Source: an uncultured Methylococcaceae bacterium (lineage in GTDB: Bacteria > Pseudomonadota > Gammaproteobacteria > Methylococcales > Methylococcaceae). From it: 36,732 nt of DNA. The notes under the pieces were generated by a model. It was not told the origin of the DNA. It was given only the letters and a program-made list of their open reading frames with translations, and ran no database searches. How positions within the stretch are numbered: the first letter of the stretch is position 1; the number at the start of each line of letters is the position of its first letter. Positions 1 to 36,732 of the stretch are shown piece after piece. Both the position numbers and the translations under genes were made by a program. The stretch covers positions 1 through 36,732 of the forward strand of contig CAIZPP010000210.1 of NCBI GenBank assembly GCA_903934875.1, written 5' to 3'.

Positions 1-93
1 CGGCGACTCGTCGCCGCTGGACGCAAAAGGCGGCGACGAGTCGCCGCACTCCACACCATCCGGGCTACAGCCTACACGGTTGCGTAACATCAG
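1..93 (-). mobile_element. Family A MITE-like element, cut by the window start
   Basis: The core is two perfect inverted 16-base arms, CGGCGACTCGTCGCCG and its complement, around a 14-base spacer; each arm is itself a near-palindrome. The outer end TGCGTAACATCAG at 81-93 is the complement of the 13-bp terminal repeat that borders the complete copy at 18966-19103. The other end lies outside the window. The last 36 bases or so of the core are also found in inverted orientation at the far end of the window. No coding capacity is visible, so any movement would depend on a transposase in trans (inference). Confidence 0.85.
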
Positions 94-224
94 TTAAGAT
101 AAAACGCTGTATATAGAAACCGTTCATGGCTTCGCAAGCTCAGCCCATCCTACATCACATAGATATTTTTACAGTGATATGGGAGTAATGCATAATACAG
201 CATTTCCTTCTTCAAAGAGCCTTT

Positions 225-1049
225 ATGAAACACTTTCAATGCCTTTTCCTGCTAATCGGCCTGGGCCTAGCTCAAGCCGCAAGTGCCGACAGCACTTTGG
301 AATATTTAGTCGCCGAAGGCAACGCCAAGCCCGGTAAAATCCAGCCTGTCGTCATCAAAGACGGCAAGATATTGCTCAAGGCTGCGGGAGGCGACGGAAA
401 CTTTGACTTCATCTATTCCGCATCCCCGGAAATATTGTTCATCATCGACCATGGCAAGCGCAGCGTCATGGGTTTGGATGAAGCACAGGTCAATCGCATC
501 AGCAAGCAAGCGGAAACGGTCCAGCCCCTGTTGCAAGGCCTAGGCGAACAACTGGCCAAACTCGACCCCGCAAAACGCAAGCAATGGGAGGAAATGCTGG
601 GGGGAAATATTCCGCTCGACAGCATCGCCAAGGCGGCGAAGCCGGTGCAATCAGCGAAAATCGTCAAGTCGGGGCAAAGCCGGAAGGTGGCGGGGATCGC
701 CTGCGAACAGATGAGTGTTTACCAAGGCAAGGCAAAGTCGGCCGAATTCTGCATGGCGGACCCCGCAAAACTGAATTTGTCAGACACGGATTACGCCACC
801 GTCCGTTCCTTTCTCAGCTTCTTAGAACGCGTCTCGCGTAAATCCCAGGGACTAGCCAAGCAGTTTGGCATCATCCTACCCGATCTCGATTTGCGTGATG
901 TGGCTGGAGTGCCGATTGAACTGCGCGAAGCTTCCAGTCATGGCAAAATCAATCTAAACATGGAGCGCATCGTGACATCAACCGTTTCAACCGATGCGTT
1001 CAAAATCCCTGACGGCTACCAGTACGGGCCGTTCAAACTATGGAAGTAG
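225..1049 (+). CDS. Exported protein of unknown function, DUF4412-like
   Basis: This 274-residue protein begins with a signal peptide: a charged MKHF start, a hydrophobic stretch at residues 5-18, and a likely cut after the ASA near residue 22. The mature part starts as a beta-rich region (Leu-Glu-Tyr, Ile-Lys-Asp-Gly-Lys) ending in a phrase about residue 70-80 (IDHGKRSVMGLD). A helical Lys/Gln-rich middle follows, then a second beta half with two cysteines in the form VAGIACEQMSVYQG. That last phrase resembles DUF4412-type periplasmic proteins, a resemblance from memory and not a search result. No enzyme motif is seen. The gene stands alone and converges on the gene at 1265-1639. It lies just after a family A element; no strong ribosome binding site precedes the ATG. 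Confidence 0.75.
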   Translation: MKHFQCLFLLIGLGLAQAASADSTLEYLVAEGNAKPGKIQPVVIKDGKILLKAAGGDGNFDFIYSASPEILFIIDHGKRSVMGLDEAQVNRISKQAETVQPLLQGLGEQLAKLDPAKRKQWEEMLGGNIPLDSIAKAAKPVQSAKIVKSGQSRKVAGIACEQMSVYQGKAKSAEFCMADPAKLNLSDTDYATVRSFLSFLERVSRKSQGLAKQFGIILPDLDLRDVAGVPIELREASSHGKINLNMERIVTSTVSTDAFKIPDGYQYGPFKLWK

Positions 1050-1070
1050 ATATACCGGGTACGGTTTGAC

Positions 1071-1172
1071 ATAGGGCGCTGCGGAAATAAAGCGACTTTT
1101 TTATTGCCTCACCCCGTCATCTTCCCGAAAGGGGAGGGAGCTTTATGCTGCTTTATTTCCGCAGCACCCTAT
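1071..1172. repeat. 102-bp inverted-repeat element between convergent genes
   Basis: Arms at 1071-1093 and 1150-1172 are 23 bases each with a single mismatch, beginning ATAGGG and containing GCGGAAATAAAGC. The interior is about 56 bases. The element lies between two convergent genes, so as RNA it could end transcription from either side, although no clean U-tract follows the stem. The long arms and short unique interior also fit a miniature transposable element. No second copy was seen in this window. Confidence 0.7.
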
Positions 1173-1202
1173 ACCACCTAAGCAAATGATTGAATTCACT
1201 AG

Positions 1203-1243
1203 GTGCGTGGCTTCGGCGGGCAGAAAGCCGCCTAAACCACGCC
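1203..1243 (-). terminator. Stem-loop downstream of the 1265-1639 gene
   Basis: A hairpin with arms around GCGTGG/CCACGC and CGGCGG/CCGCC sits about 20 bases past the minus-strand stop codon. It lacks a run of T, so it is only a tentative intrinsic terminator. Confidence 0.35.
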
Positions 1244-1264
1244 CACAGGAAAGCAGCTTTACGC

Positions 1265-1639
1265 TTAGTATTTGCCTTCTTGGATTTCCTTCAGGCTCTG
1301 GACCGCAGGCGTCAGAATAGCAATTGCGCCTTTGTTGTCCCCTTTGTCTATGAGTTCAACAGCTTCTTTGATCGCTCCGTTGGCACCCTGCAACTTCTTG
1401 CTGGCTGCCTGGCCAGTGATTTCCTTGGTGTACTGGCGTACATTCTTCAGCTCCACTCTGGCTTCGTCAGGACGGCCACCTTGCAGTTCTTCCAAAGCCT
1501 TTTTGGCAGAATCAGCAGATTTGTTGATGAAATCAGCCACTCCAGCAGAGTTTTCAGCGGCATATGCGGTGGAAACAGTTCCGATAGCCAACAGGCCGGT
1601 TACCAAGGCTACGCAAATTTTTTGGTTCAAATTTTTCAT
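1265..1639 (-). CDS. Small exported helical protein of unknown function
   Basis: The start is placed at the ATG at 1639 because the next residues, MKNLNQKICVALVTGLL, open a clean signal peptide ending in AYAA. The longer reading frame to 1714 would add a polar leader in front of it. GGAAAG a few bases upstream may serve as ribosome binding site. The 124-residue product has a mature part of about 95 residues that is almost entirely amphipathic helix (ADFINKSADSAKKALEEL, GAIKEAVELIDKGDNKGAI) with no cysteine. It loosely recalls YfdX-like periplasmic proteins, but I would not assign that family without a profile search. The gene is monocistronic, convergent with the gene at 225-1049. Confidence 0.75.
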   Translation of the reverse strand: MKNLNQKICVALVTGLLAIGTVSTAYAAENSAGVADFINKSADSAKKALEELQGGRPDEARVELKNVRQYTKEITGQAASKKLQGANGAIKEAVELIDKGDNKGAIAILTPAVQSLKEIQEGKY

Positions 1640-2121
1640 CTTTCCGAGTTCTCTATCAATTGTTGTTGTAATTTCCACGCATAGCATGGATTCAGCTTTG
1701 CGATGTGCGAACATTATCGCACTCTGCCGGCCCTACCGCCATAAACGATCAGACACGGCATGAAGCAGTTGCACCGGGCTAACTGACACCCAAGTGGAAA
1801 CCGCGCCATTTGTCTTCCTTAGGACTTAAGCAAAGCTCCGTTCGTGCTGAGCCTGCCGAAGCATGCATGCCCTTCACCCTTCGACAAGCTCAGGGCGAAC
1901 GGCATTGGAAAACATTTTGCGTAAGTCCTATTCCTAAAAAATCGGTTAATACTACTCAATAAACGGGTACATTGTCATGCATTTAAAGCTGGGATTTTAA
2001 CCGCCAATCAAGAAAAGTGTGAAAATAAATTTCATGTAATTGTTTTTGAAAGAATAACAAATATATCCTAGCAACTAAAAATCCTGTGGAAACACTTGGC
2101 CTTTGGTGGCAAATGCAATGT
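1640..2121. other. Gene-free stretch with a repeat element
   Basis: This stretch holds the inverted-repeat element at 1821-1929. The rest is AT-rich, with short frames that have no plausible start, signal or composition of a gene. The promoter of the 1265-1639 gene should lie at about 1650-1760, but no convincing -35/-10 pair was picked out. Confidence 0.5.
1821..1929. repeat. Inverted-repeat element with AGGACTTAMGCAA ends
   Basis: The outer ends AGGACTTAAGCAA and TTGCGTAAGTCCT are inverted repeats with one mismatch. Inside is a second inverted pair built on CGTTCGYRCTGAGCCTG and its complement around 1851-1903. A related element with the same outer ends lies at 2692-2814. This arrangement fits a MITE carrying a common extragenic palindrome. 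A target duplication could not be settled by eye. Confidence 0.7.
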
Positions 2122-2691
2122 TTAGGGTTTGCGGTGGAAAACCATGATTTCAGTTTGATGTTTGATGTCAAAGAAAAGCTGGCTATCGTTCAGCCTATAG
2201 GTTCTTGCCGTCTCCAAGGCGCTTAGAAAAGCGTCTGCCTGCGAAGCATGGCGACAGGACGAATGGCTCACTTTAATCACCGTTAGCGCAATGTGCTCGC
2301 CATTGGCCTCATAAATGCCCGCACCGCGTCTGCAATCGGCTTGGATATCGAACCATCCATTGGCGTTAAACTCGACGCTATATACAGAGGTATCAGCCAA
2401 ACCATCAATTCCTTGCGGCTTTAGATCACCTTCCCATTCCCATCTTGTCCCCGCTAAAGGCAGATTTCTGTGTACTTGCGTTGGCCCATGATATTCAAGC
2501 ATATCATCTTCGTCAGATGATTTAGACGCAGGAGGACGCGGTGCGGCTTTGTTTATTTTCAATGTTAACGGTTTTCCCGCATTGCGTGGCTGAGTGTAGG
2601 CGCAGCCATGCAGAGTCATGACTAGGGCCAGCAGAAAAACCAGGCAGCTTGCTTTAGCGACTAACAATGGAGTATTGGTTTTTTCAGGCAT
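2122..2691 (-). CDS. Lipoprotein with a META/HslJ-like domain
   Basis: The 189-residue product starts with a hydrophobic segment ending in the lipobox LHGC (Cys30), so it should be lipid-anchored. A Pro/Ser/Asp-rich linker runs to about residue 70. The rest has the layout of META/HslJ domains: LAGTRWEWEG near 80, a strand with FNANGWFD, a conserved-type cysteine (ADCRRGAGIYEANG) and a second Cys (HSSCRH), ending in YRLNDSQLFFD. META-domain proteins are often linked to envelope stress; the exact function is unknown. The inverted-repeat element at 2692-2814 abuts the start codon directly, so no normal ribosome binding site of host origin is left upstream. Confidence 0.75.
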   Translation of the reverse strand: MPEKTNTPLLVAKASCLVFLLALVMTLHGCAYTQPRNAGKPLTLKINKAAPRPPASKSSDEDDMLEYHGPTQVHRNLPLAGTRWEWEGDLKPQGIDGLADTSVYSVEFNANGWFDIQADCRRGAGIYEANGEHIALTVIKVSHSSCRHASQADAFLSALETARTYRLNDSQLFFDIKHQTEIMVFHRKP

Positions 2692-2814
2692 AGGATTTAC
2701 GCAAAAACGTCCGCCAACACCGTTCGCCCTGAGCCTGCCGCAGGGTAATCGGCACTAGCAAAGCCCCTTCATGCTTCGTCAGGCTCAACACGAACGGGGC
2801 TTTGTGTAAGTCCT
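2692..2814. repeat. Second AGGACTTACGCAAA-type inverted-repeat element
   Basis: The ends AGGATTTACGCAAA and TTTGTGTAAGTCCT form imperfect inverted repeats like those of the element at 1821-1929. The interior again carries the CGTTCG...GAGCCTG palindrome (about 2729-2796). It fills the whole gap between the lipoprotein start codon and the trpS stop region. Confidence 0.7.
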
Positions 2815-2831
2815 AAGGCAAAAGCAACGGC

Positions 2832-3848
2832 TCACTGTCTAGCTAACCCACGAATGCCCACGCTGGCGCGGATATTTTTCATAAAGGGCACACTGTAGAC
2901 CCGCGCTTTTTCTGCCCCTTCAAGCAAAATGGCCTCAATCTTTTCGGGTGACTGCATCAACTCGCCATAACGCTCCCGCGCATCTTGCAAATGCCCATTC
3001 AAGTACTCGAACAAAAATTGCTTCATTTCACCCCAAGCTATGCCTTCTTCGTAACGCTTACGCACAGCAGCAACTTCATCCTTAGTCGCAAATGCCTTGT
3101 AAATGCCGAACAGGGTGCAAGTATCGGCCTCCTTAGGCACACCAGGCTCCAAGGAATTGGTTTTGATCTTCATGATGAGTTTGCGGAATTGCTTCTCAGG
3201 CAGAAACAAAGGAATGGTATTGTCATAACTTTTGCTCATTTTACGGCCATCCAGACCGCACAGAATCGCAGTGTCCTCGCTCACCACCGCCTCGGGAATA
3301 TTGAAATGCGTCCCAAAAATATGGTTGAAGCGCCCGCCTATGTCCCGAGCCATTTCAATATGCTGGATTTGATCCTTGCCGACCGGCACCTTATGGGCAT
3401 TGAACAGCAAAATGTCCGCAGCCATCAATATCGGATAATTGAACAAACCCATGCTGACACCCTTGTCCGGGTCGGTCTCGGCCGACTCTTCGTTAGCCTG
3501 CACCGCTGCCTTGTAGGCATGGGCGCGATTCATCAAACCCTTAGCGGTCACGCAACTGAGCATCCAAGACAATTCGGCAATTTCAGGAATATCCGACTGC
3601 CGGTAGAACAGCGCATTGTCCGTATCTAGGCCCAAGGCCAACCATGTGGCGGCGATTTCCAGCGTGGACTGCGCCACCCGCGCAGGCTCCAGGCATTTGA
3701 TCAGCGCGTGGTAATCGGCAAGAAAATAAAACGGCAGCACATTGTGGTCTTGGCTGGCCGCTATGGCAGGGCGAATCGCACCGACGTAATTGCCCAAATG
3801 CGGGGTTCCCGTGGTCGTGATGCCGGTTAGAACGATGGTTTTGCTCAT
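2832..3848 (-). CDS. trpS: Tryptophan--tRNA ligase
   Basis: The protein charges tRNA-Trp with tryptophan using ATP in the cytoplasm. It is a class I aminoacyl-tRNA synthetase. The ATG at 3848 is chosen because the family starts right there (MSKTIVLTGITTTGTPHLGN); the frame stays open further upstream but that leader is unrelated. The HIGH-type signature is PHLGN at residues 16-20 and the KMSKS loop is GRKMSKSYDN at 201-210. The length of 338 residues is normal for bacterial TrpS. It is transcribed in the same direction as the SCO1 gene 234 bp upstream, but the gap holds repeats, so I do not expect a shared operon. Confidence 0.96.
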   Translation of the reverse strand: MSKTIVLTGITTTGTPHLGNYVGAIRPAIAASQDHNVLPFYFLADYHALIKCLEPARVAQSTLEIAATWLALGLDTDNALFYRQSDIPEIAELSWMLSCVTAKGLMNRAHAYKAAVQANEESAETDPDKGVSMGLFNYPILMAADILLFNAHKVPVGKDQIQHIEMARDIGGRFNHIFGTHFNIPEAVVSEDTAILCGLDGRKMSKSYDNTIPLFLPEKQFRKLIMKIKTNSLEPGVPKEADTCTLFGIYKAFATKDEVAAVRKRYEEGIAWGEMKQFLFEYLNGHLQDARERYGELMQSPEKIEAILLEGAEKARVYSVPFMKNIRASVGIRGLARQ

Positions 3849-3911
3849 TACTCGAAACTCTAAGAAAAGACTGGATCGTCCTTCCATTATAACTGAAGTC
3901 ACGCGCCGTAG

Positions 3912-3946
3912 GCCGGAATAAACCCGCTCCGGCGGGTGTTTCCGGC
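3912..3946. repeat. GC-rich stem-loop upstream of trpS
   Basis: Arms of 16 bases, GCCGGAATAAACCCGC and its near-complement, flank a 3-base loop (TCC). This is a REP-like palindrome in the trpS leader region. It may simply be an extragenic repeat. Confidence 0.55.
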
Positions 3947-3967
3947 GAAGACGGGCGGCGCGGCGGC

Positions 3968-4079
3968 ACCTGTGCGGTTATCGGCAAAGAATTGCCGACC
4001 TTCGGCGATTCTCGTTTTGGAGTGTCAATGCTTGCCTTGACAGGCAAAGCGAACTTTGCCATTCCATGCGCAACATCAG
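3968..4079 (-). mobile_element. Decayed family A-type element (subtype of 31160-31287)
   Basis: On the minus strand the right-hand end reads CTGATGTTGCGCA (4067-4079), one base from the family A terminal repeat. The interior shares long blocks with the complement of the element at 31160-31287 (TTTTGGAGTGTCAA, GCTTGCCTTGACAGGCAAAGC, GTTATCGGCAAAG). The left end has lost its terminal repeat, so its boundary is approximate. The intact end stops three bases from the stop codon of the SCO1 gene. Confidence 0.75.
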
Positions 4080-4082
4080 TAA

Positions 4083-4691
4083 TTATTGCCCAATCATGCG
4101 GCGGTACTCATGAAGCAAATCGTCGCTAGTCGCAAAACCCTCAATACGCACCCAAGGCTTGCCTGGGGAAGCCCGCATAAAAATCAATGGGGCGTGGTTG
4201 TCCTTGTCGCCACGGTAGGCATTGAAGGCTTTTTGCACGTCAATGCTGGTTTGTGCCGTTCCGGTGTAAAACTGCCAGCCGCTTCCGGCCCTGAATTTCT
4301 TGGCATACTCAAGCAAACGCGCCGGGGTGTCCTGTTCTGGATCGATCGAAATCGACACCATGTGCCGCTTTTCGCCACCCTTGGCGAGCTTTTGCTGCAC
4401 TTGGGACATCAGGTGCGAGAGCATCGGACAGATGACCGCACAGGACGTAAAGATAAAGCTGACCATCACCGGATGCCCATCGTCTAATTCCCTAGACAAG
4501 GAGACACTGGCCCCATCTTGGCGCACCAGTGTCACTTCAGGGAGGCTGTAGACTGCCTCGGTGCGCGTGAAGCCGCCCCCCTCCTGCGCCGCGGAGCACA
4601 GGCCCGCCGCTAGGGCTGCGCAAATAAACACGGCGGCGAACCCGAGCAAGCAAGGGCATGGGTTCGTCTGTCCAGGTAGTGTATTTTTCAT
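4083..4691 (-). CDS. SCO1/SenC/PrrC family copper chaperone / thiol oxidoreductase
   Basis: SCO proteins are membrane-anchored, thioredoxin-fold proteins that deliver copper to CuA or other cuproenzyme sites, or keep their thiols reduced. The 202-residue product has a signal/anchor segment at about 16-36, the copper-binding motif FTSCAVICP (Cys84, Cys88) and the third ligand His166 in NHAPLI. The spacing is that of the family. The ATG at 4691 is preferred; a TTG at 4715 would add eight residues and overlap the end of the upstream gene. It follows the cytochrome c-fusion gene by 13 bp and so is probably in its operon. In this context it may load copper into the multicopper oxidase further upstream (inference). 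Confidence 0.93.
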   Translation of the reverse strand: MKNTLPGQTNPCPCLLGFAAVFICAALAAGLCSAAQEGGGFTRTEAVYSLPEVTLVRQDGASVSLSRELDDGHPVMVSFIFTSCAVICPMLSHLMSQVQQKLAKGGEKRHMVSISIDPEQDTPARLLEYAKKFRAGSGWQFYTGTAQTSIDVQKAFNAYRGDKDNHAPLIFMRASPGKPWVRIEGFATSDDLLHEYRRMIGQ

Positions 4692-4704
4692 CTGCGAGAC
4701 CCTG

Positions 4705-6468
4705 TTAAGGAACAATCCAACCCGATTCGGCGGTCAACTTGCCGTCTTCACCCAAGCGAACAATATAAGCACCTTTGGAGGCAAAGCGCTGCCCAGGCCC
4801 TAATCCCAAATGCGGATAAATTGTCGTGCTCGCGTGCTGGGTCGGCAGGCTATGCGGCTTCCCTAGCATTTCACGGTCCCGCGCCTGTTGCTCAGACTTC
4901 ATGCCTTCGGCTTTACTGAGCATACTCTCGGTTGTTTCCAACAAATAATCGCGATAGAGGTTGTCCAGCATCCCCGCCACTGTGTCAGTCAGGAAATTGA
5001 CCGCAAAGAAAGCCTCTGCTTGCAGCGGCTCGTCCACCACCGCCAGCCCCCGCATCGTCAGCCAAGCGCGGAAATTGGCCATATTGTCTTCGCGCTGGCC
5101 GGGCAAGTCATAGGGGTAGACCAGTTTCGCATGCTTCTTCCAAGCGACAGGAAACGGTCCACGTTCCTCGCCGGTCAGTTCGCCAGAAAAATAGACGGAG
5201 GCGGACGGTGGCGCCAGTTTTTCAAGCAGTGCAAGCTCTGCGGGTCGGAGCCACAGCATGAGCACTTCCGCGCCGGTCATGTTCTTGGTAGCCTGTTGCA
5301 AAGATTGTGGGTTGACATCCGGCAAGCAGCGGTCTTCAACGGTGATCCCCGATCCAGCCACAGCTTGTTTCAGGGCTTGCGCCGCGCCACGCCCCATCCA
5401 ATCATCGTGATAGACCTGTACCACGCGTTGCGGCTTCTGCGCACCTTGCCCGCTTAAATAACGCGCTAATACGCCAGCCTCCAGCGCAACCCCTCGCGAA
5501 AAGTAAACCGAATAGAAAGACTCCGTTGCTGGCGGCAGCGGCACAGAGGGAAACAGGCACGGCACTTGCGCTTGATTGCAGAACTCATGCACCGGTGCCC
5601 AAGTGGTCTCCGACAAACCGGAGATTAACGCGAAAACCGGCTCGCGTTGATAGTCGTCGTGCAATTGGGCCGCCCAAGTCTCGGGCGCACCTTGCAATTC
5701 CCACACATGAAGCTGCCAACGGCGTTCTGTGCCCAACACCATTTCCGCCGCCGAGACCATATGGCGGCGTCCGCCCCCCGACCGCGTCACGGTGTTGGCG
5801 TTTTTCTGTTTGAACATCAGCGTCAACATATCGACTAAGGTCTTGCGCCGCTCGGGTGAGATGCCGGGGGCAATGACCGTAGCGAAATGGAGGGTGTCGG
5901 CCGTGGCCCCCGGCGACCATTGCGATGACAACTGCCGCAGATAAGCGGCAAGTGCCTGCATTTCCGGCTTGTCCAATGCATAATGCGGCATCACCGGGTT
6001 CATGCTACGGCCTGAGTTGTTGATGCCTAGGCGGATGGCCTGGGCCAGCGTGTCGTCAGTGTAGGGGGCATGTGCCTGGTTCATGCGCTTTTCACCACGC
6101 AAATCCATTGCCGCCAACGCCATGTCGCCGGCTTGGGCATACAAAAATTTGCCGCTGATGGGCGGAACCTGAATGCCGCCCTCGACCGAACCCATGCCGC
6201 TTGGGCGGTGGCAATTGGCGCAAGCGGCTTGCGGCCCTTTCACTTCCACCTTGCCCGAGCGCATCCCATGCAATGGCGCGCCAGAGGGGAGGATGCCCTC
6301 TTGGTAAATACGCCGCCCACGCTCTATTTCATCGGTAGTTGGCGTAGCGGCGTGAACCCAATCGGGCAAGACCAAGCTTGCCAGTACCAACCAGCCGCAA
6401 AGTGCTAGCTTTGACTCTATAAGATTTGAACGGTACACACGGCGTACCCTAGGCGGCTTGGTTTTCAT
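4705..6468 (-). CDS. Exported cytochrome c fused to a periplasmic ligand-binding (ABC type 1) domain
   Basis: This 587-residue protein has a signal peptide (hydrophobic 20-38, cut near VHAA). Residues 45-185 are a mono-heme class I cytochrome c domain. The heme site is CANCH at 83-87, and a likely axial methionine is Met160 in NPVMPHY. Residues from about 190 to 540 resemble type 1 periplasmic binding proteins of branched-chain amino acid transporters (LHFATVIAPG, VFALISGLSETTWAP, VVQVYHDDWMGRG, AEAFFAVNFLTD). No permease or ATPase gene is nearby, so the domain is more likely a sensor or docking module than a transporter part. The gene sits between the FKBP gene and SCO1 in one direction. A role as electron acceptor for an extracytoplasmic oxidation is plausible but inferred. 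Confidence 0.88.
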   Translation of the reverse strand: MKTKPPRVRRVYRSNLIESKLALCGWLVLASLVLPDWVHAATPTTDEIERGRRIYQEGILPSGAPLHGMRSGKVEVKGPQAACANCHRPSGMGSVEGGIQVPPISGKFLYAQAGDMALAAMDLRGEKRMNQAHAPYTDDTLAQAIRLGINNSGRSMNPVMPHYALDKPEMQALAAYLRQLSSQWSPGATADTLHFATVIAPGISPERRKTLVDMLTLMFKQKNANTVTRSGGGRRHMVSAAEMVLGTERRWQLHVWELQGAPETWAAQLHDDYQREPVFALISGLSETTWAPVHEFCNQAQVPCLFPSVPLPPATESFYSVYFSRGVALEAGVLARYLSGQGAQKPQRVVQVYHDDWMGRGAAQALKQAVAGSGITVEDRCLPDVNPQSLQQATKNMTGAEVLMLWLRPAELALLEKLAPPSASVYFSGELTGEERGPFPVAWKKHAKLVYPYDLPGQREDNMANFRAWLTMRGLAVVDEPLQAEAFFAVNFLTDTVAGMLDNLYRDYLLETTESMLSKAEGMKSEQQARDREMLGKPHSLPTQHASTTIYPHLGLGPGQRFASKGAYIVRLGEDGKLTAESGWIVP

Positions 6469-6514
6469 TGTTGGTGTTGTCGATTAAGCTGATATGCAAT
6501 CAAGAATAACCCAT

Positions 6515-6566
6515 CCAAAGGCCAAGCTGGTGCTTGGCGCTCCCAGAAGGAACGCCAAGCCCCAGC
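6515..6566. repeat. Long inverted repeat between the FKBP and cytochrome-fusion genes
   Basis: Arms GCCAAGCTGGTGCTTGGCG and CGCCAAGCCCCAGCTTGGC pair with one mismatch around a 12-14 base loop. A partial relative with the same left half (GGCCAAGCTGGGGCTC, GCGCTCCCAGA) lies at about 14930-14960. As RNA it would form a strong stem in the 200-bp gap and could lower expression of the two genes that follow. Confidence 0.65.
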
Positions 6567-6672
6567 TTGGCAAGATGATTTGCGGAAGAATTGTTCGTGA
6601 TTTCCATGGACCTTTCATTTCGGTTTGGGTGGATTCATTAATTGAAATCACCTCAAGCCCACCCACAATGGC

Positions 6673-7386
6673 TCAAGGTTTGACCACTTGTGCTTCGGGG
6701 GCTTTGATGGCGAGCAGTTCGACCTCGAAAACCAGCATCTCGTTAGGCCCGATGTCGCGGCCCACACCCCGCGCCCCGTAGCCGAGATGGGCAGGAATCC
6801 ACAACTGCCACTGAGAACCCACAGCCATCAGCTTCAACGCCTCCTTCCAACCGGGGATGAGTTGTCCGACCGACAGCGTGGCGGGCTTGCCCGGTGCGCT
6901 GCTGTCGAACTCGGTTCCGTCCAACAACGTGCCCCTGTAGTTGGCATCTACCCGGTCGGCATCGGTCGGCTTAGGGCCGGTTCCCGCTTTGATGATCTTG
7001 TATTGCACACCGCTGGGCAAAGACACGACACCCGCTTTGACCTTGTTCGCAGCCAGGAAGGCTTCGCCTTTTTGCCGATTGATTTTAGCCGCCATTTGCT
7101 GGTTTTTGGCGGTCTTTTGCCGGACCTCGGCCATCAATGCATTCCTCCATTCGCGGAGTTCTGGTTCAGACAATAGCAGCCGCCCCCCCGATAGGCCGTC
7201 TCGGTAGCCTTGGATAAACTGGTCAAGGTTCACCTGAATGTCGGATTTCTTAAAATTCCGTGCCACATCCACGCCGATGCTGTAACTGAGTTTGTCTTTG
7301 TCTGTGATCAAGGCGTTGGCATCCTTGGCGTTGGCTTGGGTGCCTAGCCATGCCATAGCCGATAGTAAGAGGTAGAGTGCTTTCAT
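6673..7386 (-). CDS. FKBP-type peptidyl-prolyl cis-trans isomerase, exported
   Basis: The protein should speed proline isomerization during folding of exported proteins. The 237-residue product has a signal peptide (cut near QANA), an N-terminal dimerization region of FkpA/Mip type (about 28-115, DKLSYSIGVDVARNFKK), and an FKBP domain at about 125-232. Typical residues include YRGTLLDGTEFDSS, the LIPGWKEAL phrase, and the IPAHLGYGARG loop before the last strand. It ends 204 bp before the cytochrome-fusion gene and lies 15 bp after the nearest small secreted gene. The cluster suggests that it helps fold the oxidase or the small proteins (inference). Confidence 0.94.
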   Translation of the reverse strand: MKALYLLLSAMAWLGTQANAKDANALITDKDKLSYSIGVDVARNFKKSDIQVNLDQFIQGYRDGLSGGRLLLSEPELREWRNALMAEVRQKTAKNQQMAAKINRQKGEAFLAANKVKAGVVSLPSGVQYKIIKAGTGPKPTDADRVDANYRGTLLDGTEFDSSAPGKPATLSVGQLIPGWKEALKLMAVGSQWQLWIPAHLGYGARGVGRDIGPNEMLVFEVELLAIKAPEAQVVKP

Positions 7387-7401
7387 TGTAGGATTCCTAG
7401 G

Positions 7402-7752
7402 CTAATTTGGATTGACTGCAATCCAAGACACCGTCTCTGCATCCCCGTGAACATCACAGACAGATTTACCAACAACTGTGACTGACTTGCCTCTGGCTTG
7501 TGCCATTAGAACAATTGCCATTACCGCTTTTCCTTCAGGCTTTGTGGCATCAACCGCATAGCGGAAAGAGCTATTACATCCCAAAGGAACACTAGTATCC
7601 AATCTAAACAAAAAGGCACTGTTTATGTTTGCAAGTTCATAGTGCTGCCATAGATATGTTATATACCCTGTCGTTTGTGAGGCTTCGCTGTATTGGACTG
7701 GCAATAACAAAAACGAAAGTACTGCAACAACAGAGACAATGATACGTAACAT
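7402..7752 (-). CDS. Small exported two-cysteine protein, paralog A
   Basis: The 116-residue product has a signal peptide (about 1-24, cut near SEAS) and a mature beta-type part. It shares a pattern with three neighbouring genes: an aromatic/Gly start, an early Cys (VPLGCNSSFRY), a GKAVMAIVLMAQARGK helix, a strand with SVTVVGKSVC, and a closing strand. The two cysteines in the mature part may form a disulfide. The family was not recognised. It is the last of four tandem paralogs and is 15 bp upstream of the FKBP gene. A family B element separates it from paralog B. Confidence 0.8.
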   Translation of the reverse strand: MLRIIVSVVAVLSFLLLPVQYSEASQTTGYITYLWQHYELANINSAFLFRLDTSVPLGCNSSFRYAVDATKPEGKAVMAIVLMAQARGKSVTVVGKSVCDVHGDAETVSWIAVNPN

Positions 7753-7771
7753 GACTTTCCCCCTATATTAA

Positions 7772-7895
7772 TACAGCGTTTTCATCTTTAAAATATACCT
7801 AAATAATGGATATTCAGTTAACGCTTCAAGTAAACTGAATGACCTGCCCTTACATACCAGCTATCAAGTAACTATTTGATGTTGAAAACGCTGTA
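7772..7895 (+). mobile_element. Family B MITE-like element, complete, 124 bp
   Basis: The ends TACAGCGTTTTCATC and GATGTTGAAAACGCTGTA are imperfect inverted repeats. The interior carries the family hallmarks: TTTAAAATATACCT near the left end and ATCAAGTAAC near the right. The outer TA on each side may be a duplicated TA target, as in IS630/mariner-type elements (inference). It sits between paralogs A and B of the small secreted family. Confidence 0.85.
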
Positions 7896-7900
7896 ATGGA

Positions 7901-8239
7901 TTATTGATCGGTGATGTTATACCAATCGAAAGTTGGAAAATTTGGGTCTACGGCAAGGCAGGTATCCGATACAAAAAAATTGACCATCTTGCCAGCCATA
8001 TAAGCTGAGGTGAGCAACTCCAGGGTGTTTTTTCCGTTCATGGCGGAAATCGCAGGCCATCTTATGCTGGTGGTTGCACAGCCCGCAGGCCCTAGGTTAG
8101 GCCCACTAACTGACACATAACAAACCTCGAAGTCCTTATGACAGCCAATTAATGTAATTTTTCTTGGCCCGCTTAATGTCCCCGAGTATGCGGTTAATGG
8201 AAGAATAAGCAGTAAAGCGAGTATATAGATGCGGTTCAT
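7901..8239 (-). CDS. Small exported cysteine protein, paralog B
   Basis: The start is set at the ATG at 8239, where MNRIYILALLLILPLTAYS opens a signal peptide; the longer frame runs into a palindromic repeat. The 112-residue product has four cysteines in its mature part (GCHKDFEVC, AGCATTS, SDTC). It follows the same plan as its neighbours: a Cys before an aromatic/Trp strand, a GKNTLELLTSAYMAGK helix, then a strand and a final Cys. It is the most divergent of the four paralogs. Function is unknown. Confidence 0.78.
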   Translation of the reverse strand: MNRIYILALLLILPLTAYSGTLSGPRKITLIGCHKDFEVCYVSVSGPNLGPAGCATTSIRWPAISAMNGKNTLELLTSAYMAGKMVNFFVSDTCLAVDPNFPTFDWYNITDQ

Positions 8240-8272
8240 AGTGATTCCCCTAGAAAAAAATAGATGCAACAG

Positions 8273-8351
8273 GTAGGAGCGGGCCATGCCCGCGATAAAT
8301 AACCCAACTTGAGAATCGGTCCAATCCATCGCGGGCATGGCCCACTCCTAC
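8273..8351. repeat. REP-like inverted repeat between paralogs B and C
   Basis: The arms at 8273-8296 and 8328-8351 are 24 bases with one mismatch, built on GTAGGAGCGGGCCATGCCCG. Similar GTAGGA...CGGGCATGGCCC palindromes are common extragenic repeats in gammaproteobacteria. It lies in the leader of paralog B. Confidence 0.8.
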
Positions 8352-8396
8352 AAAACAAAAAAAGTCATCATGATATTAAAAGGTTGTAACGACGAG

Positions 8397-8729
8397 CTAC
8401 TTCCATAACCATAAGCCCGATACTATGGGCCGCCCCCAGTCGTCGCAACCAATAAGTGCCGGAGTAACCTGTTTAGCGGAAGAGTATGCCAACATCGCAG
8501 TGGCTACAATGTTTTTACCCTTTGGAGTGCTGGCATAAACTCGGGTATAACCACTATTATTTTGGCAATTGTCTGGATTGTTTTTTGTGTCAAAAACAAT
8601 AGTGAGTCTACTTCCGTCATCCTGTGCTTCGGGTATGATAGCCAAGATAGTAGATGGGGTTGTCCATCCACCCGCCTCGGCAAGCAATGGCAGTAACAGT
8701 AATGCACCAAAAAGCAGTTTTTTAATCAT
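8397..8729 (-). CDS. Small exported two-cysteine protein, paralog C
   Basis: The 110-residue product has a signal peptide cut near AEAG. The mature part has a Cys at DNCQNNSGYTRVY, a helix TPKGKNIVATAMLAYSSAK, and a second Cys (ALIGCDDWG). The Cys-aromatic-GK-helix-strand-Cys order matches paralogs A, B and D. It starts 14 bp after the stop of paralog D, so the two are surely co-transcribed. Function is unknown. Confidence 0.8.
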   Translation of the reverse strand: MIKKLLFGALLLLPLLAEAGGWTTPSTILAIIPEAQDDGSRLTIVFDTKNNPDNCQNNSGYTRVYASTPKGKNIVATAMLAYSSAKQVTPALIGCDDWGRPIVSGLWLWK

Positions 8730-8743
8730 GGTTGTTTCCTCTA

Positions 8744-9076
8744 TTAATAATCAATCTCAACGACATCTTCCCCGTTAGGCCAACGGGTGCAAGTGCCACC
8801 CCCTGTAACGGTAATCGCCTGACCGCTGGATCGTGCAGCCAGCAGTTGGGTCAATTGCTGTTTACCGGCATTAGAATTTTCGTCTTTAATCATCCAGTAA
8901 TTATAAAAAGCGCACGGGGGATGTCCTGCAGCCGTGCCATTCATGTTAAACCATACTAAGCCGTCACTTGCCCGTATCTGTATCTTCGTGACTTGCCCAG
9001 TTTGTGTACCCGCCGCCCATGCGGATGCTGTGAACAAGGCGCAGAGCAGCAAAGGAATGTAGATAAGTTTGCGCAT
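8744..9076 (-). CDS. Small exported two-cysteine protein, paralog D
   Basis: The 110-residue product has a signal peptide cut near AWAA. The mature part shows the shared pattern most clearly: GQVTKIQIRASDGLVWFNMNG, a Cys in HPPCAFYNYWMIKD, the helix NAGKQQLTQLLAARSSGQ, the strand AITVTGGGTC with the second Cys, and a final WPNGEDVVEIDY strand. It lies 17 bp after the stop of the multicopper oxidase gene, so the set probably forms an operon with it. Function is unknown; a small disulfide-stabilised beta domain is the best description. Confidence 0.82.
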   Translation of the reverse strand: MRKLIYIPLLLCALFTASAWAAGTQTGQVTKIQIRASDGLVWFNMNGTAAGHPPCAFYNYWMIKDENSNAGKQQLTQLLAARSSGQAITVTGGGTCTRWPNGEDVVEIDY

Positions 9077-9093
9077 GGATAATCTCCGATTGG

Positions 9094-12000
9094 CTAATTA
9101 TTTAAAATGTAATCCACAATCACCGGCAGCCAAGGCCCAGGGTTGAACTGCGCGGTGACACTGGTGGCATTGGATAGGGTCACCCCACAGGTGAGGGCGG
9201 TGCCGCTGCATCCGCCGCCTGACCAACCGGCAAACACATAACCTGGGTTGGGCGTGGCGGTCAGCGTGACTGTCTGGTTCACTGGATAAGTCGCGTTGCA
9301 CGTCGTGCCGCTGCAACTAATGCCCGCCACATCGCTCGCCACAGAGCCATAGCCATTGGCGATCACCGTCAAGACATAGCCCAGTGCCTGTATGGTCGGG
9401 GACGTGGCGTAGGCTGAGACGACGTTCGAGGTACTGACGGCGGCGACTTGGAAGGCGACAAACTGCCCGGTTGGGACACTAAGTTGTACACTGCTGGCCG
9501 TTGTCGATGGCAGATTGGCCCAAGTGCCATTGGTGCTGGTCGTGCCTATCCGGTATTGGACGGTGTAGCTCGCCGCACCCGGCACCGCATTCCAACTGAA
9601 GCTCGCTTGCAAACCCACCGAAAGGGTGACGGGAGTGGCGGGCAGCGTCGGGACGGTCATCGGCGTGGTGGACGAAACCGCACTGGATGTCGTGCCCCAA
9701 GCATTGACGGCGTTCACTGTGTAGCTGTAGGGTGTGCCTGGGCTTAACCCGCTATCCGTGGCCGTCGTCGCCGTGGTACCCAGCGTCGCCATCAGGCTGC
9801 TGCCACGATAGACTTGATAACTGGTCTCGCCCACCGAAGCCACCCAGTTCAGTGCCACTGACGTGCTCGTCGGCGTGGCCGTCAGGCTACCCGGTGCGGT
9901 CGGGACGGCGGGCGAGGTCAGTTTCACGCTGGACGGGGCGCTGCCTAGGCTATTAACCGCTTGCACGGTGTAGGTATACGCGGTATTTGCCGCAAGCGTA
10001 GGATCAGCATCGGTATAGCTTGTTGCGTTGGCCGCCAAGCTGGCGATCAACACGCCATTACGCAGCACTTGGTAGCTGGTTTCGTTACTGGCCGCATCGG
10101 TCCAAGCCAGTGTAATCTGCTTCGCTGTCAAGCTGGATGTGGCGACCAGCCCGGTTGGCGCGGCAGGCAAGGCATTGACCGTGACGACATTCGAGTAAGA
10201 AGACACCATCGTACCTGACAAATCGGGCAAGCTATTTAATAGAGGCACTGGAATGGGCACCGTCGTTGCCGCCGCGCCCACGGCGGAGACCCGGTAGTTG
10301 TAAGTCGTGTTGGCTGCCTTGGGGTTATTACTGTTAGTCGTGAGATTGTCGGTAAACGCACCGGGGATGATCCAACCCGGCATACCGGCGTTGGCCAATG
10401 CACTCGCGACCTTGATCCAAGGCTGGGTTGCCGTAGTGTTGTTGCTCACCAACTGCCTTTCGATGTCGAAGCGGAATTCTTTGTCCGAATTATCCACCCA
10501 ACTGATGTCAGCATTGGCACCGCCCAAACTGAGACTGGGCGCAATCGGTGCAGCCAGCGGCGACTCGACCCTGGCACCCGTTGCCAAACTGGCACCGCCC
10601 GGTTGGAACACCACAGGGCGCATGAAGTCGTTTTCTTCATGGCCTAAGATATGGCAGTGCCAGACATATTCATTATTAAAATTATCTAGCACGTTGACCA
10701 CCGTGGCTGGATTGCCGGTGTTGGGATCAATTTGGGTAAAACCTAGCGCACTACCCAAAGCTTGCGACGGGTCTCTGGGGCGCACGCTTTGCGGCAGGCC
10801 GAAACCATTGGTTTGCGGCTTTTTCGCCCTGGCCGCCACATAAATATCCTCCAGCGGATTCATACGGACGGTTTCTTTCCAGCCCAGTTCATTGGCGTAG
10901 GGTGGCTTCAAGGTGCCATCCCAACCCACACGATTGATCACCTGCACGTTGACCAAGTGGAAATGCACCACATGGCTGTCCACCCCATTGTGGGTAATCT
11001 TCCAGATTTGGGTTTCGCCATCGCCGACCGCCTCGGTGTCCGGGTCGATATAAGCCAGAGGAATCGTCGTCTGGTTGGTCGCACTGGTGTAGGGCAGCTC
11101 AACGCTGAAGGTGGCGTTCATACGCCCGTACAGCGGGTCGAACAACTCTTGAATGCCTTTGTTCAGGATGGGCAAGGTTTGCGTGGTTGAGGCAATGACC
11201 GTGGCGGTCGCCCCTAGGCCACCATTGACCGGGGTGAATTGGACGCTAGGCAGCGAGGTATAACCGGTTCCTGCCGTGTCAAGCACAATGCCGGTGATCA
11301 TATGCGAAGTGGCACTGATAACAGCGTGGGCGGTAGCGCCCGTCCCGCCGCCTCCCACGATTTTCACTGTCGGGGCCGCCAAATATCCCGAGCCTCCACC
11401 CAGCAATTGGACGGACTGCAAGGCCATCGGCCCGCTCGGCGTAAAACTCAGCGTGGGCTGGTTGATCGAGCCGGCGGAGATGGTCAATAAGTTGTCGCTG
11501 TCAGTAGTGCCGAAAGCCGGGTTGTAGGCGGCCTCTGGAACGATGGGCTTGGCTTGTTGCGCGGCATAGGCGGCCGGCAAGGCAGCTTGCAAGGCGGCGG
11601 TACCGGTAAAATTGGACGGCGTGGACACCGTGGCCGCCACTTTGATTTGCATGAGGGTCCTGGTGTTGGGACCGTAACCGGCCAAGCTGGTGGCGGCACC
11701 GCCCGAACCGGATTGGTCGGGGTCGGCGGTATAATAGTCTAAGCGCGGATCGCCCGCCGGCAGCGGGGCCGGGGCATCATTGTAAAGAATCAAAGTTTTG
11801 CCGGCGAATTTAGAGAAGTCGATCACCGCATCGGCACGTTCGGCTGGGCCTAAGAACAAACCATGCTCCAAGACGTTAAGCACGGTAACACTGCGCTTGT
11901 TGTATTCGTAATTGACCGGCGTGGAGGGTATTGTCACCGCATTAGGCAAAAAACCACCCTCCGTGCCAATTTGGACGATGTCCGGGCCAGTTTTTAACGG

Positions 12001-13863
12001 GTTGGGCACACCGCCTAGCCTTGCATCGGGGAAACCCCAGCCCGTGTTTTGCAAACCGCCCGTGGTCGGGAACGGTGTGGTGACATTTTGGGTCGAGTTG
12101 AAGGGCACCGTTTGCACTTCGGTGTTGACCGCCATATTTACCGATGCCTTGGCACCCGTGCCGCTGATATCGGTGATCATGAGGTTAGGCACGGCAGTAT
12201 AGCCTGTGCCTGGATTGGTCACGCTAATGGCCGTGATGACACCACCCACCACGGTGGCAACCGCCGCCGCCCCGTTGCCCGTCGTGTCCCCCGTGCCATT
12301 GACAAAAGATAGGGTTGGACTGGCGGAATAGCCCTGGCCGCCGCTGCTGACCGCCACTGTGGATACCTCAGAGTCGGCCAGATACAGCCCTAGATTCAGA
12401 TAACGGTCATTGGCAGCATTAAGGATGCGGAAACGATAGGCTTTAGGCTCGACCGTGGTGGTAGGGTAGGCGGTGCCGTTGACCACAGGAGTATCCATAA
12501 ACGCTTCCGGGGTGCTGCTTGCGTCTCCCACATAACCGGAGGGCAGTGAATATTTTGCGGGAAATATAGGCCAGAACCAAGGCCCCCAATCCCAGCGCCC
12601 CACCGGGTTAGTAAGATCAAATGAACCGGGGTCTTGGTTGGTTTCATACACATGCGGGAACCACAAATCGCCCGGTTGGCCCCATGCATTGACGGTATTG
12701 CTATTAATGTCCTTATTCCATTTGGCATCCTGCTGGGCAACGTCTTTAGGCACGAAGGTCTTGTCTTGTATCACTAAAGGAATTTGGGCCGCAGGCAGGG
12801 TGCCCGCGTTCACCAAGGCTTGTTCGGTCGGGTCGGTGATGACATAACCGGCGGCAATACCGGCATACACATTGAGGCGGGTTAGCCCGGAGGTGTGGTC
12901 GTGATAGAACATGAACCGGCCACTCAGGTTGTTCGGAAAATATAGCGTTTGTGCGCCATTGCCTGGGTCAGGCATATCGGGAACCGGGCGGGAACTGGCA
13001 CCTTTACCCATGCTCAAGCCGGTGTTGGGGTCGATGACTGAGTAAGCCGCATCACCCGCCGGGGCTATCCATTGGTGCGGGGTACCATCGCTGACCCACG
13101 GCGTATCGCCGCCATGCCAATGGATGTTAGCGCGGTTTTCGCTATAAAGCGTTTTGCCGTCAGGACCCAACCCCGCCCCCGGCAGCGTATAGTCAACCGG
13201 GATAAAAAGCTTGCCCGCTATACCGGTGGGCAGCAGGTTATAGTATTTGATGCGCACCGCCCTGCCTTTGGTGGCACTGATCAGCGGGCCTAGGTAATGG
13301 GGCTTGTCCACCGCATAGGCTTGCATCCCGTTGGGCAGCAGCACGGGGGTTTTGCCATCCGCTTGGACCAACGCGACCGTCCCCGGAACCTGTGCGGTGG
13401 ACAATTGCACATAACCGCGCAGATGGGTTGGCTTGGGCAAATCGCTGTGCATCCGCTCGGCATATTCGACCACGGCGATTTCGTAGTAGTCGGAACCCGG
13501 ATAGGATACGCTGTCCGGCTTCGCAACGGGGATGTATTGGCCTAGATTATTGGCACCCGCAGCCCCCAAACCCGGCAGGGTGTCGACGAATTTGCGCAAG
13601 GCGGTGCCGCTGTCGCACAGCCCGCTTAGCGTGGGTATGGCCGAGTATCCGGTGGTGTCGAAACAGTCGGCGGCAGGCCGTAGGCCGGACGGGCTGTTGG
13701 CGTAAAATGTTTGCACTTTAACGGGGTTGCCTGACTTATCGAGACTATCGCCATAACCTGCCCCGGCGTAACTCCGCTCGATACTCGCAGGCGTTGCCAA
13801 GGCCAGCAGGATAGCCACATACAATGGCTTGGGTATGAAACTCTGTTGTGTTGTCATCGGCAT
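9094..13863 (-). CDS. Giant exported multicopper oxidase with Fn3-like tail
   Basis: This 1589-residue protein has a signal peptide (cut near residue 33) and all multicopper oxidase signatures: NIHWHGG (246-252), FYHDHTSG (319-326), HVVHFHL (964-970) and HCHILGHEENDF (1069-1080). It should couple one-electron oxidation of a substrate at a type 1 copper to O2 reduction at the trinuclear site. Two Gly-rich repeats, each with PTxxxV/F and GTGYTxxP phrases, are inserted at about 501-577 and 815-893. Residues about 1100-1490 hold four Fn3-like domains, and 1497-1575 a cysteine-containing, InlB/Flg_new-like repeat (GYVFAGWSGGGCSG). The position matching the axial Met of CotA is Phe1080. The substrate is unknown; phenolics, Mn(II), Fe(II) or Cu(I) are options. 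A start at the third codon (13857) is equally possible. Confidence 0.95.
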   Translation of the reverse strand: MPMTTQQSFIPKPLYVAILLALATPASIERSYAGAGYGDSLDKSGNPVKVQTFYANSPSGLRPAADCFDTTGYSAIPTLSGLCDSGTALRKFVDTLPGLGAAGANNLGQYIPVAKPDSVSYPGSDYYEIAVVEYAERMHSDLPKPTHLRGYVQLSTAQVPGTVALVQADGKTPVLLPNGMQAYAVDKPHYLGPLISATKGRAVRIKYYNLLPTGIAGKLFIPVDYTLPGAGLGPDGKTLYSENRANIHWHGGDTPWVSDGTPHQWIAPAGDAAYSVIDPNTGLSMGKGASSRPVPDMPDPGNGAQTLYFPNNLSGRFMFYHDHTSGLTRLNVYAGIAAGYVITDPTEQALVNAGTLPAAQIPLVIQDKTFVPKDVAQQDAKWNKDINSNTVNAWGQPGDLWFPHVYETNQDPGSFDLTNPVGRWDWGPWFWPIFPAKYSLPSGYVGDASSTPEAFMDTPVVNGTAYPTTTVEPKAYRFRILNAANDRYLNLGLYLADSEVSTVAVSSGGQGYSASPTLSFVNGTGDTTGNGAAAVATVVGGVITAISVTNPGTGYTAVPNLMITDISGTGAKASVNMAVNTEVQTVPFNSTQNVTTPFPTTGGLQNTGWGFPDARLGGVPNPLKTGPDIVQIGTEGGFLPNAVTIPSTPVNYEYNKRSVTVLNVLEHGLFLGPAERADAVIDFSKFAGKTLILYNDAPAPLPAGDPRLDYYTADPDQSGSGGAATSLAGYGPNTRTLMQIKVAATVSTPSNFTGTAALQAALPAAYAAQQAKPIVPEAAYNPAFGTTDSDNLLTISAGSINQPTLSFTPSGPMALQSVQLLGGGSGYLAAPTVKIVGGGGTGATAHAVISATSHMITGIVLDTAGTGYTSLPSVQFTPVNGGLGATATVIASTTQTLPILNKGIQELFDPLYGRMNATFSVELPYTSATNQTTIPLAYIDPDTEAVGDGETQIWKITHNGVDSHVVHFHLVNVQVINRVGWDGTLKPPYANELGWKETVRMNPLEDIYVAARAKKPQTNGFGLPQSVRPRDPSQALGSALGFTQIDPNTGNPATVVNVLDNFNNEYVWHCHILGHEENDFMRPVVFQPGGASLATGARVESPLAAPIAPSLSLGGANADISWVDNSDKEFRFDIERQLVSNNTTATQPWIKVASALANAGMPGWIIPGAFTDNLTTNSNNPKAANTTYNYRVSAVGAAATTVPIPVPLLNSLPDLSGTMVSSYSNVVTVNALPAAPTGLVATSSLTAKQITLAWTDAASNETSYQVLRNGVLIASLAANATSYTDADPTLAANTAYTYTVQAVNSLGSAPSSVKLTSPAVPTAPGSLTATPTSTSVALNWVASVGETSYQVYRGSSLMATLGTTATTATDSGLSPGTPYSYTVNAVNAWGTTSSAVSSTTPMTVPTLPATPVTLSVGLQASFSWNAVPGAASYTVQYRIGTTSTNGTWANLPSTTASSVQLSVPTGQFVAFQVAAVSTSNVVSAYATSPTIQALGYVLTVIANGYGSVASDVAGISCSGTTCNATYPVNQTVTLTATPNPGYVFAGWSGGGCSGTALTCGVTLSNATSVTAQFNPGPWLPVIVDYILNN

Positions 13864-13899
13864 TCTCTAATTCTTTTTCATTGCGAAACAGTCTGGACA

Positions 13900-14190
13900 T
13901 TAATGGCAATGGTTAGGGCTGCCATCTGCGTTCACGGTCTTCCTATTGGCACAAACCGACTGCCATTTACCGGTGCGGGCGGCCTTGGCATCCTTGACGG
14001 CCAGGGCCGACCCTGCGCTCTTGGTATTCCCCGCTGTGTTGGCTGTCTGGCCGGTATAAACGTGTTTTGGGCCTTGCTGTGCAGTAGCCGTTGCCAGCCC
14101 CGGCGGTTGGGTCGCAAGCGCAAAACCAGATAGGGACAGCAGAATCAGCAGTAAGGGTAAAGTAATCAAACAATTCTTATATTTATTCAT
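13900..14190 (-). CDS. Small exported protein upstream of the oxidase
   Basis: The start is set at the ATG at 14190, where MNKYKNCLITLPLLLILLSL opens a signal peptide cut near FALA. The 96-residue product has a Gly/Ala/Thr-rich mature part with TGQTANTAGNTKSAGSAL and a C-terminal motif (WQSVCANRKTVNADGSPNHCH) with two Cys and two His. That tail could bind a metal, which would fit the copper context, but this is inference. It ends 37 bp before the oxidase start codon on the same strand and is probably the first gene of the operon. No family was recognised. Confidence 0.75.
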   Translation of the reverse strand: MNKYKNCLITLPLLLILLSLSGFALATQPPGLATATAQQGPKHVYTGQTANTAGNTKSAGSALAVKDAKAARTGKWQSVCANRKTVNADGSPNHCH

Positions 14191-14255
14191 GTTTCGATTC
14201 CTGAAGTTGGCATATATTTCTGAGAATGGTATGTGAAGCATGGGGGTATTTTATG

Positions 14256-14379
14256 TACAGCATTTTCATCTTTAAAATATACCTAATATAAGGAGATTGA
14301 GCTAACGTTTCAAGTTAACAGAATATCTTGCCCTTATATTTTAACTATCAAGTAACTCCTTGATGTTGAGAATGCTGTA
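14256..14379 (+). mobile_element. Family B MITE-like element, complete, 124 bp
   Basis: The ends TACAGCATTTTCATC and GATGTTGAGAATGCTGTA are inverted repeats, with internal TTTAAAATATACCT and ATCAAGTAAC blocks as in the copy at 7772-7895. It lies 66 bp upstream of the start codon of the small exported gene at the head of the oxidase cluster, so it may carry or displace that promoter. Confidence 0.87.
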
Positions 14380-15046
14380 GGTCAAACTGCAACTGATTTT
14401 TCGCCAGCAGTAGCAATTAATAATAATTATCATTAACCCATTAATCAACCCTAAAATTCATTTATCGTGAATTGAAAACACGGATTTATATTACTTAATT
14501 CAATAACTGAATTGCAAGTATTTTTTTGCTGGAATGGCTAGTTTTGATGGGTTTGGGTAATATTACCGAAAATGGAATATTTATTAGATTATGGCATAAA
14601 CAATGCTCAATTAACCTAAAAACGGCACTTGGAACGAAGAAAAATTCGTTCGTGCTGAGTGAAGTCGAAGCATGAGCGACTTTTCCTTCTTCACCTTTTG
14701 GGTGCGGTCCCAAAACCCGTTCACCTCCATCGACAGGCTCAGGACAGGCTTCGTCACGGCCCAGGGCGAACGGGTTTTGGAACCGCTAACTGCTGTTTTT
14801 AAGATTCAGTGATGCAGTCAGCACCGATCACTTATCGATAAGGACGGGACCATGCTGATATTCCCTCTGTATAAAAGAGGGATTATGCCATCCCGTCCGA
14901 AAGTTGGTGTGCTGTAAGGTGATATCCAATGGCCAAGCTGGGGCTCAGCGCTCCCAGAGGGGACACTAACATCAGAATTTGCTGCGAAAGTGATGTTTTA
15001 TGTTGCTTCGCTACCGTAGCGCACTATAGGCCGAGCAACTACTGGT
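14380..15046. other. Gene-free 667-bp stretch rich in inverted repeats
   Basis: No supported gene was found. It contains an AT-rich part (14400-14600), a CGTTCG-type extragenic palindrome with CCCAAAACCCGTTC / GAACGGGTTTTGG arms (about 14709-14782), a hairpin at 14842-14898, and a fragment of the GGCCAAGCTGG repeat near 14930-14960. The small frame at 14495-14713 lies inside the palindromes and is not convincing. Confidence 0.6.
14842..14898. repeat. Two-tier stem-loop
   Basis: Outer arms GGACGGGA and TCCCGTCC enclose inner arms CCCTCT and AGAGGG around a GTATAAA loop. No T-run follows, so it is not a standard terminator. It lies between the oxidase cluster and the EAL gene, which read in the same direction. 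Confidence 0.6.
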
Positions 15047-15898
15047 TCATGCAAAAGATTGCAGTTTCAGCGAAGCTTGGTCCAGACTTTGATTGATTTG
15101 CTCGTAGTATTCGCCCCTGACATAGGCCGGCCGATAGATCTCGGTCAGTTTGGCATCGCCTTCGTTCTTGATGCCTTCCAGTAGAAGCTCGGTATCCAAG
15201 CGGTGGATAACCGACAACAGACGCTCGCCGTCGTCTTCGCCACGGCGCAGATGGGAAAAGAACCGGCTGTCCAAGCGGACAAAATCCGGTGTGATGCGAT
15301 GGAGGAAATCAATGCAATAGCGTTCAAAAAATCGCTCGCTGGCTTGTTCGTCAAACTTGATCGCCGTGCTATAGCCTCGCTTCTGGTAATTCTTCAAGCC
15401 CTGTTGGAGAAGAGTGAATTGGCGGTCATACAGCGGGCTGACCATTACTGAAATAACCACCCGTCGCGGCGGAAGACCACAGCGGAAAATGACCTCCTCG
15501 AAATAGGCACCGTGGTCACGTTTCACCCCCAGCACATGGCGGGGATGGACATGCAAGAAAAGATAACCGTTCTCGTGGGCAATCGGCAGGTAGTTCAACA
15601 TATGGATGGTACGGCACAACCGGTCCAAATTGACGACCTCATCGACATCGGCCAAATGGAAGACTTTTGCCGCCATAGTTTGGCTGGTATCCGGTGGAAA
15701 AGCCCGCAACGTGGCATCATGGCCCATGATTATGGAAGTGCCATTGGCCCGCCATATCGGGTGGAACTCCGTCGCCAGACGCAATCCGCCGGCACGGCTT
15801 TCAATCTGTCCAGCCCTCACCAACAAGGGGGGGGCGGCAAGCCCCTGTTCCTCGCTGATGCGCTGGTTAAAATATTCGGTTAAATCTCTCAGTGGCAT
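15047..15898 (-). CDS. Degenerate EAL-domain protein, probably catalytically inactive
   Basis: The 283-residue protein has the EAL fold order: FHPIWRANG near residue 46 (for the usual QPIV), HDATLRAF near 60 (for EALLR), LFLHVHP near 113 (for the Asn-containing strand), VVISVMVSP, then AIKFDEQASE where DDFG should stand, DFVRLDSRFF near 205 and LLEGIKNEGD near 238. The EAL Glu is Asp, the Asn metal ligand is His and the DDFG pair is lost, so c-di-GMP hydrolysis is unlikely. A c-di-GMP-binding or protein-docking role is possible. It starts 8 bp after the sulfate-binding protein gene and must be co-transcribed with it. Confidence 0.85.
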   Translation of the reverse strand: MPLRDLTEYFNQRISEEQGLAAPPLLVRAGQIESRAGGLRLATEFHPIWRANGTSIIMGHDATLRAFPPDTSQTMAAKVFHLADVDEVVNLDRLCRTIHMLNYLPIAHENGYLFLHVHPRHVLGVKRDHGAYFEEVIFRCGLPPRRVVISVMVSPLYDRQFTLLQQGLKNYQKRGYSTAIKFDEQASERFFERYCIDFLHRITPDFVRLDSRFFSHLRRGEDDGERLLSVIHRLDTELLLEGIKNEGDAKLTEIYRPAYVRGEYYEQINQSLDQASLKLQSFA

Positions 15899-15906
15899 TG
15901 GAAAAA

Positions 15907-16917
15907 CTACTGCGAGTAAATCTGATCAAACACCCCGCCGTCGGCGAAATGGGTGTTGTGCGCCTTATTCCAACCGCCGTAGACTTCGTCTATCGTAAAC
16001 AAGCTCAGGTTTTTGAACTGCTTGCCGAATTTAGCCAATATTTCGGGGTCGCGCGGGCGATAAAAATTTTTCACGGCAATCTCCTGGCCTTCCTTGCTGT
16101 AAAGATATTGCAGATATTCCTTGGCGGCCTGGGTTGTCCCATGCTTGCTGACCACCTTGTCAACCCAAGTGACCGTAGGCTCGGCTAGGATGCTCACCGA
16201 TGGCACAATCACTTCGTACTTGGATGCCCCGTATTCTTGCAGGCTCAAATACGCCTCGTTCTCCCATGCGATCAACACGTCGCCAATTTCCCTTTCGACG
16301 AAAGACACGGTGGCCCCACGGGCACCCGTGTCCAACACGGCAACATTCTTATACAGCTTTTTCAAATAATCCTTGGCTGCCGCCTCGCTGCCTAACTTTT
16401 TCAATGCATAACCATAAGCCGCCAGATAATTCCAACGTGCTCCCCCGGAAGTTTTCGGATTGGGTGTCACCACGGAAATATCGGGCTTGACCAAGTCGTC
16501 CCAATCTTTGATCCCCTTAGGATTGCCAGCACGCACTAGGAATACCACGGTGGAGGTGTAGGGTGCGCTATTGTTTGGCAATCGGGATTGCCAGTCTTCC
16601 GGGATCAATTTGGCTTTTTGGTAAAGCTGGTCCACATCGTAGGCCAAAGCCAGCGTGACCACATCCGCATCCAAGCCGTCAATCACTGCCCGCGCCTGCT
16701 TGCCGCTACCGCCGTGGGATTGCTGGATTTCGATGTTCTTCCCGGTTAGTTCCTTCCAATGCTTGGCGAAGGCGACATTATAATCCTGGTATAACTCGCG
16801 GGTTGGGTCGTATGACACATTGAGTAGCTGCACATCGGCGGCTTGGGCCGTCACCATGACAAGGCAGAGTGTGACTAACAGAAATTGAAACAACGGTGTG
16901 GAAAAAAATGATTTCAC
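15907..16917 (-). CDS. sbp: Periplasmic sulfate-binding protein
   Basis: Sbp/CysP proteins bind sulfate or thiosulfate in the periplasm and deliver it to the CysTWA transporter. The 336-residue product has a signal peptide (cut near AQAA), the family start [17 protein letters not shown], the [13 protein letters not shown] phrase and the signature [20 protein letters not shown], all typical. The length matches the family. No permease or ATPase gene is in this window. The gene lies between a porin gene and an EAL-domain gene on the same strand, 71 and 8 bp away. A hairpin in the 71-bp gap could set different levels for porin and Sbp. Control by CysB, encoded at 34090-35064, is likely from family knowledge. 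Confidence 0.95.
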
Positions 16918-16950
16918 TGGTTTTATCTCTCAAGCTTGGTAGGTAGGAAC

Positions 16951-16976
16951 CAGGCTAGGCGGCAAAACCTAGCCTG
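16951..16976. promoter_or_regulatory. Hairpin between the porin and sulfate-binding protein genes
   Basis: CAGGCTAGG and CCTAGCCTG are perfect 9-base arms around an 8-base loop. It lies in the 71-bp intergenic space of a probable operon and has no T-run, so it may act as an mRNA-stability or partial-termination element. Confidence 0.55.
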
Positions 16977-16988
16977 TGCTCATGTTGA

Positions 16989-18662
16989 TTAAAATGCAAC
17001 CTGGAAGCGGGTGAAAAAGACTCTTTCAATCGGCCTATTCATCACAGGAGACGGCGAACCCAGTGTGCTGGCCGCCCCGCCCTTAAAGTATGTTTGCTCA
17101 TAGTCGGCGACCAGTTTAATGTTATTATTCAAGTACCAGTTAAAACCCACCGTCCATGACGTGGCGTTTTTGACTGAGCCAGCCGGGTTGGCAAAGCCAT
17201 AGAATGGGGTTTTGACGGTTCCAATATTGGTAAATGTATTTTTGTCAACACCCAACTCGTCCCAGCGCGCCAAAAATTGCAAGGCTCCCCAGTCGCCTTT
17301 ATAGGGATCAAACGGCTTGCGCGGCTTGACACCTTGGTAGGTGTTGTCCTCCCCGGTCAGCACATAAGAGGCGGCAACTTGCCATGCTGTGTTTTGCTGG
17401 TTGATGGTTTGCTGCTTGACGGCGGTGCTGCTGGCGCTGGTCAAGGTCTGCCAAGAAATCGCGTACTCGGTGAACAGCCCAAACGGCCCGTAATACCAAT
17501 AGCCCTGCGGTAATAAACGATGATGGTCGCCATTTAGCGCAGTGCCAGTAATGTAGCTTACGATGACATTCTGGGCGGGGGACTGAAGGTTTACAGGTGT
17601 CAGTCCTTTGGGCTGGCCATAAGTTCCAGCCAAGCCAAGGCCCAATCCTTGCAATGCGTCAATGTCGGTCAACTGGAACGGATGGGCGAAAATGCGGCCC
17701 TCAAACTCCTTGTTATCATAAGTTGCAGCCGTCGTGTTGGCTGGGTTTTGGTTGTCCGCCGTACCGTTGAACACCCCCGCCTGATACTGGAAGAGGTCTT
17801 TGAAGTTGGAGGCCTGCCCGTTGCTGGATTTGCGTTCACGCCCTGGGGCGGCAAATTCGCCATGCAGCAAAATGCCGATGTCGCGGTTGGGGGCCAACTG
17901 AGTGGGGTAGGCGAAGTCCAAGAACTGCATTTTGGACACGTCCTGCAAGCGCTCCAAACCGACCGGCCCCTTTTGCTTGCCCGCCGTCAGGCTGGCAAAG
18001 GGGAAATAGTGCAGGTCCACAAAAGCGTCAAAGACGCTAGGCCCACCCGAACTTAAGGAGCCAAACTCCGTCGTGACCAAGAAATCGGTGTATTTGCCCA
18101 AGGTGCCAGACGTTATGATGCGGGCCCGGCTGACTTGGAAACGGTCAATGCCCAAGCCGTTGATGGGAATCGCATTAGCAGGCCCTGCTGCTGTGGTGTT
18201 GTTGAGTCCGGCAGCGCCCTTGACCGAATCATCCAAGAAAAAAGCGCTGTCGGCATTGATTAAACCACGTAATTTAAACGAGTATTCTTTGTCGGCAGAA
18301 CTCCACTTTAAGCCTTCCGGGCCGACATCAAACGTAGGTGCGGCCTTTTTCTCGGCATCGGCGGTCTCCTTGCTCACTTCGATCTTGCGCTCCAAAATTT
18401 TGACCTTCTGGTCCAATTGCTTGACGGCCGGAATATCAGCCCCGGCTACGTTAGCCACAGCAGGTTTGGCGGCTGAATCTTGCCCTTTGCCTTCACTGAT
18501 CGCCAGCCGCTGTTCCAACACTTCCAAGCGGCGTACCAGCGCCTCAATCTGCGCATCTTTGGATGATCTGCTTACTTTTTTCGCGGCCTCAGCCATTTGT
18601 GGCTGGACACTCAGCAAGCCGCCAACTGTGGCCGCAATTAACAATAATTGATGATTTTTCAT
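16989..18662 (-). CDS. Outer-membrane porin, OprP/OprO (phosphate-selective porin)-like
   Basis: The 557-residue product has a signal peptide (cut near AEAA) and a coiled coil at about 35-110 (IEALVRRLEVLEQRLAI, VKQLDQKVKILERKIEV). The remaining 430 residues look like a beta barrel, with alternating residues, many aromatic turns and a terminal Phe. The barrel start FKLRGLINADSAFFLDD and later SRARIITSGTLGKYTDFLVTTEFG resemble OprP-type anion porins. Next to a sulfate-binding protein gene it may serve sulfate or another oxyanion (inference). The ATG at 18662 is preferred over a GTG at 18671. An intrinsic terminator-like hairpin lies just upstream (18727-18752). Confidence 0.88.
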   Translation of the reverse strand: MKNHQLLLIAATVGGLLSVQPQMAEAAKKVSRSSKDAQIEALVRRLEVLEQRLAISEGKGQDSAAKPAVANVAGADIPAVKQLDQKVKILERKIEVSKETADAEKKAAPTFDVGPEGLKWSSADKEYSFKLRGLINADSAFFLDDSVKGAAGLNNTTAAGPANAIPINGLGIDRFQVSRARIITSGTLGKYTDFLVTTEFGSLSSGGPSVFDAFVDLHYFPFASLTAGKQKGPVGLERLQDVSKMQFLDFAYPTQLAPNRDIGILLHGEFAAPGRERKSSNGQASNFKDLFQYQAGVFNGTADNQNPANTTAATYDNKEFEGRIFAHPFQLTDIDALQGLGLGLAGTYGQPKGLTPVNLQSPAQNVIVSYITGTALNGDHHRLLPQGYWYYGPFGLFTEYAISWQTLTSASSTAVKQQTINQQNTAWQVAASYVLTGEDNTYQGVKPRKPFDPYKGDWGALQFLARWDELGVDKNTFTNIGTVKTPFYGFANPAGSVKNATSWTVGFNWYLNNNIKLVADYEQTYFKGGAASTLGSPSPVMNRPIERVFFTRFQVAF

Positions 18663-18726
18663 GTGTGGCACCGTATTTTTTTAATTTTCTAGACAATTCC
18701 AAGCTAAACAGCCATAACGCCATAAT

Positions 18727-18752
18727 AAAAAAAAGCGGGCGCAAGGCCCGCC
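18727..18752 (-). terminator. Intrinsic terminator or attenuator upstream of the porin gene
   Basis: On the minus strand GCGGGC-CTTGC-GCCCGC is followed at once by eight T, the textbook form. It lies about 65-90 bases before the porin start codon and reads towards it. It could end transcripts of the lipoprotein gene at 19287-20255, or act as an attenuator in the porin leader. Confidence 0.75.
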
Positions 18753-18844
18753 AAACTAAGGGACGCAACAAAGGAGGAGGGAAACTTCACAAATGCTTGA
18801 CTTCATTGACTCGTAATATAACCGAGACCAATTGCCGCAAGAAG

Positions 18845-18883
18845 GAATATTAAATTAAAAGCATATTCCATATTTGAATATCG
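18845..18883. promoter_or_regulatory. AT-rich overlapping palindromes, possible operator
   Basis: GGAATAT and ATATTCC form a perfect 7-base inverted pair around a 13-base AT spacer, immediately followed by ATATTTGAATAT. Such repeated dyads upstream of a porin/sulfate-binding operon could be a regulator site, possibly for a LysR protein such as CysB. The assignment is a guess from position. Confidence 0.35.
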
Positions 18884-18965
18884 AAGACGACGATACAATC
18901 GGTGCGAAATCTTCTGGATTACACAGCCTTCACTGCCATTACGTTCAAGAGGTGTGACTTATTAA

Positions 18966-19103
18966 CTGATGTTACGCAGTCATCGCTAGAGGATGGCAAC
19001 TTGTGGAGTGCGGCGACTCGTCGCCGCTGGACGCAAAAGGCGGCGACGAGTCGCCGAAATCCACAACATCCGGGCTACAGCCAACACGGTTGCGTAACAT
19101 CAG
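18966..19103 (+). mobile_element. Family A MITE-like element, complete, 138 bp
   Basis: The perfect 13-bp terminal inverted repeats CTGATGTTACGCA / TGCGTAACATCAG are bordered by the direct repeat TTATTAA on both sides (18959-18965 and 19104-19110), a clear 7-bp target duplication. The core is the double palindrome CGGCGACTCGTCGCCG and its complement. There is no reading frame of useful length, so the element must be non-autonomous. Confidence 0.93.
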
Positions 19104-19171
19104 TTATTAAAGTAGGGAGTGCACGGCTTGCCTTGCGAGCGCAACTCAAGGCATGGCTTCCACTCGAAGGG

Positions 19172-19250
19172 CGGACGGTTAAGCCGTTCATGGTTCGACA
19201 CTTCGACAAGCCCAGGGCTCACCACGAACGGCTTAACCTTAAACTGTCCC
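19172..19250. repeat. CGTTCG-type extragenic palindrome
   Basis: GGACGGTTAAGCCGTTC pairs with GAACGGCTTAACC and GTCC around a loop holding CTTCGACAAGC. A related block is at 36470-36600; both are followed by CCGCCTTAAGTTG and TAGCC. Confidence 0.65.
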
Positions 19251-19286
19251 GCCTTAAGTTGCTAGCCAAGGATTCAGTGCCCCTTA

Positions 19287-20255
19287 TCATCTACCCGGAA
19301 AGTGAAATCCAGAGCTTTGTATGGCCTGTTGCATTTGTATTTGATGGATTTGATTCTGTACGGCTTGCTGTCGCTGTTGCTGCTGCTGTTCTTGCTCCTC
19401 TTCGTGCTTTTTTTGCTCTTGTTTCTTTTGCGCAACCTCGTATTCGACTTTGCGAACATTGGACTCTACTTGGTAATTTGTCTCTTGCACTTTATGCGCA
19501 ATTCCGCTCGCATATTCGTTTTGCCGCTGCTGTTGCTGGTAATTATTTTGCATTTCTGCGATAGCGTTTTTCGTCGACTCGATTTGGATTTGGTGAGTTA
19601 GTATCTCCGTCCTGGCTTTTTGCTGCTCTGCGGCCTGGATATTTTGCTGTTGTTGCTGGTAATTATTTTGCATTTGCTGCTGATTGCGCAGATATTCCTG
19701 TTGCCTTTCCTCGTTAATTTGCTTGGCCGCATTCCCACCAGTTTGACGGGTGCTGGCTTGCGATTGGCCTGTCAGTATGATTGCATTCCCACCAGCTTGA
19801 CGGGTGCTGGCTTGCGATTGGCCTGTCAATATGATTGCATTCCCATTAGTTTGGCCGGTACTGGATTGCGTTTGGGCTTCATTCGGTTTGACCACCTGCC
19901 CTTTGGTTTGGCGGGTACTGGCCTGCGTTTGGCTTTCAACCGGTTTATGGTTTGTTTGTGTTTCAGCTTGATGTTTAGATTGTTGGGCACTGTGCGATAA
20001 AACCAGTTTATACTTCTCACTACTTGGGATTTTATGCTGCTTGCCATATTCGTTGTGTGCTGAGGCTTTTGCTGAAGAACCACCTCCTATATAGGGACCC
20101 GATAAATAACCAACCGATGAATATTGATAATCATCGTCATCTTCATAATATGCATTTTGACCCTGCATGGCCGCTTCATTAGGGAAAAAAAATGAGCAAC
20201 CAGCAATCAAAAATACAAAGCTTAATACTGTGCAAATTTCCAGCGACTTGTCCAT
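19287..20255 (-). CDS. Gln-rich coiled-coil lipoprotein with tandem repeats
   Basis: The 322-residue product has a lipobox (LIAGC, Cys20), so it is probably membrane-anchored. An acidic/Tyr-rich piece (YYEDDDDYQY) follows, then a Ser/Gln linker. Residues about 108-178 are four 18-19 residue repeats of the type QSQASTRQxGGNAIILTG. The C-terminal 140 residues are extremely Gln-rich coiled coil (QNNYQQQQQ, KKQEQKKHEEEQEQQQQQ). This gives an extended envelope or surface protein; no family was recognised. The repeats match a 54-bp DNA repeat. Repeat number and Gln-runs may vary between strains. Confidence 0.8.
   Translation of the reverse strand: MDKSLEICTVLSFVFLIAGCSFFFPNEAAMQGQNAYYEDDDDYQYSSVGYLSGPYIGGGSSAKASAHNEYGKQHKIPSSEKYKLVLSHSAQQSKHQAETQTNHKPVESQTQASTRQTKGQVVKPNEAQTQSSTGQTNGNAIILTGQSQASTRQAGGNAIILTGQSQASTRQTGGNAAKQINEERQQEYLRNQQQMQNNYQQQQQNIQAAEQQKARTEILTHQIQIESTKNAIAEMQNNYQQQQRQNEYASGIAHKVQETNYQVESNVRKVEYEVAQKKQEQKKHEEEQEQQQQQRQQAVQNQIHQIQMQQAIQSSGFHFPGR
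19729..19890. repeat. 54-bp minisatellite inside the Gln-rich lipoprotein gene
   Basis: The units at 19729-19782 and 19783-19836 differ by only about two bases. A third, more diverged unit lies at 19837-19890 and a weaker fourth up to about 19944. Each unit starts GCATTCCCA and keeps frame (18 codons). The near identity of the first two units points to a recent duplication. Confidence 0.88.
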
Positions 20256-20353
20256 GATACGATCCCCCTGGCTGTGGGTTGTTTTAGAGGGTGCTAGATT
20301 CTCACAGATTTCCTTAAATTTGGCTTAATGCGCTAATTTGCTTATCATGGAGC

Positions 20354-21535
20354 ATGTTCACTAGGCCTCGCACCGTCTACGATATTTTCTCCATGCCTAC
20401 AAGCGACACCACACCTACCCTAAACATTCGGGAACTTCCCGGCCAGCGCCTGGAAATCGCCTTGGGCGGAGACTGGATTGCCGACACGCAACGGCCTTCG
20501 GCTGACGAAATCCTAGCCATGCTGGGCGAAAAAGATGCATCCAAAGCACTCTGCTTCGACACCTCCTGCCTAGGATTATGGGATAGCTTGTTGCTGACCT
20601 TTTTGAGCAAAATCGAGAACGGCTGCAAGGCAAAGGGCATTCCGGTTGAACGTAGTGGCCTGCCGGTGGGCATCCGGGGCATGTTGGGGCTGGCCGATGC
20701 GGTGCCTGAACGGGAAGATGTGCGCCGCCTCGCCCCACAATCTGGATTTGTGCAAAAAACCGGCCTGCTGGGCATCGCATTCTGGGAGGAGGCCATCGCC
20801 ATACTGGCTTTCATCGGCGAAGTTGCCTTGGGGTTTTGCAAGCTCATGCTGGGAAAGGCGCACTACCGCCGCGTTGATTTGGTTTTGCTGCTACAAGAAT
20901 GTGGCGCAAACGCCCTGCCCATTGTCAGTCTGATCAGTTTTCTAGTGGGGATGATCCTAGCCTTCGTCGGTTCCGCGCAATTGTCGAAATATGGCGCCCA
21001 AGTTTATATTGCCGACATGGTGGGCTTGGGAATGTCGCGGGAGATGGGCGCGCTGATGACGGCCATCATCATGTCAGGCCGCACGGGCGCTGCGTTCGCC
21101 GCCCAATTGGGTTCCATGCAAGTCAACGATGAAATCGACGCATTAAAGACTATGGGATTTTCGGACATTGAGTTTCTAGTGATCCCCAGAATACTGGCCT
21201 TGGCCTTGATGATGCCCTTGCTATGCGTCTACGCCGACCTGATGGGCATGGCAGGAGGAGGCTTGGTGAGCCTAAGCCTTTACGACATTTCCATCTTGGA
21301 GTATTCACAACACATTCTAGCCCGCCTGCGGTTTCAGGACTTCGCCGTGGGCGTGGGCAAGAGCGTAGTTTTTGGCCTATTAGTCGCCCTTGCCGGTTGC
21401 ATGAGGGGCATACAATGCGGACGCAGTTCCCAAGCGGTAGGCATGGCTGCCACGTCTGCCGTGGTAACCGGCATCGTCATGATCGTTTGCGCCGATGCCG
21501 TGATGGCCATGATTGTGATTACTCTGCATTGGTGA
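20354..21535 (+). CDS. MlaE-family lipid ABC transporter permease with N-terminal STAS domain
   Basis: The protein is the membrane part of a phospholipid transporter keeping outer-membrane lipid asymmetry. Of 393 residues, about 20-115 form a STAS (MlaB-like) domain (LEIALGGDWIAD, ALCFDTSCLGLWDSLLLTFL). The rest is the MlaE permease with five to six membrane segments and the family phrases GANALPIVSLISFLVGMILAF, REMGALMTAIIMSGRTGAAFAAQLGSMQV and EIDALKTMG. In E. coli the STAS partner MlaB is a separate protein; here it is fused. The start is uncertain: an ATG at 20393 would remove 13 residues, and neither has a well-spaced ribosome binding site. The ATPase gene follows after 4 bp. Confidence 0.94.
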   Translation: MFTRPRTVYDIFSMPTSDTTPTLNIRELPGQRLEIALGGDWIADTQRPSADEILAMLGEKDASKALCFDTSCLGLWDSLLLTFLSKIENGCKAKGIPVERSGLPVGIRGMLGLADAVPEREDVRRLAPQSGFVQKTGLLGIAFWEEAIAILAFIGEVALGFCKLMLGKAHYRRVDLVLLLQECGANALPIVSLISFLVGMILAFVGSAQLSKYGAQVYIADMVGLGMSREMGALMTAIIMSGRTGAAFAAQLGSMQVNDEIDALKTMGFSDIEFLVIPRILALALMMPLLCVYADLMGMAGGGLVSLSLYDISILEYSQHILARLRFQDFAVGVGKSVVFGLLVALAGCMRGIQCGRSSQAVGMAATSAVVTGIVMIVCADAVMAMIVITLHW

Positions 21536-21539
21536 CAAG

Positions 21540-22328
21540 ATGGGCATGGCACACATCACGGTCTCCAATTTAACTATGGCCTATGGGAGCTTAATCATCC
21601 AACGCAATATGAGCTTCGCCATCAACCGGGGCGATATTTTTATCATCATGGGCGGCAGCGGCTGCGGCAAAAGTACCTTGCTGCGCCATTTGATCGGCCT
21701 TAAGCAACCGCACGAAGGCGCTATTTTTTATCAAAACCTAAGTTTTTGGGATGCCAGCCCGAAGGAGCGGCGAGCGCTGATGATGAAGATGGGCGTATCG
21801 TACCAAAGCGGGGCACTGTTCAGTTCGATGACCTTGGCCGAAAACATCGCCCTGCCCCTGTCCTCATTCACCTCCCTATCACACTCGGATATCCGTGAAA
21901 TCGTGTCGCTGAAACTGGCTTTGGTCGGTCTGGCGGGTTTCGCGGAATACTACCCGGCGGAAATCTCAGGGGGTATGCAAAAACGCGCCGGACTTGCCCG
22001 CGCCATGGCCTTGGACCCGGACATTCTATTCTTTGACGAACCTTCCTCAGGACTCGACCCGATCAGTTCCCGCTTGTTGGACGATCTTATTCTCCATCTG
22101 CGCGACAATCTAGGTGCCACCATTGTCGTGGTGACCCATGAACTGTCCAGCATCTTCGCCATAGGCAATAATTCTGTGTTCCTTGATGCCGAAAGCAAAA
22201 CGGTCATCGCCCAAGGCGACCCGAAGCAACTGTTGGCGGAATGCGATGTCCCGAAAGTGCGAAGGTTCCTGACCCGTGGCGATGGCGGGGAAACCCATAT
22301 GCCACATCAAGTAACTCTTCGATATTAA
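21540..22328 (+). CDS. MlaF-like ABC transporter ATPase
   Basis: This 262-residue ATPase should power the lipid transporter together with the permease just upstream. Walker A is GGSGCGKST (38-46), the Q-loop region is YQSGALFSSMTLAENIALPL, the signature is ISGGMQKRAGLARAMALDP and Walker B is ILFFDEPSSGLDP; the switch His is in VVVTHELSS. All are intact and of MlaF type. The final residues and the stop codon (22326-22328) lie in a leftover family B repeat end, so the C-terminus (HQVTLRY) is likely repeat-derived rather than ancestral. Confidence 0.95.
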   Translation: MGMAHITVSNLTMAYGSLIIQRNMSFAINRGDIFIIMGGSGCGKSTLLRHLIGLKQPHEGAIFYQNLSFWDASPKERRALMMKMGVSYQSGALFSSMTLAENIALPLSSFTSLSHSDIREIVSLKLALVGLAGFAEYYPAEISGGMQKRAGLARAMALDPDILFFDEPSSGLDPISSRLLDDLILHLRDNLGATIVVVTHELSSIFAIGNNSVFLDAESKTVIAQGDPKQLLAECDVPKVRRFLTRGDGGETHMPHQVTLRY

Positions 22329-22337
22329 AACGCTGTA
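22306..22337 (+). repeat. Solo end of a family B element at the mlaF/mlaD junction
   Basis: ATCAAGTAACTCTTCGATATTAAAACGCTGTA, read across the positions given, matches the right end of complete family B elements with only a few changes. It contains the stop codon of the ATPase gene, and its last A is the A of the ATG of the MCE gene. Confidence 0.8.
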
Positions 22338-23329
22338 TGACCAATAAAGCCAATCCTGCCCTGATTGGAGGCTTCATCGTCGGCGCACTGGCGCTTGTGG
22401 TTTCGGCTGTGCTGCTTTTCGCCAACGGCTTTTTTGCCAACCCGCAAAAAAACATGATTTTCTTTGACGGCTCAGTCAACGGGCTCAACATTGGGGCACT
22501 GGTGAAACTTAAAGGCGTCCCCGTCGGCAAAGTGACCGACATTTTGGTGATCTATGACGACCAGCGCGGCAAGGTCATCACACCGGTGATAGTCGAGTTC
22601 ACCCCGGAAAAAATTTATGACATGCAAGGCGGACATATCGAAAAATCCACCGGCGCAGACATCAAAGCGATGATCAAACAGGGCTTGCGCGCCCAATTGC
22701 AAACACAAAGCCTAGTGACCGGGCAATTGTTCATCGACATTAACCTCCGCCCGGAAACCCCAATTAAGCTACTGGGCGGCGACCACCCCCTGTACCCGGA
22801 AATTCCGAGCATCCCCTCATCCAAAGAACAAGTGGAAAGCACCATTGAAGATATCGTTGCAATGGTTAAGAAAATGCCCATTCAACAGACGGTCGAGTCT
22901 TTGTCGAACAGCATCCAAGCAGTGGAAAAGCTCCTCAAATCCCCGGAAATCAGCTCCAGCCTAGTCACTCTAGACCACACCCTCAAAGATGTGCGGCATT
23001 TAGTGCAAACGGTGGACGGCAAAATAAGCCCGCTGAGCAACGAGCTTAGGGACACTGCCAAAGAAGGACGGATCATGTTGGAAAACATCAATAAAAATGC
23101 CGGGCCAGTCATGCTCAGTGCCCAGCAGGCTATGCAAGCCACCACCGGCACGATGGAGCAGGCCCGCTCCACATTGGCAAGCATTGATCAAACCGCAGGC
23201 CAAAACGCCAGCTTGGATTTGGCCTTGAAAGATTTGGCCTCGGCCGCCAAATCCTTGCGCGTCCTGGCCGATTATCTGGAACGCCATCCCGATGCATTGT
23301 TGTATGGGAAAAACCCCAAAGGAGAATAG
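22337..23329 (+). CDS. MlaD-like MCE-domain lipid-binding protein
   Basis: MCE proteins bind phospholipids in the periplasm and feed them to the permease. The start is placed at 22337, where MTNKANPALIGGFIVGALALVV gives the N-terminal anchor; the longer frame from 22241 lies inside the ATPase gene. Of 330 residues, about 38-117 form the MCE domain (FFDGSVNGLNIGALVKLKGVPVG, then IDINLRPETP near 135). The C-terminal half is long helix/coiled coil with SSKEQVESTIEDIVAMVKK and repeated small residues. This is longer than E. coli MlaD (183 residues) and nearer PqiB/YebT-like or long single-MCE proteins. No ordinary ribosome binding site is visible; the region is repeat-derived. Confidence 0.93.
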   Translation: MTNKANPALIGGFIVGALALVVSAVLLFANGFFANPQKNMIFFDGSVNGLNIGALVKLKGVPVGKVTDILVIYDDQRGKVITPVIVEFTPEKIYDMQGGHIEKSTGADIKAMIKQGLRAQLQTQSLVTGQLFIDINLRPETPIKLLGGDHPLYPEIPSIPSSKEQVESTIEDIVAMVKKMPIQQTVESLSNSIQAVEKLLKSPEISSSLVTLDHTLKDVRHLVQTVDGKISPLSNELRDTAKEGRIMLENINKNAGPVMLSAQQAMQATTGTMEQARSTLASIDQTAGQNASLDLALKDLASAAKSLRVLADYLERHPDALLYGKNPKGE

Positions 23330-23332
23330 ACT

Positions 23333-23983
23333 TTGAACAAGGTCAATAAGCTCTATATTTATTTGGCCATTTACGCCTTGATTATCATTTCAGGTTGTAC
23401 GCCCAACACGCGTCAGGTCAAATTTTACCTGTTGCAGCCCATGAGCCGATCTGATACGCAGATTGCAAAATCGGAAACATCCACGCCGCAACTCGTTGGC
23501 CTTGGCCCTGTCGAAATACCCGCTTATCTGGACCGCCCGCAAATCGTCACCGGCAACAGCGGTGCAGAACTGCAAATGGCCGAATACCATCGCTGGGCAG
23601 AACCGTTAAAAGACACCATCACCCGCGTATTGGCCGAAAATTTGGCTCTGTCCATGCCAAGCAGCCACGTACTAAGCTTCCCGTGGAACCGGGCTATCAT
23701 TCCAGATTACCAAGTGGAAATAAAAATCAGCCGGTTCCATGTGGATGCAGCCGGAAACAGCGAATTGAAGGCTGACTGGACTATCCTGAAGCAAAACAAA
23801 CCGGTATTGATGAAAAGCTTCCAAACCCATGCGCCGGCAGCCGGTCCAGACTATGAAGCCAAAGTCGCCGCACTATCGTTAGCCTTGGCTAGATTCGGCA
23901 AAGAGATGGCAGATGAATTAGACTTTATCGGAAACCCTGTCAGTGATCTCGCCCCTACTTCATCAGACGAAGGTTTCCGATAA
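23333..23983 (+). CDS. PqiC-like auxiliary lipoprotein of the lipid transporter
   Basis: The 216-residue product starts with TTG at 23333, preceded by a good ribosome binding site (AAAGGAG, about 8 bases upstream). The lipobox is IIISGC (Cys22). The mature part has the ABC-type transport auxiliary (DUF330/PqiC) order: VKFYLLQPMS near the start, VGLGPVEIPAYLDRPQIVTG in the middle, then YHRWAEPLKDTITRVLAENL and QVEIKISRFHVDAAG. It should sit in the outer membrane and accept or bridge lipid cargo from the MCE protein. It is the last gene of the four-gene operon, 3 bp after the MCE gene. Confidence 0.93.
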   Translation: MNKVNKLYIYLAIYALIIISGCTPNTRQVKFYLLQPMSRSDTQIAKSETSTPQLVGLGPVEIPAYLDRPQIVTGNSGAELQMAEYHRWAEPLKDTITRVLAENLALSMPSSHVLSFPWNRAIIPDYQVEIKISRFHVDAAGNSELKADWTILKQNKPVLMKSFQTHAPAAGPDYEAKVAALSLALARFGKEMADELDFIGNPVSDLAPTSSDEGFR

Positions 23984-23987
23984 AGTC
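23921..23987. terminator. Perfect inverted repeat spanning two convergent stop codons
   Basis: GACTTTATCGGAAACC (23921-23936) and its exact complement (23972-23987) flank a 35-base loop. The right arm covers the stop of the auxiliary lipoprotein gene and reaches the stop codon of the Uma2 gene. It may end transcription from both sides, though no U-run follows. Confidence 0.6.
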
Positions 23988-24565
23988 TATGCCCACAGAT
24001 CCGCCAGCGAAAAACTAATGGCTGCAAACGGCGGCAGACACACAGCATCATCCTCTTGCAAGGTCGCCACGAGCACCCAAGCATTCCCGCTCAGGCTGTA
24101 GGCTTCCAACAAACGCGCCAACGGATCAACCAGCCAGACATGGGCGATGCCATAATGGGCATAAAGGGGTAGTTTACGGGCGCGGTCTTTCTGCTGGGTG
24201 GAAGGGGATAGTATCTCGCAAACCCAATCGGGCACCACCTCGAAGCGGTGGTCTTCGGGGACGGCGGGCATCCTCTCCCGCCGCCAACCTGCCAAATCGG
24301 GAACCGCAACCACTGTATCGCGGACAAAATGCACCTCAGGTTCAGCCAAAATCCACCAGCCGCCGGGTCCATCCTTGCCTTTTTGGAATGGAAAGCGCAA
24401 GGCCGCACCCAGCCCCGTTTCCGCATTGACATGCCGCCCAGCCGGACGCGGTTGTGTAAACAATTCCCCGTTGATGATCTCGCCTGTCAAATGATCGGGC
24501 AGGTCCAGCAATTGCTGATACAAAGATAACGGCGTATCGACTTGGGCTAGAGAGGAACGGCTCAT
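23987..24565 (-). CDS. Uma2-family (DUF820) endonuclease-like protein
   Basis: Uma2 proteins have a PD-(D/E)XK nuclease fold; their biological role is mostly unknown. The ATG at 24565 is chosen because GGAG lies 11 bases upstream and the longer frame would use a TTG. Of 192 residues, typical features are LTGEIINGELF near 27-36, VVAVPDLAGW with the Asp at 90, PDWVCEILSPSTQQKDRARKL with Glu117 and Lys131, and YGIAHVWLVDP at 138-148. These are the usual active-site positions and all look intact. Such genes are abundant in cyanobacteria and some methanotrophs and often lack a fixed context, as here: convergent with the lipid transporter operon and 20 bp after the DedA gene. Confidence 0.92.
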   Translation of the reverse strand: MSRSSLAQVDTPLSLYQQLLDLPDHLTGEIINGELFTQPRPAGRHVNAETGLGAALRFPFQKGKDGPGGWWILAEPEVHFVRDTVVAVPDLAGWRRERMPAVPEDHRFEVVPDWVCEILSPSTQQKDRARKLPLYAHYGIAHVWLVDPLARLLEAYSLSGNAWVLVATLQEDDAVCLPPFAAISFSLADLWA

Positions 24566-24585
24566 GGTGGCAAACTCCAATTTAG

Positions 24586-25143
24586 TTACTTTTTATGCTT
24601 TCTTAAATTCCGCCATAAAAAGTAAACCAAGGTAAAAAAGAATACGATTCCAAAGGTAGTCTTTTCGTATTTTTCCACATGGGCAATCATCACCTCAGCG
24701 AAGTTGCCTAGGTGGTAGCCTAAACTTGCAAACGTGATGGACCAAACCAAGGCACCTAGGCCGTTTAGGAAAAAGAAACGGGGAGGACTGAATCCACTAG
24801 AACCAATGGCAAAGGGAGTGACGTTGCGAATGCCATACAGAAAGCGGAAGCCTAGGATGACGGCAAGTTGATTCCGGTTAAACAGCCTGAAGGCCTTGGC
24901 CGCATTGCGTTGCAAACCAGGGCGCTGTTCGATAAAGCTCATCCCTTTGAAATGGCCAATGAAAAAAAAGGTCTGGTCACCGGCAAAGCTACCCAGCCAA
25001 GCAGTAAGAATCACTAAGGGAAGGTCAAGGATACCATCCAAGGCTAGATACCCAGCAATGATTAGTATCGTCTCTCCCTCTAAATAGGTACCTACAAATA
25101 AAGCAATATAGCCATATTCAACGATCAATTCTTCAAGATTCAT
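24586..25143 (-). CDS. DedA-family (VTT/SNARE-associated) membrane protein
   Basis: DedA proteins are inner-membrane proteins; members are linked to undecaprenyl-phosphate or phospholipid flipping and to membrane potential. The 185-residue product has hydrophobic segments at about 9-35, 40-63, 92-116, 126-150 and 160-180. The residues expected for the family are present: Glu22 and Glu24 in TYLEGETILI, Asp56 in FAGDQ, and Arg100 and Arg106 in GFRFLYGIRNVTPF. It is the upstream gene of a likely pair with Uma2. The start codon is followed upstream by a cluster of family B repeat ends, where its promoter must lie. Confidence 0.93.
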   Translation of the reverse strand: MNLEELIVEYGYIALFVGTYLEGETILIIAGYLALDGILDLPLVILTAWLGSFAGDQTFFFIGHFKGMSFIEQRPGLQRNAAKAFRLFNRNQLAVILGFRFLYGIRNVTPFAIGSSGFSPPRFFFLNGLGALVWSITFASLGYHLGNFAEVMIAHVEKYEKTTFGIVFFFTLVYFLWRNLRKHKK

Positions 25144-25205
25144 ACTCTTACAGCGTTTTTAATAGCGAAGATTCACAGCATTTTCAACATCAAAGAGTTA
25201 CTTGA

Positions 25206-25327
25206 TACAGCATTTTCAACATCAAAGAGTTACTTTGTAGTGGGTATGATAGCGCAGGTTATTCGGCTAACCTGAAGGGTTAAAGGAATGTCTGTTTTAG
25301 GTATATTATTAAGATGAAAATGCTGTA
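25206..25327 (-). mobile_element. Family B MITE-like element, complete, with a duplicated end
   Basis: It has TACAGCATTTTCAACATC at the left and GATGAAAATGCTGTA at the right, opposite in orientation to the copy at 7772-7895. Directly left of it, at about 25172-25205, the first 30 bases of the same end occur again (CAGCATTTTCAACATCAAAG). This suggests a second insertion or slippage at the end. The interior is more diverged than in other copies. Confidence 0.82.
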
Positions 25328-25396
25328 CATAAAGATATCCCATGCTTCACATACCACTTTCAGAAATTTATGCCAACCAATCAATTTGCATTTATG

Positions 25397-25431
25397 TACA
25401 GCGTTTTTTCTTAACAAAGAAAAACGCTGTA
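25397..25431. repeat. 35-bp mini palindrome made of two family B ends
   Basis: TACAGCGTTTTTTCTT and AAGAAAAACGCTGTA face each other across four or so bases (AACA), giving an almost complete palindrome. It looks like an internally deleted family B element or two solo ends. As RNA it would also make a hairpin. Confidence 0.75.
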
Positions 25432-25472
25432 ATGCCAAAAGTACTCACTAATCACTGCTAAATTGGACAAAG

Positions 25473-25560
25473 TGTAGGATGGGCAAAGGCCCCTAGGGCC
25501 GTGCCCATCTTCGTTGACGTGGTCTGATGGGCACGGCCTAACGGCCTTTGCCCATCCTAC
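25473..25560. repeat. Inverted repeat of GTAGGATGGGCAAAGGC type downstream of fabI
   Basis: GTAGGATGGGCAAAGGC...GGGCCGTGCCCATC pairs with GATGGGCACGGCC...GCCTTTGCCCATCCTAC around a short loop. It lies just past the fabI stop codon and may double as a transcription end. Confidence 0.8.
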
Positions 25561-25594
25561 TAATCAGCCATTTTTAGAATAACATGGGAGTAAA

Positions 25595-26377
25595 TCATAA
25601 GCTGGCAAAACCAACGATATTATAGCCGGAATCCACATAGGTGATTTCCCCGGTAACCCCGGAAGCCAAGTCGGAACACAGGAATGCGGCGACGTTGCCG
25701 ACTTCATCTATGGTGACGTTTCTGCGCAAGGGCGCGGCATGCTCCGCCTTGCTCAACATCTCACGGAAATTGTTAATGCCAGCAGCCGCCAGGGTGCGGA
25801 TTGGACCAGCCGAAACCGCATTGACACGAGTGCCTTCCGGCCCCAAAGCAACAGCCATGTACCGAACGTTTGCCTCCAAACTGGCTTTGGCGACACCCAT
25901 CACATTATAGTTGGGGATCACCCGTTCCGCGCCCAGATAGGTGAGGGTCAGCAAAGCACCATTGCGCCCGGCCATCATTTTGCGCCCGGCCTTCGCCAGC
26001 GCGGTGAAACTGTAAGAGCTAATATCGTGGGCAACGGCGAAATTCTCCCGCGTGGTGGCATCAACATAATCCCCATCCAGTGCGTCACGCGGCGCAAAAG
26101 CCACCGAATGCACGATGCCATCCAACCCGTCCCAATGCTGGCCCAACCCGTCAAACACCGCCACGATCTGCTCATCACTGCTTACATCCAGCGGCAACAC
26201 GATGGAAGAGTCGAACTCGGCGGCGAATTTTTCCACCCGTTCCTGTAGTTTTTCACCCTGATAGGTGAACGCCAATTCAGCGCCTTCGCGGTGCATCGCC
26301 TTCGCAATGCCGTAGGCGATGGAGCGATTGCTAGCCACACCGACGATCAGAACCTTTTTACCTTGCAAGAAACCCAT
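25595..26377 (-). CDS. fabI: Enoyl-[acyl-carrier-protein] reductase (NADH)
   Basis: FabI makes the last reduction of each fatty-acid elongation round, trans-2-enoyl-ACP to acyl-ACP. The 260-residue product starts [25 protein letters not shown], the FabI form of the nucleotide-binding loop, and has the catalytic Tyr157 and Lys164 ([13 protein letters not shown]) plus Tyr147 in [22 protein letters not shown] is also typical. Length and spacing equal those of E. coli FabI. The ATG at 26377 has a good ribosome binding site (AAGGAG, 6-7 bases before). It is monocistronic and divergent from hxlA, with a 227-bp gap. Confidence 0.97.
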
Positions 26378-26450
26378 GCTTGTCTCCTTTTGTTATTAGA
26401 ATTTTCAACCACAAAGTATCTCCGACCTAGCGCAAGCTGTCTAGCCAAAA

Positions 26451-26477
26451 CAGCGTTTTCAACATCTAATTCACTCG
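26451..26477 (+). repeat. Solo family B end between fabI and hxlA
   Basis: CAGCGTTTTCAACATCTAATTC matches the end of complete family B copies. It has no partner end nearby, so it is a remnant. It lies just upstream of the hxlA promoter. Confidence 0.6.
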
Positions 26478-26502
26478 ATAAATCCCACTGCGAAGAGGAA
26501 CA

Positions 26503-26532
26503 TTGACAGCCACCCGCTTTTTACTCTAGAAT
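26503..26532 (+). promoter_or_regulatory. Sigma70-type promoter of hxlA-hxlB
   Basis: TTGACA (26503-26508) and TAGAAT (26527-26532) are 18 bases apart, a near-consensus pair. Transcription would start about 26539, giving a leader of some 65 bases before the hxlA ATG. A strong constitutive promoter fits the high level of this enzyme in methylotrophs. Confidence 0.7.
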
Positions 26533-26604
26533 GAACAAGGTTACCTGCATGAAAAATTTGCAGAAAAAATCTTCAACCAACTATAACAACCGGAGAAACG
26601 TATC

Positions 26605-27255
26605 ATGGCAAAGCCCTTAATTCAATTGGCACTCGACTCTTTGGATTACGATGTCACCGTAAACCTGGCCAAGGTAGCCCACCGTTATGTCGACATCATC
26701 GAAATCGGCACTCCGTGCTTGAAAGTCAACGGTCTGAAGCTGGTCAAAGATTTGAAGGCTAGGTTCCCCACCAAGGAAATCCTCGTCGACCTGAAGACCA
26801 TGGATGCCGGCTTCTATGAGGCCGAGCCGTTTTTCAAGGCCGGTGCCGCCATCACCACCGTGCTGGGCACATCCGATCTGGATACCATCAAGGGTGTCAT
26901 CGCCGTAGCCAACAAGTATGGCGCGAAGGCCCAAGTAGACCTGATCAATGTGCATGACAAGGCCGCTTGTGCCAAGGCCGCAGCAGCAGCCGGTGCCCAC
27001 ATCATCGGCATTCACACCGGCATCGACCAGCAGATCGCAGGCCACACCCCGTTCGCCGACTTGGAGGCGCTGCTGGCCCTGAACTTAGGCAAGCTGGTTT
27101 CCGTAGCCGGCGGCATCAAGCCAAGCACTGTGCAGCAGGTTGTCAAAGCGGGCGCGAGCATCATCGTCGTCGGCGGCGCGATCACCGGCGCGAAGGATCC
27201 CGCCAAGGCCGCCAGCGAAATCCGTGACCTCGTTGATGCTGCTGCCAAGGCGTAA
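26605..27255 (+). CDS. hxlA: 3-hexulose-6-phosphate synthase
   Basis: The enzyme joins formaldehyde to ribulose 5-phosphate, giving 3-hexulose 6-phosphate, the entry step of the RuMP cycle. The 216-residue product belongs to the OMP decarboxylase superfamily: Asp11 in LALDSLD, Glu33 in IIEIGTPCLK, the DLKTMD motif (Asp62, Lys64, Asp67), VDLINVHD near 112, GIHTGIDQQ near 136, and VAGGIKP with VVGGAITGAKDP at the phosphate site. The length is standard. GGAG lies about 9 bases before the ATG, behind a strong promoter. The next gene, hxlB, starts 2 bp later and encodes the following step. In a one-carbon-using organism this pair is central to carbon assimilation and formaldehyde removal. Confidence 0.97.
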   Translation: MAKPLIQLALDSLDYDVTVNLAKVAHRYVDIIEIGTPCLKVNGLKLVKDLKARFPTKEILVDLKTMDAGFYEAEPFFKAGAAITTVLGTSDLDTIKGVIAVANKYGAKAQVDLINVHDKAACAKAAAAAGAHIIGIHTGIDQQIAGHTPFADLEALLALNLGKLVSVAGGIKPSTVQQVVKAGASIIVVGGAITGAKDPAKAASEIRDLVDAAAKA

Positions 27256-27257
27256 CT

Positions 27258-27791
27258 ATGCACCAGAAGCTGATCCTAGACAAAATCTCCAGCATCCTCG
27301 CGGCCACTGACGACAATTACGACGCGCAGTTGATCGCTTTGGCTGAGGATGCAAAACGCATCTTCGTCGCTGGAGCGGGGCGTTCCGGACTGATCTCCAA
27401 GTTCTTTGCGATGCGCTTAATGCACGCAGGCTATGAGGTCTACGTCGTCGGCGAAATCGTCACGCCAAGCATCCGCGAGGGCGACCTATTCCTGGTCCTG
27501 TCCGGCTCCGGCGAGACCGAGACCATGCTGGCGTTCACCAAGAGCGCGAAGAAGCAGGGCGCGAAAATTGCTCTGATTTCGACGAAGAGCAGTTCCACAA
27601 TCGGCGACTTGGCCGATGTCATATTCCAAGTAGGAACCCCAGAGCTGTATGGGAAAGTGGTCGGCATGCCTATGGGTACAGTTTTCGAACTGTCCACATT
27701 GTTCCTGCTGGAAGCCACCATCTCGCATGTGATCCATGAAAAGGGGATTCCCGAAGAAGAAATGAGGACAAGACACGCTAATTTGGAGTAG
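27258..27791 (+). CDS. hxlB: 6-phospho-3-hexuloisomerase
   Basis: The enzyme turns 3-hexulose 6-phosphate into fructose 6-phosphate, the second RuMP step. The 177-residue product is a SIS-domain protein: FVAGAGRSGLISKFFAMRLMHAG near 34-57, LVLSGSGETETML near 78-90, and LISTKSSSTIGDLADV near 105-120. The family-typical tail with MGTVFELSTLFLLEATISHVI is present. It is not fused to hxlA as in some archaea and Methylococcus-type organisms. It lies 2 bp behind hxlA, with AAGG at the hxlA end serving as ribosome binding site. A GC-rich terminator-like hairpin follows at 27809-27832. Confidence 0.96.
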   Translation: MHQKLILDKISSILAATDDNYDAQLIALAEDAKRIFVAGAGRSGLISKFFAMRLMHAGYEVYVVGEIVTPSIREGDLFLVLSGSGETETMLAFTKSAKKQGAKIALISTKSSSTIGDLADVIFQVGTPELYGKVVGMPMGTVFELSTLFLLEATISHVIHEKGIPEEEMRTRHANLE

Positions 27792-27808
27792 CGTCAGAAG
27801 GAACCGGG

Positions 27809-27832
27809 AACGGGCGGTGCAGGCCGCCCGTT
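27809..27832 (+). terminator. Terminator-like hairpin after hxlB
   Basis: AACGGGCGG and CCGCCCGTT pair around a 6-base loop and are followed by TCAACCTT. The stem is strong but the T-run is poor. Confidence 0.65.
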
Positions 27833-27877
27833 TCAACCTTGCCCATCCTTAAGTTTCAACATAAAATCATTTGTTGA

Positions 27878-29056
27878 ATGTTGAACATGCCCAGCCCTCC
27901 CCTCTATATCGACACCCCCGACCAGTTGCGCGACTTGTGCTCCCGACTTTCCACAGCCGCTTGGATCGTGTTGGACACGGAGTTCTTGCGCGAAAAGACA
28001 TATTTTCCCAAATTCTGCCTGCTACAAATCGCCGCCAATGATGTGGTTGCCTGCGTGGACCCGTTGGCGCTGGAATCGCTATCTCCTTTGTTCGAAGTTA
28101 TATATAATCCAAGGGCAACCAAGGTATTCCACTCGGGCCGTCAAGACTTGGAAATCTTTTACCATCTGTGCGGCGAATTGCCCAGGCCTGTGTTCGACAC
28201 CCAGATCGCCGCCCCGCTGCTGGGCCTAGGCGAACAGACAAGCTACGCGACCATGGTGGCAGAACTACTTGGCGTCAATCTGACCAAATCCCATAGCCGC
28301 ACCGACTGGACGCGCAGGCCACTCAGCCCTGAACAACTCCACTATGCGGCCGATGATGTGATTTATCTGGAGCAGGCTTACCTCGCCATGCTTCCGCGAC
28401 TGGAAAAACTCGGAAGGCTGTCTTGGCTGGAAGATGACTTCAAGGAACTGCTAGACCCGGCCAACTACCAAAATCCACCGGAATCCGCCTGGCTGCGGGT
28501 TGGCGGAGCCAGTCAACTAAAGGGCAAAGCGCTTTCCATCGCACAAGTGCTGGCGGCATGGCGCGAACAAACTGCCCGCATCCAGGACTTGCCCCGTGGC
28601 TGGATACTCAAAGACGATGCTCTTCTAGACCTAGCGCGCCAGCAACCCGTTACCATCGAAGAACTTAAACTGGTGAGGGGACTTGACGAGCGGGTCGTGA
28701 AACGGCAGGGGGCGACTATTTGCCGACTGATACAAGAAGCCTCCAACAGTCCACCCAAACCACTGGACCGCAAATCCCGCTCCGGCAAGAAAACCGTTGA
28801 ACAGGATGCAGTGTTGGACTTACTGATGGCGGTGGTTCGCTTGCGCGCTGCTGCGAACACCCTCAACCCCGCTATCTTGGCCAGCCGCAAGGACTTGGAG
28901 CAGTTGTTCGATGGCGACCCTAACTCCCGGCTGCTGCATGGCTGGCGTAAAACCATGGTAGGGGATGAATTGGCTGCGGTACTGCGGGGAGAAATGACAC
29001 TCAAAATAGAAGAGGATTGCCTGTCCGTCACAAAAAATGGGCAATTACAGCCCTAG
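27878..29056 (+). CDS. rnd: Ribonuclease D
   Basis: RNase D is a 3'-5' exonuclease that trims tRNA and other stable RNA 3' ends. The 392-residue product has the DEDD exonuclease domain at about 10-180: LDTEFLREKTYFPK (Asp33, Glu35), KVFHSGRQDLEIF near 90 and QLHYAADDVIYLEQAY near 155-170 (the Tyr and Asp of the DEDDy type). An HRDC domain follows (LREWR-like AAWREQTARIQDLPRGWILKDDALLDLA near 225-255). Two ATGs three codons apart (27878 and 27887) are possible starts; no clear ribosome binding site separates them. It reads in the same direction as hxlAB but has the hairpin in between. Confidence 0.95.
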   Translation: MLNMPSPPLYIDTPDQLRDLCSRLSTAAWIVLDTEFLREKTYFPKFCLLQIAANDVVACVDPLALESLSPLFEVIYNPRATKVFHSGRQDLEIFYHLCGELPRPVFDTQIAAPLLGLGEQTSYATMVAELLGVNLTKSHSRTDWTRRPLSPEQLHYAADDVIYLEQAYLAMLPRLEKLGRLSWLEDDFKELLDPANYQNPPESAWLRVGGASQLKGKALSIAQVLAAWREQTARIQDLPRGWILKDDALLDLARQQPVTIEELKLVRGLDERVVKRQGATICRLIQEASNSPPKPLDRKSRSGKKTVEQDAVLDLLMAVVRLRAAANTLNPAILASRKDLEQLFDGDPNSRLLHGWRKTMVGDELAAVLRGEMTLKIEEDCLSVTKNGQLQP

Positions 29057-29118
29057 CCTCGCCTGCGAGGAAGGCTGCCTGCCTTCCAATTTTATGTCTA
29101 GCTGTCAGGCTTAGGATA

Positions 29119-30690
29119 ATGGCCGAGCCGGCCCCGCCACCGTTTATCCAAGCACTCTGCGGCCCCTCATTGGACGGCAAGCCCACGTCGGGCATCCGTT
29201 TGGTGGAAACCCATATTTCCTGGATAATATTAACCGGGCAATACGCCTACAAAATCAAAAAACCTGTTGATTTCGGATTTTTGAATTTTTCCACCCTGGC
29301 CTTGAGGCAACGGTTCTGCCATGAAGAAATCAGATTGAACCGGCGGCTCGCCCCTTTGCTATACGAAGGAGTTGTCCCCATCACCCAAGAATCCGAGCAG
29401 GTCGAATTCAACGGCAGCGGACAGGTTTTGGAATACGCTGTCAAGATAAAACAATTTGATGAATCCGGCCTGGCAGACCGGCTGCTCGAACAAAACCGCC
29501 TCTCCCCTGTCCAAATTGACGAGTTGGCGTACACTTTGGCCGTTTTCCACAAGCAGGCCCCGCAGGCAGCCCCCAGCGGCCCGCATGGCAAACCGGAAAA
29601 TATCCTGGCTGCTGCGGAACATAATTTTGAGGCTCTGGTTAGCCTGTGCGGGGGAGAGCTTGGCAACTTACAGTCATGGACTAGGGCTGAATTCCAACGG
29701 CTACGGAGTCTATTCCAAGCCAGAAAAACTGCCGGCTTCGTCCGCGAGTGCCACGGCGACCTGCATAGTGGCAATCTAGTGCTAATCGGCAAGGACTTGA
29801 TTCCTTTCGACTGCATAGAATTTAGCGATGACTTACGCTGGATAGACTGCATGAGCGAGATCGCCTTTCTATTCATGGACATTGATGTGCATGGGCGGCC
29901 CGACTTGGCTTGGCGGCTGTTAAACCGCTACCTGGAATTCAGCGGTGACTACCCCGGGCTGCAAATATTGAACTTCTATTGTGTCTACCGTGCCCTAGTA
30001 CGCGCCAAAGTGGCCGCCCTCGGCTTGGAGCAGGCATGCCGAGCGGACGAAAGATCACGCCTTAAAACCCAATGTTACCGCTATTTGGAATATGCGGGGC
30101 GGGCAAAAAACCAGGCACCGGTTTTATTAATCACCCACGGATTTTCCGGCAGCGGAAAATCATATTATGCCAAAGCCTTGGCCGAACGCCTGCCCGCCAT
30201 CCGCATTGCCTCCGACTTGGAACGTAAACGGCTGGCCGCCGCCAATGCGCCGATGCCGGGGCACAGCCAGCCGTCAGGCCAAGGCGGCATTTATTCCGTG
30301 TCCATGACCCGCCACACCTACGGGCTGCTACTCCAACACGCAGAATGTTTATTGCAATCAGGGTTTAACGTAGTGCTGGATGCGACCTATTTGGATGCAG
30401 CCAACCGCTATCCCTGTCTTGATCTGTCCCAGCGCCTGGGTGTGCGCTTCTTCATTTTAGATTTCCACGCATCCAAGGCCTTGCTGTCCGAACGCATCGC
30501 CGCAAGGCTTTTCGGCGGGGATGGCGATTCCGAAGCCACCCCGGCAGTTTTGGCAATGCAAATGACTAGGGCCAAGCCATTGGAAGCCCGAGAAATACCC
30601 TTTGTGCTGACAGTGGATGCGTCAAGTGATGGGGGTATTGATGGCATTTTGCACAGCATCGGGAAGAGTAAAGTAACGATGGCCCAATAA
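29119..30690 (+). CDS. Aminoglycoside-phosphotransferase-like kinase fused to a P-loop ATPase/kinase
   Basis: The start is placed at the ATG at 29119, with TTAGGA as ribosome binding site; the frame upstream overlaps rnd. The 523-residue protein has an N-terminal APH-type kinase half (COG2187-like) with KIKKPVDFGFLNFS near 46-58, HGDLHSGN at 212-219 and DCIEF at 231. The C-terminal half (COG0645-like) has a P-loop GFSGSGKS at 341-348, the phrase VVLDATYLDAANR and FFILDFHAS. Such fusions are common in proteobacteria but their substrate is unknown; sugar, nucleoside or protein phosphorylation are all possible. It is unlikely to be a true resistance gene. The PilZ-like gene follows after 7 bp. 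Confidence 0.9.
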   Translation: MAEPAPPPFIQALCGPSLDGKPTSGIRLVETHISWIILTGQYAYKIKKPVDFGFLNFSTLALRQRFCHEEIRLNRRLAPLLYEGVVPITQESEQVEFNGSGQVLEYAVKIKQFDESGLADRLLEQNRLSPVQIDELAYTLAVFHKQAPQAAPSGPHGKPENILAAAEHNFEALVSLCGGELGNLQSWTRAEFQRLRSLFQARKTAGFVRECHGDLHSGNLVLIGKDLIPFDCIEFSDDLRWIDCMSEIAFLFMDIDVHGRPDLAWRLLNRYLEFSGDYPGLQILNFYCVYRALVRAKVAALGLEQACRADERSRLKTQCYRYLEYAGRAKNQAPVLLITHGFSGSGKSYYAKALAERLPAIRIASDLERKRLAAANAPMPGHSQPSGQGGIYSVSMTRHTYGLLLQHAECLLQSGFNVVLDATYLDAANRYPCLDLSQRLGVRFFILDFHASKALLSERIAARLFGGDGDSEATPAVLAMQMTRAKPLEAREIPFVLTVDASSDGGIDGILHSIGKSKVTMAQ

Positions 30691-30697
30691 TGCAGCC

Positions 30698-31042
30698 ATG
30701 GAACAGAAACAGCCTCGTAAGCCAAGGCAAGTCCAGCTACCCTGCATCCTTGAAGCTTCAGGCTGCGGATTTTTGAATGGCCGCACACGCGAACTGTCGG
30801 AGCAAGAAGTGTCTTTGCAATGCCCTGGCCTTGTTTACCCAGGCGCACGGAAACCCAAAGTCGGCACGTCCGGCATACTAACCTTTGAGTTTATCCTATT
30901 CGGAAATCCACGGGAAATGCTGCGCATGCCCTGCCGTATCAAGTATGTGATCTCCAGCACCGTGGGGGTGCAGATCAACCTCCAGTCGCTGAATCTGCAT
31001 CAGCAGCATTGCTTTACCGACTTGTTGGACGCAAAAAAGTGA
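30698..31042 (+). CDS. PilZ-like domain protein
   Basis: The 114-residue product starts with a basic RKPRQVQLPC, similar to the RxxxR loop that opens PilZ domains. Then follow short strands: LNGRTRELSEQEVSLQCPG where a D/NxSxxG motif is expected, GILTFEFILFGNPREMLRMPCRIKYVISSTVGVQINL for the rest of the barrel. The D/NxSxxG motif is not conserved, so c-di-GMP binding is doubtful. The overall plan still fits PilZ better than anything else I know. It lies 7 bp after the kinase-fusion gene and probably is co-transcribed. No signal peptide or membrane segment is present. Confidence 0.7.
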   Translation: MEQKQPRKPRQVQLPCILEASGCGFLNGRTRELSEQEVSLQCPGLVYPGARKPKVGTSGILTFEFILFGNPREMLRMPCRIKYVISSTVGVQINLQSLNLHQQHCFTDLLDAKK

Positions 31043-31137
31043 ATTGCCGAGGAAAGCGGTTTCACCCAGCAATTCTCATTTTGAACAGAACCTGGCGGGG
31101 TTCGCCGAAAGTCAATCTGAAAATTTGGTAATATATG

Positions 31138-31395
31138 TACAGAATTTTCATCTTTAAAACTGACGTTACGCATTGGAGTGGCAAAGCCCGCTTTGCCTGT
31201 CAAGGCAAGCCTTGACACTCCAAAACGAACGCTGTAAGTCGGCAACCCTTTGCCGATAACAGCACAGTGGTCTGTGCGTAGCGTCAGTTTAAAATATACC
31301 TAGTAAAGGATATTCAGCTAACGTTTCAAGTTAACTGAATAACTTGCCCTTTCATTCCAGCTATCAAGTAACTCTATGATGTTGAAAACGCTGTA
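31138..31395 (+). mobile_element. Family B element interrupted by a family A element
   Basis: The outer ends are TACAGAATTTTCATC (31138) and GATGTTGAAAACGCTGTA (to 31395). Without the 128-bp insert and the 7-bp duplication the element is 123 bp and matches the copies at 7772 and 14256. Its right end lies 7 bp from the start codon of the permease gene. Confidence 0.92.
31160..31287 (+). mobile_element. Family A-type element, 128 bp, nested inside a family B element
   Basis: The terminal repeats CTGACGTTACGCA and TGCGTAGCGTCAG match in 12 of 13 bases. The target duplication is TTTAAAA (31153-31159 and 31288-31294). The interior has inverted GCAAAGCCCGCTTTGC and CAAGGCAAGCCTTG blocks and differs from the CGGCGAC core of the copy at 18966; it matches the decayed copy at 3968-4079. 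Confidence 0.93.
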
Positions 31396-31402
31396 AAACA
31401 CC

Positions 31403-32788
31403 ATGCAAACACACACAGGACATCTCCAGCGCCGACTTGGCCTTACCAGCGCAATATCCATAACCGTGGGCGCTGTCATCGGCTCGGGAATATTTTTAAA
31501 ACCCCTAGTGATTGCCCAAAACCTACCCTCGGTGCCTTGGATTTTCATGCTTTGGTTCGCACTCGGCATTGTTTGCCTGTGCGGAGCCTTTGCTTATGCC
31601 GAATTGGGGGCTATGTTTCCCGAGGCGGGAGGGCAATATATCTTCCTGCGCGAAGGCTGGGGCGAGGAGGCCGCCTTTCTTTACGGCTGGGTATTCTTTT
31701 GGGGAATCAACAGCGGCACCATGGCGGCCTTGTCCACCGCCTTTGCCGATTATCTATTGCCTCTTTTCCATCTCGACCCGGCACAACGGGAAGCCCATTC
31801 CCTGCTGCCTTCCCTGATTGCGACGCTGATGATATTCTTGCTCGCCCTAGTCAACCATTTTGGCGTGATGTTTGGCGCAGTTTTACAAAACCTGTCCACT
31901 TTTGCGAAACTTGGCGCATTGGCCTTGATCGTCATCGGCGGCTTACTGGTTTCCAACCAAGGCAGTCCGGCTTCACTCACCCCCATTCAAGATTCCGCCC
32001 CAGGCTTGGGGATTGCCGGCGTACTCACCGCCTTCATCGGCATTTTCTGGGCCTATGAAGGCTGGTACCAACTGCCCTTTAATTCCCAAGAATTAAAACG
32101 CCCCGAGCGCAACCTGCCGCTGGGTTTGATAGCGGGCATGTTGATCGTGATTGCCGTTTATATTGCCATCAATGCCATTTATCTGGATTGGGTGCCTTTC
32201 GCTGAAATGCGCGGCCTGCCTAGTGGTGCGAACCAGCAAGTGCCCTATCTCACCGTGGCGAGGATTTTCTCGCCCCAGATTGCCGATTATCTGACCCTGC
32301 TCGTGGCCATTTCCATCCTAGGCGCGGCCAATCCGAACATGCTATCCTCGACGCGGGCTTTCTATGCGATGGGCGAAGATGGCTTGGTCCCCCATGCGTT
32401 GAACTGGGTACATCCTAAATACGGAACACCGACGGTTGCCATTTGGACACAAGCCATTTGGGCCGCGTTCATCGTGCTTTATCTGGAAAAATTCCACGAC
32501 ATCACCGCGTTTGTCGTTTTCGATAGTTTCTTGTTTTATTGCCTGACCGTCGCGGCGGTCTACCGCTTACGCTTTACCCGGCCAGACCATGTCCGGCCTT
32601 ATCGTTGCGGCGGATACCCCATCACCCCTGCCCTGTTCATCTTGGTATCAATCGGCTTTATTACGACTTTGCTGCTGAATCCAGACGAGCGCAGACACGC
32701 ACTGATAGGACTCGCCATATTGGCCGCCGGGATACCCTATTACTATTTGATGCTGCGCAGACGTAGACAAAGCCGCAGGGTGGGCTAG
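31403..32788 (+). CDS. APC-superfamily amino acid permease
   Basis: This 461-residue membrane protein should carry amino acids across the inner membrane by proton or exchange coupling. About twelve hydrophobic segments are visible. The first has the family motif ISITVGAVIGSGIFLKP, which binds the substrate backbone in APC transporters. Also typical are AYAELGAMFPEAGGQYIFLREGWG and FIGIFWAYEGWYQLPFNSQELKRPERNLPLGLI. The general likeness is to the LAT-type (light-chain-like) branch; the substrate cannot be told. The family B element ends 7 bp before the ATG, so promoter and ribosome binding site lie within or next to repeat DNA. It is monocistronic and convergent with the SGNH esterase gene. 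Confidence 0.94.
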   Translation: MQTHTGHLQRRLGLTSAISITVGAVIGSGIFLKPLVIAQNLPSVPWIFMLWFALGIVCLCGAFAYAELGAMFPEAGGQYIFLREGWGEEAAFLYGWVFFWGINSGTMAALSTAFADYLLPLFHLDPAQREAHSLLPSLIATLMIFLLALVNHFGVMFGAVLQNLSTFAKLGALALIVIGGLLVSNQGSPASLTPIQDSAPGLGIAGVLTAFIGIFWAYEGWYQLPFNSQELKRPERNLPLGLIAGMLIVIAVYIAINAIYLDWVPFAEMRGLPSGANQQVPYLTVARIFSPQIADYLTLLVAISILGAANPNMLSSTRAFYAMGEDGLVPHALNWVHPKYGTPTVAIWTQAIWAAFIVLYLEKFHDITAFVVFDSFLFYCLTVAAVYRLRFTRPDHVRPYRCGGYPITPALFILVSIGFITTLLLNPDERRHALIGLAILAAGIPYYYLMLRRRRQSRRVG

Positions 32789-32836
32789 TTACAGCTCAAA
32801 TGTCGGGCGCAATGCGTCCGGCTAAGTAAACCGACA

Positions 32837-33736
32837 TCACCACCACTTTTCTTTAGACCTTATGGCTGCCGCAATGGCTTCTGCTGTTTTCAATTGCCCG
32901 GTTTCCAGAAAATGGCAACCATCCGCTTGCCTATCGGAACTGGATACCAGTTTATCGGTGTTAACGCCTAGGAAGATGTTTTTATTGTCTATCAATTGCT
33001 GTTGACCGGAGGCCGTCGGATTATTTTCCTGCCAAACAGAATTGCCGCCGCATTTTGTTGCAATCGAAATGAACACGGGGGCCGTGACATTGTTTTCCCG
33101 CAAGGTTTCAAGCAACGAGTTGAACATTTTCAGATAATTTTTCGCTGAGGTTTTGTTAATGTAATCATTCTCGCCTTGGTGCCAAATTACATGGGTTATT
33201 GTGTAATCCTTGTTTGCCTGGCGCAGTACATCAAGGAGCATTTCATTCAAATCGCCATCGCGCTGCCAACGCGTGATGGGCGTACCGCCTATTGCAGAGG
33301 CGATAATAACCACTGATTGATAGGCTCCGCTTTGTATAAGCTTGTCTGCCAATGGCGTAATGGGTTCCCCATATTCCCCGCTCGCCCCTAATAATGGCGA
33401 TGCCGCAGCGTAGCATCTGCCGTTGAAATAATTGGCGACTTTGTCGGGATAAGCGCTGGTGAATTTTCTTTGCGCATGATTTGCGACATTGGATTGTCCA
33501 ATCACCAATAATACGGCAGTGTCTTTGCTTTGCTTGAGGCAGGCAACAGGATTTTTATTCGGGTAATTAATTAACCTACCGAAGCTATCATAACTCCCTT
33601 GCAGCCTTGGCAAAGTCATTTGTTTCAGTTCAAGTAGCAAGCCGATAGGCCATACGTTGTGTGAATGGCTGTATACGCCAAAAAGGTAGGCAGCGATAAG
33701 GCCAGCAATAATGACTAGGTACAGCGTTTTCATCAT
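32837..33736 (-). CDS. SGNH-type esterase, sialate O-acetylesterase (SASA)-like, exported or anchored
   Basis: The 299-residue protein begins with a hydrophobic segment at residues 5-21, probably an anchor or signal. The SGNH blocks are clear: LVIGQSNVANHA with the nucleophile Ser82, ASAIGGTPITRWQ near 148, VIWHQGENDYINKTS near 183-197 and DGCHF with Asp272 and His275. This matches SASA-type carbohydrate acetylesterases, which remove O-acetyl groups from sugars; the natural substrate (cell-surface polysaccharide?) is unknown. The gene stands alone. Its first codons MKTLY come from a family B repeat end (ATGAAAACGCTGTA), so the N-terminus was shaped by the repeat. Confidence 0.9.
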   Translation of the reverse strand: MMKTLYLVIIAGLIAAYLFGVYSHSHNVWPIGLLLELKQMTLPRLQGSYDSFGRLINYPNKNPVACLKQSKDTAVLLVIGQSNVANHAQRKFTSAYPDKVANYFNGRCYAAASPLLGASGEYGEPITPLADKLIQSGAYQSVVIIASAIGGTPITRWQRDGDLNEMLLDVLRQANKDYTITHVIWHQGENDYINKTSAKNYLKMFNSLLETLRENNVTAPVFISIATKCGGNSVWQENNPTASGQQQLIDNKNIFLGVNTDKLVSSSDRQADGCHFLETGQLKTAEAIAAAIRSKEKWW

Positions 33737-33764
33737 CTACAGCTACAGCGTTTTCAATATCAAA

Positions 33765-33886
33765 TACAGCATTTTCAACATCAAAGGGTTACTTGATAGC
33801 TGGAATGAAAGGGCAAGAGATTCAGTTAACTTGAACGTTAGCTGAACATCTTTTATTAGGTATATTTTAAAGATGAAAATGCTGTA
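33765..33886 (-). mobile_element. Family B MITE-like element, complete, 122 bp
   Basis: TACAGCATTTTCAACATC at the left and GATGAAAATGCTGTA at the right, opposite in orientation to the copy at 14256. Two extra copies of the left end lie directly before it, at 33720 and 33744, the nearer one overlapping the start of the SGNH esterase gene. Confidence 0.87.
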
Positions 33887-34042
33887 CATGAATGCAAACA
33901 GGGACTCCTAGGGCCGGAAGGCGGAACAACAGACGGGTTACGCCGAATGTTATTGGTCGGTCGCCAGCATTCGGCGGATCACATCCCTGTATCCGCCCAT
34001 TGCTTCCAGAGAAATCGAAATGGGGCTGGTCTTGCTTTTGAT

Positions 34043-34072
34043 CTGGTTACCAAGCGCCGGCTTGGGAACCAG
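34043..34072 (-). terminator. Stem-loop after cysB
   Basis: CTGGTTACCAAGC and GCTTGGGAACCAG pair over 13 bases with one mismatch, leaving a short G/C loop, 18 bases beyond the cysB stop codon. No T-run is visible on the minus strand, so termination would rest on the stem alone. Confidence 0.5.
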
Positions 34073-34089
34073 CGCAGGAAAAATATTTG

Positions 34090-35064
34090 TTATCTAACCG
34101 GCAACACAATCGGCTTGAACAGTTCCTCTACCTCATGCCTTTCCTTCAGCGCTAGGGCATCATGGATGACTTCCTGGGTCAGATGCGGAGCGAATAGGCG
34201 GATGAAGTCATAAATGAAACTGCGGATGAACATGTCCCGGCGCAGACAAATTTTGGTGACGCTGCGCCCGAACAGATGTTCCGCATTAATGGTGGTCAAA
34301 TCGCTGTCTATCACCGGGTCGTATGCCATTCTTGCCACGATGCCCACTCCCAAACCCAATCTGACATAGGTTTTGATGACATCGGCATCGACTGCGGTCA
34401 GCACCACTTGCGGATGTATTCCCAGTTTGTCGAAGGCCCTGTCCAATTGCGAGCGGCCGGTAAACCCAAAGACATACGTCACAATCGGATATTCGGCCAC
34501 ATCGTGCAGGCTAATTTTGTCCAATGCCAGCAAAGGATGGCCGTTAGGCACCAGAATGCAGCGATTCCATTCATAGCATGGCAACTGGACCAAATTTTCA
34601 AAATGGTCGATAGTCTCGGTGGCGATGGCCATATCGACCAGCCCGTGGGAGGCCAGTTCGGCAATTTGCGTGGGTGTGCCTTGATTGATGTGCAATTTCA
34701 CCCCCGGATAAAGCGCCATGAATTCCCGCACCACTGGCGGCAGGGCATAGCGGGCCTGGGTGTGGGTAGTGGCAATGGCCAGCGTGCCGGCTTTGTTATC
34801 CTTATGGTCTTGGGCGATGTTCCTGATGTCCTGCGCCTTGCCGAGGATTTCCCCGGCAATGGCGACAATCTGCTTGCCAGCATCCGTGATTTCGGTCAGG
34901 TGTTTGCCATTGCGGGCAAAGATAGGCACACCCAGTTCGGACTCCAACATGCGCACTTGCTTACTGATTCCAGGCTGCGACGTGTAGAGGCTGTCCGCCG
35001 TGGCAGACACATTGAGTTCGTGCTGGGCGATTTCCCAAATATAGCGTAGCTGCTGAAGTTTCAT
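34090..35064 (-). CDS. cysB: CysB-type LysR transcription regulator
   Basis: CysB activates sulfate uptake and cysteine synthesis genes when sulfur is short, with N-acetylserine as inducer. The 324-residue product has the CysB-specific start [34 protein letters not shown] (wHTH, read in pieces) and the LysR substrate domain at about 90-300 ([54 protein letters not shown]). The length is exactly that of E. coli CysB. It overlaps the stop codon of the upstream fdxA by 4 bp (ATGA), so its translation may be coupled. In this window its natural target would be the porin/sbp operon 16 kb away. Confidence 0.96.
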
Positions 35065-35384
35065 CGTTCCAAATATTGAAGTTTTCCGGATTTGTCCTTC
35101 CAGTCATCGACATCAGCCGGAGGTTTTCCGACCTCGGTAATCACTGGCCATTTTTTGGCAAGCTCTTTGTTGAGTTCGATGAAGTGCTTCTGTTCGGCCG
35201 GCACCTCATCCTCTGAAAAGATGGCTTTGACCGGGCATTCCGGCTCGCAAAGAGAACAGTCTATGCATTCGTCTGGATCAATAACGAGAAAATTAGGCCC
35301 TTCGTGAAAACAATCAACGGGGCATACATCCACGCAATCAGTGAATTTGCATCTGATGCAATTTTCAGTCACTACGAAAGTCAT
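35061..35384 (-). CDS. fdxA: 7Fe ferredoxin
   Basis: This 107-residue electron carrier binds a [3Fe-4S] and a [4Fe-4S] cluster. The cysteine pattern is of the FdxA (Azotobacter FdI) type: Cys9, Cys12, Cys17, Cys21 and Cys25 in the first part ([19 protein letters not shown]) and Cys40, Cys43, Cys46 and Cys50 in the second ([14 protein letters not shown]). The C-terminal tail ([16 protein letters not shown]) is usual for the family. The gene ends inside the start codon region of cysB (ATGA overlap). The pairing suggests use in sulfur metabolism, for example electron supply to a sulfite-reducing step (inference). Confidence 0.96.
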
Positions 35385-35563
35385 CTTAATTATTTCCTAA
35401 ATCAGGTGAATAAATGTTAGGTAGGCGGGACATAATCGGATACCGACGAAGGCACGAAGTTAAATCCGGCTAGCAAACCAGGCATTTTACATGGACCTGA
35501 ACAGTTTTTCCAAAATCCTAGGCTGAAAAATATTCTTCTAGGGCTGCGTCTTCGCAGCAATGC

Positions 35564-36349
35564 CTATTTTTGGGTGCCAAGCCAGCCCTTCCAGTCAGCA
35601 AACAAGGCAGGATCACTGGCCGCGACAGCGGAGCTTGGCTGTAATTGCAACGAAAAAACCGGCCCGCCGCTTAGGTTTTCCATACTGCCTCCAGCTTCCG
35701 CCAAGACCAGCGCCCCCGCCGCATAATCCCATAACATTTGCCTGCCATGGAGATAGACGTGGAAACGGTTCGCGGCCAGCCAAGACCATTCCAAAGCCAC
35801 GGAACCGAAGTTTCGATGCGAGCCATAAGGCGGACGGGAAATCAAAGCACCCACCAGTTGTGGAGTAAGGCGCTTGAAATCGACAACCGCAATGGTTTTG
35901 CACAAAGGCAGGCCAACCGGGGCGCAACGCAAAGGCTTGCCGTTCAGGGTGGCTCCCCGGCCCTTGATTGCCGCGAAACATTCGTCGCGTATCGGATCAT
36001 AGACCAAACCTAAATGGGGTTTGCGGTCGATCAGCAAGCCCAGCGATACGGAGAAAAACGGAATCCCACTGGCAAAATTGCTGGTTCCGTCCAAGGGGTC
36101 CAGGCACCACAATCCGGTATCGCCGTTTTGCAGCAGTTCAAGCTGTTCATTCCCGGTCATTTCTTCACCCAACAGCCGGTATTGTGGCGAAAACGCCGCC
36201 AACTCCCCCGCCATGCGTTGTTGCATCGCTAGATCGGCCTCGGTGACGATGCTGCCGTCGGCTTTAAAGCGGCGCTCGGCTGCCGCAAAACGCGGAAGCA
36301 GTTCCTCTTGGGCTGCGGTTTTGACGATATGGGCTAGCGCTTCGAGCAT
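35564..36349 (-). CDS. Inositol-monophosphatase-family phosphatase
   Basis: Members dephosphorylate inositol phosphate, PAP/PAPS, or fructose bisphosphate, using two or three Mg ions. The start is placed at the ATG at 36349 (MLEALAHIVKTAAQEELL), giving 261 residues, normal for the family; the longer frame to 36580 reads through an extragenic repeat and an ATG at 36394 is less likely. The metal motifs are intact: SIVTEAD near 33-39, GEE at 61-63, DPLDGTSN at 84-91, and WDYAAGALVLAEAGG near the end. The exact substrate is open: near cysB a 3'(2'),5'-bisphosphate nucleotidase (CysQ-like) would fit, but the DPLDGTSNFASGIPFF stretch is nearer to plain IMPases. The gene is separate from fdxA (179-bp gap). 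Confidence 0.9.
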   Translation of the reverse strand: MLEALAHIVKTAAQEELLPRFAAAERRFKADGSIVTEADLAMQQRMAGELAAFSPQYRLLGEEMTGNEQLELLQNGDTGLWCLDPLDGTSNFASGIPFFSVSLGLLIDRKPHLGLVYDPIRDECFAAIKGRGATLNGKPLRCAPVGLPLCKTIAVVDFKRLTPQLVGALISRPPYGSHRNFGSVALEWSWLAANRFHVYLHGRQMLWDYAAGALVLAEAGGSMENLSGGPVFSLQLQPSSAVAASDPALFADWKGWLGTQK

Positions 36350-36647
36350 GGCGGTCCAGTGGCGTAAACAATTAAAGATAATAGTGTACGCCATGAAATT
36401 GCGCAGGTGTAGCAATGCGGCAAAGTAAGTAGCTGACTCTATATTTTTTAATTTTTTTGCCGGCAGGAGGTTAAGCCGTTCGTGGTGAGTCCTGAGCTTG
36501 TCGAAGGCTCGGACCATGAACGACTTAACCGTCCACCCGTCGACAAGCTCAGGGCGAACGGTTAAGCCTTGTGCCTGCACCGCCTTAAGTTGATAGCCGA
36601 ATATCCTGCGCTATAATACCTACTATCAGGTAACTCTTTACTGTTAA
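36350..36647. other. Gene-free stretch with a CGTTCG-type palindrome
   Basis: It holds the putative promoter region of the phosphatase gene and, from about 36470 to 36600, paired GGTTAAGCCGTTCG / CGAACGGTTAAGCC blocks with GAGCTTGTCGAAGG inside. The end (CCGCCTTAAGTTG, TAGCC) is shared with the block at 19172-19275. No gene is seen. Confidence 0.55.
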
Positions 36648-36732
36648 CTGATGTTACGCAACCGTGTAGGCTGTAGCCCGGATGTTGTGGAGTGCGGCGA
36701 CTCGTCGCCGCCTTTTGCGTCCAGCGGCGACG
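36648..36732 (+). mobile_element. Family A MITE-like element, cut by the window end
   Basis: It opens with the exact 13-bp terminal repeat CTGATGTTACGCA and runs into the CGGCGACTCGTCGCCG core before the window stops. It is the inverted counterpart of the copy at 1-93, with the same variant bases (GTGTAGGCTGTAGCC). Confidence 0.9.

What the first reader, a model, noticed from the sequence alone, without database searches (positions are those of the whole stretch)
4083..14190. A secreted copper-oxidase cluster that looks like a new extracytoplasmic redox system
Nine co-directional genes, all with export signals, encode a giant multicopper oxidase, its small Cys/His-tailed upstream partner, four small disulfide-type proteins, a prolyl isomerase, a cytochrome c-receptor fusion and SCO1. 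Electron flow from an outside substrate via the oxidase or cytochrome to oxygen, with copper loading by SCO1 and folding help by FKBP, would explain the set. In a methanotroph, copper handling or metal (Mn, Fe) oxidation are natural guesses.
Basis: partly seen in the sequence, partly recalled or inferred. Interest (0 to 1): 0.8.

Follow-up and report, generated by a model that had tools for sequence, protein, structure and literature searches.

The report
Methanotroph version of Leptothrix mof operon
This gene cluster is not a new redox system: it is a methane-eating bacterium's copy of the mof operon, long suspected of making manganese oxides outside the cell, with four unusual small secreted proteins inserted in the middle.

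Summary
The claim of a new system is not right. The core is the mof operon first described in Leptothrix discophora: mofA (giant multicopper oxidase), mofB (FKBP), mofC (cytochrome c fused to a periplasmic-binding domain) and SCO1. He et al. 2017 (PMC5566968) already described this set in iron oxidisers. The window's proteins match two organisms they list, Ferriphaselus R-1 and the KS Gallionellaceae (51-60% identity). Methanotrophs carry it patchily: MofA in 8 of 121 genomes of the order, with relics in two same-genus genomes.

Three things go beyond earlier description. First, the window MofA and its beta/gammaproteobacterial clade have Phe at the type-1 copper axial position, where Geobacter-type relatives have Met; this predicts a higher-potential oxidase. 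Second, the four "disulfide-type" proteins are one paralogous family with a predicted OB-fold resembling AB5 B-subunits; it was found in no other mof locus and occurs elsewhere in the genus without mof. Third, the His/Cys-tailed upstream protein has no detectable relative.

The likely job is Mn(II) oxidation outside the cell, unproven even in Leptothrix. New member of a known kind.

The parts
13900..14190 (-). Small exported protein (96 aa) with tail CANRKTVNADGSPNHCH; first gene of the run
   Evidence: ORF, signal-like N-terminus; only chance-level matches in 38 genomes of the family; no equivalent upstream of mofA in other loci
9094..13863 (-). MofA-type secreted multicopper oxidase, 1589 aa; cupredoxin core about residues 60-1090, then fn3 and Flg_new_2 (InlB-type) repeats
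   Evidence: Pfam and NCBIfam; CotA alignment; tree
10624..10626 (-). Codon of Phe1080, the type-1 copper axial position of MofA (HCHILGHEENDFM)
   Evidence: Aligned without gap to the axial Met of CotA (HCHILEHEDYDMM); Phe/Met survey
8744..9076 (-). S1, small exported protein, two conserved Cys
8397..8729 (-). S2, paralogue of S4 (phmmer 3e-4 to 6e-4)
7901..8239 (-). S3, member of the same small family; start corrected from 8338
7402..7752 (-). S4, same family; predicted OB-fold (mean pLDDT 84.7)
6673..7386 (-). MofB: FKBP-type prolyl isomerase, exported
   Evidence: PF01346 + PF00254
4705..6468 (-). MofC: mono-haem cytochrome c fused to a Peripla_BP_6 domain, exported
4083..4691 (-). SCO1/SenC copper chaperone with C92, C96 and H174
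14285..14313 (-). Candidate promoter TTGAAA-17-TATATT ahead of the first gene
   Evidence: 10 of 12 match, but the total count of sites in the region is near chance

Best explanation
This is a mof operon (mofA, mofB, mofC plus SCO1) in a Methylococcales methanotroph. Proposed mechanism: MofA is secreted and folded with help from MofB, loaded with copper by SCO1, and oxidises Mn(II) (possibly Fe(II)) one electron at a time at a type-1 copper whose axial ligand is Phe and so should sit at a higher potential than in Met-ligated relatives. Electrons pass to the trinuclear copper site and reduce O2 to water, leaving metal oxide outside the cell. MofC either shuttles electrons in the periplasm or senses a ligand through its binding-protein domain. 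S1-S4 are probably separately acquired secreted OB-fold proteins, with no shown role in oxidation. Shown here: gene identity, linkage, copper, haem and chaperone motifs, and the Phe position. Inferred: export, substrate, potential and electron path. The confidence given is for the identity of the operon together with extracellular metal oxidation in general; Mn(II) in particular is about 0.6.
For: MofA matches 304 candidate stretches in public genomes; MofB and MofC lie next to it in many, with SCO1 in about half of those. L025 (Ferriphaselus R-1) and L017 (Ca. Ferrigenium straubiae, isolate KS03) come from organisms whose clusters He et al. called ompB/mofA clusters; that paper describes MofC as cytochrome c plus periplasmic binding domain, and SCO1 in two clusters. 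Rubrivivax A210 has mofA, mofB, mofC, a copper metallochaperone and an exported unknown. All four copper motifs are intact, as are the haem motif and SCO1 ligands. The Phe clade of 31 is supported at 99 with the trait column masked. Fungal laccases with axial Phe reach about 760-790 mV, and Met-to-Phe in a Thermus laccase raised the potential by about 60 mV (PMC6487685).
Against: The papers read here call MofA a putative Mn oxidase whose function is still to be verified; in L. ochracea an iron role is argued. The axial residue is only one determinant of potential, and in the Thermus study the higher potential did not raise kcat. The Phe/MofC link rests essentially on one clade. No transcript or activity data are available.
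Confidence: 0.8

Rival explanations
1. Same operon, but the physiological substrate is Fe(II), with MofC feeding electrons inward (extracellular electron uptake).
For: mof clusters occur in iron oxidisers Ferriphaselus, KS Gallionellaceae and Leptothrix ochracea, where mofA is among the most highly expressed genes at iron-rich sites. MofC is a mono-haem cytochrome with an intact axial Met.
Against: The name-giving work concerns Mn; a high-potential type-1 copper is more than Fe(II) at neutral pH needs (inference).
Confidence: 0.25
2. A copper-handling or cuprous-oxidase system serving methane monooxygenase.
For: Host is a methanotroph and SCO1 is present.
Against: The operon is patchy among methanotrophs (8 of 121 genomes of the order) and common in non-methanotrophs. 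MofA shows only weak NCBIfam similarity to CueO (63.7 bits against a cut-off of 525).
Confidence: 0.07
3. S1-S4 are true subunits: a ring of small OB-fold proteins that anchors or feeds MofA, as the MnxE3F3 hexamer does for MnxG.
For: Four genes lie between mofA and mofB; about 12 kDa each with two conserved Cys; the predicted fold is the one AB5 B-subunits use to form rings. MnxE and MnxF are about 12 kDa, MnxE has a disulfide and the hexamer may be cyclic (PMC5622069).
Against: Not found in any other mof locus. Family members sit elsewhere in same-genus genomes without mof, near collagen-like exported proteins. MnxE/F were not compared by sequence.
Confidence: 0.12

Closest known systems
mofABC operon of Leptothrix discophora SS-1 and the Rubrivivax sp. 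A210 version (PMC8218464)
   Same: Giant MCO, FKBP (mofB), cytochrome c protein (mofC); A210 also has a copper metallochaperone and an exported unknown protein
   Different: Window adds four paralogous OB-fold proteins and a His/Cys-tailed protein; host is a methanotroph
ompB/mofA clusters of Ferriphaselus sp. R-1 and KS Gallionellaceae (PMC5566968)
   Same: MofA, MofB, and MofC with cytochrome c plus periplasmic-binding domain, SCO1 in some; Phe at the T1 axial position in both organisms' loci (L025, L017)
   Different: SCO1 position varies (upstream in L025); no S-family genes
Geobacter OmpB (GSU1394) cluster
   Same: Related giant MCO; a distant MofC homologue and SCO1 nearby (PMC5566968)
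   Different: No MofB; Geobacteraceae relatives L038, L040 and L046 have axial Met and fall outside the Phe clade
Bacillus Mnx complex (MnxE3F3G)
   Same: MCO with about 12 kDa accessory proteins; makes Mn oxide
   Different: Accessory-protein relatedness unknown; no MofB or MofC described
AB5 toxin B-subunits (PltB, SubB, LT-II, pertussis S-subunits)
   Same: Predicted OB-fold, about 100 aa, secreted
   Different: About 10% identity; no toxic A-subunit in the cluster; only a shared fold, no function implied

Membership tests
mof operon | Large secreted MCO with four copper motifs, homologous to MofA-type proteins | tested here: met
   51-60% to loci from organisms that PMC5566968 lists as having mof-type clusters
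mof operon | Direct similarity to L. discophora or L. cholodnii MofA itself | not tested
   that sequence was not found among the loci; nearest is a Sphaerotilus MAG (L069, 50%)
mof operon | mofB: FKBP prolyl isomerase downstream, same strand | tested here: met
mof operon | mofC: cytochrome c plus periplasmic-binding domain, same strand | tested here: met
mof operon | SCO1-type chaperone in the cluster (in some members) | tested here: met
mof operon | Mn(II)-oxidising activity | not testable with these tools
   needs bench work
OmpB (Geobacter) subgroup | Placement with the Geobacteraceae proteins and Met at the T1 axial position | tested here: not met
   Phe1080; separate clade at support 99
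Mnx complex | MnxE/MnxF-type accessory subunits | tested here: inconclusive
   size and two conserved Cys are similar; no sequence comparison made
AB5 toxins | B-subunit OB-fold | tested here: met
   predicted model only: VIA Z about 10, rmsd 2.3-3.0; Foldseek best E 0.002
AB5 toxins | Enzymatic A-subunit alongside | tested here: not met
   no such Pfam domain among the nine genes

The most novel reading that the evidence does not exclude
In this methanotroph genus the mof operon has recruited four OB-fold paralogues that assemble as a heteromeric ring around MofA, a convergent counterpart of the MnxE3F3 ring, giving a high-potential Mn oxidase complex coupled to a methanotroph's respiratory chain.
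Probability: 0.08. Interest if true: 0.75.

Novelty: new member of a known kind. Interest (0 to 1): 0.38.

Why it matters
It places a candidate manganese-oxidation operon in methane oxidisers, linking the methane and manganese cycles; the searches of the open-access library done here found no paper describing a mof operon in methanotrophs. The Phe/Met split at the type-1 copper is a concrete, mutable prediction for what separates MofA oxidases from the Geobacter OmpB group, which is needed for the reduction of insoluble iron oxides.

Tried and rejected
Homologues of the upstream 96-aa protein: only chance-level hits, the two C-terminal ones inspected were spurious. S-family in other mof loci: none at E < 0.01. 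S-family against PDB sequences: nothing; fold search used instead. MofC against PDB sequences: nothing. Empty-site test using trpS and the EAL-domain gene: they lie on different contigs in the same-genus genomes where both were found, so there is no clean empty site. Promoter and terminator scan: near chance. Leptothrix record by accession: not held. Phe/MofC association by Fisher test is strong (21 of 26 vs 1 of 29) but is not independent of phylogeny.

Full report
Observation. The intergenic gaps are short (13-204 bp), and all nine N-termini carry a hydrophobic export-type segment clearly above that of the cytoplasmic neighbours (a crude measure). The neighbours are trpS on one side and an EAL-type gene (named from reading the sequence, no family search hit) and a sulfate-binding protein on the other, so the cluster is bounded by unrelated genes. 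The genome carries two PmoA-family genes and is a methanotroph.

Identity. The literature describes exactly this core. In Leptothrix discophora mofA (giant MCO) is in an operon with mofB (FKBP) and mofC (cytochrome c). He et al. 2017 report MofC-like proteins with a cytochrome c and a periplasmic-binding domain, and a SCO1-type gene in two of the clusters (PMC5566968). Rubrivivax A210 has mofA, mofB, mofC, a copper metallochaperone and an exported unknown (PMC8218464). The scan of public genomes gave 304 relatives of the oxidase. Among those kept are loci of Ferriphaselus R-1 (L025) and the KS Gallionellaceae (L017), organisms that He et al. list; both have MofB (57%) and MofC (51-59%) downstream of a MofA that is 51-59% identical in its best segment.

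Anatomy. MofA keeps all four copper motifs. MofC has one haem motif with a conserved Met-Pro, and SCO1 keeps Cys, Cys and His. Differences in MofA length between species (about 1000 to 2170 aa) lie largely in inserted and C-terminal repeat regions (inference). In two methanotroph relatives one unrelated exported gene (178-181 aa, no Pfam match) sits between mofA and mofB (L008, L030), where the window has four small paralogues.

Type-1 copper. The window's HCHILGHEENDFM aligns without gaps to CotA HCHILEHEDYDMM; the Phe stands where CotA has its axial Met (that this Met is the ligand is from known CotA structures). Among the MofA loci, Phe and Met divide the family. With the trait column masked, 31 Phe proteins of beta- and gammaproteobacteria form one clade at support 99; Met proteins include Geobacteraceae, Chloroflexi, Acidobacteria, Verrucomicrobia and methanogen MAGs. 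MofC is present in 21 of 26 Phe loci and 1 of 29 Met loci with at least 4 kb downstream. These counts mostly reflect one clade: only two independent pairs on well-supported branches could be made. Outside it, a deltaproteobacterial Phe locus (L045) also has MofB, MofC and SCO1, whereas L077 has Phe without them and L119 has Met with MofC. Non-coordinating axial residues go with higher T1 potential (PMC6487685), so the Phe clade is predicted to be better suited to a hard-to-oxidise substrate such as Mn(II). This is inference.

Distribution. In the order, MofA was found in 8 of 121 genomes and MofC in 12. In the MofA tree the methanotroph sequences lie in several separate places, which suggests horizontal spread. 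Two same-genus genomes hold relics: G025 has the last 124 residues of MofC at 90% identity and a truncated SCO1, and G027 has the last 93 residues of MofA at 65% identity. The operon therefore seems to be gained and lost within the genus.

The four small proteins. They align as one family with two conserved Cys in the window set. A profile finds none in other mof loci but finds relatives elsewhere in same-genus genomes and sparsely in the order (11 of 121 genomes), several beside collagen-like exported proteins. The AlphaFold model (pLDDT 84.7) has the order strand-strand-strand-helix-strand-strand. The nearest solved folds are AB5 B-subunits, with Z about 10 but about 10% identity, and OB-folds in general, including the metal-binding SilF. 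A shared fold gives no function, and there is no A-subunit here. They may be surface lectin-like proteins or, less likely, MofA accessory subunits comparable to MnxE/F (PMC5622069).

Conclusion. An ordinary but clean new member of the mof family in a methanotroph, with two testable points (the Phe/Met split and the OB-fold insertion). The novelty claimed in the finding is not supported.

Noticed in passing
L164 (G025:C197) 8676-9479: Relic of the mof operon in a same-genus genome: C-terminal MofC (90% identity) and a truncated SCO1, next to a very large gene that looks like a non-ribosomal peptide synthetase (not tested).
   Followed up: partly
L123 (G027:C213) 512-784: C-terminal fragment of MofA (65% identity) in another same-genus genome with no full MofA found.
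   Followed up: partly
L118 and L119 (G021): One genome with two MofA types: a Phe type with the full mof set and a Met type with MofC only.
   Followed up: partly
L124, L125, L129: OB-fold S-family genes lie beside exported collagen-like proteins in same-genus genomes.
   Followed up: partly
L045: Deltaproteobacterial MofA outside the main clade also has axial Phe and has MofB, MofC and SCO1 upstream instead of downstream.
   Followed up: no
window 14250-15046: About 800 bp intergenic region ahead of the operon that looks rich in repeat-like sequence; possible regulatory or mobile repeat region.
   Followed up: no
window 19287-20255: Exported, glutamine-rich, repeat-containing lipoprotein-like ORF of 322 aa.
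   Followed up: no

Follow-up and report, generated by a model that had tools for sequence, protein, structure and literature searches.

Nested MITEs were reportedly described from maize and rice by Jiang and Wessler in 2001. In carrot, MITEs of the DcSto group also form nests in which each element has its own target duplication, and a resident element is proposed there to serve as a tolerated landing place (PMC3695323). For the IS701 family, target repeats are reported to be mostly 4-5 bp long, two Geobacillus elements having repeats of 4-9 bp (PMC8024623). The words “nested,” “IS701” and “IS630” do not occur in the main text of a 2024 review of prokaryotic MITEs (PMC10969869), nor do “transpos,” “MITE” or “mobile” occur in the Candidatus Methylumidiphilus paper (PMC8397446). 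No report of the two families described here, A and B, was found in the literature on MITEs of methanotrophs and cyanobacteria, nested bacterial MITEs, MITEs of IS630 and IS701 type, IS701 duplications or the genus, a search that mostly covered journals other than subscription titles.

The stretch of DNA that was analyzed (the window, 36,732 nucleotides) spans contig G000:C210 from end to end. Its genome (5.41 Mb, 344 contigs) is that of an uncultured methanotroph from a lake and falls in the Candidatus Methylumidiphilus group, the genus of Candidatus Methylumidiphilus alinenensis; six congeners, G001-G006, were used for comparison. Within the window a MITE of family A lies inside a MITE of family B, flanked by a perfect 7-bp duplication of TTTAAAA, and the initial annotation, which had recognized this arrangement, was exact to the base. 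The parts of the nest are:

31138-31395, from TA to TA: MITE B, the split host element
31138-31159, plus strand: left piece of B, starting with the target TA and the TACAG... end
31153-31159, plus strand: left copy of the target duplication TTTAAAA, 7 bp
31160-31287, plus strand: MITE A, inserted, 128 bp, with a branched hairpin fold (DNA z-score -7.07)
31160-31172, plus strand: left terminal inverted repeat of A, CTGACGTTACGCA, common to an IS701-type element, where it reads CTGATGTTACGCA
31173-31223, plus strand: double-hairpin module GGAGTG...CACTCC within A
31275-31287, minus strand: right terminal inverted repeat of A, CTGACGCTACGCA
31288-31294, plus strand: right copy of the target duplication TTTAAAA, 7 bp
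31288-31395, plus strand: right piece of B, ending ...AAAACGCTGTA, its last ~29 bp matching the right end of an IS630-family element

The terminal repeats of the inserted A differ at one position in 13. TTTAAAA stands flush on either flank, perfect at 7 bp and with the eighth base mismatched, and as a target it lies 16-22 bp from the left end of B. The nest occupies a 360-base gap between the end of one ORF at 31042 and the start of a permease-like ORF at 31403, the gene name being taken from reading the ORF. The end of B lies about 7-8 bp upstream of the ATG of this gene (31388-31410), so near that the nest has replaced the former leader, whatever its nature. A promoter and terminator scan of 31000-31450 gave no signal above chance, and an Rfam scan of the whole window at gathering scores gave zero matches.

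We hold the following history of the locus with great confidence. A 123-bp IS630-type MITE, B, would have inserted first, at a TA upstream of the amino-acid-permease-like gene. Later an IS701-type transposase supplied in trans would have placed a 128-bp IS701-type MITE, A, in the AT-rich word TTTAAAA near the left end of B, duplicating the word. That the transposases described below did the moving, that TA was the target of B, and the chemistry involved are what we infer from the sequences.

The order of events at the locus can be read from copies of B that lack the insertion. When A and one TTTAAAA are removed, the excision proposed in the initial annotation, a B of 123 bp is restored that aligns without gaps over 123/123 bases, at 95.1% identity, to four intact copies elsewhere in the genome. 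The intact copies of the window itself were read directly:

7772-7895, plus strand: intact B copy with one TTTAAAA
14256-14379, plus strand: intact B copy with one TTTAAAA
25206-25327, minus strand: intact B copy with TTAATAA at the homologous site
33765-33886, minus strand: intact B copy with one TTTAAAA

The initial annotation had reported the word as single in the copies at 7772, 14256 and 33765 and double at the nest, and this is borne out. Two findings that would have spoken for the contrary had also been named there. The first, empty B copies with two TTTAAAA, was seen in 0 of 34 intact copies at loci sampled in the same genome; the second, A as an obligate part of B, is ruled out by free copies of A, such as C189:5723-5850, which is 99.2% identical to the focal A and has its own target duplication, TCATTAA. 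Both marks of a nested insertion are present, since the duplication is flush and host copies free of an insert have the target word only once, and at this locus B came first and A later. A is separately mobile, since its free copies carry 7-8 bp repeats of their own. It had further been proposed that this one place gives the ends, target size and relative age of both families: the ends and the nested insertion stand, the target size stands for the nest and becomes 7 or 8 bp when the whole family is considered, and the order of arrival stands for the focal locus only. Among congeners the permease-like gene alone is conserved and the upstream neighbor has been lost, which prevents the demonstration of an orthologous empty site; the proof lies in the paralogous empty copies of B. 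At the position of the B junction, TA is found in only two of five congeners.

Family A is abundant beyond the nest. Its end consensus, CTGAYGTTACGCA, gives 478 exact ends in the genome and none for the reversed control, and six congeners have from 7 to 193 exact ends each. The elements are short, multi-copy, bounded by terminal inverted repeats and free of a transposase gene, as MITEs are, and the prevailing subtypes among sampled copies measure 127-130 bp and 138 bp. Of the 45 paired elements sampled, 43 lie on contigs C1-C80 and were drawn from the first 100 A-end places listed; the other two are those of C185 and C189. Both flanks were present for 38 of the 45; perfect flush repeats of 7-8 bp were found in 20 (14 of 7 bp and six of 8 bp), repeats with one mismatch in two and no flush repeat in 16, which implies that age, recombination or mis-assembly has affected some copies. 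Fifteen duplications outside B, eight-base and one-mismatch cases being left aside, give an AT-rich target motif, TTAWTAA, after it is made symmetric. Two further copies in the window are relevant here:

18966-19103, plus strand: A-family element of the 138-bp subtype, whose own target duplication is TTATTAA (7 bp)
1-111, minus strand: A copy truncated by the contig start and abutting a B end, a further A/B junction

Several side observations concern the same family. A degenerate copy at about 3952-4079, 84.7% identical over the first 108 bases, adjoins the ends of two ORFs. The GGAGTG...CACTCC double hairpin also occurs in congeners, where by eye seven of ten listed loci (L097, L100-L102 and L105-L107) are without A ends, L104 has a vestige of one, and L098 and L103 have them; in the 138-bp subtype the GGAGTG...CACTCC frame is kept and encloses a different hairpin. 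It looks as if A carried a separate palindromic repeat. Elsewhere in the window, three 54-bp tandem repeats (19729-19890) lie inside a minus-strand ORF (19287-20255).

A candidate driver of A is found in a sister genome. There an intact element of 1,134 bp (G001:C164:1-1134) has CTGATGTTACGCA at both termini, 1-13 and 1122-1134, matching the 13-bp ends of A, and its 351-aa transposase scores 352.9 bits against the NCBIfam IS701 model NF049921 (cut-off 250). The genome under study holds three partial copies of this transposase, two of which start from an A end and continue to the edge of a contig. Intact copies that broke the assembly would leave such remains, and presumably did so here. Judged from these shared ends, an IS701-type transposase likely drives A. 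No autonomous copy complete at both ends and flanked on both sides was seen, from which the duplication of the element itself might have been read. In the genome under study, transposase domains near A or B gave two matches to PF01609 and one to PF13358, and at none of these did ends of A or of B occur as a pair. One apparent 1,173-bp element with A ends (G000:C196, locus L088, 339-1511) was rejected as such: it holds a gene read from its ORF as folP-like between two inverted copies of A, a set that could in principle be moved as a unit.

The same ends bear on whether TTTAAAA might simply be part of longer A ends, the real duplication being a 2-bp TA. The word does include TA, and it resembles a symmetric extension of the ends, with AA before CTGACG and TT after CGTCAG. 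But the IS701-type element stops at CTGATG with other bases beyond, and other free copies of A duplicate in full the unrelated 7-bp words TCATTAA, CATATAA, TGATTTA, CTGTTCA and TGCATAA. We give a TA-only duplication practically no credence, and retain the 7-bp target.

The focal nest is not unique but one of dozens in the genome. At 46 junctions no more than 25 bp separate an A end from a B end, against none for the reversed-pattern control; the count needs an exact end of each family, and so leaves out the focal nest, whose B end reads ACAGAATTTT. Two of six congeners have one such junction each. Both A ends could be parsed at 30 of the 46 junctions and the far end of B at 18, and perfect duplications are present at 18 (a duplication flagged at L111 was discarded as a contig-end artefact). 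The duplicated words match the local allele of B: TTAAAAA, TTAATAA, TTAACTAA, TTTAGAA, TAATTAC, AAAATAA, ATAATAA and TTCTTAA. Because the A subtypes differ among nests and the repeats copy the local allele, the nests are largely independent insertions into the AT-rich target TTAWTAA. No nest of B in A was seen in the sampled loci, which had been selected for their A or B ends.

Two other origins of the nests were weighed against these data. A and B might spread together as one fixed composite MITE, by way of the ends of B, in which case the nest would be no record of A inserting locally. One locus, C212:7274-7533, matches the entire focal nest at 89%, and the commonest left flank, TTAACAAA, recurs in 13 of the 46 junctions, so that nests with this flank could include copies of one event. 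The A copies of the focal nest and of C212 are, however, only 86% identical and of different subtypes, with TTTAAAA duplicated in one and TTAAAAA in the other, and the focal A is nearest to free copies. In many nests the repeats copy alleles private to their host, and one identical 127-bp A occurs in three nests with three different duplications. We consider a composite unit very unlikely. Alternatively, the nests could be chimeras made in assembling repeats within a metagenome bin, a suspicion raised by the 344 contigs, many of which end in A copies. The present contig does so at both ends (1-111 and about 36640-36732, each beside B-like sequence), and A elements evidently break the assembly. 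Yet the focal nest lies in the interior of a 36.7-kb contig, and chimeric joins would not yield flush 7-bp duplications that match the local B allele in many nests, which makes this origin very unlikely indeed. Local insertion of A into a resident B remains our reading of the focal nest.

Why A is found in B so often is a separate matter. On a loose count 19 of the 45 sampled A elements touch B (18 of 43 from C1-C80), compared with 6 of 259 control sites at the same loci, a contrast that is overstated since the control sites take in coding DNA. A strict count, which drops five one-sided matches of 14-19 bp judged by eye, gives 14 of 43. Per base, the density of A targets in B is about 5.4 times the window background, and from the target motif 7-13% of A copies would be expected in B, assuming 600-1,200 B copies and a background taken from the 36,732-nt window only. 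Dozens of nests probably arose because B offers several near-consensus targets (TTAWTAA) in non-coding DNA, and the excess of A in B may come in part from the loss of insertions in genes. A special preference of A for B is possible. We are doubtful of the larger proposal that B is a preferred landing platform beyond its target sequence, a safe haven between MITE families; if true, one bacterial MITE family would shelter another.

Family B is more numerous still, with 1,199 exact TACAGC[AG]TTTT ends in the genome against six for the control, and its copies have TA at either end. The sister genome G001 holds an IS630-family element whose 317-aa transposase scores 176.7 bits against NF033545 (cut-off 100). 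The element ends AAGTAACTGGTTGATATTAAAAATGCTGTA with differing DNA beyond at several loci, and the end of B is nearly identical. At seven loci the right end that stands beside IS630-family genes matches the right end of B, AAGTAACT..TGATATTAAAAAYGCTGTA, over ~29 bp; a left end of the IS630-family element was sought and not found. These matches suggest that the IS630-family element likely drives B. At 25174-25230 and 33744-33790 an end of B is also followed by a second one with the same orientation, at a distance of 21 to about 32 bp, and similar doubling is seen on other contigs.

Taken together, the ends and a likely transposase are now at hand for two abundant MITE families of an uncultured methanotroph genus, with a target size of 7-8 bp for A and a probable TA for B, and with dozens of nests serving as natural replicates, the target choice of one mobile element entering another becomes measurable. 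As transposon biology the nest is clear-cut but of a familiar, ordinary kind; what is mildly new is the rate at which such nests recur and the length, 7-8 bp, of the repeats around an IS701-type MITE. B would be closest to the bacterial MITEs of IS630 or Tc1-mariner type, given TA at both ends, inverted TACAGC[AG]TTTT ends and a right end of ~29 bp in common with the IS630-family element; its origin from the latter through a simple internal deletion is no more than a conjecture, the right end alone being matched. A shares its ends with an intact sister-genome element whose transposase passes the IS701 cut-off (NF049921); unlike that element it encodes nothing and has only the ~13-bp ends in common. 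Its 7-8 bp duplication, against the mostly 4-5 bp of IS701 members, falls at the long end of the reported range (PMC8024623), and we prefer to call A IS701-type by its ends rather than a member of the family by target size. As in DcSto (PMC3695323), the focal locus is a MITE within a MITE, each with its own target duplication; in contrast to the plant nests it is bacterial, spans about 250 bp in total and recurs dozens of times in one 5.4-Mb genome.
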